Assembly: GCF_013340205.1 (NCBI RefSeq)
Contig: NZ_BJTG01000001.1
Coordinates: forward strand, 434,001-498,000
DNA from: Anaeromyxobacter diazotrophicus
GTDB lineage: Bacteria; Myxococcota; Myxococcia; Myxococcales; Anaeromyxobacteraceae
Direction: 5' to 3'
DNA: 64,000 bases
The translations under genes and the position numbers were made by a program. Shown piece after piece: positions 1 to 64,000 of the stretch. The number at the start of each line of letters is the position of its first letter. The first letter of the stretch is position 1. The notes below the pieces were generated by a model that searched no databases, had not been told where the DNA came from, and saw only the letters and a program-made list of their open reading frames with translations.

Positions 1-35
1 CACGGGCGAGCCCGTAGCGCGAGCGCGGCGCGCGG

Positions 36-1151
36 TCAAGCGCCGGCGGTCGGGCCAGCCGCCCGGAGCGCGAGCTCGAAGACCGCCCCCGTCCCGGGGG
101 CGTTGCGGGCGGCGATCTCGCCGCCGAACGTCTCCATGATGCGGTGGCTGAGCGCGAGGCCGAGGCCCGTGCCCTGTCCGGGCTCCTTGGTCGTGAAGAA
201 CGGGTCGAAGATGCGGGGCAGGTCGGCCTCGGGGATCCCGGGCCCTCCGTCCGCGACGGAGAGGAGCACCCGTCCGCCCTCGGACCGCCCGGTGATGCGC
301 ACCCAGCCCGCACCCCCCATCGCGTCCCCGGCGTTGAGGAAGAGGTTCAAGAGCACCTGCGCGAGGTGGTGCTCGTCAGCCTTGACGCGCGGCAGCTCCG
401 GCAGCTCCACCGACACCTCGACCCGCTTGAACCGCGCCTGGACCCGGGCCAGCCGGAGCGCCGCGTCGACCGCGGCCGCCAGGTCGATCGGCCCGAGCAG
501 CGGCGGCGCCGGCCGCGCGAAGTCGAGCAGATCGCGGACCGTGCGGTCGATCCGGTCGGCGGCCGCCGCGATGCGGCCGAGCGCGTCCACGAGATCGGGG
601 TGCGGGTCCGGCGGCAGCCGCGCCCGCGCCAGCTCGACGTAGCCGGCCACGGCGCCGAGCGGATTGCCCACCTCGTGCGCCAGCCCGGAGGCGAGCCGGC
701 CGACCGTGGCGAGCTTCTCGCTGCGCAGCAGCGACTCGCGCGTCTGCGCCAGCGCGCGGTTGGCGGCGGTCAGCTCCTCGACCTTCGCGGCCAGCCGCTC
801 CCGCTCGTCCCCCAGCGCGCCGGCGAGCCGCTCGAACGCGACCGCCGCCCGGGAGAACGCGAGGCCGCCCGGCTCGCCGAGCAGCGGGAGCCCCTCCCCG
901 CGCCCCGAGCGCCCGAGCCGCGCCGCCGCGTCCAGGAGCCGCTCGATGGGGCGGCCGAGCCCGCTCGAGAGGAGCACGAAGCCGAGGGCGAGCACGACCG
1001 CCGCCACCGCGCCGGCGAGCGGCGCGAGCGCCGCGGGCGTGAGCGGGCGGCGCGCGGCCAGCGGCAGCCCGAGCGCGAGCACCGCCACCCCCGCCGCGGA
1101 CGCGAGCGCCAGCGCGTACAGCAGGAGCAGGGCGTGGACGCGCGGGCGCAC
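36..1151 (-). CDS. Membrane-anchored sensor histidine kinase
   Basis: A 371-residue two-component kinase. Two hydrophobic helices (about residues 7-30 and 42-64) are separated by only a short loop, so there is no periplasmic sensor domain. A HAMP-like stretch and a coiled coil (about 65-145) lead to the H-box GLAHEVGNPLG with the phosphoacceptor His159. The ATPase domain follows, with N-box LNLFLNAGDAM, G1 box ADGGPGI, F box DPFFTTK and G2 box GTGLGLAL. It starts with GTG three bases after the stop of the glycosyltransferase-methyltransferase fusion, so the two are probably co-transcribed. No partner response regulator is next to it in the window. The input signal is unknown. Confidence 0.9.
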   Translation of the reverse strand: MRPRVHALLLLYALALASAAGVAVLALGLPLAARRPLTPAALAPLAGAVAAVVLALGFVLLSSGLGRPIERLLDAAARLGRSGRGEGLPLLGEPGGLAFSRAAVAFERLAGALGDERERLAAKVEELTAANRALAQTRESLLRSEKLATVGRLASGLAHEVGNPLGAVAGYVELARARLPPDPHPDLVDALGRIAAAADRIDRTVRDLLDFARPAPPLLGPIDLAAAVDAALRLARVQARFKRVEVSVELPELPRVKADEHHLAQVLLNLFLNAGDAMGGAGWVRITGRSEGGRVLLSVADGGPGIPEADLPRIFDPFFTTKEPGQGTGLGLALSHRIMETFGGEIAARNAPGTGAVFELALRAAGPTAGA

Positions 1152-1154
1152 GGC

Positions 1155-2654
1155 TCAGCCGGCGAGCTCGGCCGGCGCGCGCTGCGCCTGGGCCTCGACC
1201 GCCCTGGGCTCGAGCACCGCGATGAGCGACAGCGCCGGCAGGGGCAGCGCGCGATCGATCTTGCGGAAGAGCGGGGTGAGGAGGTTGAGCAGCTTGATCT
1301 GCATGAGGCCGAAGGTGCGGCGGCGCAGGACCCTCCCGTTGAGCCACCAGGCGAAGGAGCCGACCCGGTTGAAGCGCAGCACCTGCTTCACCTCGAAGCC
1401 GGCGTCGGCGGCGAGCTTTCGCAGGGACGCCTCGCTGTAGCGCCGCTTGTGCCCCAGCACCTCGTCGAGCGTGCCGAAGAGCCCCTCCCCCTGCGGCACG
1501 AGCACGATGGCGTGGCCGCCCTGGGCCAGCGCCGAGCGGATGTTCGCGAGCGCGCCGCGGTCGTCGTCGACGTGCTCGATGACGTTGAGGCAGATGACGG
1601 TGTCGAAGTCGCGGACGCGCGGGAAGGACTCGAGCGCCGTCACGTCGGTGAGCTGCGCGTCCAGGTAGGGCCGGTCGGGCGTCAGGCCGCGCAGCGTCTG
1701 GAGGTAGAGCGGGTTGATGTCGCTCGCCACGTAGCGCCTGCGGGGGATGAGCTGGCGCGTCAGGTTCCCGGTGCCGCTGCCGATCTCCAGCACCCGCGAG
1801 CCGAGGAAGGGGCGGATGGTGTCGGCCATCCAGGCGTTGAAGCGGGGGGCGCGCGCCAGCCGGCCGAGGATCTGGCTGCCGTGGGCGTCGCGGGCGTAGA
1901 TGCCGTCCGAGAGGCTGAAGCGCACGATGGCCCACAGCGCCGAGACGCCGTCCCGCCAGTTGATCTTCTTGCCCTCCTGGTAGGTCCGCCCCGAGTAGCT
2001 GATGGGCACCTCGAAGATCCGCGCCTCGCGCTTGGCGAGCTTGATGGTGAGCTCGGGCTCCAGGCGAAAGTCGTTGGAGACGAGCGGGATCGACTTGAGG
2101 AGCTCGGTGCGGACCGCCTTGTAGCAGGTCTCCATGTCCGTCAGGTTGAGGTTCGTGGCGAGGTTGGTCAGGAAGGTGAGCAGGCGATTGCCGAGCTCGT
2201 GGCGGAACAGGAGCACGCGCCGGGCCTCGCCGCCGGCGAAGCGCGAGCCGAAGACGGCGTCCGCGCGCTCCTCCTCGAAGACCTTCACGAACCGGAGCAG
2301 GTCCTTGGGGTGGTACTCGAGGTCGGCGTCGTGGATGACGCTGAGCTCGCAGTCGGCGTGCGCGAGCGCGGTCTGGATCGCTCTCCCCTTGCCGCCGTTG
2401 CGCTCGTGCCGGAGGAAGACCCAGTCGATCGCGCAGCCCGGCCGGCCGGACTCGCGGCTCGCCGCCGCCTCCTCCTGCGCCCGGGCGAACGCCTTCAGGC
2501 TCTCCGGCGTGCCGTCGGTGGAGCAGTCGTCGACGACGATGACCTGGACGCGCGAGAGCAGCTCGCTCTGCTCCAGCGCGCGGAGCCGCGCCAGCGAGGT
2601 CGCGACGAGGTGCTCCTCGTTGTAGACGGGGACGAGGACGGAGAGGGAGGTCAT
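1155..2654 (-). CDS. Glycosyltransferase family 2 fused to a SAM-dependent methyltransferase
   Basis: A 499-residue two-domain protein. The N-terminal part (about 1-240) is a family 2 glycosyltransferase of the dolichyl-phosphate-mannose-synthase type: LVPVYNEE near the start, VVDDCSTDGT, and an HDADLEYHP segment that supplies the metal-binding acidic residues. The C-terminal part (about 260-499) is a class I methyltransferase with motif I VLEIGSGTGN and the later motif LNVIEHVDDD. It probably transfers a sugar from a nucleotide-sugar to a lipid carrier or glycan and then methylates a product. The acceptor cannot be read from the sequence. It sits at the edge of the glycan-assembly genes, just upstream of a histidine kinase. 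Confidence 0.88.
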   Translation of the reverse strand: MTSLSVLVPVYNEEHLVATSLARLRALEQSELLSRVQVIVVDDCSTDGTPESLKAFARAQEEAAASRESGRPGCAIDWVFLRHERNGGKGRAIQTALAHADCELSVIHDADLEYHPKDLLRFVKVFEEERADAVFGSRFAGGEARRVLLFRHELGNRLLTFLTNLATNLNLTDMETCYKAVRTELLKSIPLVSNDFRLEPELTIKLAKREARIFEVPISYSGRTYQEGKKINWRDGVSALWAIVRFSLSDGIYARDAHGSQILGRLARAPRFNAWMADTIRPFLGSRVLEIGSGTGNLTRQLIPRRRYVASDINPLYLQTLRGLTPDRPYLDAQLTDVTALESFPRVRDFDTVICLNVIEHVDDDRGALANIRSALAQGGHAIVLVPQGEGLFGTLDEVLGHKRRYSEASLRKLAADAGFEVKQVLRFNRVGSFAWWLNGRVLRRRTFGLMQIKLLNLLTPLFRKIDRALPLPALSLIAVLEPRAVEAQAQRAPAELAG

Positions 2655-2745
2655 CGCCGGAGGAGCATACCCGGGAGCGCCCTCCGGTCCCAGCGGGCCC
2701 GGGGCAGCCGGACGCTCCGGTCGTGCACCGGTGGTCAGCCGTTCA

Positions 2746-3777
2746 TCACGACCGCGGCCCGGGGCCGGCCACGCATCCCCTGAGGAGCAGGCCGGTGCGG
2801 ATGTGGGGCGATGCCAGGAACAAGAGCCCCATCGCCACCTGAAGGCCTACCTGGGCGCCCCACAGCACGTTGGCGAACGCGACCCCGCGCGCGCCGAGCT
2901 CGAACGCTGGCAGCGCCAGCGAGAGCCCGGCCACGACACCCGCCTGGAATGTCCCGACCATCGCGGGACCGGCCGGGATCATCACCCCCAGCACGACCGT
3001 GCCGAGCACGAGCGCGCTCGCGGCGACGGAGAGGTGAAGGCCCAGGGCCATCGCCAGCACGCGGATGCTCGCGGCGGCGAGGGCCCAGTAGGCGACGGTG
3101 AGCACCAGCAGGAGTGGCACCCTGGCCCCGCCCGGCGCGAAGCGGAGCGCCTCGATGAAGGCGTCCACGACCCGCGACGACCTCTCCGCGAGCCGGACCG
3201 AGATCGGGCGCAGGAGACGCTCGGTGAGGCGAACGGTGAACGAACGTTTCCACCAGGCGAGGGCGAGCGCGCCGGTGAGCGCGGCGAAGGCCGCGAACGC
3301 CGCGAGCCCGGCGGCGCGGACCACCGGAAGACCAGGCAACTCCGGGGGCAGCGCGAGCGCGGCCAGCACGAGGAGCAAGGTCGCGGAGAGGCCGTCGACG
3401 AGGCGCTCGACCACCACGGAGGAGAGCGCCGCCGCAAAGGGCAAGCGCACCCCGTCCGCGACGAGGGTGGGCCGCGCCAGCTCGCCCATGCGAAAGGGCA
3501 GGATCTGGACTGCCATCATGCCCACGGCCGTGGCCGCGTTGAGTCGCCGGAAGCGCACGCGGTTCACCGGCCCGAGGAGGAGTCTCCAGCGCAGCACGCG
3601 CACGAGGTGGATCGCGACGAAGAGCGCGGCATACGGGACGAGGAACCGGTAGTCGCCGTCACGCGCGGCGTCCCACGCCGCGCGCCAGGAGATCCCTCGC
3701 GCCGCCGCCCACCAGGCGAGCGCCGAGACCGAGAGGCCGGCCAGCGCCTGCGCCGACCGCTTCGAGGCCACGCTCAC
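2746..3777 (-). CDS. Lysylphosphatidylglycerol synthase transmembrane-family (flippase-like) membrane protein
   Basis: A 343-residue integral membrane protein with about eight hydrophobic helices. It contains the family's typical RVLRWRLLLG segment after the second helix, VGMMAVQILPFRMGELARP, and a late loop GVMIPAGPAMVGTFQ. These match the uncharacterised-flippase/LPG-synthase TM family (UPF0104), often found beside glycosyltransferases. The GTG start at 3777 overlaps the stop of the upstream FkbM methyltransferase as GTGA, which fixes the start and shows translational coupling. A reading frame continues upstream of this GTG but only as a shadow of the FkbM gene. A role in moving a lipid-linked precursor across the membrane is inference from context. 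Confidence 0.82.
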   Translation of the reverse strand: MSVASKRSAQALAGLSVSALAWWAAARGISWRAAWDAARDGDYRFLVPYAALFVAIHLVRVLRWRLLLGPVNRVRFRRLNAATAVGMMAVQILPFRMGELARPTLVADGVRLPFAAALSSVVVERLVDGLSATLLLVLAALALPPELPGLPVVRAAGLAAFAAFAALTGALALAWWKRSFTVRLTERLLRPISVRLAERSSRVVDAFIEALRFAPGGARVPLLLVLTVAYWALAAASIRVLAMALGLHLSVAASALVLGTVVLGVMIPAGPAMVGTFQAGVVAGLSLALPAFELGARGVAFANVLWGAQVGLQVAMGLLFLASPHIRTGLLLRGCVAGPGPRS

Positions 3778-4496
3778 CGGACTGGGCCGGACGGGGCTGC
3801 CGGGGCGGCCCGGAGCCACAGCTTGTCCGCCTCGACGATCCGACCCTCCACCTCCAGCTCGTTGAAGGTCGCCGCCTCGTAGAAGCCCCGCCGTGCCAGC
3901 ATCTCGCGAAGGGCCTCGTAGGTACCCTGGGGACCGTAGCTCACCTCGAGGAGGACCCCGGCCACGCGCTCCCACGCTGCTCCGACGCCTTCGAGGGCCT
4001 CGGGCTCCGCGCCCTGCAGGTCGAGCTTGACGAGCAGCCGCCGGCCCGGAAGCGGGAGCTGGTCGATGCGGATCGTGCGCACCGTCCAGCGAGGCGCGCT
4101 GCCTGGCGCACCGCCCAGCAGCGTCGACGAGGTCGAGGCGTCCGTCGGCTGAGTGAGCTCCGCCGACCCGGCCTCCTTCCAGAGCGCCGCCTCGACCACG
4201 TCGAACCCGCGGCGCCGGAGCGTGCCCGCCGCGCCGGGGTGGGGCTCGACGCAGAGGAGCGGCACGCCCGGCCGCGTGGCGCGCACCAGGGCGGCGAACT
4301 CTCCCACGTTGGCTCCGCCGTCCAGGACCTGGTCGTAGTCGGCCGCGCGCAGGTGCGTGGCGATGCGAGCGTGCCGGAGCCACACCTTCGCGAACGCGGT
4401 CATGAACGCGCCCAGGGCGGGGACGCGCAGGAAGCCCACCACGACCGCCGAGCCGAGGCGGTAAACCACGTCGTGAACGCGCCCGGCCAGCGTCAT
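3774..4496 (-). CDS. FkbM-family SAM-dependent methyltransferase
   Basis: A 240-residue protein with the FkbM-type fold: SAM-binding motif VLDGGANVGEF (about residues 57-67), an acidic LCVEPHP strand end, and the family hallmark KLDLQGAEPEALEG followed by LLEVSY. Such enzymes O-methylate sugars or polyketides; here a sugar in the nearby glycan is likely. The ATG at 4496 overlaps the stop of the upstream GT4 gene as ATGA, and its own stop overlaps the next GTG, so gt4-fkbM-flippase form one tightly coupled unit. Confidence 0.85.
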   Translation of the reverse strand: MTLAGRVHDVVYRLGSAVVVGFLRVPALGAFMTAFAKVWLRHARIATHLRAADYDQVLDGGANVGEFAALVRATRPGVPLLCVEPHPGAAGTLRRRGFDVVEAALWKEAGSAELTQPTDASTSSTLLGGAPGSAPRWTVRTIRIDQLPLPGRRLLVKLDLQGAEPEALEGVGAAWERVAGVLLEVSYGPQGTYEALREMLARRGFYEAATFNELEVEGRIVEADKLWLRAAPAAPSGPVR

Positions 4497-5500
4497 GCGT
4501 CCGCTCGACCTCCTCGTGCCATGACCCCGAGCACGAACTCGACCCACTGTGGCAGATGCCCCCGGAAGTCCACCTCGCGGGCGAGCTCGAGCTCCGCGGC
4601 CATCGGCCCCGCGAAGCCGGAGGCCGCGATCGGTCGGCCCACCGCCCGGGCGTTCCAGAGCTTGGAGGGGAAGATCGCCGCCGGCAGGCGCGGGTCCGCG
4701 GCGACCAGGTGGACCTCGGCGCGCCAGTAGCTGGCGAGGAGCTCGCCGGGCGAGGCCAGCGGCGCCTCGGCGCGGATCCAGGAGGGCAGCCGGCGCATCC
4801 CAGGCCCATCCCCTCGCACGGTGACGGCGTATCCTTCGCCGTGGAGCCGCCGGCACATCGCCAGGAAGGCGTCCACGTCGTGCCCGTATCCGAGGTTGCC
4901 GGAGTAGAGCGCGGTGCGGGCCTCGGCGGGCCGGGGCTCGCCCGGCTCGATCGTGTTCCAGTTGCGGATGACGCTGGCGTTGGCGCCCGCGTAGGCCAGG
5001 TTGGCGGCCGACTTGACGACGTGGTCCCACCGGCCGAGGGCGCGGTCCCACGTGCTCCGGAGTCGCCCGAGGAGCATGCGCGGCGCGTCCCACACGCCGC
5101 GGATGAGCTCCGGGTAGTAGTCCTGCAGCCAGTACACGCCCACCGCGCCGCGCCTCCGCACGTGCTCGTGGAGGAACAGGGAGGTCGGCGGCGCGCTGGT
5201 CACGATCACCACGTCACCCTGCGTGACCTCGCGCGCCACGTAACGCGCGAAGGCGCCGTGGACGGCGCGGTACTCGAGCGCGGTGGAGATGAGCTTCCCG
5301 CGTCGGCCGAGCCGGTGATCGAGGCGCAGGATGGGCGTGCGCGGTGGGCGGCGAGCGCCGGCGCGATACTGTCCGGAGCCCGCGACGAGCCTCACGTCCA
5401 CCCCGCGCGCGCCGATCGCGTCCGCGACCTGCTCGGCGTACACGCCGGTGGGCGCGTCGTCGGGCCAGAGATACTGGGTGAGGATGTGTAGCCTGGGCAT
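4493..5500 (-). CDS. Glycosyltransferase family 4 (WcaI/WbuB-like)
   Basis: A 335-residue GT-B glycosyltransferase. The N-terminal domain opens with LHILTQYLWPDDAPTGVYAEQVADAI, as in WcaI/WbuB proteins of O-antigen and capsule loci. It also has the segment VVIVTSAPPTSLFLHEH and the linker LQDYYPELI. The C-terminal half has the nucleotide-sugar site region ALYSGNLGYGHDVDAFL and a late SKLWNARAVGRPIAASG motif typical of the retaining GT4 E-x7-E region in degenerate form. It is the first gene of a minus-strand set (gt4, fkbM, flippase). It is slightly short for the family (usually about 400 residues), so I would not assign a sugar. Confidence 0.83.
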   Translation of the reverse strand: MPRLHILTQYLWPDDAPTGVYAEQVADAIGARGVDVRLVAGSGQYRAGARRPPRTPILRLDHRLGRRGKLISTALEYRAVHGAFARYVAREVTQGDVVIVTSAPPTSLFLHEHVRRRGAVGVYWLQDYYPELIRGVWDAPRMLLGRLRSTWDRALGRWDHVVKSAANLAYAGANASVIRNWNTIEPGEPRPAEARTALYSGNLGYGHDVDAFLAMCRRLHGEGYAVTVRGDGPGMRRLPSWIRAEAPLASPGELLASYWRAEVHLVAADPRLPAAIFPSKLWNARAVGRPIAASGFAGPMAAELELAREVDFRGHLPQWVEFVLGVMARGGRADA

Positions 5501-5527
5501 CCGGGGAGCTGAGGTGGGCGGGCGGTG

Positions 5528-5557
5528 GTGACGAGCCGAACTCGCCCCAAGTATAGT
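5528..5557 (+). promoter_or_regulatory. Candidate sigma-70 promoter for the 5565 gene
   Basis: A -35-like GTGACG (5528-5533), an 18-base spacer and a strong -10 TATAGT (5552-5557). Transcription would begin about 6-7 bases further on, essentially at the ATG at 5565, and no Shine-Dalgarno sequence fits in between. This suggests a leaderless mRNA. Confidence 0.45.
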
Positions 5558-5564
5558 CTCGTCG

Positions 5565-6209
5565 ATGCGCAGCGTGATTCCGTTCCTGGAGTACTACCTC
5601 CGCCCGGTGCCGGGCTTCGGACTCGTGCAGCCCGTCCTCGACGCCCTGCAGCTCCGGCGGTGGAACCTCCACCTCGAGCCTACGCCGCCCCGCGCGGTGA
5701 AGGCGGACCTGGTCCTCCGCTTCGCGTCGCCCCGGCGCCAGGCCTTCGTCGAGACCGGCACCTTCTACGGCGACCTGCTCCAGCTGGTGCGCGACCGCTT
5801 CGAGGTCCTGCACTCCATCGAGCTCTCACCGGGTCTGGCCCGCCGGGCGGCGCGGCGGTTCGCCTCCGAGCCCAGGATCCACGTCCACCAGGGTGACAGC
5901 GGCGAGCTCCTCGGCCCCCTGCTGCGCGAGCTCGCCCGGCCCGCCGTGCTGTGGCTGGACGGTCACTACTCCGGCCCCCTCACGGCGCGCGGGGCGACCG
6001 ACACGCCGCTGCTGCGGGAGATCGACTCCGCCCTCCGCTACGGCACGCCGGAGGACGTCCTCCTGGCGGACGACGCGCGGCTGCTCGGGACGGACCCGGC
6101 GTACCCCACCCTCGATGACGTGCGGGCCCTGGTGCGCGCGCGGCGCGGCGACTGGGACGTGACCGTCGAGTGCGACGTGCTCAAGGCCGCGCGCCGCGAC
6201 GATCGCTGA
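5565..6209 (+). CDS. Putative class I SAM-dependent methyltransferase
   Basis: A 214-residue protein with a methyltransferase-like core: FVETGTFYGDLLQLV (about residues 64-78) in the position of the SAM-binding glycine-rich loop, then LHSIELSPGLARRA for the motif II acidic strand, VHQGDSGELL, and AVLWLDGHYSG. The first loop has the ETGTxxGD form rather than DxGxGxG, a variant known in methyltransferases of glycan clusters. It is transcribed alone and divergently from the neighbouring glycosyltransferase operon. Its substrate is unknown; membership of the surrounding glycan pathway is inferred only from position. Confidence 0.65.
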   Translation: MRSVIPFLEYYLRPVPGFGLVQPVLDALQLRRWNLHLEPTPPRAVKADLVLRFASPRRQAFVETGTFYGDLLQLVRDRFEVLHSIELSPGLARRAARRFASEPRIHVHQGDSGELLGPLLRELARPAVLWLDGHYSGPLTARGATDTPLLREIDSALRYGTPEDVLLADDARLLGTDPAYPTLDDVRALVRARRGDWDVTVECDVLKAARRDDR

Positions 6210-6242
6210 AGCGCAGAGGTTTCTCCTCGGCCAGCGCTGGGC

Positions 6243-7283
6243 TCACCCCGGCAGCGTCTCCGACGGCGGCAGGCGCGGGCGCGCGAGATCCCGCTCCAGC
6301 CCGTCCAGCCGGTAGTCGATCTCGCGGAAGCGCCGAGAGAGCGTCGTCAAGATGACGCCCGAGGTGATCAACGTCATCCCCAGCAGCTCGAGCCCCGTGG
6401 CCAGCACGGCCGTCGGGATGCGCACCTCGTGCGTGTGCAGGAACTCCCAGGTGACGTACGCGCCGGGGCAGAGGCCCGCCATCATGATGCCCAGCCCCAT
6501 GCCTCCGAAGAAGGTCAACGGTCGGTAGTCCCTGAGCAGCGCGAAGATGGCGGCCAGGATGCGCAGGCCGTCGCCGATGACGCGGATCTTGGAGGTGCTG
6601 CCGGGGGGCCGACAGGTCAGGCGGACGGGGATCTCGACGGTGCGGAAGCCGCGGTCCAGGGCGACGATGGTGAGCTCCGTCTCGAGCTCGAAGCCGCCCG
6701 AGAGGATGGGCGAGCGCCGGACGAACTCGCGCGACATTGCGCGGTAGCCCGTCAAGAGGTCGCTGATGCGCGCGCGAAAGATGGCGTTCACGGTGGCGAG
6801 GAAGAGGCGGTTCCCGAGCCGGTTCATCCAGCGAAACTCGCTCGCCGAGGCACCGTCGAGCCGCCCCCCGATGACGACGTCCGCCTGGTCGTCGAGCACC
6901 GGTCGGAGCAAGAGGCGCGCGGCGGACGCAGGGTAGGTGCCGTCGCCGTCCACGAGCAGATAGACGTCGGCGTCGACCTCGCGGAAGCCCTTCCGGACGG
7001 CGTACCCCTTCCCGCGCCTGCTCTCGCGCAGGACGACCGCACCCGCCGCCTCGGCGATCGCGCCCGTCTCGTCGGTGGACCCGTTGTCGACGACCACGAT
7101 GGTCGCCTCCGGCAGCTCACGGCGGAAGTCGGCGACCACGGCCGCGATGGTCAGCGCCTCCTGCAGGCAGGGGATGATGACCGCGATGCTCGCGCTCCGC
7201 CGCCCCGGCGCGCGGGTGCGACCCGAGCGCTCTTGCGCCCCGTCCTCACGCGCCGCCGTCTCCTCGAGGGCCCGGACGATCAT
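6243..7283 (-). CDS. Polyprenol-phosphate glycosyltransferase, GT2 (DPM1/GtrB-like)
   Basis: A 346-residue family 2 glycosyltransferase. About 35 disordered Arg/Ala-rich residues precede the catalytic domain (about 36-240), which shows AVIIPCLQEALTI, VVVDNGSTDET, a GKGYAVRKGF segment and the metal site LLVDGDGTYPA. Two C-terminal hydrophobic helices (about 270-330) anchor it, as in GtrB-type enzymes that load a sugar onto undecaprenyl phosphate. The ATG at 7283 overlaps the stop of the upstream GT39-like gene (ATGA), so a lipid-linked sugar donor synthase and a membrane transferase that could use it are coupled. Confidence 0.87.
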   Translation of the reverse strand: MIVRALEETAAREDGAQERSGRTRAPGRRSASIAVIIPCLQEALTIAAVVADFRRELPEATIVVVDNGSTDETGAIAEAAGAVVLRESRRGKGYAVRKGFREVDADVYLLVDGDGTYPASAARLLLRPVLDDQADVVIGGRLDGASASEFRWMNRLGNRLFLATVNAIFRARISDLLTGYRAMSREFVRRSPILSGGFELETELTIVALDRGFRTVEIPVRLTCRPPGSTSKIRVIGDGLRILAAIFALLRDYRPLTFFGGMGLGIMMAGLCPGAYVTWEFLHTHEVRIPTAVLATGLELLGMTLITSGVILTTLSRRFREIDYRLDGLERDLARPRLPPSETLPG

Positions 7284-8776
7284 GGCGAGAGCGCCGCCTC
7301 TCCCGCGGGCGAGGGCTCGGTTCGCCGCCACCCGCGGGCGACGGCGAGGACGGACGCGAGGGCGAGGAGCGGCACCAGCATCGCCAGCGCGAAGCCGCGC
7401 CGGATCACCTCCCCTGCTCCGTAGGGCTCGGTCACCTGCGCGAACTGCTGGGCCAGGGACACGAACATCGAGTTCTCCATCGTGAAGTAGAGCACGTCGT
7501 TGTCGGCGGGCAGGGGCGCCGAGGTCGCCGAGGTGGTGGCGAGGCGTCGCTCCGAGGCCAGGCGAGGCAGGGTCGTCGCGAAGTGGGCCTCGACCGGATA
7601 GCCGGTCACCGGCACCGCCTGCGCGACGACGAGCAGCGCCCCCGCCGCGAGCGCGGCCGCCCTCACGGCGGCCCGTCGCGTCCGCAGCTCCTCCCAGAGC
7701 CACCAGGCGAGCGGCGCCGCCGCGACGTACAGCGGAGCCATGTAGCGCGGCCCCCAGGCCCACTCCCCGTGCCAGTACTTGAACCGGCCGAACGACAGGA
7801 GGCACGCGAGGAGGTACGCGCCGAGCGCCCGGAACGCCTGGGGATGGCGCCGGTACAGCGGTCGCGCGCAGAGCACCACGCCGATGAGCGGCGGCCCGTA
7901 CCACAGCACGCCCTTCCCCGGGCTGATCGTGAGCCCGGCCATCGCCTGCAGGTGCTCCCGCGAGAACCACCCGACCAGGAGCTGGTCCGCGGTCCCGACC
8001 GACGTGACGGTGTAGGCGACCAGCGGCGAGCCGAACCGCAGCCAGTTGTACCAGGCGACGACGGCGACGCCCGGCAAGCAGCCGATCGCGCACGCCAGCC
8101 CGCGCCGGGCCACGGCGCGCAGTCCCCCCGGGCCCTGGCCCACCACGAGCACCGCCGCCGGGACCGCCAGGACGCCCGCGCCGAGCCGCGTGGCGAAGGC
8201 CGCGCCGAGCGCTGCGCCGGCCCACGTCCATGCTCGCGGGCGCTCCTCGCCCGAGCCCGCCCAGAGCAGGATCGCGATCGCGAGGACCTCGATCAGGTTG
8301 TCGTAGCCATGGGCCACCGAAGGCCAGAGCGCCGTGCCGAAGCAGACGAGCATCGCGCCTGCCATCGCCGCCGGCGGCGACGCGCCGCTCCGGCGCCCCC
8401 ACGCCACCAGCGCCCAGGCCGCAAGCCCCAGGACGAGCAGCGGCGCCAGGCCCTCGACGGCCTCGTGACCGGACAGCCTCAAGGCGAGGACGGGAAGCTG
8501 CAGCACGAAGGCGACGGGCGGGTACCCGGTGTACGCGTGGCCGTCGCGCCCCCGCATGAGGTAGTGGTCGTCGGCCGGCGTGTGCGCCGTGACGACGAAC
8601 CCCTTGCCCCTGACGAAGTTGTAGGCGACCTGCAGCTTCACGACGTTGTCCCAGTTGCGAACGCCCGGCGGAAGGCTGAACCACGCCGAGCCGACGACGA
8701 CGAGGCACGCCACGGCGCCGACGAGCAGCCAGCGCGATCGATCGGAGCGGCTGGTGGTGGGGCCGGGCATGGACAT
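7280..8776 (-). CDS. GT39-like polytopic membrane glycosyltransferase
   Basis: A 498-residue membrane protein with roughly eleven hydrophobic helices. The first periplasmic loop holds NWDNVVKLQVAYNFVRGKGFVVT, with an acidic residue at the place where GT-C enzymes bind metal and lipid phosphate, and YTGYPPVAFVLQLP follows. This is the layout of dolichyl-phosphate-mannose-protein mannosyltransferase-like GT-C proteins. It probably uses a polyprenol-phosphate sugar made by the coupled GT2 gene. Two in-frame ATGs (8776 and 8770) are possible; I use the first. The acceptor is unknown. Confidence 0.78.
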   Translation of the reverse strand: MSMPGPTTSRSDRSRWLLVGAVACLVVVGSAWFSLPPGVRNWDNVVKLQVAYNFVRGKGFVVTAHTPADDHYLMRGRDGHAYTGYPPVAFVLQLPVLALRLSGHEAVEGLAPLLVLGLAAWALVAWGRRSGASPPAAMAGAMLVCFGTALWPSVAHGYDNLIEVLAIAILLWAGSGEERPRAWTWAGAALGAAFATRLGAGVLAVPAAVLVVGQGPGGLRAVARRGLACAIGCLPGVAVVAWYNWLRFGSPLVAYTVTSVGTADQLLVGWFSREHLQAMAGLTISPGKGVLWYGPPLIGVVLCARPLYRRHPQAFRALGAYLLACLLSFGRFKYWHGEWAWGPRYMAPLYVAAAPLAWWLWEELRTRRAAVRAAALAAGALLVVAQAVPVTGYPVEAHFATTLPRLASERRLATTSATSAPLPADNDVLYFTMENSMFVSLAQQFAQVTEPYGAGEVIRRGFALAMLVPLLALASVLAVARGWRRTEPSPAGEAALSP

Positions 8777-8892
8777 GAGCGCATCGTACCGTGAAATCCC
8801 GGCGCGCCGCGCCACCCGACGGCGCGGGCGGACATCGTCGCACCCGCGACGACCTCGGCGCGGCGCGCCCGCTCGGAGCGCCGCTGCACCTC

Positions 8893-8901
8893 TGCTATAA
8901 G
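8893..8901 (+). promoter_or_regulatory. Extended -10 promoter element for the 8951 gene
   Basis: TGCTATAAG, an extended -10 (TGn plus TATAAG), lies about 50 bases before the ATG at 8951 in the divergent gap between two membrane glycosyltransferases. No convincing -35 is visible, as is common for extended -10 promoters. Confidence 0.45.
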
Positions 8902-8950
8902 CGAAGCCTTGCGGCGCGCGGAGGATCAGACGAGCGGTGGGCGGCTGGGG

Positions 8951-10693
8951 ATGGCCAGGCTCGCGCCGGTCGCGCTCATCCTCGCGGTGGCGGCGGCGGC
9001 GCTCGCGGCGGGCTGGGGACGCTGGGGCAGCTTCGTCCTCGACACGGGCCGCGAGCTGGAGTGGCCGAGGCGAATCCTGCGGGGCGAGCGACTCTACTCC
9101 GACCTCCGCTACTACTACGGCCCCCTCGCGCCCTACCTGAACGCGCTCCTGTACCGGCTGTTCGGCGTGCGGCTGGAGGTGCTCGCGACTGCGGGCGCGG
9201 CGACGGGCGTCGCGACCGCGCTGACGCTCCACGCCATCGCCGCACGCTTCGTCGGCCGATGGGCGGCCGTGGCCCCCGCCATCGGCTTCGTCTGCGTGCT
9301 CGCCTTCGCGCACCTGGGCCCGGAGGGCATCTTCAACTTCGTCCTCCCGTACTCGTTCGCCGCGACCTACGGGATGCTCTCGGCGCTGCTGTCCCTCGCC
9401 TTCCTGCTCCGCCACCACGACTCCGGCGGCGCGGCGCCGTTCGCGGCCTCGGCGGCGTGGCTCGCGCTGGCGGGGCTGTGCAAGGTGGAGCCGCTCACCC
9501 CGGCGCTGGCGGCCCACGGTGTCTTCGCGTGCGCGGCCCTCCTGTCGCGTCGCCTCCGCTGGCTCCACGTCGCCGGCTACGCGGCGGCCGCGACCGTGGT
9601 CGGCGCGGTCTACGGCTTTTTGTACGCGCGCACCGGTCCGGCGCTCTTCCGCGACAACCTGGGCGGAGTCCTCAACCCGGGGTCGGATCACTTCATCCGC
9701 CAGGTCATGGGCCTCACGGACCTGCGGGAGAACCTGGTGGCGGCCGCGCTCTCGGTCGCGGTGCTGGGCTGCGCCTCGGGCGTGGCGCTGGGGGCCGCCG
9801 CGCTCGCTCGCTCGGCGCGCCTCCGGCCGCCGGCGCGCGCGGCGGTGGTCGCCGCGAGCGGGCTCGCGGTGCTGGCCTTCGCGGCGTCCCTGAGCCCCGA
9901 TCGTCCCTTCCGCGCGCTCCCCTTCCTCGCCCTCGGCGCGGCGGGGTTCTGGGCGCTCCGCTGGTGGCGCGACCTCGGGAGTCGCACGGAGTCGTTGCCG
10001 CACCTGCTCCTGGCCGTCTTCACGGTGGCGGCGTCGCTGCGCATCACCTTCGCGGCGACCCCCGCGCACTACGGCTTCTTCATGCTGGCGCCCGCCCTGG
10101 TGTGGCTCGGGGTGTTCCTCTTCGGAGACCTGCGGCGGCTGGCGCCGGACTCACCCTGGACGCGCCGCGCCGTGGCGGCCTGCGGGGCCGCCCTCTTCGT
10201 CGGGAACTCGGCTGCTGCGACGTTCTCCTCGAGCAGGTTCCTGGCAGAGCGGACCGTCCACCTGTCGCTGCCCCGCGGGACCGTCTGGCTGGCGCCGGAG
10301 CTGCTCGAGCCCGCGGCTCCCTTCGAGCAGATCGCGCGCGCGCCGCCTGCCAGCAGCTTGCTCGTCCTCCCCCACGCCGCGGCGATCAACTTCCTCCTCG
10401 AGCGCCGCGGCTGCGCGGACGGCATGGCCTCCCACCTGCCGATGGAGTTCTACGGTGGGTACCGCGAGGCCGCCGTCATCGCGCGGTGGGAGCGCGACCC
10501 GCCCGATCTGGTGCTCTGGTACAAGTGGATCATGCGGGACATGGGCGATCAGCTCTTCGGCGTGACCTACGCCGTCGAGGCCGGCCGCTGGATCCGGGCG
10601 CACTACGAGCCGGTCACGGATCCCTACGCGCCGATCGTCCTGCTCCGGCGGCGGCCCGGGGCGGCGCAGCGCGCCGCCCCGCCGGCGCCTTGA
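8951..10693 (+). CDS. Polytopic membrane protein, GT39/GT-C-like
   Basis: A 580-residue protein with about twelve hydrophobic helices. The first extracytoplasmic loop has VLDTGRELEWPRRILRG and then YSDLRYYYGPLAPYLNALLY. This D-x-G-R-E plus YGPL pattern is characteristic of GT39-like proteins in bacterial glycan clusters, the acidic residue probably serving in catalysis. I chose the ATG at 8951 because the hydrophobic first helix begins right after it; an upstream in-frame TTG at 8909 would add fourteen polar residues. It has no co-directional neighbour and converges on the oligosaccharyltransferase operon. The sugar and acceptor are unknown. Confidence 0.7.
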   Translation: MARLAPVALILAVAAAALAAGWGRWGSFVLDTGRELEWPRRILRGERLYSDLRYYYGPLAPYLNALLYRLFGVRLEVLATAGAATGVATALTLHAIAARFVGRWAAVAPAIGFVCVLAFAHLGPEGIFNFVLPYSFAATYGMLSALLSLAFLLRHHDSGGAAPFAASAAWLALAGLCKVEPLTPALAAHGVFACAALLSRRLRWLHVAGYAAAATVVGAVYGFLYARTGPALFRDNLGGVLNPGSDHFIRQVMGLTDLRENLVAAALSVAVLGCASGVALGAAALARSARLRPPARAAVVAASGLAVLAFAASLSPDRPFRALPFLALGAAGFWALRWWRDLGSRTESLPHLLLAVFTVAASLRITFAATPAHYGFFMLAPALVWLGVFLFGDLRRLAPDSPWTRRAVAACGAALFVGNSAAATFSSSRFLAERTVHLSLPRGTVWLAPELLEPAAPFEQIARAPPASSLLVLPHAAAINFLLERRGCADGMASHLPMEFYGGYREAAVIARWERDPPDLVLWYKWIMRDMGDQLFGVTYAVEAGRWIRAHYEPVTDPYAPIVLLRRRPGAAQRAAPPAP

Positions 10694-10705
10694 GCGCAGG
10701 GTTCG

Positions 10706-12952
10706 TCACCGCGACGGCACGGGCGGCGGCACCGGCCCCACCACCACCGTGGCCCCGCCGCGGACCGCCGCCTCGGGGACCTCGAAGCGGACCGGACGCC
10801 CGCCTTCAAGCGAGGCCGTCCAGGCGTCCCCGGACCTCACGTTGCCGCTGACGTAGCGGCTGGGGAACGGCAGCACGAGCTCGAAGGTGCCGTCGGAGGC
10901 GGCGTCGGTCCACGCCTTGTACACGTGCGGCCGCCGGTGCTCGGTGAAGGGCAGCTCGGCCACGACGCGCGCGCGCGGCGGAGCCGTGCCTCGGACCACC
11001 GCGCCGCGGACGCGCTCGTAGCTCCAGAGGAAGGGCAGGCGGAACGTCATCCCCGCGACCGCGCCGGTCGAGGCGAACCGCGGCAGCAGGTGCGCCAGGT
11101 GGTGGACGCTCCACCCCGGGATGCCCGAGCCGGCGACCAGCAGCGGCGACAGCGGCAGCTCGACCATGTAGCGCTCGTCGAGCCTCCCGGCCGCGAAGCT
11201 GCGCACCCCGCCGGCCGTGGTCACGTCGGCGCCCAGGGTGGCCGCGCCGGCCAGCACGAGCCCGACCTGGTGCTCGGCCAGGTACGCCTCGAGCTCGGGC
11301 TCACCCTTCCGCAAGAGCTCCTCGGCGCGCGAGAACTCCGCCGCGTCGAGGTACGAGCCGAAGCCGTTCACGATCACCGGCCGCCCCGACATCGCCTGGA
11401 CCTGGTGACCGGAGTCCCAGCTCGTGAACACGCCGGGCGCGAGCGCCGCCGGCGGGGGCCGGTCGCGGAGATCCAGCGCCGCCTCGACGAAGGGCTCCGC
11501 CGCGAGCGGCGCGCGCGGCGCGCGGAGGAGCAGCGCGCGGCTCGGCGGATCGGCCGCGTAGAGCGCGAGGAGCGCGAGCGGGGCCCAGACCGGCGCCCGG
11601 GCCCAGGGCAGGCGCGCGGCGGCGAGCCGCAGCAGCGTCGCGACCGCCAGGCCGACGCACACCGCCAGGAACGGGACGAGCACCCGGTCGAACCGGTTCT
11701 GGAGGAGCGACAGCGCGGTCACGCACCCGGTGACGAACAGCAGCCCGAGGGCGCGCCGCGAGCCGCGCGCCAGCCGCCACGCCACGAGGGCCGCCGCCGC
11801 GGGAAGGAAGAAGCCGGACCACCCGAGGAACCAGTAGGCGCGGAGCCACCCGGCGGCGCCGTCCAGCCCTCGGAACATGGGCTGGAACTCGCCGACGGCG
11901 TCGAGCCAGGGATCCCGGTGCAGGAGCCAGCCGGTCAGCGCGCCTTGCACCTCGCGCACGGCGGGCCAGGCGAGCGCACCGGCGACGGCCGCGAGGGCCC
12001 CCGCGCCGGCAGCGACGCCCCAGCACCTCGCCCGGCGCCGCCCGGCGCCGGCGCGCGCGCACCACGCCAGCGCCAGGATCGCGGCGCCCGCAAGCGCCAC
12101 CAGCGCCGGCTGGAGCAGCGTCGGGAGCTTGAACGAGAGCAGCTGCCCGTGATCGAGCAGGGCGGGTACCGTGAGCGCGGCCGACAGCGCGCCGCCGGCG
12201 AGCAGCGCGGGGCCGCCCGAGCCGAGGCTCCGCCCGTCGCGGAGCGCGGCCCACGCCAGCGGCCCCGCCGCGATCGCGACGTACAGCGGCGACCCGGTGA
12301 AGCCGTAGACCGCGACCGCCGAGACGAGCGCCCCCTCCAGCTCGATGCGGAGGGGGCTCGGCGGAGGCCGCGCCGCGCCAGCTCCCGCGCCCGGTAGCCG
12401 GCGCAGGCTCCACGTCGCGAGGAGCGTCATCACCAGCGCCTCGAACACGTGGTGATCCACCCGGCCCAGCCGCGCGTGCAGCACGCCCTCGGGGACCAGG
12501 GCGGCCGCGACGCCCGCCGCCAGCACCGCGCCGCGCCAGCGGGCGCCGGGAGCGACGGTGCGCGCGAGGCGGAGCGTGGCCGCCACGGCGAGGAGCCCGA
12601 GGAGCACCGGCCACAGCGCGATCGCGAGGCGCTCGCGAGCCGGGCTCCCCCCGCCCAGCGCGGCGGCGAAGGCGGCGGCGCCCAGATCGAAGCCGTCGGC
12701 CCATGGGCAGGCCGCGCCGCGCGGCCAGTTCATCCCGGGGTCGAGGTGCGGCACGCGGGGAAAGTGGCGCAGCGTCTCGAGGGCGCGGTGCAGGTGGTAA
12801 TAGGAGTCGCCGTCGAGCTGCGGGAGCAGCTCTCCGGACCCGAGCACGGCCGGGTAGTTCGAGATCCTCACCCAGCCGGCGAGCGCGAGCACCGCCAGCA
12901 CGGCGAGCGAAGCGAGGAGGGACCGCCGGGAGCGCCGCACGCGAGACCCCAC
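10706..12952 (-). CDS. STT3/PglB-type oligosaccharyltransferase
   Basis: A 748-residue GT-C protein with about twelve or thirteen N-terminal membrane helices and a soluble C-terminal domain. The catalytic signatures of STT3/PglB are visible in order: the first acidic loop [12 protein letters not shown], the second motif GRVDHHVFE, an EL5-type glutamate in AVGEFQPM, and a WWDYG-equivalent FTSWDSGHQ in the soluble domain. Such enzymes move an oligosaccharide from a polyprenol carrier to Asn in N-X-S/T sites of exported proteins. The GTG start at 12952 lies five bases after the prepilin peptidase stop, so it is the last gene of a pilH-pilD-oligosaccharyltransferase operon. A second in-frame GTG at 12940 is also possible. 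Function is predicted from motifs only. Confidence 0.82.
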
Positions 12953-12957
12953 GCAGA

Positions 12958-13941
12958 TCAGCCGAACAGCCGGAGCACGGGGAAGGCCCGCGCCAGGAGG
13001 CCCGCCAGCCAGAGCCACTCCAGCGCGCCGGCGACGAGGAAGGGGCCGAACGGGACCGCGTGCTTCGGCGGCACCCAGTCCTGCTCGCTCGCGGGCGCGG
13101 CGCCCGCGCCGGCCTGCTCCTGCTCCTGCTCCTGCGCAGCGGGCGCGGCGTCGGCCGTGGGCTCGCCGGGCGCTTCGCCGCCGTCGCCGGGCAGGAGCGG
13201 TGGCGGCGGCGGGAGCGGGCCTGGGAGCGGCGCGGCGGGCCCCGGCTCTCCCTTGCCCATCGCGAGGAGCGCGAGCCCCACCACGGACCCCTGGACCGAC
13301 GCCAGGAGCACCACCGGCAGGAGCGGCAGCGGGCCGAACCAGGCGCCCAGCCCCGCGAGCAGCCACACGTCGCCGAACCCCAGCGCCTCCTTCTTCAGGA
13401 GCCGCTCGCCGAGCCAGCCGAGGAGCGCGAAGGCCGCGAACCCGAGCCCCGCCCCGTAGAGCGCGTGGCGCAGGGTGGTGGCCGGCGTGATCCCGAGCGG
13501 CGCCACCAGGATCCCGAAGGCGAGGACCGCCCAGGTGAGGACGTTCGGGAGGAGCCAGGTGTCGACGTCGATGAACGCGAGGGCGAGGAGCGCCGCGACG
13601 AACGCGAGCTCGACCGCCGCCGCGCCGGACAGCCCGTGCCGCGCGTAGATCACCAGCGCCGCCGCCGCCCCCAGCGCCTCGACCGCCGGGTAGCGCGCGG
13701 AGATCCGCGCGCCGCAGGCGCGGCAGCGCGCCCGCAGGGCGAGCCAGGAGACGATGGGCAGGTTGTCGTACCAGCGGATCGGCGTGCGGCAGCGCGGGCA
13801 GCGCGAGCCCGGGTAGACGATCGACTCCCCCGCCGGCACGCGCGCGATGACGACGTTGAGGAAGCTGCCCACGACGGCGCCCAGGAGCGCCACCCAGACC
13901 GCCACGAGCGCGCCGAGCGCTGGGCCGAGCTCCGGGGTCAC
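12958..13941 (-). CDS. pilD: Type IV prepilin peptidase / N-methyltransferase
   Basis: A 327-residue membrane aspartyl protease that cleaves the leader of PilA and minor pilins and methylates the new N-terminus. It has the cytoplasmic zinc-binding cysteines (CPRC and CRAC, about residues 48-75) and both catalytic aspartates, in [11 protein letters not shown] and in [11 protein letters not shown]. After the second Asp, a proline-rich low-complexity insert (about 230-265) contains a QEQEQEQ run before the final helix; typical PilD proteins of about 290 residues lack this. The GTG start overlaps the stop of pilH. Its substrates PilA, FimT, PilV and PilW are encoded nearby on the other strand. 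Confidence 0.93.
13114..13136 (-). repeat. CTGCTC hexamer repeat inside pilD
   Basis: Almost four copies of CTGCTC in the plus-strand reading encode the alternating Gln-Glu run in the PilD insert. Such a tract could change length by slippage in steps of two residues without breaking the frame. Confidence 0.6.
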
Positions 13942-14903
13942 GGCGCCGCGAGCCGCCGCGGCGTCGCTTCGGGGCGCGCTTCGCCCTCCTGCAGGCGCCG
14001 CATGAAGAAGTCCTCGAGCGTCTCGCGGTGGGGCGTGAGCGCGACGAGCCGCCCGCCGGCGGCGAGCACCGCGCGGACGGCCCCGTCCGCGCTCGCCTCG
14101 TCGTCGAAGGCGACGCTGACGCGTTCACCCTCCTCCGCCAGCACGCGCCCGCGGGCGAGGGCGCCCCGCGCGCCCTCCGGCACCATCGCCGAGAGCTCGA
14201 CCGTCTTGACGCGCGGCGAGAGCAGCTCGCCCAGCCGGCCCACGTCCCGGAGCTGGCCGCGCATGATGATGCCCACGCGATCGCAGAGGCTCTCCACGTC
14301 GGGCAGGATGTGGGTCGAGAAGAAGACGGTCTTGCCGCGCCGCTTGAGCTCCAGGATGAGGTCCCGGACCTCCTTGCGGCCGATCGGGTCGAGCCCGCTC
14401 ATCGGCTCGTCCAGGATGACGAAGGCAGGGTCGGCCACCAGGGCCTGCGCGATGCCGAGGCGCTGCTGCATGCCCTTCGAGTACTTGCGGATCTGCCGGT
14501 CGGCGGCCGGGGTGAGGCCGACCAGCTCGAGCAGCTCGTCGCACCGCCGCTTCGCGTCCGCCCCGGGCACCCGCGCCAGCCGGGCGAAGAACCGGAGGGC
14601 CTCGCGGCCGGTCAGGAACTCGTAGTAGGCAGGGTTCTCGGGGAGGTAGCCGATGCGCGCCTTGGAGGCCGTCGACGGGATGGGCGCGTCGAAGATGAAC
14701 GCGCGGCCGCCGCTGGGGAAGATGAGCCCCATGAGCATCTTGATGGTGGTCGTCTTGCCGGCGCCGTTCGGGCCGACGAAGCCGAAGATCTCGCCCTCCT
14801 GCACCGAGAGCGTCAGATCGCGCACGGCCTGTACCCGCCGCCGCCGGAAGCCCACCTCGAAGGTCTTGGCGAGGCCCTCCGTCCTCAGGATCATCGGGCG
14901 CAT
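13938..14903 (-). CDS. pilH: ABC transporter ATP-binding protein of the pilus locus (PilH-like)
   Basis: A 321-residue ABC ATPase: Walker [11 protein letters not shown]-loop-region [15 protein letters not shown], signature [10 protein letters not shown] (a degenerate LSGGQ), Walker [14 protein letters not shown] and switch His in STHIL. A C-terminal extension follows (about 225-321), as in DrrA/NatA-type exporters. In M. xanthus, PilG, PilH and PilI lie beside pilA and pilD, with PilH the ATPase and PilI its permease. Here the matching permease is at 16735 and the PilG-like protein at 15830. The assignment rests on this order, as the ATPase alone is generic. The upstream in-frame region before ATG 14903 overlaps the pilA control region and is probably untranslated; ATG 14894 is an alternative. 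Confidence 0.8.
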
Positions 14904-14942
14904 CTTCAGCGGGCTGCGGCGCCTTGTCAAAGACGGGCCGCG

Positions 14943-14959
14943 CTGACGAAAATCGTCAG
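14943..14959. promoter_or_regulatory. 17-bp inverted repeat, distal site upstream of pilA
   Basis: CTGACGAAAATCGTCAG is a perfect 7-bp inverted repeat around AAA. Its centre lies about 119 bases before the predicted pilA transcription start, a usual position for an enhancer-binding protein site. A similar 17-mer begins 30 bases further on, about three helical turns away on the same face. Confidence 0.6.
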
Positions 14960-14972
14960 TGCTCGCCACCCG

Positions 14973-14989
14973 CCGACGGATTTCGTCAG
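14973..14989. promoter_or_regulatory. 17-bp inverted repeat, proximal site upstream of pilA
   Basis: CCGACGGATTTCGTCAG matches the distal site at 13 of 17 positions and keeps the TCGTCAG arm intact. It lies about 89 bases before the predicted start. PilR, encoded in this window, is the natural candidate to bind the pair. Confidence 0.55.
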
Positions 14990-15043
14990 GGGCATGCGGA
15001 TGTCCGACACGGGGGGATCCGCGAGCTTGCGAGCAAGCGCCGC

Positions 15044-15059
15044 TGGCACCGCTCGTGCT
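15044..15059 (+). promoter_or_regulatory. Sigma-54 (RpoN) promoter of pilA
   Basis: TGGCACCGCTCGTGCT matches the -24/-12 consensus: the GG (15045-15046) and GC (15057-15058) doublets have the obligatory spacing, and the -24 half TGGCAC is perfect. Transcription would start near 15070, giving a leader of about 72 bases before the pilA ATG. pilA genes of Myxococcus, Geobacter and Pseudomonas use sigma-54 with PilR. Confidence 0.75.
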
Positions 15060-15141
15060 TCAGTCAGGACGGTACACAGCAGGTGTCGCACAGCTGCGCA
15101 TGTCCTGGCGGAAGGACCGCCACGACGCACATGGAGGCAAC

Positions 15142-15756
15142 ATGAAGAAGACGTCCAAGGGCTTCACCCTCATCGAGCTCATGATCGTCGTGGCCATCAT
15201 CGGCATCCTGGCCGCCATCGCGATCCCGAACTTCCTCCGCTACCAGCTCCGCTCGAAGGCGAGCGAGCGCAAGACGAACCTGGAGGCCATCTTCAAGTCG
15301 GAGGAGGCCCTCCGCCAGAGCGAGCGCCAGGCGACGTCCGGCGTCTCCGGCGTCTACTACGGCTTCGCCCAGGACCTGCCCACGGGCGGCACGCTCGGCA
15401 CGGCGAAGCTCGCGTGGGCCGACACGGACCTCGCCGAGGCGCAGAAGATCGACTGGATCGTGCAGGGCTCGACCTACGCCCGCTACAACGCCAAGGCCAA
15501 CACCAACGGCGTCGCGCTCTCGATCTGCGCCTGGAGCGACATCGACGGCGACACCAAGATCGCGGCCGACGCGGTCTACAACCCCCAGATCGGGCCGGAC
15601 GGCAAGATCACGACCAACGGCGTGCCCCCGGCGGCGCCCTGCACGGCGGCCCCCGACGTCACCCTCCACGCGCTGGCGACCTCGGACGCCGCGGGCGCGG
15701 CTCCGGCCGACCCGATGGGCCAGGTCATCCCGCTCTCGGCCGACAGCGTCTTCTAG
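15142..15756 (+). CDS. pilA: Major type IV pilin
   Basis: A 204-residue prepilin with a short leader MKKTSKG, cut by PilD after Gly7 to leave N-terminal Phe with Glu at mature position 5. The conserved hydrophobic alpha-1 runs through [24 protein letters not shown]. The globular part has two cysteines that could form the C-terminal disulfide loop. The ATG at 15142 is set by a good GGAGG five bases upstream; the frame extends further upstream but covers the promoter. It contains no N-X-S/T glycosylation site. It has its own sigma-54 promoter and a strong hairpin right after it, typical of an abundant monocistronic message with some read-through to pilG and pilI. Confidence 0.96.
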
Positions 15757-15782
15757 GCCTCTCGGGTTCTGTCGTAACATCG

Positions 15783-15819
15783 GCGGCGCCGCTCGCGAGG
15801 GCGGCGCCGCTGTTCGTTT
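15783..15819 (+). terminator. Hairpin terminator after pilA
   Basis: GCGGCGCCGC at 15783-15792 and again at 15801-15810 form a perfect 10-bp stem around an 8-base loop, followed by a T-rich tail (TGTTCGTTT). It lies between pilA and pilG and probably limits read-through. Confidence 0.7.
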
Positions 15820-15829
15820 CGCCCGACCC

Positions 15830-16738
15830 ATGAAGCTCCGCGCCGCCGCCCTCCCGCTCGCCGTCGCCCTCGCGCTCGCCTTCCCGCTGCGCTGGGCCGC
15901 GCTGGGCGCGCTGTCGCGCATGGGGCTCGATCGGCCCTACGACGTGCCGTACGTGCCGGAGCCGGGCGCGCTGCGGATCCTCTCCGCGCCGGTGCGGCTC
16001 ACCGTCGCCGACGCCTACTGGCTCGAGGCGGTCCAGTACATCGGCGAGCCGCGCGCCGGCGAGCGCGGCTGGGGGAAGCTGTACCCCCTCATCGACCTCA
16101 TCACCGACCTCGACCCAGGGCACGGCTACGCCTACCAGACGGGCGGCATCGTCCTGTCGTCGCAGGGGCGCCTCGCCGAGTCCGACGCCCTCCTGAAGAA
16201 GGGCCTGCAGCCCGGGCGCCCGGCGTGGTGGACGTTCCCCTTCTACCTGGCCTTCAACGACTACTTCTACCGCGGCGACTACGCCTCGGCGGCGCGCTGG
16301 GCCGAGCTCGCGGCGCGCACGCCGGGCGCATCCCCCCACATCTCCCAGCTGGCCCTCTCGCTCGACGTGAAGAGCGGCTCCGTCGACGGCGCGATCCGCT
16401 TCCTCGAGGAGCTGCGCGACACGGCGCGGGACGACGCGACCGCCGCCGCGCTGGAGGAGCAGTACAAGCTGGCGCTGCTGCAGCGCGACTTCGCCCGGCT
16501 CGACGCGTCCGTCGCCCGCTTCGCGGCGGAGCAAGGCCATCCCGCGCGCTCGCTCGACGAGGTCCGCGCGGCGGGGCTCCCGGCCCCCACCACCGATCCG
16601 TTCGGCGGCCGTTACTACCTCGACCCGAAGGACGGGAAGGTCCACGCCACCGGCCGCGACTTCCGCTTCAAGCCGCCGGACCCCGGCCGCCTCCAGCTCC
16701 CCCCCGCCGCGCCGCAGCGACAGGAGAATCAACCGTGA
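15830..16738 (+). CDS. pilG: PilG-like pilus accessory protein with TPR-like helices
   Basis: A 302-residue protein with an N-terminal signal or anchor helix (about 4-20) and then a mostly helical body resembling degenerate tetratricopeptide repeats (for example the region around DPGHGYAYQTGGIVLSSQGRL). The end is Pro-rich. M. xanthus pilG lies between pilA and the ABC genes and is needed for pilus assembly; position and size fit. It overlaps the downstream permease gene as GTGA, so the two are translationally coupled. I do not recognise a catalytic motif. The name rests mainly on gene order. Confidence 0.65.
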   Translation: MKLRAAALPLAVALALAFPLRWAALGALSRMGLDRPYDVPYVPEPGALRILSAPVRLTVADAYWLEAVQYIGEPRAGERGWGKLYPLIDLITDLDPGHGYAYQTGGIVLSSQGRLAESDALLKKGLQPGRPAWWTFPFYLAFNDYFYRGDYASAARWAELAARTPGASPHISQLALSLDVKSGSVDGAIRFLEELRDTARDDATAAALEEQYKLALLQRDFARLDASVARFAAEQGHPARSLDEVRAAGLPAPTTDPFGGRYYLDPKDGKVHATGRDFRFKPPDPGRLQLPPAAPQRQENQP

Positions 16739-17493
16739 ACGCCATCCGGTGCCTCGCCGGGCTGACCTTCCGCGAGTCGATGCGGCAGAAGCTGGCGGTG
16801 AACCTGCTCATCTTCGCGCTGCTCCTCATCGGCGCGTCGGTCGTCATCTCGCAGGTCACGTTCGGCGAGCAGTACCGCATCATCGCCGACCTGGCGCTGA
16901 CCGCGGCCCAGCTCTTCGGCACGCTCATCGCCGTCTTCGTGGGGGCGGGCTTGGTCGCGGGCGACGTGGCCCGGCGCACGCTCTACCCCGTCATCGCGAA
17001 GCCCATCTCGCGGACGCAGTACGTCGTGGGCCGCTACCTGGGGCTCGTCCTCGTCCTCACGCTCAACCTGGCGGTGATGGCCGGGACCACCGTGGCCGTG
17101 CTGGCCGTCTACCTGCGCGGCTTCGGCTTCCTCGCGGGCCCGCTCCTGCCCGCGCTGGCCGCGCTGGCGGCCCAGCTCGCGGTGGTGGGGGCGATCGCCG
17201 TCTTCTTCTCCACGTTCACCAACGCCACGCTGGCCGCCATCTTCAGCCTCTGCCTCGCCTTCTCCGGCCACTTCTCCCGCGACGTGCTCGCCTACTGGCG
17301 CGGCAACCCCGTCCTCCGGGCCGTCGGCTTCGCGCTGCCCCACCTGTCGGCCCTCGACTTCAAGGTGCAGGTCGTCTACCAGGAGGCGATCAGCGGGGCG
17401 CAGCTCGGGTACGCGCTGCTCTATGCGCTGCTGTACGCGACCGTCGCACTCGCGCTCTCGTCGGCCATCTTCGCCAGCCGCGATCTCCGCTGA
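16735..17493 (+). CDS. pilI: ABC transporter permease of the pilus locus (PilI-like)
   Basis: A 252-residue membrane protein with about six helices and the ABC-2 permease arrangement. The conserved stretch GLVAGDVARRTLYPVIAKPISRTQYVVGRYLG, around residues 75-105, is the usual ATPase-coupling region. It would pair with the ATPase at 13938, although that gene lies on the other side of pilA and on the opposite strand. The GTG at 16735 overlaps the pilG stop and has CAGGAG nine bases upstream. The transported substrate in pilus biogenesis is unknown. Confidence 0.75.
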   Translation: MNAIRCLAGLTFRESMRQKLAVNLLIFALLLIGASVVISQVTFGEQYRIIADLALTAAQLFGTLIAVFVGAGLVAGDVARRTLYPVIAKPISRTQYVVGRYLGLVLVLTLNLAVMAGTTVAVLAVYLRGFGFLAGPLLPALAALAAQLAVVGAIAVFFSTFTNATLAAIFSLCLAFSGHFSRDVLAYWRGNPVLRAVGFALPHLSALDFKVQVVYQEAISGAQLGYALLYALLYATVALALSSAIFASRDLR

Positions 17494-17499
17494 GACTCG

Positions 17500-17538
17500 G
17501 CAGCCGCCTGTGCAGGCGCTGCAGATCCTGCAACGTTT
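17500..17538 (+). terminator. Weak hairpin after the permease gene
   Basis: GCAGCCGCCTG and CAGGCGCTGC pair with one bulged C around a 2-base loop (17500-17522). A GTTTT run follows about eleven bases later. It may separate the pilA-pilG-pilI unit from the minor-pilin operon. Confidence 0.35.
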
Positions 17539-17665
17539 TCATGTGCGACGGCGGCACCGGAGACCTGCGCTGCGGCGTTTGCAGCGTGATTTCGTGGGCT
17601 TTCGAACACCCGCGCCTGCCCTCGCGTCGCATCGCTCTTGCAGGTGACCCGGCCCGGAGGTCTCC

Positions 17666-18337
17666 GTGCCGGCAACTCCGAGAAGACAGCGCGGCTTCAC
17701 GCTGATCGAGGTCGCCGTCGTGCTCGCCATCGCCGCGGCGATGGTCACGATGGGATACCCGCTCGTACACCGCACCCGGCCGCGCGTCGAGCTCGCCGGG
17801 CTGGGCACCCAGCTCCACGCGTTGGTCCACCGCGCGCGGCAGGAGGCGCTCGCGCGTGGGAAGGACGTGGCGGTGATCTTCTACCCGGCGGCGACGACGT
17901 CCTCGGGGACAGGGCGCATCCTGGTCATCGCCGACGAGGCCGGCGGCTTCATGGGCGGAGCTGCTCCCGCGGGGAACCTGGACTACTGCACCACGCTGCC
18001 CAACCTGCACGGCGACACGCTGGACGCCATCGACCTCCCGCGGGGGGTGACGCTGTCCGCGCCGGCTCGCGCCCAGGCGTTCCCGTTTCCGTACAACCTG
18101 GCGCCAGCACCGGCCAACGGCTGCAGCTTCTGCACCGGGACGGTCCCCAGTGGCGGCGGCGCGCGAGGCGCGCTCCGCTTCGATGCCCGCGGCCGTGCCG
18201 CCTTCTTCGCCGACTGCGGAGTGGCGAGCGCCCTCCCCAACGGTGGGAGCGTCGCGCTCACGAACTCCGAGCTGGGCGGCTCCCGCGTCCTGACGGTACT
18301 GCCGTCGGGCGCCATTCGAACCTTCAGCGTGGAGTGA
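17666..18337 (+). CDS. fimT: Minor pilin, GspH/FimT family
   Basis: A 223-residue minor pilin with a short basic leader, cleavage after RRQRG, and mature FTLIEVAVVLAIAAAMVTMGYP with Glu5 present. The rest has the GspH/FimT arrangement, including the helix HALVHRARQEALARGKDVAVIF. It contains a CxxC pair near residue 152. The GTG start at 17666 has GGAGG six bases before it. It opens the fimT-pilV-pilW-pilX-pilY1 operon; its stop overlaps the pilV start as TGATG. The products form the tip or priming complex of the pilus. Confidence 0.85.
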   Translation: MPATPRRQRGFTLIEVAVVLAIAAAMVTMGYPLVHRTRPRVELAGLGTQLHALVHRARQEALARGKDVAVIFYPAATTSSGTGRILVIADEAGGFMGGAAPAGNLDYCTTLPNLHGDTLDAIDLPRGVTLSAPARAQAFPFPYNLAPAPANGCSFCTGTVPSGGGARGALRFDARGRAAFFADCGVASALPNGGSVALTNSELGGSRVLTVLPSGAIRTFSVE

Positions 18338-18870
18338 TGGTGGCCCCCATGCGCTCGCACCACCCCCACGGCTTCAGCCTCGTCGAGGTCACCATCGCGA
18401 TGGCCTTGCTCGTCATCGGCGCGGTGGGCGCGCTCGGCATCGCCAGCCAGAGCGTCAAGATGAACGAGGATGGACGGCGCATCACCCGAGCGGCCGCCCT
18501 CGCCCAGGATCTGGTGGCCAACATCAACCTCTGGGCGTACGACGACCCCCGGCTGACGAACGCCCTCCCCGCCAACGACACCGACCTCGGCGACGGTACG
18601 CTGGCCTTCGAGGCCGCCGGCGCACCACCGGCCGACCACGGCGAGGTGGATCTCACCGCCGGCGGCGCCGTGTGGCTGGGAGTCCCGCAGGCCGAGTTCG
18701 CGGCAGCCGGCTACGAGCGCTACTGGAACGTGTCGGAGAGCGACGACTGGAACGGCAACACCGTCCCCGACGCGAAGCGGATCGCGGTCATCGTCCGCTG
18801 GCCGCAGGGCGGTGGCTTCCGCCGGCTCGTCCTCTTCACCACCAAGGTCAACCCGGCGGACGCGCAATGA
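18337..18870 (+). CDS. pilV: Minor pilin PilV
   Basis: A 177-residue prepilin-like protein. The leader ends HPHG and the mature part begins FSLVEVTIAMALLVIGAVGALGI, with Glu5. The LLVIGAVGALG helix followed by the AAALAQDLVANINLW segment matches the PilV/type IV pilus modification family. ATG 18337 overlaps the fimT stop; a second ATG at 18349 would also leave a full leader. Its stop overlaps the pilW start (ATGA). It has two N-X-S/T sites (NDT and NVS). Confidence 0.85.
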   Translation: MVAPMRSHHPHGFSLVEVTIAMALLVIGAVGALGIASQSVKMNEDGRRITRAAALAQDLVANINLWAYDDPRLTNALPANDTDLGDGTLAFEAAGAPPADHGEVDLTAGGAVWLGVPQAEFAAAGYERYWNVSESDDWNGNTVPDAKRIAVIVRWPQGGGFRRLVLFTTKVNPADAQ

Positions 18871-20105
18871 AGATCCCGAGCGCACGCGGCTTCACCCTCG
18901 TCGAGCTGATGGTGGCGTCGCTGGTCGGCGTCATCGTGGTCGGGGGGGCGGTCGTCCTGATGATCAACCAGCAGCGGGCCTTCGCCGCAGGCGCGGACGA
19001 CCGCGCGTTGCAGGAGGCGGGACGGCTCGCCCTGGAGGACATCTCGAACAACCTGCGCATGGCCGGCTACGGCATCGATCCCGCCATGGCCTTCGATTTC
19101 GGGAAGATGGACAACGCCCCGATGGATCGCGCTCCCGGTGGCACGCTGGTGACCATCACGGGCCAGTCCTGCGCGACGCCCGTCACGTGCCGTGACAGCG
19201 CCACCCGTCCGGACGAGCTCGTCTTCCTGGCCCGGGACGCCTTCTTCAACCACGCGGTCGCCGCGGCCCCAACCACCACCGAGGTGAAGATCCAGGGCCC
19301 GCTCAACGTGCCGCTTCACAAGGGTCAGATCCTGCAGCTCGCCTGCTACACGGGCACGCTCGACTGGGCGTACGTCACGGTGGACGCCGAGGTCCCGGTG
19401 AAGACCTCGACCGGCGCGATCTCCGTCGCGGTGGGCAGCCACACCGGAACCGACTTCCCCTTCCAGAACGACTGGCTGCTGCGCCCCTGTTTCCAGGACG
19501 GCGCCGTCGCGGCGCTCAAGGTCGACAGGTTCCGGTACTTCGTCGGCACCTACGACGCGGCGGGAGCGGTCCAGACCTGGGGCGCGGCGGGGGCGCGGCC
19601 TTTCCTGATGCTGGATCAGGGGCTGGTCGACGCGAGCGGGACACCGATCCTGACCGTCGCAGCGCCGGACGTGGAGGATCTGCAGGTCTCGTACCTCTTC
19701 CCCGCCGCGACGGCGCCGGCGCTGGGCAGCGTCCCCGCCGTGGCGGGCACCCCGCTCGCCAATGCGGCCGGCGGGATCGAACTCGCGCCCGCGGCTGGCA
19801 TCCCCAGCTATGGGACCGCCCGCACCGACCCCTCGCGGTTCACCAATCACCCCGCCAACATCAGAGGCGTGCGCGTCGCGGTCGTGATCCGCTCGGCCGA
19901 GAAGCGCACCACCCTGGGCTCGTTGCAGGACAACCAGCTCCCCGCCGCAGGGAACCGCAGCGCGCTGACCGCGCCCGAGACCGGCTACCGGCACCTGCTG
20001 TTCGAGGCCACCACCCTGACGCGCAACCTCGACGCGCGCACGCCGTACATCCCGGTCCTTTCCACGGCGGCGGGCACCGACAACCTGAACGTGGGCGGCG
20101 GGTAG
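18867..20105 (+). CDS. pilW: Minor pilin PilW
   Basis: A 412-residue minor pilin. The leader MKIPSARG is followed by FTLVELMVASLVGVIVVGGAVVLM, with Glu5, and then the PilW-typical helix DRALQEAGRLALEDISNNLRMAGYG. The long C-terminal part has a CATPVTC loop and several beta-rich segments. PilW works with PilV, PilX, FimT and PilY1 to prime assembly. It is translationally coupled to pilV. Length is somewhat above the 270-350 usual for PilW. Confidence 0.87.
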   Translation: MKIPSARGFTLVELMVASLVGVIVVGGAVVLMINQQRAFAAGADDRALQEAGRLALEDISNNLRMAGYGIDPAMAFDFGKMDNAPMDRAPGGTLVTITGQSCATPVTCRDSATRPDELVFLARDAFFNHAVAAAPTTTEVKIQGPLNVPLHKGQILQLACYTGTLDWAYVTVDAEVPVKTSTGAISVAVGSHTGTDFPFQNDWLLRPCFQDGAVAALKVDRFRYFVGTYDAAGAVQTWGAAGARPFLMLDQGLVDASGTPILTVAAPDVEDLQVSYLFPAATAPALGSVPAVAGTPLANAAGGIELAPAAGIPSYGTARTDPSRFTNHPANIRGVRVAVVIRSAEKRTTLGSLQDNQLPAAGNRSALTAPETGYRHLLFEATTLTRNLDARTPYIPVLSTAAGTDNLNVGGG

Positions 20106-20118
20106 GCCCGAGGCTTCC

Positions 20119-20598
20119 ATGACAAGTCGATCCCAGCACGGCAGCGCCCTGCTCTTCACGCTTCTCGTGATGACCGCCATCCTTGCGGTCGCGGTCGCGA
20201 TGATCCGCTACTCCGCCCTGGAGCTCTCGGCCTCGACGGCTGGCCGCAAGCAGCAGGAGCTCGTCGCGTGCGCCGAGGCGGGACGCACGCTCCTGCTGAG
20301 CAAGTTCAAGCTGCTGGGGGCACCCGTCACCGAGGTCCTGCCGCTCAACGTGGCGCTGGACAGCAGGACCCAGCTCGCGGCTGGCCACTATGACGGGGCC
20401 AGCGTCGTCCAGGTGAGTCCACTCCCGGCCTGGGCGGCCGGTCCGACGAAGCCCAGCACGGCGAACTGGCGCATCCAGGCGCAGAGCCTGGGCGGAACGC
20501 CGTACAAGGTCGTCGTCCACTGTCAGGTGGGAGGGGATGGCACGCCCACCAGCGGGCGCCAGCTCGAGGTGGAGTTCGGCATCCGGTTCGGGCTCTAG
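20119..20598 (+). CDS. pilX: Minor pilin PilX-like
   Basis: A 159-residue protein whose N-terminus (SRSQHG, then SALLFTLLVMTAILAVAVAMI) matches the PilX N-terminal family: cleavage after Gly, a hydrophobic helix, and no Glu at mature position 5. The helix continues through SALELSASTAGRKQQELVACAEAGRTLLL. It is shorter and less conserved than pseudomonad PilX, so the assignment also uses its position between pilW and pilY1. Confidence 0.75.
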   Translation: MTSRSQHGSALLFTLLVMTAILAVAVAMIRYSALELSASTAGRKQQELVACAEAGRTLLLSKFKLLGAPVTEVLPLNVALDSRTQLAAGHYDGASVVQVSPLPAWAAGPTKPSTANWRIQAQSLGGTPYKVVVHCQVGGDGTPTSGRQLEVEFGIRFGL

Positions 20599-20611
20599 GC
20601 GAGGGAAGATC

Positions 20612-23600
20612 ATGCGCAAGAACACCATCGGACTCGTCCCGCTCGCCCTGCTGGCGCTGGCACTCCTCCCGCTCCAGGCCGACAGCGTCCAGCCCGACTG
20701 CTTCAACCCCACGACGTCCCTCGCCAGCACGGTTCGCGGCCCGACCGCCGGGGACGAGCAGTTCTTCACGCTGCCGGTGGGGCCGTCCAACGTCATGTTC
20801 ATCCTCGACTCCTCGGGGTCGATGAAGACGCTCCCGCAGTGCGGGGACAACATCACCAGCGCCTGGGGGGACAGCTCCGGTCCGGCCACCTGCCAGTGGC
20901 CGACCTCGCTGAGCATCCCGAGTTCGGCCGGCGTGACTGGCACCTGTGACGTGAGCGCCGAGTCGGAGCTCGCCTGGATGCAGAGCTACGTGCCGCAGGC
21001 GGCGGTCTACGACCCTGGCCACGGCCTCGCCTCGAGCGGCCTCGATGACCGGCCGACCTGGGGCAGCACGTGCACCGGCAACGCCTGCCTGTTCCAGGGA
21101 GACCAGATCTACTCGTTCAACTCGTGGACCGAGACCTCCGCGACGCCGAAGACGAGCTGCAACACGAGCGCAGGCGGCACCACGGTGACCCCGGACGACG
21201 CCGCCTGCCGCCTGTGCCTCTTCGGCAACTCCACCACGCCGGCGAAGGGATTCTACTTCTACTCCTACAGGACCTCGGGCGGCAGCACTGGTCGTTACCT
21301 CGTGTTCAGCGGCGCCTGGCTGAACGCCAACCCACCGAAGTTCATGGCGGCCCGCAAGGCGATCAAGGACACGGTGTGGATCGACCCGGCTCACCCAAAC
21401 GCGACCGACACGATCCGATTTGGCCTCTCCATCCTTGGCCCTGAGATCATCGTTCCGCTCGGCCCAGACAAGCCGAACACCTATCCGCGGTCGGCGACGG
21501 CGTTCACGCAGGCGCGGCAGTACATGCTCGATTCTCTCAACCGCAAGCTCACCGGCGTGCCGAGCTTCATGAGCGGCTCGACACCGATGGCCTCGACGCT
21601 CTTCGGCGTCGGTCAGTACTTCTCCTCGTCGGGCCTCTACACCCAGGCGTTCGGCTCCACCTTCGAGTCGAGTACCCTCTCGCAGAGCTCCGCGGGAGCC
21701 GTGAACGCCCCATGGGCGACGAGCAACTCCAACCAGTGCTCGATCTGCTGGGGGTGCCAGCAGAACAACATCATCATCGTCACCGACGGCTCGCCCAACT
21801 CCGAGAACGCGCTGCCGGCCGTCATCAAGGCTTATGACGACGGCACCTACAAGAGCAGCAACAACTGCGGCCCGGGGGACTCTTGCCAGACCGGCGTGCC
21901 GGCGACCTGCCCCAGGCTGACGACGGTGAACGCGACCAACGGCCCGAACGCGACCAATGTGATCGCCACGAATGGCCCGAACGCCACGAGGAAGAACGCG
22001 AGCGACTTCGGCGTCGCCGCCATCTGCGCCAAGAACGCGCAAAACAAGCTCCGCTGCGGGAGCACCAGCACGTCTTGCTCGAAGGCCGGTGACCCCTGCT
22101 ACCAGTGCCCCAACGGCTCGATGAGCGCGAGCGACACCCAATGCTCCGGATACTTCTGCGCGGGCAGCACGACCGCTCAGTCAGGCGCGACCCCGGCCTG
22201 CTACGCCACCTGCCCCGGTGACACGACGCATTACGCGAGCGGCTACATCTGCTACTCCACGTGTCCCGACGGCTCCAAGCACCCGGCGAACTACGGCGCC
22301 TGCTACTCGACCTGTCCTGGCGACACCACCCAGTACCCGCCCAACCACGGCGCCTGCTACACGACCTGCGCCGGAGACACGACTCACCACCCGGCTGGCT
22401 ACACCTGCCCTTGCACCTGCTCCGGCGATTCCGGCACCTACACGGCCGGCCAGATCTGCCCGACCAGCATGTGCTGCAGCCCGAGCGATTCTGCCTCCAA
22501 CCCACCTACCTCCCTCCCGCGCATCGCCTCGTGGCTGCACTCGAACGACCTCCGCACCGACCTGTCGGTGGCCAACCCCCAGACGGTGACGACCTTCACC
22601 ATCAGCTTCGGGCTGGAGGTCCCGCCTCCGCCCACGGTGAACAAGGCGGTGCAGCTCCTCAAGGCCACGGCCAACATGGGCAATGGCAAGTTCAGCAACG
22701 CCCCCGACGCGAAGGGCCTGCTGGACGCGGTCACCTCGGCGGTGAACAACATCGTGGAGCGCGCCAACTCCTTCAGCGCCCCCGCCGCGGCGTCGCTCTC
22801 CACCCTTCGGTCGGTGGCGGTCGAGGCCGTGCTCACCCGCTTCAAGCCCAACGACACGGCCACCTGGGAGGGCCACGTCTACCAGGGCATGCTCTTCGAC
22901 GAGTTCCTGAACGGCTGCGATCCGACCAAGGGTCCGGCGGCCGCCGACCAGCCCCAGGTGACCTGCGGGAACAAGACCATCTCGGCCAACTTCGACGGCA
23001 ACGCCACCGCCGCCGGCACCGCGGATTGTACCGGGGTCTTCCTGGTCGACGCCGATTGCGACGAGGTGACCGAGGATCCCAAGACCGGCGCGTTCCTCAA
23101 GAAAGGGCAAGGGACGACGCCGGCCAACATGTTCTGGGACGCCGGCTTCGTCCTCTCGAACCCCACCTACCCCGCCGGCGATCCCAAGGCCGGGCAGGCG
23201 GTCCCCGGGTACAAGAGCGCCGACAACCGCACCATCTACTCGGTGCTGGACGGGGCCATCAAGCCGTTCAACACCGCCAACGCCTCCGTCTTCGCGCCGT
23301 ACATGAGCCTCACCCCGGCGTGGTGCTCGCAGCAGCTCCAGCTGTGGGGGATCTGCGGGACCTCGCCGCTCCCGGCCTGCACCTCGGTCGTGAACCAGTG
23401 CGCGACGGCGATCGTCAACTTCGTCCACGGCTGGGATCTGACGGACATCGACGGCGACGGCTGTGGCGCCCCCGGCCGGCAGTCCAACGCAACCTCCTGC
23501 CCGAGCGGCGCGGACGGCGAGCAGCGCGATCGCGCCAACGACGCCCGCACCGGCACGCCCGTGTTCTGGAAGCTGGGCGACATCTTCCACTCCGCGCCGG

Positions 23601-25948
23601 TGGTGGTCCGGCCGCCCCGGGACGAGTACTCGTGCGCCACCGGCTTCGAGAACCAGTGCACGGCCACCATCTTCAGCCCGAGCTCCCTCTCCAGCCAGAC
23701 GAAGATCGTGAACACCTACCAGGGCCTCGGGAGCCAGCAGGTGGACGCCTACGAGGCCTACCGCCTGGCGAAGGTCGACCGACAGCAGCTGGTGCTCGTA
23801 GGCTCCAACGACGGCATGCTCCACGCCTTCGACGCAGGCAGCCCCGATCCCGCCCAGCCCACGCGCAACGCGCTCGGCGTGCGGCCTTACACCCGCGGCA
23901 CGGGGGAGGAGGTCTGGGCGTTCATCCCGCCCGACCTGCTCCCGCGCCTCAAGGACCTGACGCAGGCGCACCAGTACATGGTGGATGGCAACGTCATGGT
24001 GAAGGACGTGTGGGTGGACGGGAGCGCGGCCGATCCCGCGGTGACCTCCGCACACGACAACGTCAAGCAGTACGCCCCCGGCTCGGAGGAGTTCCACACG
24101 GTCGCGGTGATCACCGAGCGTTCGGGCGGCACGCAGTACACGGCGCTCGACATCACGGATGTCTCCAGTCCCAAGTTCCTGTGGGCGTTCCCGCCGCCCG
24201 GCTCGGATGACACGCGCTACATGGGCCAGAGCTGGACCGACTTCGCGCCCGGTCCGCCCCCCATCGGCCCCGTGCGCATGGCGCTGGGGAGCGGCGTCCC
24301 CGATCCCACCACCCGGAACTTCGAGGAGCGGTGGATCGTCTTCATCAACGGAGGGTACGATCCGACGCTGACCCGGGGCCGCGCAGTGTGGATGGTCGAC
24401 GTCTGGACAGGGAAGGTCGTCTGGCGGTTCACGGATGACGACTTCAAGTCGGTCATGAGCTACGGGAGCGGCACCAGCATGTTCCCGGTCACCGCCACGG
24501 TCGGCGCCGTCGACATCGGCGACCCCAGCCGTGCCACCTCCGATCACGACGGGTTCTTCGACACCGCCACCTGGGGTGACCTCGGGGGCAGCCTCTTCGT
24601 CGCCCGCTTCTGGAGCCCCGGGGTCCTCGATGACACGACGAAGCGCGTCGGGAACTGGTACGCCGCACGCACGTTCGAGCAGCAGCGTCTCTCCAGCGAC
24701 CTCCAGAACGTCGCCGGGCGCTCTCCGTTCTTCTTCATGGCGGACAACGTCTTCGACGAGACCACCCACACCCTTCGAACCGCGCTCGGCTCCGGCAACC
24801 GCGCCCGCAGCATGACCATCGGGAACGAGTGCACGCCGGACAACCTCCTCGGCTGCTGCGCCGCGGGATGCACGACCGTCCAGGCGACCTTCAGCGACGC
24901 CTTCGGGACCTGCACGCGGAGCGGGGAGTTCCGCTGCGCCTCCGGGATGCTCCAGCTCGATCCCACCAGCAGCAGCTGCGGCGCGCCGCTCGCGTGCGGC
25001 AGCTTCACCACCACCGCCACGCTCCAGCTCATCTGCCCCGGCGCGTCCCCTCCGACCCTCACCGCTCAGCTCACCTGCGACCAGAACGGCGTGTGCCAGC
25101 CCTCCACCAACCTGGGCACCAACAGCGTTGGCACGATGCCGGCCGCGTCCACGAAGTCGCGCTTCTACGGCGTCTGGTCGTTCGGCGGAACGGCGGGGAA
25201 GATGTTCGACGTCGCGACGTCGTCGAACGTCAAGAACGAGGTGAAGGCCTTCGAGAAGAACCGCTTCACGGACGTCGCGTACGCCGGCTGCACCGGGCCG
25301 ACGGGCGGCACGTGCAAGCTCGTGGACGTGACGCAGGCGGTCGCGACCTACAACCCCGCCAGCCCGCTCCTCAGCTCCGTGAGCTGCGCCTCGGGGACGA
25401 CCTGCCAGGCCACCAGCGGGGACGCCGGCTGGTATTACGAGTACGGCGACCGCTGTCCGCTGGCGAGCTGCGACCCCGCGCCGCCGTGGTACGACGAGAA
25501 GACCGGCGCCCCGGCGTCGACCATCCTCGGCTGCACGTCCTGGGGCAGCTTCCGGCCGATCGGCGCGTCGACGAGCGGCACCGATCCGTGCACCAGCACG
25601 GCGGGGACGCCGCAGACCTACGGCTACATGGCCGACTACATGACCGGCGCGCCCACGGCGGCGTGCGGATACCAGTATTCGACGGACACCACCCACGCCT
25701 ACGTCCGCGCCGTCCAGCGAGACACCATCGCTGCGCCGAACCCCCCGACCATCCGCGTGGTGGTGGGCGCCTCGGGGGTGCGGTACCAGGGGCTCGAATT
25801 CCCTCCTGGCGGATCGGGCGGCATGGTCACGCCGACGAACTACGGCACGCGGACCGACACCGCCGAGATGATGTACTGGCTGGAGGTCCCGCGGGATCTC
25901 CACGACTGCCGCCATAACGCGGCGGCGGCTGCCACCACCTGCGAGTGA
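20612..25948 (+). CDS. pilY1: Pilus tip adhesin/assembly protein PilY1
   Basis: A 1778-residue exported protein; PilY1 proteins are usually 1000-1200. A signal peptide (about 1-24) precedes a von Willebrand A domain with MIDAS motif DSSGSMK and a later TDGSPN loop. An Asn-rich segment (about 439-464) with four N-X-S/T sites and an array of cysteine-rich repeats (about 530-622) sit inside or after it. The C-terminal half is the PilY1/PilC beta-propeller, with VGSNDGMLHAFDAG, VWRFTDDD and the Ca-binding loop SDHDGFFDTATWGDLGG. GAGGGA lies a few bases before the ATG at 20612. It ends the minor-pilin operon. In other species it sits at the pilus tip, promotes extension and binds surfaces. At least fifteen sequons occur in the first 1000 residues. 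Confidence 0.93.
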   Translation: MRKNTIGLVPLALLALALLPLQADSVQPDCFNPTTSLASTVRGPTAGDEQFFTLPVGPSNVMFILDSSGSMKTLPQCGDNITSAWGDSSGPATCQWPTSLSIPSSAGVTGTCDVSAESELAWMQSYVPQAAVYDPGHGLASSGLDDRPTWGSTCTGNACLFQGDQIYSFNSWTETSATPKTSCNTSAGGTTVTPDDAACRLCLFGNSTTPAKGFYFYSYRTSGGSTGRYLVFSGAWLNANPPKFMAARKAIKDTVWIDPAHPNATDTIRFGLSILGPEIIVPLGPDKPNTYPRSATAFTQARQYMLDSLNRKLTGVPSFMSGSTPMASTLFGVGQYFSSSGLYTQAFGSTFESSTLSQSSAGAVNAPWATSNSNQCSICWGCQQNNIIIVTDGSPNSENALPAVIKAYDDGTYKSSNNCGPGDSCQTGVPATCPRLTTVNATNGPNATNVIATNGPNATRKNASDFGVAAICAKNAQNKLRCGSTSTSCSKAGDPCYQCPNGSMSASDTQCSGYFCAGSTTAQSGATPACYATCPGDTTHYASGYICYSTCPDGSKHPANYGACYSTCPGDTTQYPPNHGACYTTCAGDTTHHPAGYTCPCTCSGDSGTYTAGQICPTSMCCSPSDSASNPPTSLPRIASWLHSNDLRTDLSVANPQTVTTFTISFGLEVPPPPTVNKAVQLLKATANMGNGKFSNAPDAKGLLDAVTSAVNNIVERANSFSAPAAASLSTLRSVAVEAVLTRFKPNDTATWEGHVYQGMLFDEFLNGCDPTKGPAAADQPQVTCGNKTISANFDGNATAAGTADCTGVFLVDADCDEVTEDPKTGAFLKKGQGTTPANMFWDAGFVLSNPTYPAGDPKAGQAVPGYKSADNRTIYSVLDGAIKPFNTANASVFAPYMSLTPAWCSQQLQLWGICGTSPLPACTSVVNQCATAIVNFVHGWDLTDIDGDGCGAPGRQSNATSCPSGADGEQRDRANDARTGTPVFWKLGDIFHSAPVVVRPPRDEYSCATGFENQCTATIFSPSSLSSQTKIVNTYQGLGSQQVDAYEAYRLAKVDRQQLVLVGSNDGMLHAFDAGSPDPAQPTRNALGVRPYTRGTGEEVWAFIPPDLLPRLKDLTQAHQYMVDGNVMVKDVWVDGSAADPAVTSAHDNVKQYAPGSEEFHTVAVITERSGGTQYTALDITDVSSPKFLWAFPPPGSDDTRYMGQSWTDFAPGPPPIGPVRMALGSGVPDPTTRNFEERWIVFINGGYDPTLTRGRAVWMVDVWTGKVVWRFTDDDFKSVMSYGSGTSMFPVTATVGAVDIGDPSRATSDHDGFFDTATWGDLGGSLFVARFWSPGVLDDTTKRVGNWYAARTFEQQRLSSDLQNVAGRSPFFFMADNVFDETTHTLRTALGSGNRARSMTIGNECTPDNLLGCCAAGCTTVQATFSDAFGTCTRSGEFRCASGMLQLDPTSSSCGAPLACGSFTTTATLQLICPGASPPTLTAQLTCDQNGVCQPSTNLGTNSVGTMPAASTKSRFYGVWSFGGTAGKMFDVATSSNVKNEVKAFEKNRFTDVAYAGCTGPTGGTCKLVDVTQAVATYNPASPLLSSVSCASGTTCQATSGDAGWYYEYGDRCPLASCDPAPPWYDEKTGAPASTILGCTSWGSFRPIGASTSGTDPCTSTAGTPQTYGYMADYMTGAPTAACGYQYSTDTTHAYVRAVQRDTIAAPNPPTIRVVVGASGVRYQGLEFPPGGSGGMVTPTNYGTRTDTAEMMYWLEVPRDLHDCRHNAAAAATTCE
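21929..22003 (+). repeat. Sequon-rich NATNGPNAT repeat in pilY1
   Basis: Encodes residues 440-464 of PilY1, where NATNGPNAT is followed after three residues by ATNGPNAT and then KNAS. Asn440, 446, 457 and 462 are all in N-A-T/S sites. The DNA copies differ by synonymous changes, so the repeat is not brand new. Confidence 0.7.
22199..22477 (+). repeat. Cysteine-rich tandem repeats in pilY1
   Basis: Codes for about five imperfect 17-18-residue repeats (PilY1 residues 530-622) with the pattern C-Y-x-T-C-P-G-D-T-T, four variable residues, then G-Y/A. They end in a double cysteine. The DNA copies share CGACACCAC-like segments. The repeats resemble disulfide-stacked extracellular stalks or adhesin modules; I do not recognise a named family. 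Confidence 0.75.
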
Positions 25949-25953
25949 AGCGC

Positions 25954-25981
25954 CGGCGGGGGGCCCTACGGGCCCCCGCCG
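25954..25981. terminator. Bidirectional hairpin between pilY1 and pilR
   Basis: CGGCGGGGGGCCC (25954-25966) and GGGCCCCCGCCG (25970-25981) pair with one bulged G around a TAC loop, in the gap between the convergent genes and overlapping the pilR stop. There is no T-run, so it may act with Rho or as a processing stop. Confidence 0.5.
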
Positions 25982-27348
25982 ATGCCGAACTTGGCCAGGC
26001 GGTAGCGCAGCGACCGGAAGGTCAGGCTGAGGAGCCGGGCCGCCTCGGTCTTCACGCCCCCGGTGCGCCCGAGCGCCTCCTCCAGGATGGCGCGCTCGAT
26101 GGCGTCGAGGTGCGCCTGGAGATCGAGCCCCTCGTCGGGCAGCGCCGCCGCGCCCGCCGCCGCCGGCAGCGGCGCCGCGCCGCGGACGGCCGGCGGCAGC
26201 ACCGCGGGCTCGATCACCCCGCCGTCGCACAGCGTGACCGCGCGCTCCAGCACGTTGGCGAGCTCGCGCACGTTGCCGGGATAGGCGTAGGCGAGGAGCA
26301 GCCGCTGCGCCTCCGGGGAGACCGACGGCCGCGGCCGCCCCAGCTCGCCGGCGAAGCGGTCGAGGAAGTGGTCGAGGAAGAGCGGCAGGTCCTCGCGCCG
26401 CTCGCGCAAGGGCGGCATCTTCAGCTGGATGACGTTCAGCCGGTAGAAGAGGTCCTCCCGGAACCGGCCCGCCTTCACCTCCTCGGCCAGCTCGCGGTTG
26501 GTGGCGGCGATGATGCGGGCCGCCACCGCCAGGTCGGCGCTGCCGCCCACCCGCCGGATCTTCCGCTCCTGCAGCGCCCGCAGGAGCCGCACCTGGAGGA
26601 CGGGCGGCAGCTCGCCCACCTCGTCGAGGAAGAGCGTCCCCGAGCCCGCCACCTCGAAGAGCCCCTGCTTCTGCTCGGACGCGCCGGTGAAGCTCCCCTT
26701 CTCGTGGCCGAACAGCTCGCTCTCGATGAGGCCCTCGGGGATGGCGCCGCAGTTGATGGCGACGAACGGCTGGTCGCGGCGCGGGCCCTTGTCGTGGATG
26801 GCGCGCGCCACCACCTCCTTGCCGGTGCCGCTCTCGCCGGTGACGAGGACGGTGGTGCGGGTGGGCGCCACCTTCTCGACCAGCTCCCGCACCTCCTGGA
26901 TGAGGGGCGAGGCGCCCAGGATCGCCTCGCCGCCCGGCCGGTGCTCCCCGACCCGGTGGCGCAGGGCGCGGTTCTCCGCCACGAGCGCCCGGTGCTCGAG
27001 CGCCTTCTCCACCACCAGCTTCAGCTCCTCGACCTTGAACGGCTTCAGGACGTAGTCGTACGCGCCCGCCTTCATGGCCTGGATGGCGGTCTCGGTGGTG
27101 GCGAAGGCGGTCACCACCACCACCTCGGTGGTGGGGGAGGAGGCCTTCACCGCCTTGAGGACGTCGAGGCCCGAGCCGCGGCCGAGGCGCAGGTCGGTGA
27201 TGACGAGGTCGAACGCCGCGCCCGCCAGCCGCGCCAGCGCGCCGGCGGCGTCGCCCGCCGCGGTCACCTCGTGCCCCCCCGTGCCGAGGAGGATCTCGAG
27301 CAGCTCCCGCATCGACTGCTCGTCGTCCACGACCAGGATGGAGGCCAT
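25966..27348 (-). CDS. pilR: Sigma-54-dependent response regulator PilR
   Basis: A 460-residue NtrC-type regulator. The receiver (1-120) has Asp8/Asp9, phosphoacceptor Asp52 and KPF. The AAA+ domain (about 143-375) has Walker A GESGTGKE, the sigma-54 contact loop as GSFTGA instead of GAFTGA, Walker B GTLFLDEVGEL, and YPGNVREL. The Fis-type helix-turn-helix is at the end (EAARLLSLTFRSLRYRLAKFG). It lies directly after pilS on the minus strand. PilR homologues activate pilA from sigma-54 promoters, and one is present here. The G-S-F-T-G-A loop occurs in other PilR proteins. The start ATG 27348 is nine bases after the pilS stop. Confidence 0.93.
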   Translation of the reverse strand: MASILVVDDEQSMRELLEILLGTGGHEVTAAGDAAGALARLAGAAFDLVITDLRLGRGSGLDVLKAVKASSPTTEVVVVTAFATTETAIQAMKAGAYDYVLKPFKVEELKLVVEKALEHRALVAENRALRHRVGEHRPGGEAILGASPLIQEVRELVEKVAPTRTTVLVTGESGTGKEVVARAIHDKGPRRDQPFVAINCGAIPEGLIESELFGHEKGSFTGASEQKQGLFEVAGSGTLFLDEVGELPPVLQVRLLRALQERKIRRVGGSADLAVAARIIAATNRELAEEVKAGRFREDLFYRLNVIQLKMPPLRERREDLPLFLDHFLDRFAGELGRPRPSVSPEAQRLLLAYAYPGNVRELANVLERAVTLCDGGVIEPAVLPPAVRGAAPLPAAAGAAALPDEGLDLQAHLDAIERAILEEALGRTGGVKTEAARLLSLTFRSLRYRLAKFGIGGGP

Positions 27349-27356
27349 GCGCGATC

Positions 27357-28964
27357 CTACCCCGCCGCGGGCCGGGCCGCCGCCGGCAGGCGCACCGTGA
27401 AGCGGGTCCCCTGCCCCGGGACCGAGTCCACCCCGACCGCGCCGCCGTGGGCGTCCACGATGCGCTGCACGGTCGCGAGCCCGAGGCCGGTGCCGCCCTC
27501 GCGCGTCGTGAAGAACGGGGTGAAGAGGTGCGGCAGATCGGCGGCGGAGATGCCGGGCCCGTCGTCCTCCACCTCCAGCCGGGCGCGCTCCCCCTCGGCA
27601 GCGCAGCGCACGCGGACCGTCCCGCCGCCCTCGCGCTGCCCCGCCGCGTGGGCGGCGTTCGCGAGCAGGTTCCACAGCACCTGCCGGAGCTGGCCGGCGT
27701 CGCAGGAGGCGGTGGCGGGCTCGAGCTCCCGCTCGAGCCGTACCCGCCCGGCGGCGGGGTCGTGCGCGAAGACCTCCAGCGTCTCGGCCACCGCGTGCGC
27801 GAGATCGACCGGCTCGCGGCGCGGCGGGGAGGGCCGCGAGAAGGCGAGGAACGCGGCCACCAGCTGCTCCAGCCGCGCCGCCTCGCGCAGCACGATGTCC
27901 ATCAGCCGCGCGTCGCCCGAGGTGAGGCCGGACGAGGCCCGGAGGAGCTCGACCGAGCCCGCCATCGAGGCGAGCGGGTTGCGAAGCTCGTGCGCCAGCC
28001 CCGCGGCGACGCGGCCCAGGTCGGCCAGCCGCTCGCTGCGCTGCATCTCGTCCTGCAGCTGGCGGAGCGCGGTGAGGTCCTGGAAGATGACGGCGCGCCC
28101 GATCTGCTCCCCCCCGCGCGCCAGCAGGGGGAAGGCCGTGTACCCCAGCCAGAGCCGCTCACCGCGGGCGTTCACGAGCTCGCTCTCGCCTCGCTCCACC
28201 CCCGGCTGGAAGCCGCCGAACCAGCGGGCGGCGGGCGTGCCGCGCACGGCGGCGGCCTCGACGCCGGTGATCTGCTCCCCGGCCCGGTTGAGGAAGGTGA
28301 TGCGGCCCTCCACGTCGATGGTGACGAGCCCGCTCGCCACCGACTGCACGATCGACTCGTGCAGCGCGGTGATGGCCGCCAGGTCCACCTCGCGCGCCTC
28401 CAGCCGCTCGCCGGTCCGGCGGAGCTGCTCGGCGAGGTAGCTCGCCAGGGCCGCCGTCGCCGCGAAGGCGAACAGGTGGACGAACACCGTCGGCGCGCTC
28501 GGGCGGACCGCGGGCCCGACCGTGACGAGCGGGAGGTAGATGGAGATGGAGAGCGCGGCCGCCACCACCGCGCCGCGGCGGAAGAGCAGGATGCTCCCGT
28601 TCACGATGCCGAACAGGAACATGAAGACGAACACGCTCTCCGAGAAGCCGGTCAGCCGGACCACCGCCGCCGCGATGACGACGTCGAGCGCCACCTGCCC
28701 GTAGGCGAGCGCGTGCAGCGCCGCGCGCCAGCGGAGCCCGAGGGCGAGGCCGAGCGAGGCGACGTAGGTGAAGAGGACCAGCCGGAACAGCGACCCCGCC
28801 ACCTCGCCGATGAACCCGGGCGTGGTCCAGGCGGCCGCCACGGTGCCGCCCAGCAGCACCGTCACCGTCACCAGCCGGAAGAGGGTGAGCCAGACGAGCT
28901 TCCGGAACAGCGGGTCCCGGCCGGCGGCCGGCGCCGCGCCGGGCAGCTCGACGGGCGCGGCCAC
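27357..28964 (-). CDS. pilS: Sensor histidine kinase PilS
   Basis: A 535-residue kinase with about six N-terminal membrane helices (residues 25-175) and almost no extracytoplasmic loops. A PAS domain (about 195-300, SGLVTIDVEGRITFLNRAGEQITG) and the H-box GLAHELRNPLASM (His325) follow, then an ATPase domain ending DDGPGISAADLPHLFTPFFTT and GTGLGLAT. In other species PilS senses pilin in the inner membrane through its helices and phosphorylates PilR. The GTG at 28964 lies two bases after the pilC stop, so motor and sensor genes are co-transcribed. Confidence 0.92.
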   Translation of the reverse strand: MAAPVELPGAAPAAGRDPLFRKLVWLTLFRLVTVTVLLGGTVAAAWTTPGFIGEVAGSLFRLVLFTYVASLGLALGLRWRAALHALAYGQVALDVVIAAAVVRLTGFSESVFVFMFLFGIVNGSILLFRRGAVVAAALSISIYLPLVTVGPAVRPSAPTVFVHLFAFAATAALASYLAEQLRRTGERLEAREVDLAAITALHESIVQSVASGLVTIDVEGRITFLNRAGEQITGVEAAAVRGTPAARWFGGFQPGVERGESELVNARGERLWLGYTAFPLLARGGEQIGRAVIFQDLTALRQLQDEMQRSERLADLGRVAAGLAHELRNPLASMAGSVELLRASSGLTSGDARLMDIVLREAARLEQLVAAFLAFSRPSPPRREPVDLAHAVAETLEVFAHDPAAGRVRLERELEPATASCDAGQLRQVLWNLLANAAHAAGQREGGGTVRVRCAAEGERARLEVEDDGPGISAADLPHLFTPFFTTREGGTGLGLATVQRIVDAHGGAVGVDSVPGQGTRFTVRLPAAARPAAG

Positions 28965-28966
28965 CG

Positions 28967-30226
28967 CTACTTGATGTTGCCGGCGATGCTGAAGATGGGG
29001 AGGTACATCGCGATCATGAAGAAGCCGACGATGCCGCCCAGGAAGACCATCATGATGGGCTCGAGCATGCTCGTCAGCGCCCCGACCGCCACGTCCACCT
29101 CGTCGTCGTAGAAGTCGGCGATCTTGTTGAGCATGGCGTCCATGGCGCCGGTCGCCTCGCCCACGCCGATCATCTGCACCACCATGGGCGGGAAGACGTC
29201 GGTCTCGGCCAGCGGCTGGGCGATGCTCTTCCCCTCCGAGATCTTGGCGCGGACGTACATGATGGCCGCCTCGACGGTCTTGTTGCCGGCGGCGCGGCCG
29301 ACGATCTGGAGCGCGTCGAGGATGGGCACGCCGGAGGAGAGCATGGTGCCGAGCGTGCGGGTGAAGCGCGCCACCGCCACCTTGCGCACCAGGGGCCCGA
29401 AGAGCGGGACCTTGAGGATGAACTTGTCCCAGCCCTCGCGCCCCTTCGGCTGCCGCAGCGTCACCTTGAAGGCGACGACGAAGGCGACCGGGACCCCGAC
29501 GAACCAGTACCAGTTGTCGACCAGGCCGTGGGATAGGTTCACGAGGAACTGGGTCGGCGCCGGGAGCGTGCCGCCGAAGTCCTTGAACATCTTCTCGAAG
29601 GTGGGGGTGACGAAGCCGAGCAGCGCGCCCACCACGCCCACCGCCACCACGAGCACCACGGCGGGGTAGGTCATGGCGCCCTTGACGCGCCGCTTGAGCT
29701 TCTCGTTCTTCTCGATGTACGCGCCGAGCCGCTGCAGGATGGTGTCGAGGATGCCGCCGATCTCGCCGGCGCGCACCAGCTGTACGAACAGGTCGTCGAA
29801 CGCCTTGGGGTGCTCCGACAGCGCGTCGGCGAAGGTGGAGCCCGCCTCCACCTTCGACTTGATGGCGAGGAGCACCTTGCGGAAGGCGGGGTTGTCGGCC
29901 TGCGTCCCGATGATCTCGAGCGCCTGCACCAGCGGCAGACCGGCGTCGATCATCACCGAGAACTGCCGGGTGAAGATGAGGATGTCCTTGGTGGTGACGC
30001 CGCCCTGCAGGCCGGGGAGGGAGAGGTTGATCTCGCCGAGCTTGCGCCGGACGCGCGTCGGCTCGAGGCCCATCTGCCCCAGGCGGGCGCGCACCGACTG
30101 CTCGTCGGCGGCCTCCATCTCGCCCTGGCGCTCCTCGCCCTGGCGCGTCTTGCCGGTCCACTTCCACACCGGCAGCTTCGCGGCGGGTGCGGCCTTGCTC
30201 GAGATGTTGACGGCGGCCTGAGCCAT
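28967..30226 (-). CDS. pilC: Type IV pilus inner-membrane platform protein PilC
   Basis: A 419-residue GspF/PilC protein with two homologous cytoplasmic domains (about 80-200 and 285-400), each with the signature FTRQFSVMIDAGLPLVQAL or FTRTLGTMLSSGVPILDAL, and three hydrophobic segments. The first 70 residues carry the usual N-terminal WKWTGKTRQGEERQGEMEA domain. It couples PilB/PilT rotation to addition and removal of PilA. It sits between pilT and pilS in a pilB-pilT-pilC-pilS-pilR run. Confidence 0.96.
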   Translation of the reverse strand: MAQAAVNISSKAAPAAKLPVWKWTGKTRQGEERQGEMEAADEQSVRARLGQMGLEPTRVRRKLGEINLSLPGLQGGVTTKDILIFTRQFSVMIDAGLPLVQALEIIGTQADNPAFRKVLLAIKSKVEAGSTFADALSEHPKAFDDLFVQLVRAGEIGGILDTILQRLGAYIEKNEKLKRRVKGAMTYPAVVLVVAVGVVGALLGFVTPTFEKMFKDFGGTLPAPTQFLVNLSHGLVDNWYWFVGVPVAFVVAFKVTLRQPKGREGWDKFILKVPLFGPLVRKVAVARFTRTLGTMLSSGVPILDALQIVGRAAGNKTVEAAIMYVRAKISEGKSIAQPLAETDVFPPMVVQMIGVGEATGAMDAMLNKIADFYDDEVDVAVGALTSMLEPIMMVFLGGIVGFFMIAMYLPIFSIAGNIK

Positions 30227-30308
30227 GTTCCCCTCGCTGCGTCGCTGCCCCGCGGAAGTCTATTGCAACGACCGGTCCTGGTCGAATCGCGCGCTGTGGG
30301 CGCGCCGC

Positions 30309-31406
30309 CTACCTCGCCGCCGGCTGCGGGCGCGCGACGCCCTGGCCGCTGAGGAGCATCGAGCGCAGCTCGTCCGGATCCGACGAGCGCCCCATCGCCT
30401 CCTCCACCGCGATGAGCTTCTTGGCGGCCAGCGCGGCCAGGCTCTGGTTGAAGGTCTGCATCCCGAACTTCTGCTGCCCCATCTGCATCTGCGAGTAGAT
30501 CTGGTGCACCTTGTCCTCGCGGATGAGGTTCCGGATGGCCGCGTTGGGGATCATGACCTCCAGCGCCAGCACCCGGCCCGGCGCGCCGGCGCGGGGGATC
30601 AGGTTCTGCGTCAGGACGCCCTCCAGCACGAACGAGAGCTGGGCCCGCACCTGCGGCTGCTGGTGGGGCGGGAAGACGTCCAGGATGCGGTTGATGGTCT
30701 GCACGCAGCTGTTGGTGTGGAGCGTGCCGAAGGCGAGGTGGCCGGTCTCGGAGATGACGAGCGCCGCCTCGATCGTCTCGAGGTCGCGCATCTCGCCGAT
30801 GAGCACGACGTCCGGGTCCTGCCGCAGGATGTGCTTCAGCGCCTTCTTGAAGCCCTGCGTGTCCGCGCCGACCTCGCGCTGGTTGACGACGCAGTTCTTG
30901 TGCGGGTGCAGGTACTCGATCGGATCCTCGATCGTGATGATGTGCTCGTGCCGCTCGGTGTTGATCTTGTCGATGATCGAGGCGAGCGTGGTGGACTTGC
31001 CCGAGCCGGTGGGCCCGGTGACGAGGACCAGCCCGCGCGGCTTCTTCGCCAGCTCGCTCACGATCGCGGGCAGCCCGAGCTCCTGGAAGGAGAGGATCTT
31101 GAACGGGATGGTGCGGAAGGCACCCGCCACCGCCCCGCGCTGCATGAAGATGTTGGCGCGGAAGCGCGAGAGCCCCTTCACGCCGAACGAGAGGTCGAGC
31201 TCGCTCTCCTCCTCGAACTTGTGCTTCTGCGCGTCGGTGAGGATGGAGTAGCAGAGCTGCTTCGTCTCCACCGGCGAGAGCGCGGCCGTCTTGAGCGGCA
31301 CCAGCTTGCCGTCGATGCGGAGCTGGGGCGCCGAGCCGGTGGTGATGTGGAGGTCGGAGGCGCCCTTCTCGACCATCGCCTTGAGCAGCTGGTGCAGGTT
31401 CGCCAT
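30309..31406 (-). CDS. pilT: Type IV pilus retraction ATPase PilT
   Basis: A 365-residue hexameric ATPase with Walker A GPTGSGKST, the Asp box and Walker B region DPDVVLIGEMRDLET, the His box TGHLAFGTLHTN, and the PilT-specific AIRNLIRE motif near residue 290. PilT pulls in the pilus to drive twitching or social motility and DNA uptake. It lies thirteen bases after pilB, the order seen in M. xanthus. Confidence 0.97.
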   Translation of the reverse strand: MANLHQLLKAMVEKGASDLHITTGSAPQLRIDGKLVPLKTAALSPVETKQLCYSILTDAQKHKFEEESELDLSFGVKGLSRFRANIFMQRGAVAGAFRTIPFKILSFQELGLPAIVSELAKKPRGLVLVTGPTGSGKSTTLASIIDKINTERHEHIITIEDPIEYLHPHKNCVVNQREVGADTQGFKKALKHILRQDPDVVLIGEMRDLETIEAALVISETGHLAFGTLHTNSCVQTINRILDVFPPHQQPQVRAQLSFVLEGVLTQNLIPRAGAPGRVLALEVMIPNAAIRNLIREDKVHQIYSQMQMGQQKFGMQTFNQSLAALAAKKLIAVEEAMGRSSDPDELRSMLLSGQGVARPQPAAR

Positions 31407-31419
31407 GGAGAGGTCCCGC

Positions 31420-33129
<1,710 letters not shown>

Positions 33130-33170
33130 CGTGGTATCCCGCGTAGGAGTGGCAGCCGACCGACCGCCGG

Positions 33171-33200
33171 ACTGTAACAGCCGCTCCGCGGCGGGATCAA
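33171..33200 (-). promoter_or_regulatory. Candidate sigma-70 promoter for pilB
   Basis: Read on the minus strand: TTGATC (33200-33195), an 18-base spacer and TACAGT (33176-33171), with a TG one base before the -10. The start would be near 33165, about 36 bases before the pilB ATG. Confidence 0.4.
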
Positions 33201-33252
33201 GGAAGCGCCAGGCGCAACACCGCGAAAACGCGCCGGAAAATCCGACCTAGGC

Positions 33253-34185
33253 TCACATCGTCCCCGCGCCGGAGAGTACGGCCCGGGCGCGCTCGGCGTC
33301 CTCGGCGATCTGCTCCCGGAGGGCCTCGAGCGAGGCGAACCGGCGCTCCTCGCGCAGGCGGGCCACGAAGGCGACCCGCAGCGGCTCGCCGTAGCGGTCG
33401 CGCGCGTCCGCGTCGAGGAGGTGCGCCTCGAGCGAGACCGTCCCGGAGCGCTGGACGGTGGGCTTGACGCCGACATTGGCGACGCCCGCGAGCTCCGCGC
33501 CACCCGACCACGCGCGCACGGCGTAGACGCCGTTCGCGGGCAGCATGGCCTGGGGGCGCAGGTTGGCGGTCGCGAACCCGAGGCCGCGCCCGCGGCCGGC
33601 GCCGCGCTCGACCGGGCCCTCCACGTCGTGCGGCCGGCCGAGGAGCGGCGCGGCCGCCTCGACCTGCCCTTCGAGGAGCAGCTCGCGGATCTTGGTGGAG
33701 GACACCACCAGCCCCTCCCACGCCACCGGCTCGACCACGGTCAGGCGCGCCCCGTGCGCGGCGAGCAGCTCCCGCAGGCGGTCCACGCGGGTGCGCCCTC
33801 GCCCGGCCGTGAAGTCCTGCCCGACCACCACGTCGCGCGCGCCCAGGTGGCCGACGAGGTCGCGCGCCACGAACGCCTCGGCGTCGGTGGCGGCGTAGGC
33901 GAGGTCGAACGGCTGCACCACCGCGGCGTCGAGCGCGCAGCCGGCGAGGAGCTCCAGCTTCCGCGCCAGCGGCGTGAGGAGCGGCGGGGCGAGCTGCGGC
34001 CGCAGCACGCGGACCGGGTGCGGCTCGAAGGTGAGCGCCGCGGCCGGCGCCCCGCGCGCGGCGGAGAGCTCGCGCGCCACCTCGAAGAGGCGCCGGTGCC
34101 CCAGGTGGACCCCGTCGAAGTTGCCCACGGCGACCGCGCAGCCGCGGAGCGCGCCCGCCTCGGCGAGGGAACGGTAGACCTCCAT
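33253..34185 (-). CDS. ribF: Bifunctional riboflavin kinase / FAD synthetase
   Basis: A 310-residue enzyme that phosphorylates riboflavin to FMN and adenylates it to FAD. The N-terminal nucleotidyltransferase domain has VGNFDGVHLGHRRL and STKIRELLLEG. The C-terminal kinase domain has GRGLGFATANL, NVGVKPTV and the strand LEAHLLDADARDRYGEPL. ATG 34185 is chosen because homologues begin MEVYRSL-like just before the first strand; the in-frame extension upstream is alien to the family. It sits downstream of cdd in a housekeeping block between the Frz and pilus genes. Confidence 0.95.
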   Translation of the reverse strand: MEVYRSLAEAGALRGCAVAVGNFDGVHLGHRRLFEVARELSAARGAPAAALTFEPHPVRVLRPQLAPPLLTPLARKLELLAGCALDAAVVQPFDLAYAATDAEAFVARDLVGHLGARDVVVGQDFTAGRGRTRVDRLRELLAAHGARLTVVEPVAWEGLVVSSTKIRELLLEGQVEAAAPLLGRPHDVEGPVERGAGRGRGLGFATANLRPQAMLPANGVYAVRAWSGGAELAGVANVGVKPTVQRSGTVSLEAHLLDADARDRYGEPLRVAFVARLREERRFASLEALREQIAEDAERARAVLSGAGTM

Positions 34186-34244
34186 GCGTGGGAGATAACC
34201 CGATTCCGCCCCGGCGGCGAAGCAGATCCGCCCCGCGGGCGCGA

Positions 34245-34640
34245 TCAGAGGAACCGCTTCGAGAAGCCGCGCGGGAGCAGCTCGCCGAGGGTCGTCTCCA
34301 CCACCGCCCCCCGGGCGCCGGCGAGGAGCACCACCAGCTCCGGGCCGGCGAACTCGGCCAGCGTCTGCAGGCACATGCCGCAGGGCGGGGTGGGCGGCAC
34401 GGTGCCGCTCGCCACCGCGACGGCCGTGAGCCGGCGCGCGCCCGCCAGCACCGCCGCGGCCACCGCCGCGCGCTCGGCGCAGATCGTGAGGCCGTAGCTG
34501 GCGTTCTCGAGGTTCGCGCCCTCGAAGCGCCGCCCCTCGGCCTCCACCGCGGCGCCGACGCGGAAGCGCGAGTACGGCGCGTAGGCGCGGCGCCGGGCGG
34601 CGCGCGCCTTCGCCACCAGGCGGGCGCCGCGCGCCGTCAC
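34245..34640 (-). CDS. cdd: Cytidine deaminase
   Basis: A 131-residue homotetramer-type deaminase converting (deoxy)cytidine to (deoxy)uridine. The zinc and catalytic motifs are complete: AERAA after TIC (C-A-E with the proton-shuttling Glu) and PCGMCLQ. YAPYSRFRVGAA near residue 21 is the substrate-binding segment. The start overlaps the stop of the PilZ gene (ATGA). Together with punA and pdp it completes nucleoside salvage. Confidence 0.95.
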   Translation of the reverse strand: MTARGARLVAKARAARRRAYAPYSRFRVGAAVEAEGRRFEGANLENASYGLTICAERAAVAAAVLAGARRLTAVAVASGTVPPTPPCGMCLQTLAEFAGPELVVLLAGARGAVVETTLGELLPRGFSKRFL

Positions 34641-34993
34641 GTCCGCGCCGTCTCGAGGTACCGCGCGATGGCCAGCTCCGTCTCGAGCGGCAGGTCCTGG
34701 AAGCGGACGTGCGCGCCGAACGCGCCGGCGGCGCGGGTGACGCGCAGGATCTCGCCCTCGCAGCGCACCTCGCCGCGCAGCCCCGGGACGAGGAAGCGCA
34801 GCTCGACGCGCGCGCCGGCCGGAGGGTGACCCTCGGCGAAGTAGACGCCGCCGAGGGAGAGGTTCCCGGCGCGCTCCTCGAAGGACCCGCCCAGCGCGGA
34901 GTCCCGCACCAGCAGGCGGATGGGCACGCGCTGGCTGTCGCGGCGGTCCTCCTCGGCGGGGGGCGGGGGCGCGGCGTGGTCGCGTCGGCTCAT
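34637..34993 (-). CDS. PilZ-domain cyclic di-GMP-binding protein
   Basis: A 118-residue stand-alone PilZ domain. Both binding motifs are intact: RDSQR (R-x3-R) at about residues 18-22 and NLSLGG (N-x-S-x2-G) at about 43-48. It probably changes partner activity when cyclic di-GMP binds. Its stop overlaps the cdd start, placing it inside the salvage block, but pilB with an MshEN domain is three genes downstream and frz genes are upstream, so a link to pilus control is plausible though unproven. A GTG twelve bases upstream is an alternative start. Confidence 0.88.
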   Translation of the reverse strand: MSRRDHAAPPPPAEEDRRDSQRVPIRLLVRDSALGGSFEERAGNLSLGGVYFAEGHPPAGARVELRFLVPGLRGEVRCEGEILRVTRAAGAFGAHVRFQDLPLETELAIARYLETART

Positions 34994-35034
34994 GGGCGTC
35001 TCCACCGACAGCGTAGCGCCCCCCGGCGCGCGGC

Positions 35035-35876
35035 TCAAATTCGCAGCTCGCCCAGGAACGCGGCGAGGAGCGCCCCGAGCCGCTCGCCCTCGCGGGCGGC
35101 CACCGCCGCCACCTCCTCGTGCGAGAGCGGCGCCGTCCCCAGCCCGGCCGCCGGGTTCGTGACGAGCGACACCCCGACCACCGGCACCCCCATGTGCCGC
35201 GCGGCGATCACCTCCGGGACGGTGGACATGCCGACGAGGTCCGCCCCCATCCCGCGCAGCATGCGGATCTCGGCCGGGGTCTCGTAGCTCGGCCCCGCCA
35301 TGCAGGCGTAGACGCCGCGGCGCAGCGGGACGCCGAGCCGCGCGGCGGTCGCCTCGAGCCGCGCGCCCAGCGCCGGGTCGTAGGCGTTCGACAGGTCCGG
35401 GAAGCGGGGCCCGAGCCGCTCGTCGTTGGCGCCGGTGAGCGGGTTGTGCCCGGAGAGGTTGAGGTGGTCGGAGATCCGGACCAGGTCGCCCGGCGCGAGC
35501 TCGGGGTTCACGGCGCCCGCGGCGTTCGTGACCACCACCACCCGGGCGCCGAGCAGGCACAGCACGCGCACCCCGAAGGCGACGTCGAGGGCGCTCCAGC
35601 CCTCGTACCCGTGCACCCGCCCCTGCAGCACCGCCACGGTGACGGGGCCGTCGGCGCCGGGCAGGTCGCCGAGGACGAGCCGCCCGGCGTGGCCGGCCAC
35701 CCGCGACACCGGGAACTCGGGGATCTGGTCGTAGGGCAGCGCCACCGCGCCGCCGAGGCGCGCGGCGAAGCCGCCCAGGCCGGAGCCCAGCACCACCCCG
35801 GCGCGCGGCGGCGCGTCGGTGCGGCCGCGCACGTAGGCGAGCGCGTAGGAGAGGCGGTCGTGGAGCTCGGCGCGGC

Positions 35877-35880
<4 letters not shown>
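35035..35880 (-). CDS. punA: Purine-nucleoside phosphorylase (inosine/guanosine type)
   Basis: A 281-residue trimeric-type phosphorylase splitting inosine or guanosine with phosphate. Recognisable elements are GVVLGSGLGGFA, VAVLQGRVHGYEG, the NAAGAVNPELAPGDLV loop, GPSYETPAEIRMLR and GADLVGMSTVPEVIAARH. The GTG start at 35880 overlaps the stop of the thymidine phosphorylase gene. A much longer reading frame exists upstream but is a shadow of the genes there. Confidence 0.93.
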
Positions 35881-37196
<1,316 letters not shown>

Positions 37197-37256
37197 CTCC
37201 CGGAGGTAGCACGCGGCGTCCGGAATCGACAAGCTCTTCGGGGCCGCGCCCCCCGG

Positions 37257-38735
37257 TCACAGCGCCTCGAGCGCGTAGCGGGCGGCCCGCGCGAAGGACG
37301 CGCCCCCCTGGGGCAGATCGGGGTAGTGCCCGAGGAAGCGCTGGCGGTGGCCCTCCGGGCAGCGCTCGTGCGCCGCCAGCGCGTTGCGGTAGCAGAGCCG
37401 CGCCCGCTCCAGGTCGTGCTGCGCCTCCCGGCAGCGGCCGAGGAAGTAGTGCGCCAGCGCCAGATCGGGGTCGAGGAAGAGCGCGCGGGAGAGCTCGGCC
37501 GAGGCGCCTTCCGGGTCGGACCGTCCGTAGAGGTGCACGCCCAGGAACAGGTGCGGCTCCGCGCGGAGCGGCTCGCGCGCGACCGCCTCCCGGTAGCAGG
37601 CGGCGGCCTGCTCCGGGGCCTGCAGGAGGTCGTGCAGGTGCGCCAGCGTGAGCCGGAGCCCCAGGTCGTCCTCGCCGGCCGAGAGCCGGGCGAGCAGGAG
37701 GTCGCGCGCGGCCATGAACCGGCCCCGGTCCATGAGCTGAGCGGCCTCTGCCAGGACGTCCTCCGCCGGGCGATGGACCGCGCCGCCCGCGGTCGGGATC
37801 GCCGCAGCGGTCCCGGTCGCCGTCCCGGTCGCGGCCGGGGTCGCGGTCGTGGTCCCGGTCGAGGTCGAGGTCGCGGCCACCGGCGCGGCGGGGCTCTCGG
37901 CTCCCCCCGGCCGCCGGTACAGGAACGCGCCCTCCACCTGCTCCAGGTCGAACCCGTCGTAGAGGTGGAACAGCGACTCCGAGTAGCCGAGGAAGAGCCA
38001 GCCGCCCGGCGCCAGCGCGGCGCGGAAGCGCTCCAGCACGCCGACCGTGGTGCTGGTGCTGAAGTAGATGAGGACGTTCCGGCAGAAGACGACGTCCCAG
38101 GCGCCCCGCGCCGGGCGGGGGTAGGAGCCGGAGACGAGGTTGTGCGTGGCCGCCCCGGTGAAGAGCGCGCGTAGCGCCGGGCCGACCTCGGCGCGCCCGT
38201 CCCGCACCTCGAACCAGCGCGCCCGCGCCTCCGGCGGCACCTCGCGCAGCCGCTCCTCGAGGAAGGTGCCGGCCTGGGCGCGCGCCGCCGCCTCGGGGTT
38301 GAGGTCGGTGGCGAGGAGCTCCAGCTCGCCCGGCCGGGCGCCCGCCTCGGCGGCCGCGATCGCGATCGACCAAGGCTCCTCGCCGGTGGCGCAGCCGGCG
38401 GACCAGATCGCGAGCGGCCGGCGCTCGGCGCGCGCGCCCGCCAGGAGCCCGGGGAGGAGCGCGCGCAGCGCCTCGAACTGCCGCTCGTCGCGGAAGAAGC
38501 TGGTCTTCCCGACCGTCACGAGCGGCAGGAGGCGCCGCAGCTCCTCCTCGCCCGCCGCCGTCCGGAGGTGCTCGACGTACCGGCCCGCCTCCACCGCCGG
38601 CGGGTCCGGCGCCTCGAAGCGCGCCGCCACGGCCAGCCGCAGGGCGACGTCCCCGCCGTCCCGGCCGCAGAGGCCCACCCGCTCGCGCAGGAGCTCCGCC
38701 AGCTCGCGCAGGTGCTCGGGGGCGAGCTCGATCAT
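37257..38735 (-). CDS. frzF: CheR-type methyltransferase with C-terminal TPRs (FrzF-like)
   Basis: A 492-residue chemoreceptor methyltransferase. The CheR N-terminal helical domain (about 1-75) is followed by the SAM domain with IWSAGCATGEEPWSIAIA, DVVFCRNVLIYF and GWLFLGYSES. A Ala/Thr/Ser-rich linker (about 286-315) leads to TPR-like repeats (for example ALFLDPDLALAHYFLGRC). This matches FrzF of M. xanthus, a CheR with TPRs that methylates FrzCD. It is the last chemosensory gene in the operon and overlaps frzG (ATGA). Confidence 0.88.
   Translation of the reverse strand: MIELAPEHLRELAELLRERVGLCGRDGGDVALRLAVAARFEAPDPPAVEAGRYVEHLRTAAGEEELRRLLPLVTVGKTSFFRDERQFEALRALLPGLLAGARAERRPLAIWSAGCATGEEPWSIAIAAAEAGARPGELELLATDLNPEAAARAQAGTFLEERLREVPPEARARWFEVRDGRAEVGPALRALFTGAATHNLVSGSYPRPARGAWDVVFCRNVLIYFSTSTTVGVLERFRAALAPGGWLFLGYSESLFHLYDGFDLEQVEGAFLYRRPGGAESPAAPVAATSTSTGTTTATPAATGTATGTAAAIPTAGGAVHRPAEDVLAEAAQLMDRGRFMAARDLLLARLSAGEDDLGLRLTLAHLHDLLQAPEQAAACYREAVAREPLRAEPHLFLGVHLYGRSDPEGASAELSRALFLDPDLALAHYFLGRCREAQHDLERARLCYRNALAAHERCPEGHRQRFLGHYPDLPQGGASFARAARYALEAL
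37791..37878 (-). repeat. Imperfect GGTCGC/GGTCCC hexamer repeats in frzF
   Basis: Short imperfect repeats of GGTCSS units encode the Thr/Ala-rich linker between the methyltransferase and TPR domains. A very similar tract lies in the frzE linker about 3.7 kb away. Confidence 0.6.
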
Positions 38736-39757
38736 CGCGCCAGCCCGGCCAGCGTCCGCGCGATGGCGTCGAGCGGGAGGACGCGGTCGACCGCGCCCGC
38801 CTCCAGGGCCGCGCGCGGCATGCCGAAGACCACGCTGGTGGCCTCGTCCTGCGCCAGCGTGATGCCGCCCGCCGCCCGGAGCTCCTTCAGCGCCTCGGCG
38901 CCGTCGTGCCCCATGCCGGTGAGGATCACGCCGCAGGCGCTCCGGCCGTAGGCGCGCGCGGCCGAGCGGAACAGCGGCTCGACCGAGGGCCGGAAGGTGT
39001 CGATGGGCGGCGCGCCGGAGAGGTGGACCCGGCCCGGCCCCACCTCGAGGTGGTGCCCCGAGGGCGCGAGCAGCACCACCCCGGGCGCCAGCGCGTCGCC
39101 GTCGCGCGCGACGCGCACCGGGCGGCCGGCCTCATGGGCGAGCCAGGCGGCGAGCCCCTCGGCGAAGCCGTCGGCGATGTGCTGCACCACCGCCACCGGC
39201 AGCGGGAACGCGGGGGGCAGCCCCTGCAGGAGCGCCGCCAGCGCGCGCGGCCCGCCCAGCGAGGCGCCCACCACCACCAGCTCGCAGCGCGCCGCCGGAC
39301 GCGGCGGGAGCACCGCCGCCGCCCCGCGCAGGCCGCGCGGGTGCCGGATGACGCGGACGCCGGCGATGAGCCGCAGCCGCGATCTCAGGCGCGCGCCGTA
39401 GGCCGCGAGGTCGCCGCCGGCGGCGGGCTTCTCCAGGAGGTCGAGCGCGCCGAGCGCCAGCGCGCGGAACCCGACCGCCTCCTCGGGCCGCCCGGTGAGG
39501 ACGAGGATGGGCGTGGGCGTCGCCGCCATGATGCGGGCGATCCCGCCGAAGCCGTCGGTGCCGGGCATCTGCAGGTCCATCGTCACCGCGTCCGGCCGGA
39601 GCGCCTCGACCGCGGCGGCCGCGGCCGCGCCGTCGTGCGCGGTGGCGACCACCTCGAAGCCGTGCTCGCCGCCGAGGAGGTGCGCGAGCACCTCGCACAC
39701 CAGCTCGGAGTCGTCCGCCACCACCACCCGGAGGCGGTGGTCGGGGCGCGCCGTCAC
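38732..39757 (-). CDS. frzG: CheB-type methylesterase (FrzG-like)
   Basis: A 341-residue response-regulator methylesterase. The receiver domain has ADDSE, phosphoacceptor Asp in TMDLQMPG, LTGRP and EKPAAGG. The catalytic domain carries the Ser in VVGASLGGPRAL (the usual GASTGG, here GASLGG), the His in VVQHIADGF and the Asp in GMGHDGAEAL. It demethylates or deamidates FrzCD. M. xanthus FrzG lacks a receiver as I recall, so this may be closer to classical CheB. The GTG start overlaps the frzE stop. Confidence 0.87.
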   Translation of the reverse strand: MTARPDHRLRVVVADDSELVCEVLAHLLGGEHGFEVVATAHDGAAAAAAVEALRPDAVTMDLQMPGTDGFGGIARIMAATPTPILVLTGRPEEAVGFRALALGALDLLEKPAAGGDLAAYGARLRSRLRLIAGVRVIRHPRGLRGAAAVLPPRPAARCELVVVGASLGGPRALAALLQGLPPAFPLPVAVVQHIADGFAEGLAAWLAHEAGRPVRVARDGDALAPGVVLLAPSGHHLEVGPGRVHLSGAPPIDTFRPSVEPLFRSAARAYGRSACGVILTGMGHDGAEALKELRAAGGITLAQDEATSVVFGMPRAALEAGAVDRVLPLDAIARTLAGLAR

Positions 39758-42027
39758 GTCCCCGCCCCGCACAGCCGCTCCACGGTCTGCGCGAGCAGGG
39801 CGGCGTCGAGATCGCCCTTCACCAGGTAGGCGTCGGCGCCGGCGTCGAGGCCGCGCCGCCGGTCCTCGGGCGCGGAGAGCGAGGAGAGCACCACCACCGG
39901 CAGCCGGGCGAGCCGCGGCGACCCCTTCACCCGGCGCGTCAGCCCGATGCCGTCCAGCACCGGCATCTGCACGTCGGTGACGAGCAGCTGGTGCTGGCCG
40001 GCGGCGAGCCGCCGCCAGCCGTCCTCGCCGTCCACCGCCTCCTCGACCTCGTGGCCCAGCGCGCGCAGGAGCGCCGCCTCCGCCTCGCGGGCGATGGCGC
40101 TGTCGTCCACCAGCAGCACGCGGAGCCTGCGCCGCCCGGCGGCGGGCGCGTCGGGGAGCGGCGCCTGCGTCCGGCGCGCCGCCGCGATGAGCTCGGGGGT
40201 GGAGAGGAGGAGCGCCACCCGGCCGTCCTCCAGCGCGGCCGCGCCCGAGACGAACCGCGCCCCGTCCAGGAAGGCGCCACACGCCTTCACCGCCACCTCG
40301 CGCTCGCCGGCCAGCCCGTCCACGGCCAGCGCGGCGGCGTCGGCGCCGTGCGTCAGGAAGACCACCGCCGGGCGGCGCTGGCGCGGCCCCCCGTCGAGCC
40401 CGAGCAGGGGCCCGAGCGCGACGATGGGGACGAGCCGGTCGCGCAGCCGGAGGGCGCGCACCCCGGCCACCTCGGTGACGGCCGCGGGATCCAGCCGGCC
40501 GACGCTCTCCACGTCCGAGGCCGGGACGCCGTACACGTCCTCGCCCAGGCGGAGGAGCAGGACCTTCATGAGCGCGAGCGACTGGGGCACCCGGAGCGTG
40601 AAGCGCGTGAAGCGGCCCGGCTCCGACTCGACCACCGCCGATCCGCCCAGCTCCACCGTCTTGCGGCGCACGACGTCGAGCCCGACGCCGCGCCCCGAGA
40701 TCTCGCCAGCGGCCTCCCGCGTGCTGAAGCCGGGCAGGAAGATGAGCTCGTGCAGCGCCTGGGGGGCCATGGCGGCCAGCTGCGCCGCGGGGGCGAGCGC
40801 GCGCGCCAGCGCGACCGCCCGCAGCCGCTCCGGATCCAGGCCTCGGCCGTCGTCCTCCACCGAGAGCGCGAGCTGATCCCCCTCGATGCGCGCGGTGATG
40901 ACGAGGCGCCCGGCGCGCGGCTTGCCGGCGCGCTCGCGGTCGGCGGGGGCCTCCAGGCCGTGGTCGACGGCGTTGCGGACCAGGTGGACGAGCGGGTCGT
41001 TGAGCGAGAGCAGGATGGCCTTGTCCACCCCGGCCTCGCCGCCCTTCACCTCGCACTCGACCTCCTTGCCCTGCTCGCGGGCGAGGTCGCGGGCCGCGCG
41101 CGGGAAGCCCGCCAGGATGCCCGCCAGCGGCAGGAGCCGGGCCGACCCCACCCGCTCGGCGAGGTGCGCCATCTGGCCGTGCACGGCGCTCACCGCGTCG
41201 GAGTGCCGGCGCAGGAAGCGGAAGGTGTCCGAGCGGAGCAGGTGGACGTCGTCGTCGATCCGCCCGGCCAGCGCCGGCACGTCGCGGACCCCCGGCGCGG
41301 TCAGCGCCGCGAAGCGATCGGCCAGCCGGCTCCAGCGGGCGAGCAGCGCCGCCAGCTCGCGGCTGCGCCCCTCCGCCCGCGCCCCTTCGACGAGCAGGTC
41401 GCCCGACAGCGCCGCGATCTCGTCGAGGCGATCGACGTCCACGCGGATGGAGCCGGTGGGCGCGCGCAGCTCGAGGCGCCGGGAGGACTTCGCCTCGCCC
41501 GCGCGCGCCCGCCGCGCCGCCGCGGCCGCCATGGCGTTCGCGGTCGCGGCCGAGCTCGGGGTCGGAGTCACAGCCGGCGTCGCGGTCGCGGTCGGAGGGA
41601 CGGTGGCGGTCGGGGTCGGGGTCGGAGCCGGAGTCGGGCTCGGGGCACCGGCCGCCGCCGCTTTGAGCCGCGCCGCCAGCCCCTGCGCCGCCTCGCCCCC
41701 GTCCGGCGGGCCGTCGAGCAGCGGCGGGACCGCGTCGCACGCCTCGAGCAGCGCCTGCACCCTCGCCCCGGCCGCGGCGGAGGGCCCGGACGGCAGGGCG
41801 CGCAGGACGTCCTCCGCGGCGTGGACCACCTGCGCCAGCCCGGAGAAGCCCAGCATCCGGGCCTCGCCCTTCAGCGTGTGGAGCTCGCGCGCCACCTCGG
41901 CCCCGGCCTCGCCGGCGTCGCCGCGCTCGAGCGCCAGGAGGCCGGCGCCGATCTTCTCCAGCCGATCGGCGGTGACCTCCCGGAACTTGCCCAGGAGCTT
42001 CTGCCGGATGTCGTCCTGCGAGCCCAC
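39754..42027 (-). CDS. frzE: CheA-CheY hybrid histidine kinase (FrzE-like)
   Basis: A 757-residue kinase. The Hpt domain has ELHTLKGEARM with His50. A Pro/Thr-rich linker (about 128-165) replaces a recognisable CheY-binding P2 domain. Dimerisation, ATPase (LVHLVRNAVDHGLE, EDDGRGLD, GRGVGLDVV) and CheW-like domains follow, and a complete receiver (about 635-757) has LLVDDSA, Asp in LLVTDVQMP, LSSLS and LVKGD. Size and order match M. xanthus FrzE (777 residues), in which the attached receiver dampens kinase output. It would phosphorylate itself, FrzG and the divergent FrzZ-like protein. Confidence 0.92.
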   Translation of the reverse strand: MGSQDDIRQKLLGKFREVTADRLEKIGAGLLALERGDAGEAGAEVARELHTLKGEARMLGFSGLAQVVHAAEDVLRALPSGPSAAAGARVQALLEACDAVPPLLDGPPDGGEAAQGLAARLKAAAAGAPSPTPAPTPTPTATVPPTATATPAVTPTPSSAATANAMAAAAARRARAGEAKSSRRLELRAPTGSIRVDVDRLDEIAALSGDLLVEGARAEGRSRELAALLARWSRLADRFAALTAPGVRDVPALAGRIDDDVHLLRSDTFRFLRRHSDAVSAVHGQMAHLAERVGSARLLPLAGILAGFPRAARDLAREQGKEVECEVKGGEAGVDKAILLSLNDPLVHLVRNAVDHGLEAPADRERAGKPRAGRLVITARIEGDQLALSVEDDGRGLDPERLRAVALARALAPAAQLAAMAPQALHELIFLPGFSTREAAGEISGRGVGLDVVRRKTVELGGSAVVESEPGRFTRFTLRVPQSLALMKVLLLRLGEDVYGVPASDVESVGRLDPAAVTEVAGVRALRLRDRLVPIVALGPLLGLDGGPRQRRPAVVFLTHGADAAALAVDGLAGEREVAVKACGAFLDGARFVSGAAALEDGRVALLLSTPELIAAARRTQAPLPDAPAAGRRRLRVLLVDDSAIAREAEAALLRALGHEVEEAVDGEDGWRRLAAGQHQLLVTDVQMPVLDGIGLTRRVKGSPRLARLPVVVLSSLSAPEDRRRGLDAGADAYLVKGDLDAALLAQTVERLCGAGT
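41540..41645 (-). repeat. Imperfect GTCGCG/GTCGGG hexamer repeats in frzE
   Basis: About seventeen degenerate GTCGSG units (plus-strand reading) encode the PTPTPT/TATATP linker after the Hpt domain. Slippage would change linker length in two-residue steps. Confidence 0.65.
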
Positions 42028-42042
42028 GCGCCCCCGCCCCCG

Positions 42043-43281
42043 CTACTCGACCTTGAAGCGCTTCACCAGCTCCGCCAGCCGCTCGGCCAGCTTGGAGAGC
42101 TCGGCGGCGGCGGTGGTGGCCTGCTTCGACCCGCTCTGCGCCTGCCGCGTCACCTCCTCGATCTCGCCCATGGACTGCACCACCTGCTCGGTGGCCGTCC
42201 GCTGCTGCTGGGTGGCGAGGTGGATCACGCGCGAGGCGTCGCTCGTCTCCTGGATGCCGGAGAGGATCCCGCCCACCTGCGCCATGGCGGCGCCGCCGAG
42301 CTGCTCGCCCTCGCCGGCCATGCGCTTGTTGCCGTCCGACGCCTCCTTGGCGGCGTGGGTGGCCTCGCGGATCTCGGTGATGAGGTTCTTGATCTCCTTC
42401 GTGCTCTCCATGACGTTCTCGGCCAGCCGCCGCATCTCGGCCGCGACGATGGAGAACCCGCGCCCGGCCTCGCCCGCCTTGGCGCCCTCCAGCGCGGCGT
42501 TGAGCGCGAGGAGGTCGGAGCGATCGGCGATCTCGTCGATCACCTCCACCACGGTCCCGATCCGCTCCACCCGCCGCGACAGCTTCCCGATGGCGTCGTC
42601 CACCTCGGTCGCGTTGTGGCGGACCTTCTCCATCGACTCCATGAAGGACTTGATCGAGCCCTCGCCCTGGCGCGTCTGCGAGAGCGCCTGCTGGGCGATG
42701 GTCGCGACCATCTGCGCGTTCTCGGCGATCTGGTGCGAGGCGCCCTTGAGCTCCTCCATGGTCGCGGTGGTCTCGTGGATGGCGGCCGCCTGCTGCGAGG
42801 TCGAGCGCTCGCTATGGGTCGCCGCCGCCAGCACCTGCTCGGAGCTGGTGGCGAGCCGCAGGGCCGCCTCCCGCATCTCGGTCACGAACCGCTTGAGCGT
42901 GTGGACGATCTGGCCGATGCCCGAGACGAGCGGGGCCAGCGAGGCGTCGCCCACGGAGAGGCGCAGCTCGCCCGTGAGATCGCCGTTCACCACCAGCTTC
43001 ACCAGCGCGCCGATGGCCTCGGCCACTCCTTCCCGGACCGCCTCGGCGCGGCGCGCCTCCGCCGTCAGGTCCGCCTGCACGCGCTCCACCGCCGCCTGCA
43101 GCGCGAGCGCCAGCTCGCGGCCCGGGCCGCGCGGCGGCACCGGCACGCGCGCGTCGGCGTAGTTCCCCTCCGCCATCGCCCGCAGCGCGCCGAGCAGGGC
43201 GTCCGGGCCGGACGTCCGGGCGGCGGCGCCACGCGGCGCCTTGGCCGGGCGCCGCCGGGTGATCTCTCGCGGTTCACGCAT
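42043..43281 (-). CDS. frzCD: Cytoplasmic methyl-accepting chemoreceptor (FrzCD-like)
   Basis: A 412-residue receptor with no membrane helix and no periplasmic domain, like M. xanthus FrzCD (417 residues). The basic, disordered N-terminus (1-30) resembles FrzCD's nucleoid-binding tail, and a helical region runs to about residue 140. The signalling hairpin tip EIADRSDLLALNAALEGAKAGEAGRGFSIVAAEMRRLAE is complete, with flanking Gln/Glu pairs suited to methylation. It passes unknown inputs to FrzE through the two CheW-like proteins. Confidence 0.9.
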   Translation of the reverse strand: MREPREITRRRPAKAPRGAAARTSGPDALLGALRAMAEGNYADARVPVPPRGPGRELALALQAAVERVQADLTAEARRAEAVREGVAEAIGALVKLVVNGDLTGELRLSVGDASLAPLVSGIGQIVHTLKRFVTEMREAALRLATSSEQVLAAATHSERSTSQQAAAIHETTATMEELKGASHQIAENAQMVATIAQQALSQTRQGEGSIKSFMESMEKVRHNATEVDDAIGKLSRRVERIGTVVEVIDEIADRSDLLALNAALEGAKAGEAGRGFSIVAAEMRRLAENVMESTKEIKNLITEIREATHAAKEASDGNKRMAGEGEQLGGAAMAQVGGILSGIQETSDASRVIHLATQQQRTATEQVVQSMGEIEEVTRQAQSGSKQATTAAAELSKLAERLAELVKRFKVE

Positions 43282-43678
43282 GGTGCATGTCTCCAGGGGA
43301 CGGGGCGGCGGCGCGCAGGAGCGCCTCCTGCAGCAGGGTGGGAAGGTCGACGAGCGGGGTCGGCGCGCCGTCGAGGAGGACGAGCCCGCGCACCGCGCGC
43401 GAGGCGAGACAGGCTGCCGCGAACGGCGGGAGCGGGCACAGGTCGGCGGCGCCCGGCTGGCGGAGCCCGAGCACGAGGTCGACGGCCAGGGCCGCCCCCG
43501 CCCCCCGCACCACCAGCTCGCGACGCGCGGTGAAGGGCTCCCCGAGGCAGCTCGCGCCCACGACGTCCGGCGCGCCCGCCAGCGCCGGGCCGATGCGCTC
43601 CACCTCGGCCGCCTGCGCCGCGAACAGCCGCGGGCCGACCTGGAACACGAGCACCGGCGGCGGGAGGGCGGAGCTCAC
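43274..43678 (-). CDS. frzB: CheW-like coupling protein (FrzB-like)
   Basis: A 134-residue single CheW domain: VLVFQVGPRLFAAQAAEVERIG at the start, LVVRGAGAALAVDLVLGL in the middle and RAVRGLVLLDGAPTPLVDLPTLLQ at the end. It is shorter and more divergent than the CheW encoded just before it, as FrzB is relative to FrzA. The GTG start overlaps the frzA stop, and its end overlaps the frzCD start. Confidence 0.8.
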   Translation of the reverse strand: MSSALPPPVLVFQVGPRLFAAQAAEVERIGPALAGAPDVVGASCLGEPFTARRELVVRGAGAALAVDLVLGLRQPGAADLCPLPPFAAACLASRAVRGLVLLDGAPTPLVDLPTLLQEALLRAAAPSPGDMHHA

Positions 43679-44160
43679 GCGCCGACGCTCCGGGCGCGCG
43701 CCGCCTCGACCAGGCGCGGGAGGTCGAGCACCGCCAGCTCGCCGCGGGCGTCGCGCGCCACGGCGGAGAGGAACTCGGCCGCGCCGCCTGGCGCCTCGGC
43801 CGGAGGCGCCTGCAGCGTCGCGCGGTCGAGCTCGACCAGGCCCTCCACCGCCTCGGCCAGCACCGCCACCTTCCAGGCCCCGGCCCGCACCACCGCGGCG
43901 CGGGTCGCCGCCCCGAGCGGCAGGGGGCGCAGGCCGAGCAGCTGGTTCACGTCGAGTACGGGCAGGATCTCGCCCCGGTGGCTGAACACGCCGGGCAGGA
44001 AGGGAGGCGCGGCGGGGAGCCGCGTGAGCGGTCCGAGCCGGACCACCTCGGTGACCAGCGACGCCTCGAAGGCGTAACGGCCGCCGAGCAGGCGCACGCA
44101 GAAGAGGCGGGCCTCGCCAGCGCCGCTCAGGATGTCGGGCGCGTCGCGACCCTCGGACAT
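43675..44160 (-). CDS. frzA: CheW-like coupling protein (FrzA-like)
   Basis: A 161-residue CheW: LFCVRLLGGRYAFEASLVTEVVRLGPLTRLP, then FLPGVFSHRGEILPVLDVNQLLGL, VVVRAGAWKVAVLAEAVEGLVELD-like strands, and a C-terminal LAVLDLPRLVEAAR. It bridges FrzCD and FrzE and is the first gene of the operon. No Shine-Dalgarno sequence precedes ATG 44160; a TTGCCC-17-CGTAAT pair ending ten bases before the ATG hints at a leaderless mRNA. Confidence 0.87.
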   Translation of the reverse strand: MSEGRDAPDILSGAGEARLFCVRLLGGRYAFEASLVTEVVRLGPLTRLPAAPPFLPGVFSHRGEILPVLDVNQLLGLRPLPLGAATRAAVVRAGAWKVAVLAEAVEGLVELDRATLQAPPAEAPGGAAEFLSAVARDARGELAVLDLPRLVEAARARSVGA

Positions 44161-44234
44161 GGTGGGGATTACGCCACGGCTGGGAAGGGCGGGCAAGTCG
44201 GTGGTATGTTGAGTCGCTTGCCTGGAGCGCCCCC

Positions 44235-44924
44235 TTGAAGATCCTGGTCTGCTGCGAGAGCGACATCCTGCGCGGAGCGCTGACCCTGGCGCTCGAGTTC
44301 GCCGGCCACGAGGTCGAGGGTGCGTCGGACGCGCACCTGCTCGCACCGTCCATCGACGAGGCGGGCGCGCTGCTGGCCGACGAGGCGAGGGCGCGGCAGG
44401 CGATCGCCGTGCTGCGCGACGCCGGGTTCGCCGGCCGCACGCTGCTCGTCGGCGACGCGCCGGCGGAGGAGCTCGCGGCGCTCGTGAACGAGGTCGGCGC
44501 CGACGGCGCGCTGCCGCTCGCCCCCACCGAGGACCTGGCGCGCCGCTTCGCGCGGGCGGTGGGCGGCAAGCGCCGCGTCCTCATCGTGGACGACAGCGAG
44601 ATCGCCGCCCGGCTGCTCGAGGCGGAGCTGGCGCAGGCCGGCTTCGCCATCGACTACGCGCCCGACGCCGAGACCGCGACCAGCCTGGTACTGAAGCGCG
44701 CCACCCGCCCGGACCTCGTCCTCCTGGACGTCAACATGCCGAAGGTGAGCGGGCCACAGTTCTGCCGCTTCCTCAAGAGGAACGAGCGCTTCAGGTCCAT
44801 CAAGGTGGTGCTGTGCTCGGGCGAGGACCGGGAGAAGGTCGCGGCCCTCGCCGCCGAGTGCGGCGCCGACGGCTTCATCCTCAAGGACGAGTTCCTGGGG
44901 AAGTGGATCGTCGAGAATAGCTGA
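44235..44924 (+). CDS. frzZ: Two-receiver response regulator (FrzZ-like)
   Basis: A 229-residue protein of two CheY-like domains and nothing else, divergent from frzA across a 74-base gap, as frzZ is in M. xanthus. The second domain (about 112-229) is canonical: Asp119/Asp120, phosphoacceptor Asp165, Ser195 and Lys217. The first (about 1-110) keeps the fold but lacks the acidic pair (CCES), the Thr/Ser and the Lys; Asp49 aligns only loosely with a phosphosite, and the loop after it is shortened. TTG is the start, with GGAG about seven bases before it. It is the likely output of FrzE. Confidence 0.85.
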   Translation: MKILVCCESDILRGALTLALEFAGHEVEGASDAHLLAPSIDEAGALLADEARARQAIAVLRDAGFAGRTLLVGDAPAEELAALVNEVGADGALPLAPTEDLARRFARAVGGKRRVLIVDDSEIAARLLEAELAQAGFAIDYAPDAETATSLVLKRATRPDLVLLDVNMPKVSGPQFCRFLKRNERFRSIKVVLCSGEDREKVAALAAECGADGFILKDEFLGKWIVENS

Positions 44925-44969
44925 CGGGCGCTGCGCGCTCGCTTCGCTCGCGTCGCGCGACCCGGCCGT

Positions 44970-46577
44970 TCACCACGGCCGCTTCGCGCACGCCTCGGGC
45001 GGCGTCGCCGCGTTGCACGCTCCCGGCGTGCGCGCGCCGCAGGCCCAGCTCGCCGGCTCGTCCGGCGCGTCCGGCCGGACCCGCTCCAGCGCGCCCGAAG
45101 GGCAGCGCAGCGCCGGCGCCACCCAGCCCGCCGAGGAGACCACCGCGCCGGCGCCGTCCTCGAGCGCCAGGGCCGGCGCCCGATCGTTCGCGAGCCCCCC
45201 CGCCAGCGCCGTCGCGCCGCAGCGGTGGACGGCGGTGCCGGGCGGCAGCGCGTACCGTCCGTCGTAGGCGCCTCCCACCACCAGGGCGTAGCCCCCCGGG
45301 GGGACCGGCCCGCCCTCGGCCGCGCCGAGCGTGCAGCGCGCCACCGTCCCGGAGGCGGTGCGCTTCGCGAGCACGAGACCCGACAGGTCGGCGTCGCCGG
45401 TCCCGACGTTGACCACCTCGACGTACTCGCCGCCCGCCTCGGGCGCGTCGGCGTCCGCCAGCACCTCCGAGAGCACCGGCGCGGGGCGCGGCGGGCGGGC
45501 GGCGGCCGGCAGCCAGGCGCCGAACGCGCCCCGGTGCCCCGCCAGATCCTCGCCGGCCAGCCGGACCCGCAGGGCGCGGCCGGGGCAGAGCCCGCGCAGC
45601 GCGAGCGCCGCCGGGCAGGCGCGGGCGGCCGGCTGGCACGGGTCCCAGCCCGGGCACGCCGCCACGCCTCCCAGCACCCGCGCCACCGCCGGCGCCGCCG
45701 GCGCGCTGCCGCAGGCGGGCTCGCCCGGCAGCGCCGACACCTCCGCCACCAGCCGGCCCATCCCCGCGAGCGTGGCCGAGACCTCCACGCCCAGCTCCGC
45801 CGCGGAGAGCTCGGCGCCGCCGCACGCCGGCGCGCCCGCCGAGGCGCAGCGGCTCACCTCGAGCGGCTCGAGCGGGAGGGGCGCGTTGCCTGCCGCGTCG
45901 CGCACCTGCCCCAGGTCGACCGCCAGCGCCCCCGCGGCGAGGGGCGCGGCGAGGTCGAGCCCGAGCACGTCGGGCGCCGGCGCGACGGGCTCGCCGCCGC
46001 CGGCCGGGAGCGCCAGCGCGCCGGCGACCGGCTCGTCGAAGGCGATCCGCAGCGCGGCGAGGTCGCGCGGGACGGGCCCGTGCGGCGGCTCCAGCCAGCG
46101 CGCGGCGGGCGGGGTGCGGTCCACGGCGGGCCCGGTCTCGAACAGCACCGCGAAGGCGCGGCTCTTTCCCTCCGGGTCGAGCACCGGCCGCCCGCCGGCG
46201 TCGCGCAGCCGCGGCGAGAGCACCGCCGCGAAGGGCGCCTCGGCCGGGAGCGGCGCGAGCGGCCGCAGCACGGCGCGGCGCCCGCCCTCCTCCACCTCCA
46301 GCCGCGCCGGCACGACGGGCAGGTCCGGCGGGGCGCCCTCCGCCGCCTCCGCCGCGGCGGCGACCGCGCGCAGGTCCTCCCGGCGGCACAGCACGAGGAG
46401 CGGGCCCGCGACGAGCCCCGCCGCGTCGATCGCCCCGGTGAAGGCGATCGCGACCTCCACCGCGTCGGGCGGGACCGCGCCCGACGGCGAGGCGGACTCG
46501 ACGCGGACGAGCGGCGCCGGCAGCGACGGCGCGCAGCCTGCGGCGACCAGCGCGAGCGCGGCGGCGCGCCAGCTCAC
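44970..46577 (-). CDS. Predicted lipoprotein with Ig-like and lamin-tail-like domains
   Basis: A 535-residue exported protein. The signal peptide ends in a lipobox-like VAAGC (Cys about residue 15). Two Ig-like SbsA/CARDB-type segments (about 25-140 and 145-250) have the DRTPPAARWLEPPHGPVPRDLAALRIAFDEPV pattern. A cysteine-rich stretch follows, and a C-terminal lamin-tail-like domain (about 390-500) is marked by SEVLADADAPEAGGEYVEVVN, DLSGLVL and the PPGGYALVVGG strand. Probably outer-membrane-anchored and surface-exposed or periplasmic. Its GTG start overlaps the stop of the small exported protein upstream. Function unknown. Confidence 0.72.
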   Translation of the reverse strand: MSWRAAALALVAAGCAPSLPAPLVRVESASPSGAVPPDAVEVAIAFTGAIDAAGLVAGPLLVLCRREDLRAVAAAAEAAEGAPPDLPVVPARLEVEEGGRRAVLRPLAPLPAEAPFAAVLSPRLRDAGGRPVLDPEGKSRAFAVLFETGPAVDRTPPAARWLEPPHGPVPRDLAALRIAFDEPVAGALALPAGGGEPVAPAPDVLGLDLAAPLAAGALAVDLGQVRDAAGNAPLPLEPLEVSRCASAGAPACGGAELSAAELGVEVSATLAGMGRLVAEVSALPGEPACGSAPAAPAVARVLGGVAACPGWDPCQPAARACPAALALRGLCPGRALRVRLAGEDLAGHRGAFGAWLPAAARPPRPAPVLSEVLADADAPEAGGEYVEVVNVGTGDADLSGLVLAKRTASGTVARCTLGAAEGGPVPPGGYALVVGGAYDGRYALPPGTAVHRCGATALAGGLANDRAPALALEDGAGAVVSSAGWVAPALRCPSGALERVRPDAPDEPASWACGARTPGACNAATPPEACAKRPW

Positions 46578-47194
46578 GGCGCGCCCTCCCCGTAGAGGCC
46601 GGTGAGGCCGTCGAGCTCCGCCGTCACCGCGTCGAGCTCGAGCTCCTGCTCCGCGCGCGCCCGGCCCTCGCGCGGCGGCGCCGCGAGCAGGGCCAGGCGC
46701 AGCCGCAGGCGCTGGTAGTAGAGCCGCGTGGCGCGGTCGGACGCGGCGCGCCGCTTCGCCTCGGCGCGCTCGGCGGCGGCGGCCGCCTCCAGCTCCCCGC
46801 GCGCGAAGACCAGGTTCTCGAGCTCCCAGCCCAGGCGGACCGAGAGGCTGTCGCCCGGCATGGAGCGCAGGTAGTCCACCTCCGCGCCGGCGCTGAGCCC
46901 GACCACGCGGTAGCTGCGCTCGTCGTGCCGGTACTCGGCCGTCAGCCGGGGCACGAGCCCGGCCAGCCGGGCGCGCCGGCCCCAGCCGTCCGCCTCGGCG
47001 CGCCCCGGGGCGGCGCGCGCCTCGGCCGCGCGCTGCACCGCCTCGACCCGCGGCTCGCCCGCCAGGGCGAGGCCGAGCAGCCGGGCCGCGTCCTCGCGCG
47101 CGGCGGCGGCGGGATCGGGAGGAGGCCCCGGGAGACCGTGCGCGGGCGGGCCACCCCCGAGCGCCAGGGCGAGGAGCGGGAGGAGGAGGTGCAT
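46574..47194 (-). CDS. Exported helical protein, TolC-like segment
   Basis: A 206-residue protein with a signal peptide (MHLLLPLLALALGGGPPAHG) and a long helical C-terminal half (WELENLVFARGELEAAAAAERAEAK and RATRLYYQRLRLRLALL) resembling one hairpin of a TolC-family outer-membrane protein. It is too short to be an efflux channel. Translationally coupled to the lipoprotein gene after it, so the two probably act together in the envelope. ATG 47194 is preferred over an in-frame GTG at 47212. I do not recognise the family with certainty. Confidence 0.6.
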   Translation of the reverse strand: MHLLLPLLALALGGGPPAHGLPGPPPDPAAAAREDAARLLGLALAGEPRVEAVQRAAEARAAPGRAEADGWGRRARLAGLVPRLTAEYRHDERSYRVVGLSAGAEVDYLRSMPGDSLSVRLGWELENLVFARGELEAAAAAERAEAKRRAASDRATRLYYQRLRLRLALLAAPPREGRARAEQELELDAVTAELDGLTGLYGEGAP

Positions 47195-47308
47195 GGGCGC
47201 GCGCAGAAGCACGCGCCCTGCCAGCGTCGAAACCCGCGCCCCGAGCGCCGGACGCGAGGCCGCGCGTCCTCGGCGCGGCCGGGAGGTCCGCGGGGAGGAC
47301 GCCGGGCC

Positions 47309-49114
47309 TCAGAGCTCCTCGAGCCGCTTCCCCGCCAGCGTGCGCCCCACGTACCGGTCGAGGCGCCGCTCCATGAAGGGGGCCGCGGAGGCGTCGGCCG
47401 CGTCGATCCACGCGCGCAGCGCGCGCGGGTCCTCGCCCCGCAGCGCCTCGCCGAGCCCCGCCAGCCGCGCGTCGATCGCCTCGCGCTCGCCGTCCGCGAG
47501 CAGGTCGGGGTCCTCCGCCAGCCCCTGCCGCAGCGCGCCCGCCAGCCGCTCGCCCTCGAGCCGCCACTCGGCGAGGAAGCGCTGCACCACGTCCTCCTCG
47601 GCGTGCTCCAGGCTCTCGACGAGCATGTCCTCCACCTCCTGCTCGGTGACCCCGCTCGTCGGCTTCACCTCCACCCGCTGCTCGACGCCGGTGTGGAGCT
47701 CGCGCGCCGTCACCCGCAGGAGCCCGTCGGCGTCCACCGCGTAGGTGATCTCCACCCGCGCCTGCCCGGCCGGGAGCGGCGGGATGCCGCGCAGCGTGAA
47801 CCGCGCCAGCGACCGGCAGTCGCGCGCCAGCTCGCGCTCGCCCTGCACCACGTGCACCACCATCCCGGTCTGCCGGTCGGCGTGGGTCGTGAACTGCTGG
47901 GTGGCGGTGGCGGGGATGGCGGAGTTGCGGAGCACCAGGCGCTCCACCGCCCCGCCCAGCATCTCGACCCCGAGCGAGAGCGGCACGACGTCGAGCAGCA
48001 AGAGGTCGTCGCGCCCGCCGCGGTCGAGCGCGTCCGCCTGGAGGGCGGCGCCGAGCGCCACCACCGCGTCGGGGTCGAGGTCGGTGAGCGGCTCCTGGCC
48101 GAAGAGCGCCCGCACCTCCCGCCGCACGAGCGGGGTGCGGGTCGCGCCGCCCACCAGCACCACGCCGTCGAGCCGCGCCGGCTCGAGCCCGGCGTCGCGC
48201 AGCGCCTGCCGGCAGGGCGCGAGCGTCCGCGCCACCACCGGCGCGAGGAGCGCCTCCAGCTCGGCCCTCCCCAGCCGGACCGCCACGCGCGCGCCGCCCA
48301 GCAGGAGCTCGTCCTCCACCTCCTCGCGCGTCGAGAGCGCCTCCCGGAGCCGCTGCGCCGCCGCCCGGGCGCCCCGCAGCACCTCCGGCGTGCGCGGGAG
48401 GTCCGCCCCCGCGAGCAGGCGCTCCGCCACGGCCGCGTCGAGGTCGTCGCCGCCGAGCCGGCTGTCGCCCGCGGTGGAGAGCACCTCGAACACGCCGTCG
48501 GCGAGCTTCAGGATCGAGACGTCGAACGTCCCGCCCCCCAGGTCGTAGACCGCGAACAGCCCCTGCCGGCGCTGGTCGAGGCCGTAGGCGAGGGCCGCGG
48601 CGGTCGGCTCGGCGAGGAGCCGCGCCACCTCCAGCCCCGCCAGCCGACCGGCGTCGCGGGTGGCCTGGCGCTGCCGCTCGTCGAAGTAGGCCGGGACGGT
48701 GACGACGCAGGGGCCGGGCGGGCCGCCCAGCGCCTCGGCGGCGCGGCGCCGCAGCACGCGCAGGATCTCGGCCGAGACCTCGACCGGCGTGACCCGGCGC
48801 CCGCCCTCCACCACCAGCTTGACGGAGTGTCCGTCCTCGTCGAAGCGGTAGACGCCGCGGTCCTCCGGCCGGAGGTCGGCCGGGCCCCGCCCCATGAGCC
48901 GCTTCACCGAGAGCACCACGTCGGCCGGCGCCGCGGCGGCGCGCGCCCTGGCCGCCGCGCCCACCTCGACCGCCCCGCCCGGCAGGTAGTGCACCGCGCT
49001 GGCGAGGAGCGGCTGCCCCCCGTCCACCGGGACGAGCCGCGGCCGGTTCCGCGCGTCGACGCTGGCGACGAGCGAGTTCGTGGTGCCGAGGTCGATGCCG
49101 ATCGCGCGGGCCAT
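47309..49114 (-). CDS. hscA: Hsp70 chaperone, HscA-type
   Basis: A 601-residue Hsp70. The ATPase domain has [42 protein letters not shown] and [11 protein letters not shown]; the substrate domain includes [11 protein letters not shown] and [17 protein letters not shown]. It is shorter than DnaK, lacks the DnaK-type acidic C-terminal tail, and has the reduced lid of HscA. With hscB, iscU and iscS encoded at 55.6-57.9 kb on the same strand, it is most likely the Fe-S-cluster assembly Hsp70. Unusually, 6.5 kb separates it from hscB. Confidence 0.87.
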
Positions 49115-49189
49115 GGCGGAGCGCGTTCTTACCTCGCCGGCGCGGGGCGCGTCATCCCGCCGCGGGCGCCGCCGGGCGGCCGCCGAGCC

Positions 49190-49216
49190 GTAGCACGCCG
49201 CCCAGGATCGTGTTAC
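49190..49216. promoter_or_regulatory. 27-bp palindrome upstream of cbiM, shared with the TonB receptor
   Basis: GTAGCACG-N11-CGTGTTAC. It matches the element at 55526-55552 at 21 of 27 positions, with identical length and spacing, and the outer arms are nearly identical. Its centre lies about 63 bases before the cbiM ATG, in the divergent gap with hscA. A repressor site for metal-responsive control is likely. Confidence 0.6.
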
Positions 49217-49265
49217 GGAAGGGCCGCCCCACCCGCCGCCGGACGGGCCGGTGCGGCGCACGCGC

Positions 49266-50264
49266 ATGCACATGTCGGACGCACTGGTCTCGCCGGCGGT
49301 CGGCGGCGCGCTCTGGCTCACCGCCGCGGGCGTGGCCCGCCACGCCGCGCGCCGGCTCGAGCGCGAGGAGGAGCAGCGCCTGCCGCTCATGGGCGTCCTG
49401 GGCGCCTTCGTCTTCGCCGCGCAGATGGTGAACTTCGCCATCCCGGGCACCGGCTCCTCCGGGCACCTCGGGGGCGGGTTGCTCCTGGCGGTGCTGCTCG
49501 GGCCGCACGCCGCCTTCGTGGTGATGGCCTCGGTCCTGACGGTGCAGGCGCTCTTCTTCGCCGACGGGGGGCTGCTCGCGCTCGGCTGCAACGCCGTCAA
49601 CCTCGGCTTCTTCGCGAGCTACCTCGCCTACCCGCTGGTGTGGCGCCCGCTCGCCGGCGACGGGCGCTCGCCGGCGCGGGTCGCGCTCGCGTCGGTGGCG
49701 GCGGCGGTCGCCGGGCTGCAGCTCGGCGCGCTGGCGGTGGTGGTGGAGACGCGGGCCTCCGGGATCTCGTCCCTGCCGTTCGGCCCGTTCCTCCTCCTCA
49801 TGCAGTCGATCCACCTCGCCATCGGCCTCGTCGAGGGCGCGGTCACCGCGGCGGTCGTGCTGGCCGTGCGCCGGGCGCGGCCGGAGCTGGCGCCGGCCGG
49901 GACGCGCGGCGCGCGCAGCGTGGTGGCGCTGGGCACGGCCGCGCTGGTCGCCGCGGGCGCGCTCTCCTGGTTCGCCTCCACCCGGCCGGACGGCCTCGAG
50001 TGGGCGGCCGCGCGCGCGGCGAGCGGCGCGCCGCAGCCGGCGGCGGGGGCGGCGCACGCGCTCGCCGCGCGCCTGCAGCGCGCCACCGCGGTCATGCCCG
50101 ACTACGCGCCGCCCGGCGCGCCGGACGGCGGGTCGCGCTGGGGGGCGCCGCGCGCCGGCACCTCGGCGGCCGGGCTCCTCGGGGTGGGGCTCAGCGTCGC
50201 GTTCGTGGTCGCGGCCGGCCTCGGCGCGCGCGCCCTGCGCCGCCGCGCCGCGCGCCGGCCATGA
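49266..50264 (+). CDS. cbiM: ECF-type cobalt/nickel transporter substrate-binding protein, CbiM-CbiN fusion
   Basis: A 332-residue membrane protein. The start is set at ATG 49266 because the CbiM/NikM metal site uses an N-terminal Met-His, and the protein then begins [13 protein letters not shown]. The CbiM core (about 1-210) has [33 protein letters not shown] and [14 protein letters not shown]-terminal CbiN/PDGLE part ([10 protein letters not shown], about residue 240, plus a final helix near 305) is fused. cbiM-cbiQ-cbiO form a coupled operon. Cobalt and nickel versions cannot be told apart from the sequence. I see no cobalamin riboswitch upstream. Confidence 0.9.
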
Positions 50265-51058
50265 GCGCGGCCGGCCCGGCGCTGGCGCACCTCGGCGCGC
50301 TCGACGGCCTCGCCGCGCGCGACACGCCCGCCGCGCGGCTCGACCCGCGCGTGAAGACGCTCGCCGCGATCGCCTACGTGGCGGTGGTGGCGAGCTTCGG
50401 GCGCGGCGACGCGCTGCGGCTCGTGCCGCTCGCCGCCTGGCCGGTCGCGCTCGGCGCGCTGGGCGACGTCCCCTGGCGGCCGGTGCTGCTGCGCCTGGCG
50501 CTGGCGTCTCCCTTCGCGCTCGGCGTGGCCGCCTTCGAGCCGCTCCTCGACCGGGCGCCGGCGCTCGCGGTGGCGGGCGTCACCGTCTCGGCCGGCACAG
50601 TGGCCTTCGCGACCATCCTCCTCAAGTTCGCGCTGGCGCTCTCCGGGGCGCTGGTGCTCGTCGCCACCACCGGCTTCGACGCGATGTGCGCCGGCCTGGA
50701 GCGGCTCGGCGCCCCGCGGCTGCTGGTGGCGCAGCTCCTGCTCCTCTACCGCTACCTCTTCGTCCTCTCGGAGGAGGCGGCGCGGCTGTGGCGGGCCCAC
50801 GCGCTGCGCTCGCCCGATCGCCCGCGCCCCACGGCGCGGCTCGGGGCCACCCTGCTCGGGCAGCTCCTCCTGCGAACCCTGGCGCGCGGGGAGCGCCTCC
50901 ACGCCGCCATGCGTTGCCGCGGCTTCGACGGGACCGTGAAGCTCGTCCGGCGCGCCCGCCTGTCCCGCGCCGACCTCGCCTTCGGCGCCGCCACCGCGGC
51001 GCTCCTCGCCGGCTGCCGCTTCGGGCACCTGCCGGCCGCCCTCCAGCGCCTCCTCTAG
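50261..51058 (+). CDS. cbiQ: ECF transporter transmembrane protein CbiQ
   Basis: A 265-residue membrane component. Several hydrophobic helices are followed by the coupling helix with AMRCRGFDG, the A-x-x-x-R-G motif that contacts the ATPase. The N-terminus has RLDPRVKTLAAIAYVAVV, typical of CbiQ. ATG 50261 overlaps the cbiM stop (ATGA), and cbiO begins six bases after its end. Confidence 0.92.
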   Translation: MSAAGPALAHLGALDGLAARDTPAARLDPRVKTLAAIAYVAVVASFGRGDALRLVPLAAWPVALGALGDVPWRPVLLRLALASPFALGVAAFEPLLDRAPALAVAGVTVSAGTVAFATILLKFALALSGALVLVATTGFDAMCAGLERLGAPRLLVAQLLLLYRYLFVLSEEAARLWRAHALRSPDRPRPTARLGATLLGQLLLRTLARGERLHAAMRCRGFDGTVKLVRRARLSRADLAFGAATAALLAGCRFGHLPAALQRLL

Positions 51059-51064
51059 CACGCC

Positions 51065-51817
51065 ATGAGCCACCACCTCGTCTCGGTGACCGACCTCCGC
51101 TTCTCCTACCCCGACGGCACGCCGGCGCTCGACGGCGTCACCTTCACGCTCCACCACGGGGAGTCGGTGGGCCTCGTGGGCGGCAACGGCGCCGGCAAGT
51201 CCACCCTGCTCCTGCACCTGGCGGGCGTCCTGCGCGCCACCTCCGGCGCGGTGCGGGTCGGCGACTGGCCGGTCACGCCCGGCACGCTGCGCGAGGTGCG
51301 CCGCTCGCTCGGGCTCGTCTTCCAGGACCCCGACGACCAGCTCTTCATGCCGACGGTGGAGGACGACGTCGCGTTCGGGCCGCGGCAGCTGGGGCTGCCC
51401 GAGCCGGAGGTGGAGGCGCGGGTGGTGGACGCGCTGGGGCGCGTCGGCGCGGCCCACCTGCGCCGCCGCCCGCCGCACCGTCTCTCCGGCGGCGAGAAGC
51501 GCGCGGCCGCCATCGCCGCCGTGCTCGCCATGGGGCCGAGCGTGCTCGTGCTCGACGAGCCGTCGTCGAACCTGGATCCGGCGGCGCGGCGCGCGCTCAT
51601 CGGCCAGCTCCGCGCCTTCGAGCACACCAAGATCGTCGCCAGCCACGACCTCGACCTCGTGCTCGACGTCTGCCGGCGGGTGCTGGTGCTCTCCGGGGGC
51701 CGGGTGATCGCCGACGGACCGTCGGACGAGCTCCTGGCCGACGACGCGCTCCTCGCGAGCGCGCGCCTGGAGCGGCCGCTCCGGCTGCAGGCCTGCCCGC
51801 GCTGCCGGCCGGGTTGA
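51065..51817 (+). CDS. cbiO: ECF transporter ATPase CbiO
   Basis: A 250-residue ABC ATPase: Walker A GGNGAGKST, Q-loop GLVFQDPDDQLFMPTVEDDVAFGP, signature LSGGEKRAAAIA, Walker B VLVLDEPSSNLDP and switch His in ASHDLD. The Q-loop segment PDDQLF is typical of ECF ATPases. It ends with a CPRC motif near the C-terminus, which could bind metal but is unproven. It powers CbiMQ uptake. Confidence 0.93.
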   Translation: MSHHLVSVTDLRFSYPDGTPALDGVTFTLHHGESVGLVGGNGAGKSTLLLHLAGVLRATSGAVRVGDWPVTPGTLREVRRSLGLVFQDPDDQLFMPTVEDDVAFGPRQLGLPEPEVEARVVDALGRVGAAHLRRRPPHRLSGGEKRAAAIAAVLAMGPSVLVLDEPSSNLDPAARRALIGQLRAFEHTKIVASHDLDLVLDVCRRVLVLSGGRVIADGPSDELLADDALLASARLERPLRLQACPRCRPG

Positions 51818-51931
51818 CCCCCGCGCGCGGGCCCCGGAGCCGGATCGCCTCTTTCGGCGCGACCCGCAGTCCCGCTCCAACCCCCGCGACGGCCGTGCAG
51901 GATGGGGCGACGCGCTCACTCGAGGGTCCCC

Positions 51932-53437
51932 GTGAGAGTGCTCCTCGTCCACCCCAGCGGCCTCATGTACTCGCGGATCTTCCTCCGGCTCGAGCCGCTC
52001 GGGCTGGAGCTCGTCGCCCGGGCGCTCCAGCAAGCCGGACACGACGTCCGGCTGCTGGATCTCCAGACGCGAGGGCCGGACGACTACCTGCGCCTCCTCG
52101 ACGGCTGGTGCCCCGACGCGGTCGGATTCTCGCTCAACTACCTCGCCAACGTCCCGGAGGTGCTCGAGCTCGCCGAGGCGACGAAGCGGCGCGCGCCCGG
52201 GTGCTTCGTCTTCGCGGGGGGCCACAGCGCCTCGTTCATCGCGCGCGAGCTGCTCGCGCACGCCGGCGGCGCGATCGACTGCGTCGTCCGCGGCGAGGGC
52301 GAGCGGACGGCCCCCCAGCTCCTCGCCGCCGCGGCGCGCGACCGCTCCGCGCTGCACGCGCTGCCGGGCGTGAGCACCCCGGCCGGCGAAGGCCCCGCCC
52401 CGGCGCTGCTGGCGAGCCTCGACGAGGTGCTGCCCGCGCGCGAGCTCCTGGCGCGGCGCCGCGCCTACTTCATCGGCGTGCTCGACCCCTGCGCGTCGAT
52501 CGAGCTCACCCGCGGGTGCCCGTGGGACTGCGTCTTCTGCAGCGGCTGGACCTTCTACGGCCGGAGCTACCGGAAGGTGAGCCCGGCGCGGGCGGCCGAG
52601 GACCTGGCCAGCGTCCGCGAACCCGGCGTCTTCATCGTGGACGACGTGGCCTTCGTGGACGCGGACCACGGCCACGCCGTCGCGGCGGAGATCGACCGCC
52701 GGCGGATCCGCAAGCGGTACTACCTCGAGACGCGCGGCGACGTGCTCGTCCGCAACCAGGAGGTGTTCCGGTACTGGAAGCGGCTCGGGCTCGAGTACAT
52801 GTTCATCGGCCTCGAGGCGATCGACGACGCGGACCTCCGCTCGCTCCGCAAGCGCACCACCCTGGGGAAGAGCTTCGAGGCGCTCGAGGTGGCGCGGTCG
52901 CTCGGGGTCACGGTGGCGGTCAACGTGATCGCCGACGCCTCCTGGGACGAGCGGCGCTTCGCGGCGGTGCGCGAGTGGGCGCTCGCGGTGCCCGAGATCG
53001 TGCACCTCACCGTGGCGACGCCCTACCCCGGCACCGAGACCTGGCACACCGAGGCGCGGCAGCTCGCCACCCGCGACTACCGGCTCTTCGACGTGCAGCA
53101 CGCGGTGGTCCCCACGCGCCTGCCCCTCGCCCGGTTCTACGAGGAGCTGGTGCGGACGCAGCAGGTGCTCGCCCGCAAGCACCTCGGCTGGGCGGCGCTG
53201 CGCGCCACCGCCGGGATCTCCGCGCGCCTGCTCGCGCGCGGGCAGACCAACTTCGTGAGGATGCTGTGGAGGTTCAACGGCGTCTACGACCCGGCGGCGC
53301 TGCGCGCCGACCACGCCGCGCCGTGCCGCTTCGAGCTCCGGCTGCCCGAGCACCCGCCGCTGGAGCGGGTCGATCCGGCCCGCCTCTACGTCCACCAGCC
53401 CGCGAGCGGCGCCCCGCCGCCTGCCGGCGGGGGCTGA
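51932..53437 (+). CDS. hpnR: B12-binding radical SAM protein, hopanoid C-3 methylase HpnR-like
   Basis: A 501-residue protein closely resembling HpnR. The N-terminal B12-binding domain starts VRVLLVHPSGLMYSRIFLRLEPLGLE and contains SLNYLANVPEVLEL and FAGGHSASFIA. The radical SAM domain has ELTRGCPWDCVFCSGWTFYGRSYRKVSP, with the C-x3-C-x2-C cluster. The tail FNGVYDPAALRADHAAP is also HpnR-like. HpnR adds a methyl to C-3 of hopanoids using cobalamin and SAM. GTG 51932 has GAGGG five bases upstream and fits the family; ATG 51902 is an alternative. No hopene cyclase is in the window. The B12-related cbiMQO lies just upstream. Confidence 0.82.
   Translation: MRVLLVHPSGLMYSRIFLRLEPLGLELVARALQQAGHDVRLLDLQTRGPDDYLRLLDGWCPDAVGFSLNYLANVPEVLELAEATKRRAPGCFVFAGGHSASFIARELLAHAGGAIDCVVRGEGERTAPQLLAAAARDRSALHALPGVSTPAGEGPAPALLASLDEVLPARELLARRRAYFIGVLDPCASIELTRGCPWDCVFCSGWTFYGRSYRKVSPARAAEDLASVREPGVFIVDDVAFVDADHGHAVAAEIDRRRIRKRYYLETRGDVLVRNQEVFRYWKRLGLEYMFIGLEAIDDADLRSLRKRTTLGKSFEALEVARSLGVTVAVNVIADASWDERRFAAVREWALAVPEIVHLTVATPYPGTETWHTEARQLATRDYRLFDVQHAVVPTRLPLARFYEELVRTQQVLARKHLGWAALRATAGISARLLARGQTNFVRMLWRFNGVYDPAALRADHAAPCRFELRLPEHPPLERVDPARLYVHQPASGAPPPAGGG
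53411..53434. terminator. GC hairpin at the end of hpnR
   Basis: GCCCCGCCG and CGGCGGGGGC pair around a short loop in the last codons of hpnR, just before the convergent TonB receptor gene. No T-run follows, as with the pilY1-pilR hairpin. Confidence 0.3.
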
Positions 53438-53449
53438 TCGCGGGCCCCG

Positions 53450-55516
53450 TCAGAAGGTGAGCGACGCGGTGAGCCGGGCGCTCCTCGGCTCGGCGGGGTG
53501 GAAGTGGACGTCGCCGCTGGCCGCCGCGCCGGGGCTGACGCGGGAGGAGTAGAAGTAGGCGACGTCGTCCACGCGCGCGTCGAGGACGTTGAACACGTCG
53601 AGGGTGAGGAGGAGCGGCGCCGCCACCCGGTAGCCGAGTTGCGCGTTCAAGAGCGCCGAGGCCGGCGAGCGAACCGCGTCGTCCTCGACGAGCGGGCGCG
53701 GCCCGAAGTAGCGCAGGAAGACGCTCGCCGACCAGGGTCCGAGCTGGTGGATCGAGGCGCCGGCCGACACCGCGGACTCGATCGAGCCCGGGACGTGGTC
53801 GCCGGGGTGGTCGTCGGTGGGGCCGGGCGGAGAGGTGAAGCGCGCCCTGGAGAGCGCGACGTCGAGGTCGAGGAGCAGCCAGCGCACGGGCTGCCAGCGG
53901 GCGCTCCACTCGACGCCCTCCCGGCGCGACGGCCGCGACGGCTCGGTGGTGCCGGCGTCCCCGGTGAAGACGAGCTCGGAGTCGAGCGCGAGGACCCACA
54001 GCGCCAGCGAGGTCTGCACCCCAGGCAGGAGGTCGTTGCGCACGCCCAGCTCGGCGCCGCGCGTCCGCACGAGCGGCGTGACCGGCCGCACGTCGCCGCC
54101 GCCGACCGGGTCGACGTGCGTCGTCACCCCGCGCGCGTCGTTCGAGTGGAAGCCGAACCCGCCGTTCAGGAACAGCTCGGTCCGCGCCCACGGCCCGAAC
54201 ACCAGCGACGCCTTGGGCGACGCGCGGCCCGCCGTCGCCTGGCCCGAGTTGCGCGGGTCGCTGCTGCGCACGTCGAACCCGTACGCGTCCCAGCGCACGC
54301 CGGCGACCGCGCGGAGCCACGGCCGCGGCCGGAGCCCCGCCTCGGCGTAGACGCCGCCGCTCGTCTCGTCCACGTCGTCCTGCCGCGTCGTGGCGAGGCG
54401 CCGCCGCGCGTCCGTGCGGTAGAGGCCCACCGGCCGGAGGCGGTCCTGCCGCGCCTCGCCGCCGAGCCGCGCCTCCGCCGGCAGGCCGGCCACCTCCCCC
54501 GCCACCCGCCACGAGGCCGAGGCGCCGCAGGTCCAGCGGTCGTCGTGCTGCTCGAACTGGTCTCCCGTGTCGGGATGCTCGAGGAAGTAGGTGAAGTCCG
54601 AGAACAGGTCGAGGTCGTACCTCACGGCGTACGCCACCGCCTGGAGGCGCCCCGGGCCCACCTCCTGCTCCAGGTTCACCGAGAGGCTGTACCGGTGCGA
54701 GCTGCCGCCGGTGGTGGGGTCGAGGCTGCCGAAGCGGCCGACGCGCCCCTGCGCGACGGCGCCCTGCGGGATCTGGTCGGTGCCGTTCCAGCGCCCGTCG
54801 TAGGCCATGGCCGTGACCGCGAGCTCCCCGCTCCCGAGGTCGTGGCCATACCGCAGCACGCCGTTCCACCGCCGGTAGGCGTCGGGCCGGACCCACGGGC
54901 CGTCCTCGTACATGAGCTCCCCGGCGTAGGTGAGGTGGCCGCCGAGCAGGTGCTGCGTCCCGGCGAGGAGCGCGCGGCCGTAGCCGTAGGTGCCGCCGGT
55001 GAGGTCGAGGACGTTCGAGGGCAGCGCCTCGGCGTAGTGGAGGTCGGCGCCACCGGCGGAGGCGAAGTCGCCGCGCGAGGCGTCGTAGGGCCCCTTCCAG
55101 TAGTCGACCCGCGAGACGAGCTCGGGGATGAGGAAGTTGAGGTCGGTGTAGCCCTGGCCGTGGGCGTGGGTGCGGAGGTTGAGCGGGACGCCGTCGAGGT
55201 TCGTCTGGAAGTCGGTGCCGTGATCCAGGTCGAAGCCGCGCAGGTAGTACTGGTTCGCCTTCCCCGCGCCGCTGTGCTGGGTGATGACGAGCCCGGGGAC
55301 GAGCTCCAGCACCTCGCCCGGCCGGAGCAGCGGGCGATCCTCGACGAGCTGGCGGGTGAAGCTCCCGGCGCTGGCCGCGTCGGACGTCCCGACGCGGTCC
55401 TGGTAATGGCCCTCAACCACGAGCTCTTCGCCGAACTCCGGACGCGCCGGCTCGTGCGCGGCGGCGCGGGCCGCGCCGAGCGCGAGAGCCGCGAGGAGGA
55501 GCGCCCGCCGGGACAT
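53450..55516 (-). CDS. TonB-dependent outer-membrane receptor
   Basis: A 688-residue receptor. A signal peptide (1-21) is followed by a plug domain with EELVVEGHYQDR (TonB-box region), LRPGEVLELVPGLVITQHSGAGKANQYYLRGFDLDHGTDFQTNLDGVPLN and RVDYWKGPYDASRGDFASAGGADL, then a 22-strand barrel ending in Phe. The His-rich loop THAHGQGYTDLN is unusual for siderophore receptors and hints at a metal cargo. A 27-bp palindrome shared with cbiM overlaps its promoter region, supporting a cobalt, nickel or cobalamin substrate. The substrate is inference. Confidence 0.9.
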   Translation of the reverse strand: MSRRALLLAALALGAARAAAHEPARPEFGEELVVEGHYQDRVGTSDAASAGSFTRQLVEDRPLLRPGEVLELVPGLVITQHSGAGKANQYYLRGFDLDHGTDFQTNLDGVPLNLRTHAHGQGYTDLNFLIPELVSRVDYWKGPYDASRGDFASAGGADLHYAEALPSNVLDLTGGTYGYGRALLAGTQHLLGGHLTYAGELMYEDGPWVRPDAYRRWNGVLRYGHDLGSGELAVTAMAYDGRWNGTDQIPQGAVAQGRVGRFGSLDPTTGGSSHRYSLSVNLEQEVGPGRLQAVAYAVRYDLDLFSDFTYFLEHPDTGDQFEQHDDRWTCGASASWRVAGEVAGLPAEARLGGEARQDRLRPVGLYRTDARRRLATTRQDDVDETSGGVYAEAGLRPRPWLRAVAGVRWDAYGFDVRSSDPRNSGQATAGRASPKASLVFGPWARTELFLNGGFGFHSNDARGVTTHVDPVGGGDVRPVTPLVRTRGAELGVRNDLLPGVQTSLALWVLALDSELVFTGDAGTTEPSRPSRREGVEWSARWQPVRWLLLDLDVALSRARFTSPPGPTDDHPGDHVPGSIESAVSAGASIHQLGPWSASVFLRYFGPRPLVEDDAVRSPASALLNAQLGYRVAAPLLLTLDVFNVLDARVDDVAYFYSSRVSPGAAASGDVHFHPAEPRSARLTASLTF

Positions 55517-55525
55517 CGGCGGCGT

Positions 55526-55552
55526 GTAGCACGTTCGCCAGGAACGTGCTAC
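55526..55552. promoter_or_regulatory. 27-bp palindrome upstream of the TonB receptor, shared with cbiM
   Basis: An 11-bp perfect inverted repeat: GTAGCACGTTC, five bases, then GAACGTGCTAC. Its centre lies 23 bases before the receptor start, where it would block the promoter or the ribosome. The downstream end of hscB is 25 bases away, so a terminator role is a second possibility, but no T-run is present and the cbiM match favours an operator. Confidence 0.6.
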
Positions 55553-55576
55553 CGGCCGGGAGCGGCCGCGGGCGCG

Positions 55577-56173
55577 TCAAGGCGCCGCATCGCCGCGCGC
55601 CGCCGCCAGCGCCCGCTCGACCACCCGCGCCTCGCCGAGGAGGCGGGCGGCGGCGGCGAGCGCGGCGGGCGCCGGCGCCTCGGGCGCGAGCAGCTCGGAG
55701 AGCCGCGCCTCGATCGCGTCGAGCCGGGCGGCGAGGCCCTGCGCCACCTGCCCCGCCTCGGCCGCGTCGCCCTCCGCCACCGCGGCGGCGAGCCGCTCGC
55801 GCAGGTCGAGCTGCTCCGCCAGGAACGCCGGCTCGAGCGGCGCCGCCTCTGGCCCCGGGCCGCCGAGCAGCGCCACCAGGTAGGCGGCGCGGCGGCGCGG
55901 CGCGGCGAGCTGGCGGTGCGCCTCGTTGAGCCGCGCCGACCGCTCGAGCGCGATGCGCCGCTCGCGCGCGGGGGCGCGGGTGAAGCGATCGGGGTGCACG
56001 GCGCGCGCCCGCTCGTGGAAGCGGCGCTCGAGCTCGGCCGGGGCGAGCGCGAAGCGACGCGGCAGGCCCAGCGCCGCGAACAGGTCCTCGCCCGGAGGGG
56101 CGGGCTGGAGCGACTGGCACGACGCGCAGCGCTCGCCGCCCGGGAGCTCCGCGCCGCAGCTCCAGCACGCCAC
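55577..56173 (-). CDS. hscB: Fe-S assembly co-chaperone HscB
   Basis: A 198-residue J-protein. An N-terminal zinc-finger (CWSC and CASC, residues 3-24), as in longer HscB forms, is followed by a J-domain with RAVHPDRF (HPD motif) and a C-terminal helical domain (about 115-198) that binds IscU. GTG 56173 lies eight bases after the iscU stop. It delivers IscU to HscA, whose gene is 6.5 kb further on. Confidence 0.88.
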   Translation of the reverse strand: MACWSCGAELPGGERCASCQSLQPAPPGEDLFAALGLPRRFALAPAELERRFHERARAVHPDRFTRAPARERRIALERSARLNEAHRQLAAPRRRAAYLVALLGGPGPEAAPLEPAFLAEQLDLRERLAAAVAEGDAAEAGQVAQGLAARLDAIEARLSELLAPEAPAPAALAAAARLLGEARVVERALAAARGDAAP

Positions 56174-56181
56174 CGCGCGGC

Positions 56182-56607
56182 TCAGGACTTCGCGGCGACG
56201 GCGGGGGGCGGCGCCTCGGCCCCCGCGGCGCGCTTGCGCTGGTAGTCGGCGACGGCCGCCTTGATGGCGTCCTCCGCCAGCACCGAGCAGTGGAGCTTCA
56301 CCGGCGGCAGCGCGAGCTCCTCGGCCACCGCGGTGTTCTTGATGGCGAGCGCCTGGTCGAGCGTCCGCCCCTTCACCCACTCGGTGACGAGCGAGGAGGA
56401 GGCGATGGCGGAGCCGCAGCCGAAGGTCTTGAACTTCGCCTCGGCGATGACTCCCGCCTCGTCGACCCGGATCTGCAGCTTCATCACGTCGCCGCAGGAG
56501 GGCGCGCCGACGAGGCCGGTCCCGACCGACGGGTCGTCCTTGTCGAGCGAGCCCACGTTGCGCGGGTTCTCGCAGTGGTCGACGAGCTTCTCGGAATACC
56601 CGCTCAT
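56182..56607 (-). CDS. iscU: Fe-S cluster scaffold protein IscU
   Basis: A 141-residue scaffold with the three cluster cysteines: APSCGDVMKLQI, FGCGSAIASSS and the last Cys in PVKLHCSVLAEDAI. The HscA-recognition motif is LPPVKLHC. ATG 56607 was chosen for its GGAGGAG Shine-Dalgarno sequence and because the protein then begins MSGYSEKLVDHCENPRNVGS, as in homologues; an upstream in-frame ATG would add eighteen low-complexity residues. The C-terminus has a short Ala-rich tail. Confidence 0.95.
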   Translation of the reverse strand: MSGYSEKLVDHCENPRNVGSLDKDDPSVGTGLVGAPSCGDVMKLQIRVDEAGVIAEAKFKTFGCGSAIASSSLVTEWVKGRTLDQALAIKNTAVAEELALPPVKLHCSVLAEDAIKAAVADYQRKRAAGAEAPPPAVAAKS

Positions 56608-56665
56608 CCGCTCCTCCGGCGCAGCGGCGGAGGACGAGCCCCCGCCCTGCGACCCGTGCACGGCG

Positions 56666-57874
56666 CTAGCGCGACCACTCCACCTTCGAGAGATCGACGC
56701 CCTCCTTCGCCATCTCGTACAGGGGCGACATCTCGCGCAGCTTCTTCACCTTGGCGGCGAAGAGGGCGACGGCGTAGTCGACCTCCTCCGCGGTCGTGAA
56801 GCGCCCCAGGCCGAAGCGGATCGAGCTGTGCGCGAGCTCGTCGGGCACGCCCATGGCCCGCAGCACGTAGGAGGGCTCGAGCGAGGCGGAGGTGCAGGCC
56901 GAGCCGGACGAGACCGCCACGTCCTTCACCGCCATCATGAGCGCCTCGCCCTCGACGTAGGCGAAGGAGACGTTGAGGTTGCCGGGCAGCCGGTGCTCGA
57001 GGCCGCCGTTCACGGTCATGAGCTCGACGCCCGCCTCCAGCCCGCGGCGGAGCCGCTCGCGCAGGGCGAGCACGCGCGCGCCCTCCGTCTGGAGCTCGGC
57101 CGCGGCCAGCCGGCAGGCCGCGCCGAGGCCGACGATGCCCGGCACGTTGAGCGTGCCCGAGCGGTGCCCCCGCTCGTGGCCGCCGCCGTCCATCTCCGCG
57201 ATGAGCCGGACCCGCGGCTTGCGCCGGACGTAGAGCGCGCCCACGCCCTTCGGGCCGTACACCTTGTGCGCCGAGATGGACGCGAGGTCGACGTCGAGCG
57301 CCTGCACGTCGAACGGGATCTTGCCCACCGCCTGCACGGCGTCGCAGTGGAACACCACGCCCCGGGCGCGCGTCAGGCGCCCGATCTCGGCCACCGGCTG
57401 GATCGTGCCGGTCTCGTTGTTCGCCGCCATCACCGACACGAGGATGGTGTCGGGCCGGAGCGCCCTCGCCACCTGGTCGGGATCGACGCGCCCGTCCGGG
57501 CCCACCGGCAGGAACGTGACCTCGAAGCCCTCGCGCTCGAGCCGGTGCATGGGGTCGAGCACCGCCTTGTGCTCGGTGGCCACGGTGACGAGGTGGCGCC
57601 CCTTCTCGCGGTAGAAGTGCGCCGCGCCCTTCACCGCCAGGTTGTCCGACTCGGTCGCCCCGCTCGTGAAGACGATCTCGCGCGGCTCGGCCCCGATGAG
57701 CCCGGCCACCTCGGCGCGGGCCGCCTCCACCGCCTCCTCGGCCCGCCAGCCGAACGCGTGGCTCTTGGACGCGGCGTTGCCGAAGTCCTCGCGGAAGAAG
57801 GGCAGCATCGCGTCCAGCACCCGCGGGTCCAGCGGCGTGGTGGCGTGGTAGTCCATGTAGATGGGAATCTTCAC
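56666..57874 (-). CDS. iscS: Cysteine desulfurase IscS
   Basis: A 402-residue PLP enzyme that takes sulfur from cysteine for Fe-S clusters and tRNA thiolation. It has [36 protein letters not shown], the PLP lysine in [12 protein letters not shown], and the persulfide cysteine in [17 protein letters not shown]. The end DLSKVEWSR is the IscU-binding C-terminus. The start is GTG 57874. It heads iscS-iscU-hscB; no iscR is next to it. Confidence 0.96.
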
Positions 57875-57896
57875 GGCCCCTGGGCGGCTCCTATCC

Positions 57897-57912
57897 TAGG
57901 ACGCTGGTCCTA
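57897..57912. promoter_or_regulatory. Palindrome TAGGAC-N4-GTCCTA upstream of iscS
   Basis: A perfect 6-bp inverted repeat centred about 31 bases before the iscS start, in the gap with the divergent dsbD-like gene. A repressor site for isc genes is plausible; no Rrf2/IscR gene is visible in the window. Confidence 0.4.
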
Positions 57913-58002
57913 CCGGCCCCGTCCCGGGCGGTCAAGCGCCCCTGCTCTACAAGGGAGCGGCCCCACGGCGGTTTTCGCGCTATCCATCGTCCCAGACCTC
58001 GC

Positions 58003-59406
58003 ATGCGCACCTCGACCCGACTCCTCCTGGCCGCCCTCGCCGCCGCCGCCGTGCTGGCGCTCCCCAGCCTGTCCGCCTCGGGCGCCACCGGCGCGGCCAC
58101 CGACCTGGGGCTCGGCCACCAGCTCGCCCAGGGCTCCCTCCTCGCCTTCGCGATCGCCTTCGCCGGCGGGGTGCTGACCAGCCTCACGCCCTGCGTCTAC
58201 CCGCTCATCCCCATCACCGTCTCCATCTTCGGCGCGCGCCGCTCCGGCTCGCGGGCGCAGGCCATGGGGCTGTCCGGCCTCTACGTGCTCGGCATCGCGG
58301 TCACCTACTCGGCGCTCGGCGCCACCGCGGCGCTCACCGGCAAGGCGTTCGGGTCCGCCATGCAGAGCCCGTGGGTGCTCGCGCTGGTGGCGGCGGTCTT
58401 CGTCGCGATGGCGGCCTCCATGTTCGGCGCCTTCGAGCTGCAGCTGCCCGCCTCCCTCCAGGCGCGGCTCTCCTCGGTGGGCGGCGCGGGCCGCGCCGGC
58501 GCCTTCGCCATGGGCCTCGTGGCCGGCCTCATCGCCGCCCCCTGCACCGGGCCGGTGCTGGCGGCGGCGCTCGCGTTCGTCGCGACGCAGGGGTCGGTCG
58601 CGTACGGCGTCGGCATCATGTTCGCGTACGCGCTCGGCATCGGGCTCCTCTTCTTCCTCATCGGGGCCTTCTCGCTCGCGCTGCCGAAGAGCGGCCCGTG
58701 GATGGAGACGGTGAAGAGCGTCTTCGGCGTGGTGCTGCTCGCCATGGCGCTCGCCTACCTCCGGGACCTCTTCCCGGCGCTGCGCGGCCTCGCCTCGCCC
58801 GCCCCGGCGGCGCTGGCGGTGGCGGCGGGCGCGGCGGCGGCCGGGGTGCTGCTCGGCGGGCTCTCCGCGGCCGGCCCCGGCGCCGGCGCGCGCCTCGCCA
58901 AGGTGGCCGGGGTGGCGCTGGTGGTGGCGAGCGCGTTCTACGCCGGCGGCGTGGCCGACGCGCGCGCCCGGGCCTCGGCGGCCGGCGAGGGCATCGCCTG
59001 GCTCGTGAACCAGGAGGAGGCGGGGCTGGCGCGCGCCCGCGCCGAGGGCAAGCCGGTCCTCATCGACTTCTGGGGCGACTGGTGCGCGGCCTGCAAGGAG
59101 CTCGACCGCACCGCCTGGAGCGACCCGCGCGTCCGCGAGGAGGCGGCGCGGTTCGTGACCATCAAGATCGACAACTCCGCCGACCGGCTCGCCGACCCGA
59201 AGGTGAGCGCCGCCGTGGATCGCGTCTTCGAGAAGTACGGCATCCTCGGCCAGCCGACGGTGCTCTTCATCGACGCCCGCGGCCAGGAGCTGCCCGCCCC
59301 GGCGCGCGTCACCGCGGTGATCGGCGCGGACGACATGCTGAAGCGGATGAAGGCGGTGGACCGCGCCTGCGCGCAGCCCGCCGTGGCGTGCCTCGCGCGC
59401 TGGTGA
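58003..59406 (+). CDS. DsbD-like thiol:disulfide interchange protein without the N-terminal domain
   Basis: A 467-residue membrane reductase. A signal peptide or first helix (1-25) is followed by the CcdA/DsbD-beta membrane domain with the redox cysteines in TPCVYPLIPITVSIFG and IAAPCTGPVLAAAL. A periplasmic thioredoxin domain (about 330-460) has WGDWCAACKEL and GQPTVLFID. The DsbD-alpha immunoglobulin-like domain is missing, so it is about 100 residues shorter than E. coli DsbD. It moves electrons from cytoplasmic thioredoxin to periplasmic partners, perhaps cytochrome maturation factors. Confidence 0.9.
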   Translation: MRTSTRLLLAALAAAAVLALPSLSASGATGAATDLGLGHQLAQGSLLAFAIAFAGGVLTSLTPCVYPLIPITVSIFGARRSGSRAQAMGLSGLYVLGIAVTYSALGATAALTGKAFGSAMQSPWVLALVAAVFVAMAASMFGAFELQLPASLQARLSSVGGAGRAGAFAMGLVAGLIAAPCTGPVLAAALAFVATQGSVAYGVGIMFAYALGIGLLFFLIGAFSLALPKSGPWMETVKSVFGVVLLAMALAYLRDLFPALRGLASPAPAALAVAAGAAAAGVLLGGLSAAGPGAGARLAKVAGVALVVASAFYAGGVADARARASAAGEGIAWLVNQEEAGLARARAEGKPVLIDFWGDWCAACKELDRTAWSDPRVREEAARFVTIKIDNSADRLADPKVSAAVDRVFEKYGILGQPTVLFIDARGQELPAPARVTAVIGADDMLKRMKAVDRACAQPAVACLARW

Positions 59407-59431
59407 GGTCTTCGCCTATCATCCGCGCACC

Positions 59432-60085
59432 ATGCTCGCCTCCCTCCTCGCCGCCGCGGCGCTCTCCGCGGCCGTCGTGCCCGAAGCGCGCCTCATCCCG
59501 GAGGGGCCGCGCTTCGCGTCGCTGCAGGGCGGCGAGACGCTCGGCGCCGGCGGCACCGAGCTCTTGCTGACGGCCGGCTTCTCGACGCTGTCCGGCACCT
59601 ACGCCCAGGGGCTCAACGAGGCGAACGACCTCGGCGCCCAGGTCGAGCTCGACTGGCTCACCGGCGAGCTCTTCGCGGGCGGCCTCTACCGGCAGCTCAC
59701 CTGGCGCTTCGGCGAGACGTTCGTCTCCTGGCGGGCGCGGGCCGGCCTCTACGTGGACGGGGGCGCCACCTGGGCGGTCTCCAGCAACCACTCGGCCACC
59801 GGCATCCAGGCCGTGCCGGGCCTGGCGCTGTCGCGGCGCTTCGCCCGCGTCACGCTCTCCGCGGCGCTCGACGGCCGCATCGACCTCACCCTCTCGAACC
59901 AGGGCGGGCGCGCGGTCGGGGTGAAGGGCACGGTCGCCTGCGAGACGCCGCTCTGGGGCGACCTCCTGGCCGGGGCGCGGGTGGGGGTGGGCGGGCTCTG
60001 GTCCTACGCCGGCGCGCCGTTCGCCGGCGACTCGCCGCGCACGCTGCTCGACCTGTCGGCGCTGCTCACCTACCGCCTGTTCTGA
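59432..60085 (+). CDS. Predicted small outer-membrane beta-barrel protein
   Basis: A 217-residue protein with a signal peptide (about 1-17) and alternating hydrophobic/polar strands (for example ELLLTAGFSTLSGTYAQG and FARVTLSAALDGRIDLTLS). It ends in a terminal Phe, typical of barrels inserted by the BAM complex. About eight strands seem possible. It follows the DsbD-like gene by 25 bases and may be co-transcribed. No family recognised. Confidence 0.6.
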   Translation: MLASLLAAAALSAAVVPEARLIPEGPRFASLQGGETLGAGGTELLLTAGFSTLSGTYAQGLNEANDLGAQVELDWLTGELFAGGLYRQLTWRFGETFVSWRARAGLYVDGGATWAVSSNHSATGIQAVPGLALSRRFARVTLSAALDGRIDLTLSNQGGRAVGVKGTVACETPLWGDLLAGARVGVGGLWSYAGAPFAGDSPRTLLDLSALLTYRLF

Positions 60086-60177
60086 CGCGGCCGGGACCCG
60101 GGTGCCGCCACCCCCGGGGTCGACCGCTGCGGGTTCGCGCACCTGGGGGCGGCACGCGGCTTGAAGCGCCGGGGGGC

Positions 60178-61398
60178 ATGTCGCCCGCCGAGCCGCGCCC
60201 GGATGTCGTCGCCACCCCCACCTCCTTCGACCTCGACGCCGCCATCGTCGACCTGGTCTCGCGCGGCGCCGTCAAGGTGCCGCCCTACCCGGCGGTGGCG
60301 CTGAAGGTCGAGGAGCTCGTCCGCAAGGAGGACTTCGGGCTCGACGAGCTCACGAAGCTGGTCGCGTCCGACCAGGCGCTGGCGGCCGACGCGCTCCGCT
60401 GCGCGAACTCCGCCTTCTACAACCGCGGCAACGCGGTGGCGTCCCTCAACGGCGCCATCACGCGCATCGGCGCCAAGGAGGTGGTCCGCCTCGCGCTCGC
60501 CTCCGGCCTCGGCGCCCACGCGCGGAAGCCCGGCCCGCTCTCGGCGCTCAAGCGGCGCGTGTGGCTCGAGGCGCTCGCCTCGGCGGCGCTGGCGCAGGAG
60601 CTGGCGCGCGCGCGCCGGCTGGGCGCGGAGGAGGCGTTCGTGTGCGCCCTCCTGCACGACTTCGGGAAGATGATCGCCGTCGCCTGCGTGGAGGAGCTCC
60701 TCGCCGCGCACGACGAGGTGCAGCGCAAGCCGCTCGAGGAGTGGCTGGCGGTCGTGGACCGCTATCACGTCGAGCTCGGGCTCGTCCTCGCCGCGCAGTG
60801 GGAGCTGCCGCAGCTCGTCTCGGACGTCGTGTCGCTGCACCACCAGGAGGACCTGGCGGGCGCCGCCGACCCGCGCATGGTGGAGCTGGTGCAGGCCACC
60901 GACGAGGTGGTGCACCTCCTCGCCGACCGCGCCAGCGTCGGCGCCGACGAGCTGGGCGCCCTCTCGGCGCTCACCGCGCCGGAGTGCGAGGTGGTCACGC
61001 GCGTGCTGGAGAAGCTCCCCGCCTTCATCGCCTCCTTCGAGACGGGGAGCGGTACGGACGCGGGCCCCAGCGCCATCGAGCCCGAGCCGGCCGACCACTT
61101 CCTGAGCGGCCCCACCCCGGTGAGCTTCCCGGTCACGGTCACGGTGAACCGCGAGGTGCGCGAGTACCAGGCGATGGGCATCGCCACCAGCAACCTCATG
61201 GTCACCGGGAAGGGCGCCCTCCCGGAGAACGTGCTCATGGAGCTGAAGGTCGGGTCGACGCCCCCGTTCACCTGCTGGGCCACCGCCAAGCTCTCCTGGC
61301 CCGAGGGCGAGGGCCACACCGTGCTCCTGCAGCCGTTCGCGCTCAACGGCCCCACGCAGGCGATCTGGAAGGAGCTCCTCCGCTCCACCACGACCTGA
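60178..61398 (+). CDS. HDOD-domain signalling protein
   Basis: A 406-residue protein. An HDOD domain (about 30-230) is recognised from VKVPPYPAVALKVEELV, CANSAFYNRGNAVASLNGAITRIGAKEVVRLALA and LLHDFGKM. The last 90 residues (about 310-406) form a separate beta-rich domain (NREVREYQAMGIATSNLMVTGKG) that resembles a degenerate PilZ fold but lacks the R-x3-R and D/N-x-S-x2-G motifs. HDOD proteins occur widely in signalling and motility of Myxococcota-type bacteria. Partner unknown. Confidence 0.75.
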   Translation: MSPAEPRPDVVATPTSFDLDAAIVDLVSRGAVKVPPYPAVALKVEELVRKEDFGLDELTKLVASDQALAADALRCANSAFYNRGNAVASLNGAITRIGAKEVVRLALASGLGAHARKPGPLSALKRRVWLEALASAALAQELARARRLGAEEAFVCALLHDFGKMIAVACVEELLAAHDEVQRKPLEEWLAVVDRYHVELGLVLAAQWELPQLVSDVVSLHHQEDLAGAADPRMVELVQATDEVVHLLADRASVGADELGALSALTAPECEVVTRVLEKLPAFIASFETGSGTDAGPSAIEPEPADHFLSGPTPVSFPVTVTVNREVREYQAMGIATSNLMVTGKGALPENVLMELKVGSTPPFTCWATAKLSWPEGEGHTVLLQPFALNGPTQAIWKELLRSTTT

Positions 61399-61414
61399 GG
61401 ACCGGCCGGCGTCC

Positions 61415-61443
61415 TTGACACCCTCCGCCCACCCTCATAAAAG
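61415..61443 (+). promoter_or_regulatory. Promoter of tRNA-Leu
   Basis: A perfect -35 TTGACA (61415-61420), a 17-base spacer and TAAAAG (61438-61443). Start near 61449, six bases before the tRNA. Confidence 0.75.
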
Positions 61444-61454
61444 AGGGCGCCCTC

Positions 61455-61541
61455 GCCCAGGTGGCGGAATTGGTAGACGCACCAGATTCAGGGTCTGGCG
61501 GTCGCAAGGCCGTGGAGGTTCGAGTCCTCTCCTGGGCACCA
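61455..61541 (+). tRNA. tRNA-Leu, anticodon CAG
   Basis: An 87-base class II tRNA with encoded CCA. The acceptor arms GCCCAGG and CCTGGGC pair. The D arm, the anticodon stem CCAGA/TCTGG with loop TTCAGGG (CAG at 61489-61491), the long variable arm and the T arm GGTTCGAGTCC-type loop are all present. It reads CUG codons, abundant in this GC-rich genome. It has its own promoter and terminator. Confidence 0.97.
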
Positions 61542-61550
61542 TCTTCACCG

Positions 61551-61587
61551 GAGGCCGGCGCGCGCGAGCGGCCGGCCTCTTCGCTTT
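61551..61587 (+). terminator. Terminator of tRNA-Leu
   Basis: GAGGCCGG (61551-61558) and CCGGCCTC (61572-61579) form an 8-bp stem followed by the T-rich TTCGCTTT. Confidence 0.7.
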
Positions 61588-61600
61588 CCGGCGCCGGCGG

Positions 61601-61628
61601 TTGACATCCGCGCCCGGTCGCATATTCA
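61601..61628 (+). promoter_or_regulatory. Promoter of argC
   Basis: A perfect -35 TTGACA (61601-61606), a 16-base spacer and TATTCA (61623-61628). Transcription would start only a few bases before or at the ATG at 61638. Confidence 0.6.
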
Positions 61629-61646
61629 TGCAGATGCATGCATGAA
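61625..61646. promoter_or_regulatory. Inverted repeat over the argC -10 and start codon
   Basis: TTCATGCA-N6-TGCATGAA is a perfect 8-bp inverted repeat that covers part of the -10 element and the argC ATG. An arginine-responsive repressor is an obvious candidate, although the site is not a standard ArgR box. Confidence 0.45.
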
Positions 61647-62669
61647 CTCTCGACCGCGGTGGTGGGCGCCTCCGGCTACGCCGGCCTCGAGCTGACCCGC
61701 TACCTGGCGCGCCACCCGCGGCTCCGGCCGGTGGCGCTGTACTCCGACCGCTGGTCCGGCGAGACCGCCGGCGCCCGCCTGCCGCTCGGCGGGGCGGCGG
61801 CGGCGCTCCGCTACCTCCCGCTCGGCGAGGCGGCCCAGGCCGAGGCCGAGGTCGCCTTCCTGGCCACGCCGGCCGAGGTCTCGCTGGCGCTCGCGCCCCA
61901 GCTGCTGGCCCGCGGGCTGCGCGTGGTGGACCTCTCCGGCGCCTTCCGGCTCGCGGACCCCGGGCTCTACCCCGGCTGGTACGGCTTCACCCACGCGGCG
62001 CCGGAGCTGCTGGCCGAGGCGCGCTACGGGCTCCCCGAGCTCGGCCGCGCGGCGCTCCCGGGCGCGCGCCTGGTCGCGAACCCCGGCTGCTACGCCACCG
62101 CCATCGCGCTCGCGCTGGCGCCGCTCCTGCGCTCCGGCCTCGTCCTGGCGGAGGGCGTCGCGGTCGCCGCCATGAGCGGCGTCACCGGCGCCGGCCGCAA
62201 GGCGAGCGAGGACTACAGCTTCTGCGAGGTGGACGAGGACCTGCGCGCCTACCGCCTCGGGCGCCACCAGCACGTGCCCGAGATCGAGCAGACGGTGGCC
62301 CGCTTCGCCGGCCGCTGCGGGCCCATCTCCTTCACGCCCCACCTCGTGCCGATCCGGCGCGGCATCCTCGCGAGCTGCACGCTCCGGCTCGCGCCCGGCG
62401 CCGAGCCGGCCGCGCTCGCCCGCGCCTACGACGTCTACGCCGGCGAGCCGTTCCTGCGCGTGCTGCCCGCCGACAAGGTGGCGGTGAAGGACGTGGCGCG
62501 GACGAACCGGGTGCACCTCGGGGTGGCGGTGGACGCCCGGGCCGGGGTGGCGGTGGCGGTCTCCGCCATCGACAACCTGGTGAAGGGCGCCGCCGGGCAG
62601 GCCGTGCAGGCGCTCAACGCGGTCATGGGCTGGGACGAGGCGCTCGGCCTCGACCTCCTGGGAGGCTAG
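61638..62669 (+). CDS. argC: N-acetyl-gamma-glutamyl-phosphate reductase
   Basis: A 343-residue NADPH enzyme, third step of arginine synthesis. It has the dinucleotide site VVGASGYAGLELTRYL, VVDLSGAFRLAD, the catalytic-Cys loop ANPGCYATAIALALAPL, and the late FTPHLVPIRRGI. The ATG at 61638 leaves the first strand intact. The next gene, argJ, starts one base after its stop with GGAGG in the argC end. Confidence 0.95.
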   Translation: MHELSTAVVGASGYAGLELTRYLARHPRLRPVALYSDRWSGETAGARLPLGGAAAALRYLPLGEAAQAEAEVAFLATPAEVSLALAPQLLARGLRVVDLSGAFRLADPGLYPGWYGFTHAAPELLAEARYGLPELGRAALPGARLVANPGCYATAIALALAPLLRSGLVLAEGVAVAAMSGVTGAGRKASEDYSFCEVDEDLRAYRLGRHQHVPEIEQTVARFAGRCGPISFTPHLVPIRRGILASCTLRLAPGAEPAALARAYDVYAGEPFLRVLPADKVAVKDVARTNRVHLGVAVDARAGVAVAVSAIDNLVKGAAGQAVQALNAVMGWDEALGLDLLGG

Positions 62670-62670
62670 C

Positions 62671-64000
62671 GTGAAGATCCCGAAGGGCTTCCGCTTCGCC
62701 GGCGCGGCCGCCGGGCTGAAGCCGCAGCGGCGCGACGTGGCGCTCGTCGTCTCCGACGTGCCGGCCGCGGCCGCCGGCGTCTTCACCCGGAACCGCGCCG
62801 CGGCCGCGCCGGTGCTGGACGCCCGCCCGCGCGTGCCGGCCGAGGGCATGCGGGCGGTGCTCGCCAACTCCGGCAACGCCAACGCCCTCACCGGCCCGGG
62901 CGGCCTCGACGACGTGAGCGTGCTGCGCAGCGCGGTCGCCGACGCGCTCGGCATCCAGAAGCGCGCGGTGCTCACCGCCTCCACCGGCGTCATCGGGCAG
63001 CGGCTGCCGGCCATGAAGATCCTGGCCGCGCTGCCGGGGCTGGTGGACGGGCTGGGCGACCACGCCGAGCTGGCGGCCGAGGCCATCATCACCACCGACA
63101 CCCGCGCCAAGATGACCGCCCGCGAGGTGGTGCTGGGCGGGAAGGCCGCCACCGTGAGCGCCATCTGCAAGGGCTCCGGGATGGTGGCGCCGCAGCTCGC
63201 CACCGTCATGTGCCTCGTCGTCACCGACGCGGCGGTGACGCCGCGCGCGCTGCAGGAGCTGCTCGCCCGCGCGGTGACGAAGACCTTCAACATGGTGAAC
63301 GTCGACGGCGACATGTCGACCAACGACACCGTGCTGGCGCTCGCCAACGGCCTCGCCGGCAACCCGCGCATCGCCGACCCCGGCCCCGACCTCGACGTGC
63401 TGGAGGCGGCGGTCACCGACCTGTGCGGGGAGCTGGCGCGCGCGGTGGCGGCCGACGGCGAGGGCGCCACCCGCATGGTGGAGGTGGTGGTCACCGGCGC
63501 CCCCTCCGAGGAGGCGGCCCGCGACTGCGCCACCTCCATCGCCGGCTCGCCGCTCGTCAAGGCGGCGCTCTTCGGCGCCGATCCGAACTGGGGCCGGGTG
63601 CTCGCCACCGTCGGCGCGCGCGCCGGATCGCGCGGCTGGCCCATCGACCCGTACCGCGCCCGGGTGGCGCTGCAGGGCGTCACCGTCTTCGACAAGGGCG
63701 CGCCAGTCGAGTTCGAGCGCGAGGCGCTCAAGGCGCGCCTGCGCGAGACGCGCGTCGACCTCGCCGTCGCGCTCGCCGACGGCGAGGCGAGCGCCACCGC
63801 CTGGGGCTGCGACCTCTCCTACGACTACGTCCGCATCAACGCCGACTACAGCTCGATGATCGTCCAGAAGCCGGACGGCATGCTGGCGAAGGAGGAGCGG
63901 GTCGCGAACTACAGCCCCGCCTTCAAGCGCACCCTGCTGGTCGAGGCGCTCAAGTACATCTCCGCCTTCTCCGGCCAGATCGCGGTGGTGAAGTACGGCG
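62671..64000 (+). CDS. argJ: ArgJ-ArgB fusion: ornithine acetyltransferase plus start of acetylglutamate kinase (cut by window end)
   Basis: The first 390 residues are a full ArgJ: VFTRNRAAAAPV, NSGNANALTG, the autocleavage site KGSGMVAPQLATVM (Thr as new N-terminus), GDMSTNDTVLAL, and GADPNWGRVLATVG. ArgJ normally ends at the sequence seen here as RINADYSS. Instead the frame runs on without a stop through a short linker into YSPAFKRTLLVEALKYISAFSGQIAVVKYG, the typical N-terminus of ArgB. The window ends inside this second domain. The GTG start at 62671 follows GGAGG. The chain would carry steps 1/5 and 2 of arginine synthesis. Confidence 0.9.
   Translation, partial: MKIPKGFRFAGAAAGLKPQRRDVALVVSDVPAAAAGVFTRNRAAAAPVLDARPRVPAEGMRAVLANSGNANALTGPGGLDDVSVLRSAVADALGIQKRAVLTASTGVIGQRLPAMKILAALPGLVDGLGDHAELAAEAIITTDTRAKMTAREVVLGGKAATVSAICKGSGMVAPQLATVMCLVVTDAAVTPRALQELLARAVTKTFNMVNVDGDMSTNDTVLALANGLAGNPRIADPGPDLDVLEAAVTDLCGELARAVAADGEGATRMVEVVVTGAPSEEAARDCATSIAGSPLVKAALFGADPNWGRVLATVGARAGSRGWPIDPYRARVALQGVTVFDKGAPVEFEREALKARLRETRVDLAVALADGEASATAWGCDLSYDYVRINADYSSMIVQKPDGMLAKEERVANYSPAFKRTLLVEALKYISAFSGQIAVVKYG

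Follow-up and report, generated by a model that had tools for sequence, protein, structure and literature searches.

Two palindromic sites upstream of a sigma-54-dependent pilA gene in Anaeromyxobacter diazotrophicus are best read as a putative PilR/sigma-54 enhancer of the ordinary type, which is here newly well defined. The kind of switch is known; what is new is the precise sequence and the helix-turn spacing. We consider it highly likely that the palindromes are upstream activator sites for dimers of the NtrC-type regulator PilR, which would drive sigma-54 transcription of pilA. The sites lie in a stretch of 64,000 nucleotides (hereafter, the window), in which the relevant features are as follows.

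13938..14894, minus strand: divergent ABC-transporter ATPase gene (Pfam ABC_tran), pilH-like by position
14943..14959, no strand assigned: site 1, putative distal PilR box, CTGACGAAAATCGTCAG, a perfect 7+3+7 palindrome centred at about -119
14973..14989, no strand assigned: site 2, putative proximal PilR box, CCGACGGATTTCGTCAG, an imperfect palindrome centred at about -89
15044..15059, plus strand: sigma-54 (-24/-12) promoter, TGGCACCGCTCGTGCT, kept across the family
15142..15756, plus strand: pilA-type major pilin gene, 204 amino acids (Pfam N_methyl, 7.3e-10)
25966..27348, minus strand: pilR, the proposed binder (Pfam Response_reg, Sigma54_activat and HTH_8)
27357..28949, minus strand: pilS-type sensor kinase gene, putative start (Pfam HisKA, HATPase_c and PAS)

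The promoter element TGGCACCGCTCGTGCT contains the GG and GC dinucleotides with the correct 10 bases between them and was graded as a good sigma-54 promoter, in agreement with the sequence-only reading from which this study started; the transcription start is predicted at approximately 15070. The coordinates, the sequences, the start-to-start distance of exactly 30 bp and the centres given in that reading were all correct on recheck, with the centres computed by setting the first T of TGGCACCGCTCGTGCT at -26. Its description of the inverted repeats as matching holds for site 1, which is perfect, but is somewhat generous for the pair because site 2 pairs at only five of seven positions. As in an NtrC-type enhancer, the inverted repeats lie within the range of 70-150 bp ahead of a -24/-12 promoter, and the two sites, 30 bp apart here, occupy one face of the helix. 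The top NCBIfam match of the downstream pilin gene is PilA_Myxo (8.5e-22, under its cut-off). A further perfect inverted repeat, GCTTGC-GA-GCAAGC, occurs at 15025-15038, immediately upstream of the -24 element; no repeat like it was seen by eye in the promoters of a few relatives.

Conservation was assessed in a family of 24 Myxococcota genomes, of which 21 gave a PilA match and 20 a readable pilA promoter. Site 1 is present in all 20 of these promoters, approximately 100 bp upstream of -24, as would be seen at a PilR-regulated promoter, and a second, weaker box, CTGCCG-N5-CGTCAG, follows 30-33 bp on in 13 of the 20 (0.005 expected per promoter). The sequence-only reading had named a lack of conservation of the repeats at orthologous pilA genes as its refutation, and this refutation therefore fails. 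Site 2 is weak and about one third of the family is without a second site, which counts against the PilR reading. The full TGACR-N5-YGTCA occurs in 19/20 promoters compared with 0.0003 in dinucleotide shuffles (Euler shuffles), and in an unguided count of all 5-mer dyads TGACG-N5-CGTCA ranks first (17/20). In 17 promoters the box and the sigma-54 element are 98-103 bp apart; in the other three the distance is longer by one turn (110-113 bp). A conservation profile anchored on -24 was dropped because the spacing differs by a few bases and site 1 is blurred, and a site-anchored count was used instead. In this count, which is partly circular in that the core was picked by score, the bases T, G, A and C and their facing G, C and A do not vary, and the spacer is A-rich. 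The flanking bases of site 1, which like the dyad count are free of this circularity, are also conserved, and the family consensus is approximately G(G/C)TGACGAAAAACGTCA(G/C)C.

The palindrome followed by a sigma-54 element at 70-100 bp was also sought genome-wide. Sixteen of the 24 family genomes gave one match each, all 16 of them at pilA, and the reversed control pattern gave no match in the family genomes. Therefore, the strict motif is nearly a pilA-only signal in the Anaeromyxobacter-type family. So narrow a distribution points to a PilR regulon of very small size in this family, unlike the broad regulons proposed elsewhere.

The same box, more often in the form GTGACAAAAATTGTCAC, is carried by pilA promoters of approximately two dozen other Myxococcota families, and 34 of the 44 Myxococcota promoters outside the family score at least 9/10 (0.016 expected). 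Where relatives have two boxes, their spacing is 20-23, 30-33 or 41 bp. Relative to the -24 element, the boxes are centred at approximately -40, -49, -60, -70, -82, -93, -103 and -114, and the distances outside the family have a period of about 10.75 bp (p 5e-5 relative to uniform placement, after correction for having chosen the period, and optimistic given the relatedness within families). Conservation in the family and in Myxococcota thus supports the earlier claim of paired activator sites, three helical turns apart, at a sigma-54 pilA promoter. Spacing quantised by helix turns across families is natural evidence for a face-of-helix constraint in sigma-54 activation.

Several arrangements in these relatives differ in detail. 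Some Myxococcaceae pilA promoters are degenerate, and the Myxococcaceae-like family f6 (L081, L082, L084 and L089) has a one-sided variant, TGACAAAAATTGGCA, with a second box 20-22 bp upstream. In L054, L059, L071, L080 and other Myxococcota, two or three tandem pilin genes have separate promoters, and some copies are without the box or the sigma-54 element. In family f7, pilA follows directly on a pilR gene of the same orientation, whose stop codon the box overlaps; at L067 of this family (genome G155), the stop codon TGA is the start of TGACA, and the end of the coding sequence and the box share bases.

A sigma-54 promoter requires an NtrC-type activator, and the window encodes one beside a PilS-type kinase. 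The PilR product has a receiver, a sigma-54 AAA+ domain with a GSFTGA loop and a Fis-type HTH, and its gene adjoins the pilS-type gene beside pilC, pilT and pilB, which bears out the earlier statement that PilR is encoded in the window. The assignment is based on the domains, the linkage to pilS and the place in the pilB-pilT-pilC cluster; an NCBIfam search with the pilR product gave no PilR-named match among the matches listed, and the 6TM_PilS match of the kinase is under its cut-off. The PilR recognition helix, TFRSLRYRL, is nearly invariant across the phylum, which fits the near-invariant half-site. In M. xanthus, PilR is needed for pilA expression, and in P. aeruginosa it binds upstream of pilA (PMC3546991). 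In Geobacter sulfurreducens, an RpoN-dependent pilA promoter is under PilR regulation (PMC2725144), and this combination of PilR and RpoN at pilA would be the same as in the window, where the role of PilR is inferred. PilR is the likeliest binder of both palindromes, and the palindrome is very probably its landing site.

In the mechanism that we propose, the Fis-type HTH pair of each PilR dimer would read TGAC(G/A) and (C/T)GTCA across the A-rich 5-bp spacer. Two dimers, three turns apart on the same face of the helix, would give rise to an AAA+ oligomer, which would loop over approximately 90 bp, contact the sigma-54 RNA polymerase at -24/-12 and remodel it by ATP hydrolysis. Control would lie with PilS, whose activation of PilR would switch pilA on. 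The residue that follows AA in the PilR HTH (L100-L149) is Arg or Lys in the Anaeromyxobacter-type family and Glu in Myxococcaceae, and it roughly tracks G/C versus A/T at the inner base of the half-site; it may be a determinant of specificity, although ancestry and GC content confound the correlation.

Palindromy by itself was rejected as evidence for these sites: 20 perfect 7+3+7 palindromes occur in the window in total, and a lone one is therefore uninformative. This abundance is what could be said for regarding sites 1 and 2 as chance palindromes of a GC-rich intergenic region, an explanation that conservation, position and pilA specificity across the family and the phylum refute and to which we assign practically no probability. 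The sites are taken as real because they are conserved, palindromy being insufficient. With up to three mismatches, matches to the 17-mer in the window are confined to sites 1 and 2 (three matches over both strands, compared with 0.01 expected from shuffles), and the whole 4.8-Mb genome holds three others, with 2-3 mismatches, all within long open reading frames. A loose pattern with two mismatches was uninformative genome-wide (4901 matches per strand). The palindromes could also serve the divergent ABC-transporter gene as an operator for a repressor or activator of its own, given that site 1 is about 50 bp upstream of the start of that gene. However, the sites keep a nearly constant distance from the sigma-54 element, whereas that from the divergent start varies from 34 to 70 bp (five cases), and the overlap of the box with the stop codon of a pilR gene itself upstream of pilA, as described above for family f7, argues against ownership by the divergent gene. 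We regard this explanation as largely refuted and very improbable, and the ABC-transporter gene is not the likely target of either site.

The main rival to PilR as binder is a second PilR-type protein or another NtrC-type activator, such as PilR2 or an NmpR-like regulator. Regulators of this type are numerous in myxobacteria, two pilR homologues of M. xanthus have both been reported as necessary for pilus assembly (PMC6060248), and the case for PilR itself is inferential. NmpR of M. xanthus, also NtrC-type, has the architecture of the window, with paired 5-N5-5 inverted repeats, GCGCA-N5-TGCGC, separated by about 14 bp and placed upstream of sigma-54 promoters (PMC11841059), compared with 15-bp cores 15 bp apart in the window. 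However, its half-site sequence and target genes differ, and the pilA promoter is not bound by NmpR (PMC11841059, PMC6211767). Moreover, of 15 family genomes searched, 14, the window genome among them, carry just one close PilR homologue, and PilR is the known activator of pilA in several phyla with the same box. Binding by another activator is thus unlikely, though less so than the two explanations above, and PilR remains the preferred reading.

In P. aeruginosa, the PilR region upstream of pilA is reportedly described in the 1994 work of Jin, Ishimoto and Lory in terms of tandem TGTC elements and not of a palindrome, and Krushkal in 2010 is said to have predicted PilR recognition sites in Geobacter sulfurreducens. 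PMC6058289 refers to both studies. The P. aeruginosa region and the window have in common a sigma-54 pilA promoter, an upstream PilR region and a GTC-containing half-site. They differ at the inner base of the half-site, which is C/G in the window (CGTC) and T/A in P. aeruginosa (TGTC), and in that the window has two tidy boxes 30 bp apart. The half-site is thus kin to the pseudomonad element, of which the window has the CGTC variant. Judged by its sequence, the TGTC repeat lies within TGTCA, a half-site of the same palindrome; the window family has mostly CGTCA, one base off. Among the matches listed, many Pseudomonas pilA promoters share the TGAC-N7-GTCA palindrome with the window, and TGACA-N5-TGTCA precedes their sigma-54 elements; the earlier claim that their sequence sets the sites apart from the TGTC repeats of pseudomonads is thus contradicted. 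A simple consensus replaces the loose repeats, and a concrete candidate PilR operator is offered for Anaeromyxobacter-type bacteria. A literature search, with most subscription papers outside its reach, found no paper that defines a PilR palindrome of this kind, and the text of the P. aeruginosa SELEX atlas contains no PilR motif.

A scan of all species genomes for a box, then a sigma-54 element, then a pilin start, with 31 distance positions permitted, returned at least 117 stretches. The matches listed include many Pseudomonas, Acinetobacter, numerous beta-proteobacteria, Methylophaga and Salinisphaera, as well as Acidobacteriota, Aminicenantes, Rokuibacteriota, Desulfurobacteriaceae and Archangium; among them, the palindrome before sigma-54 pilA promoters outside Myxococcota is usually TGACA-N5-TGTCA. 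In 80 of the at least 117 stretches, the positions bunch at -82, -92 and -70, and the intervening positions are nearly empty. Among the matches listed, 35 non-Pseudomonas loci give a periodicity p of 1e-4, and three turns pin the period poorly. It is probable, in our judgement, that one PilR box, GTGAC(A/G)-N5-(T/C)GTCAC, is an ancient sigma-54 pilA operator in at least Pseudomonadota, Myxococcota, Acidobacteriota, Aminicenantes, Rokuibacteriota and Desulfurobacteriaceae, with a distance to the promoter that evolves in steps of full helical turns (ranging upstream of -24 from about 40 to about 114 bp).

Within the genus of P. aeruginosa and P. otitidis, the full palindrome occurs in 4 of 18 pilA promoters, and the box is therefore general, not universal. 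Eleven of the 18 reach 8/10, several of them at other distances, and the exact composite pattern is found in one, the rest showing degenerate boxes or different spacings. In a Desulfurobacteriaceae metagenome-assembled genome, of a phylum distant from Myxococcota, the boxes TGACAAGCTGCGTCA and TGACAAAATTTGTCA lie 22 bp apart upstream of a sigma-54 pilin promoter (L185, G203:C38:25735-25838).
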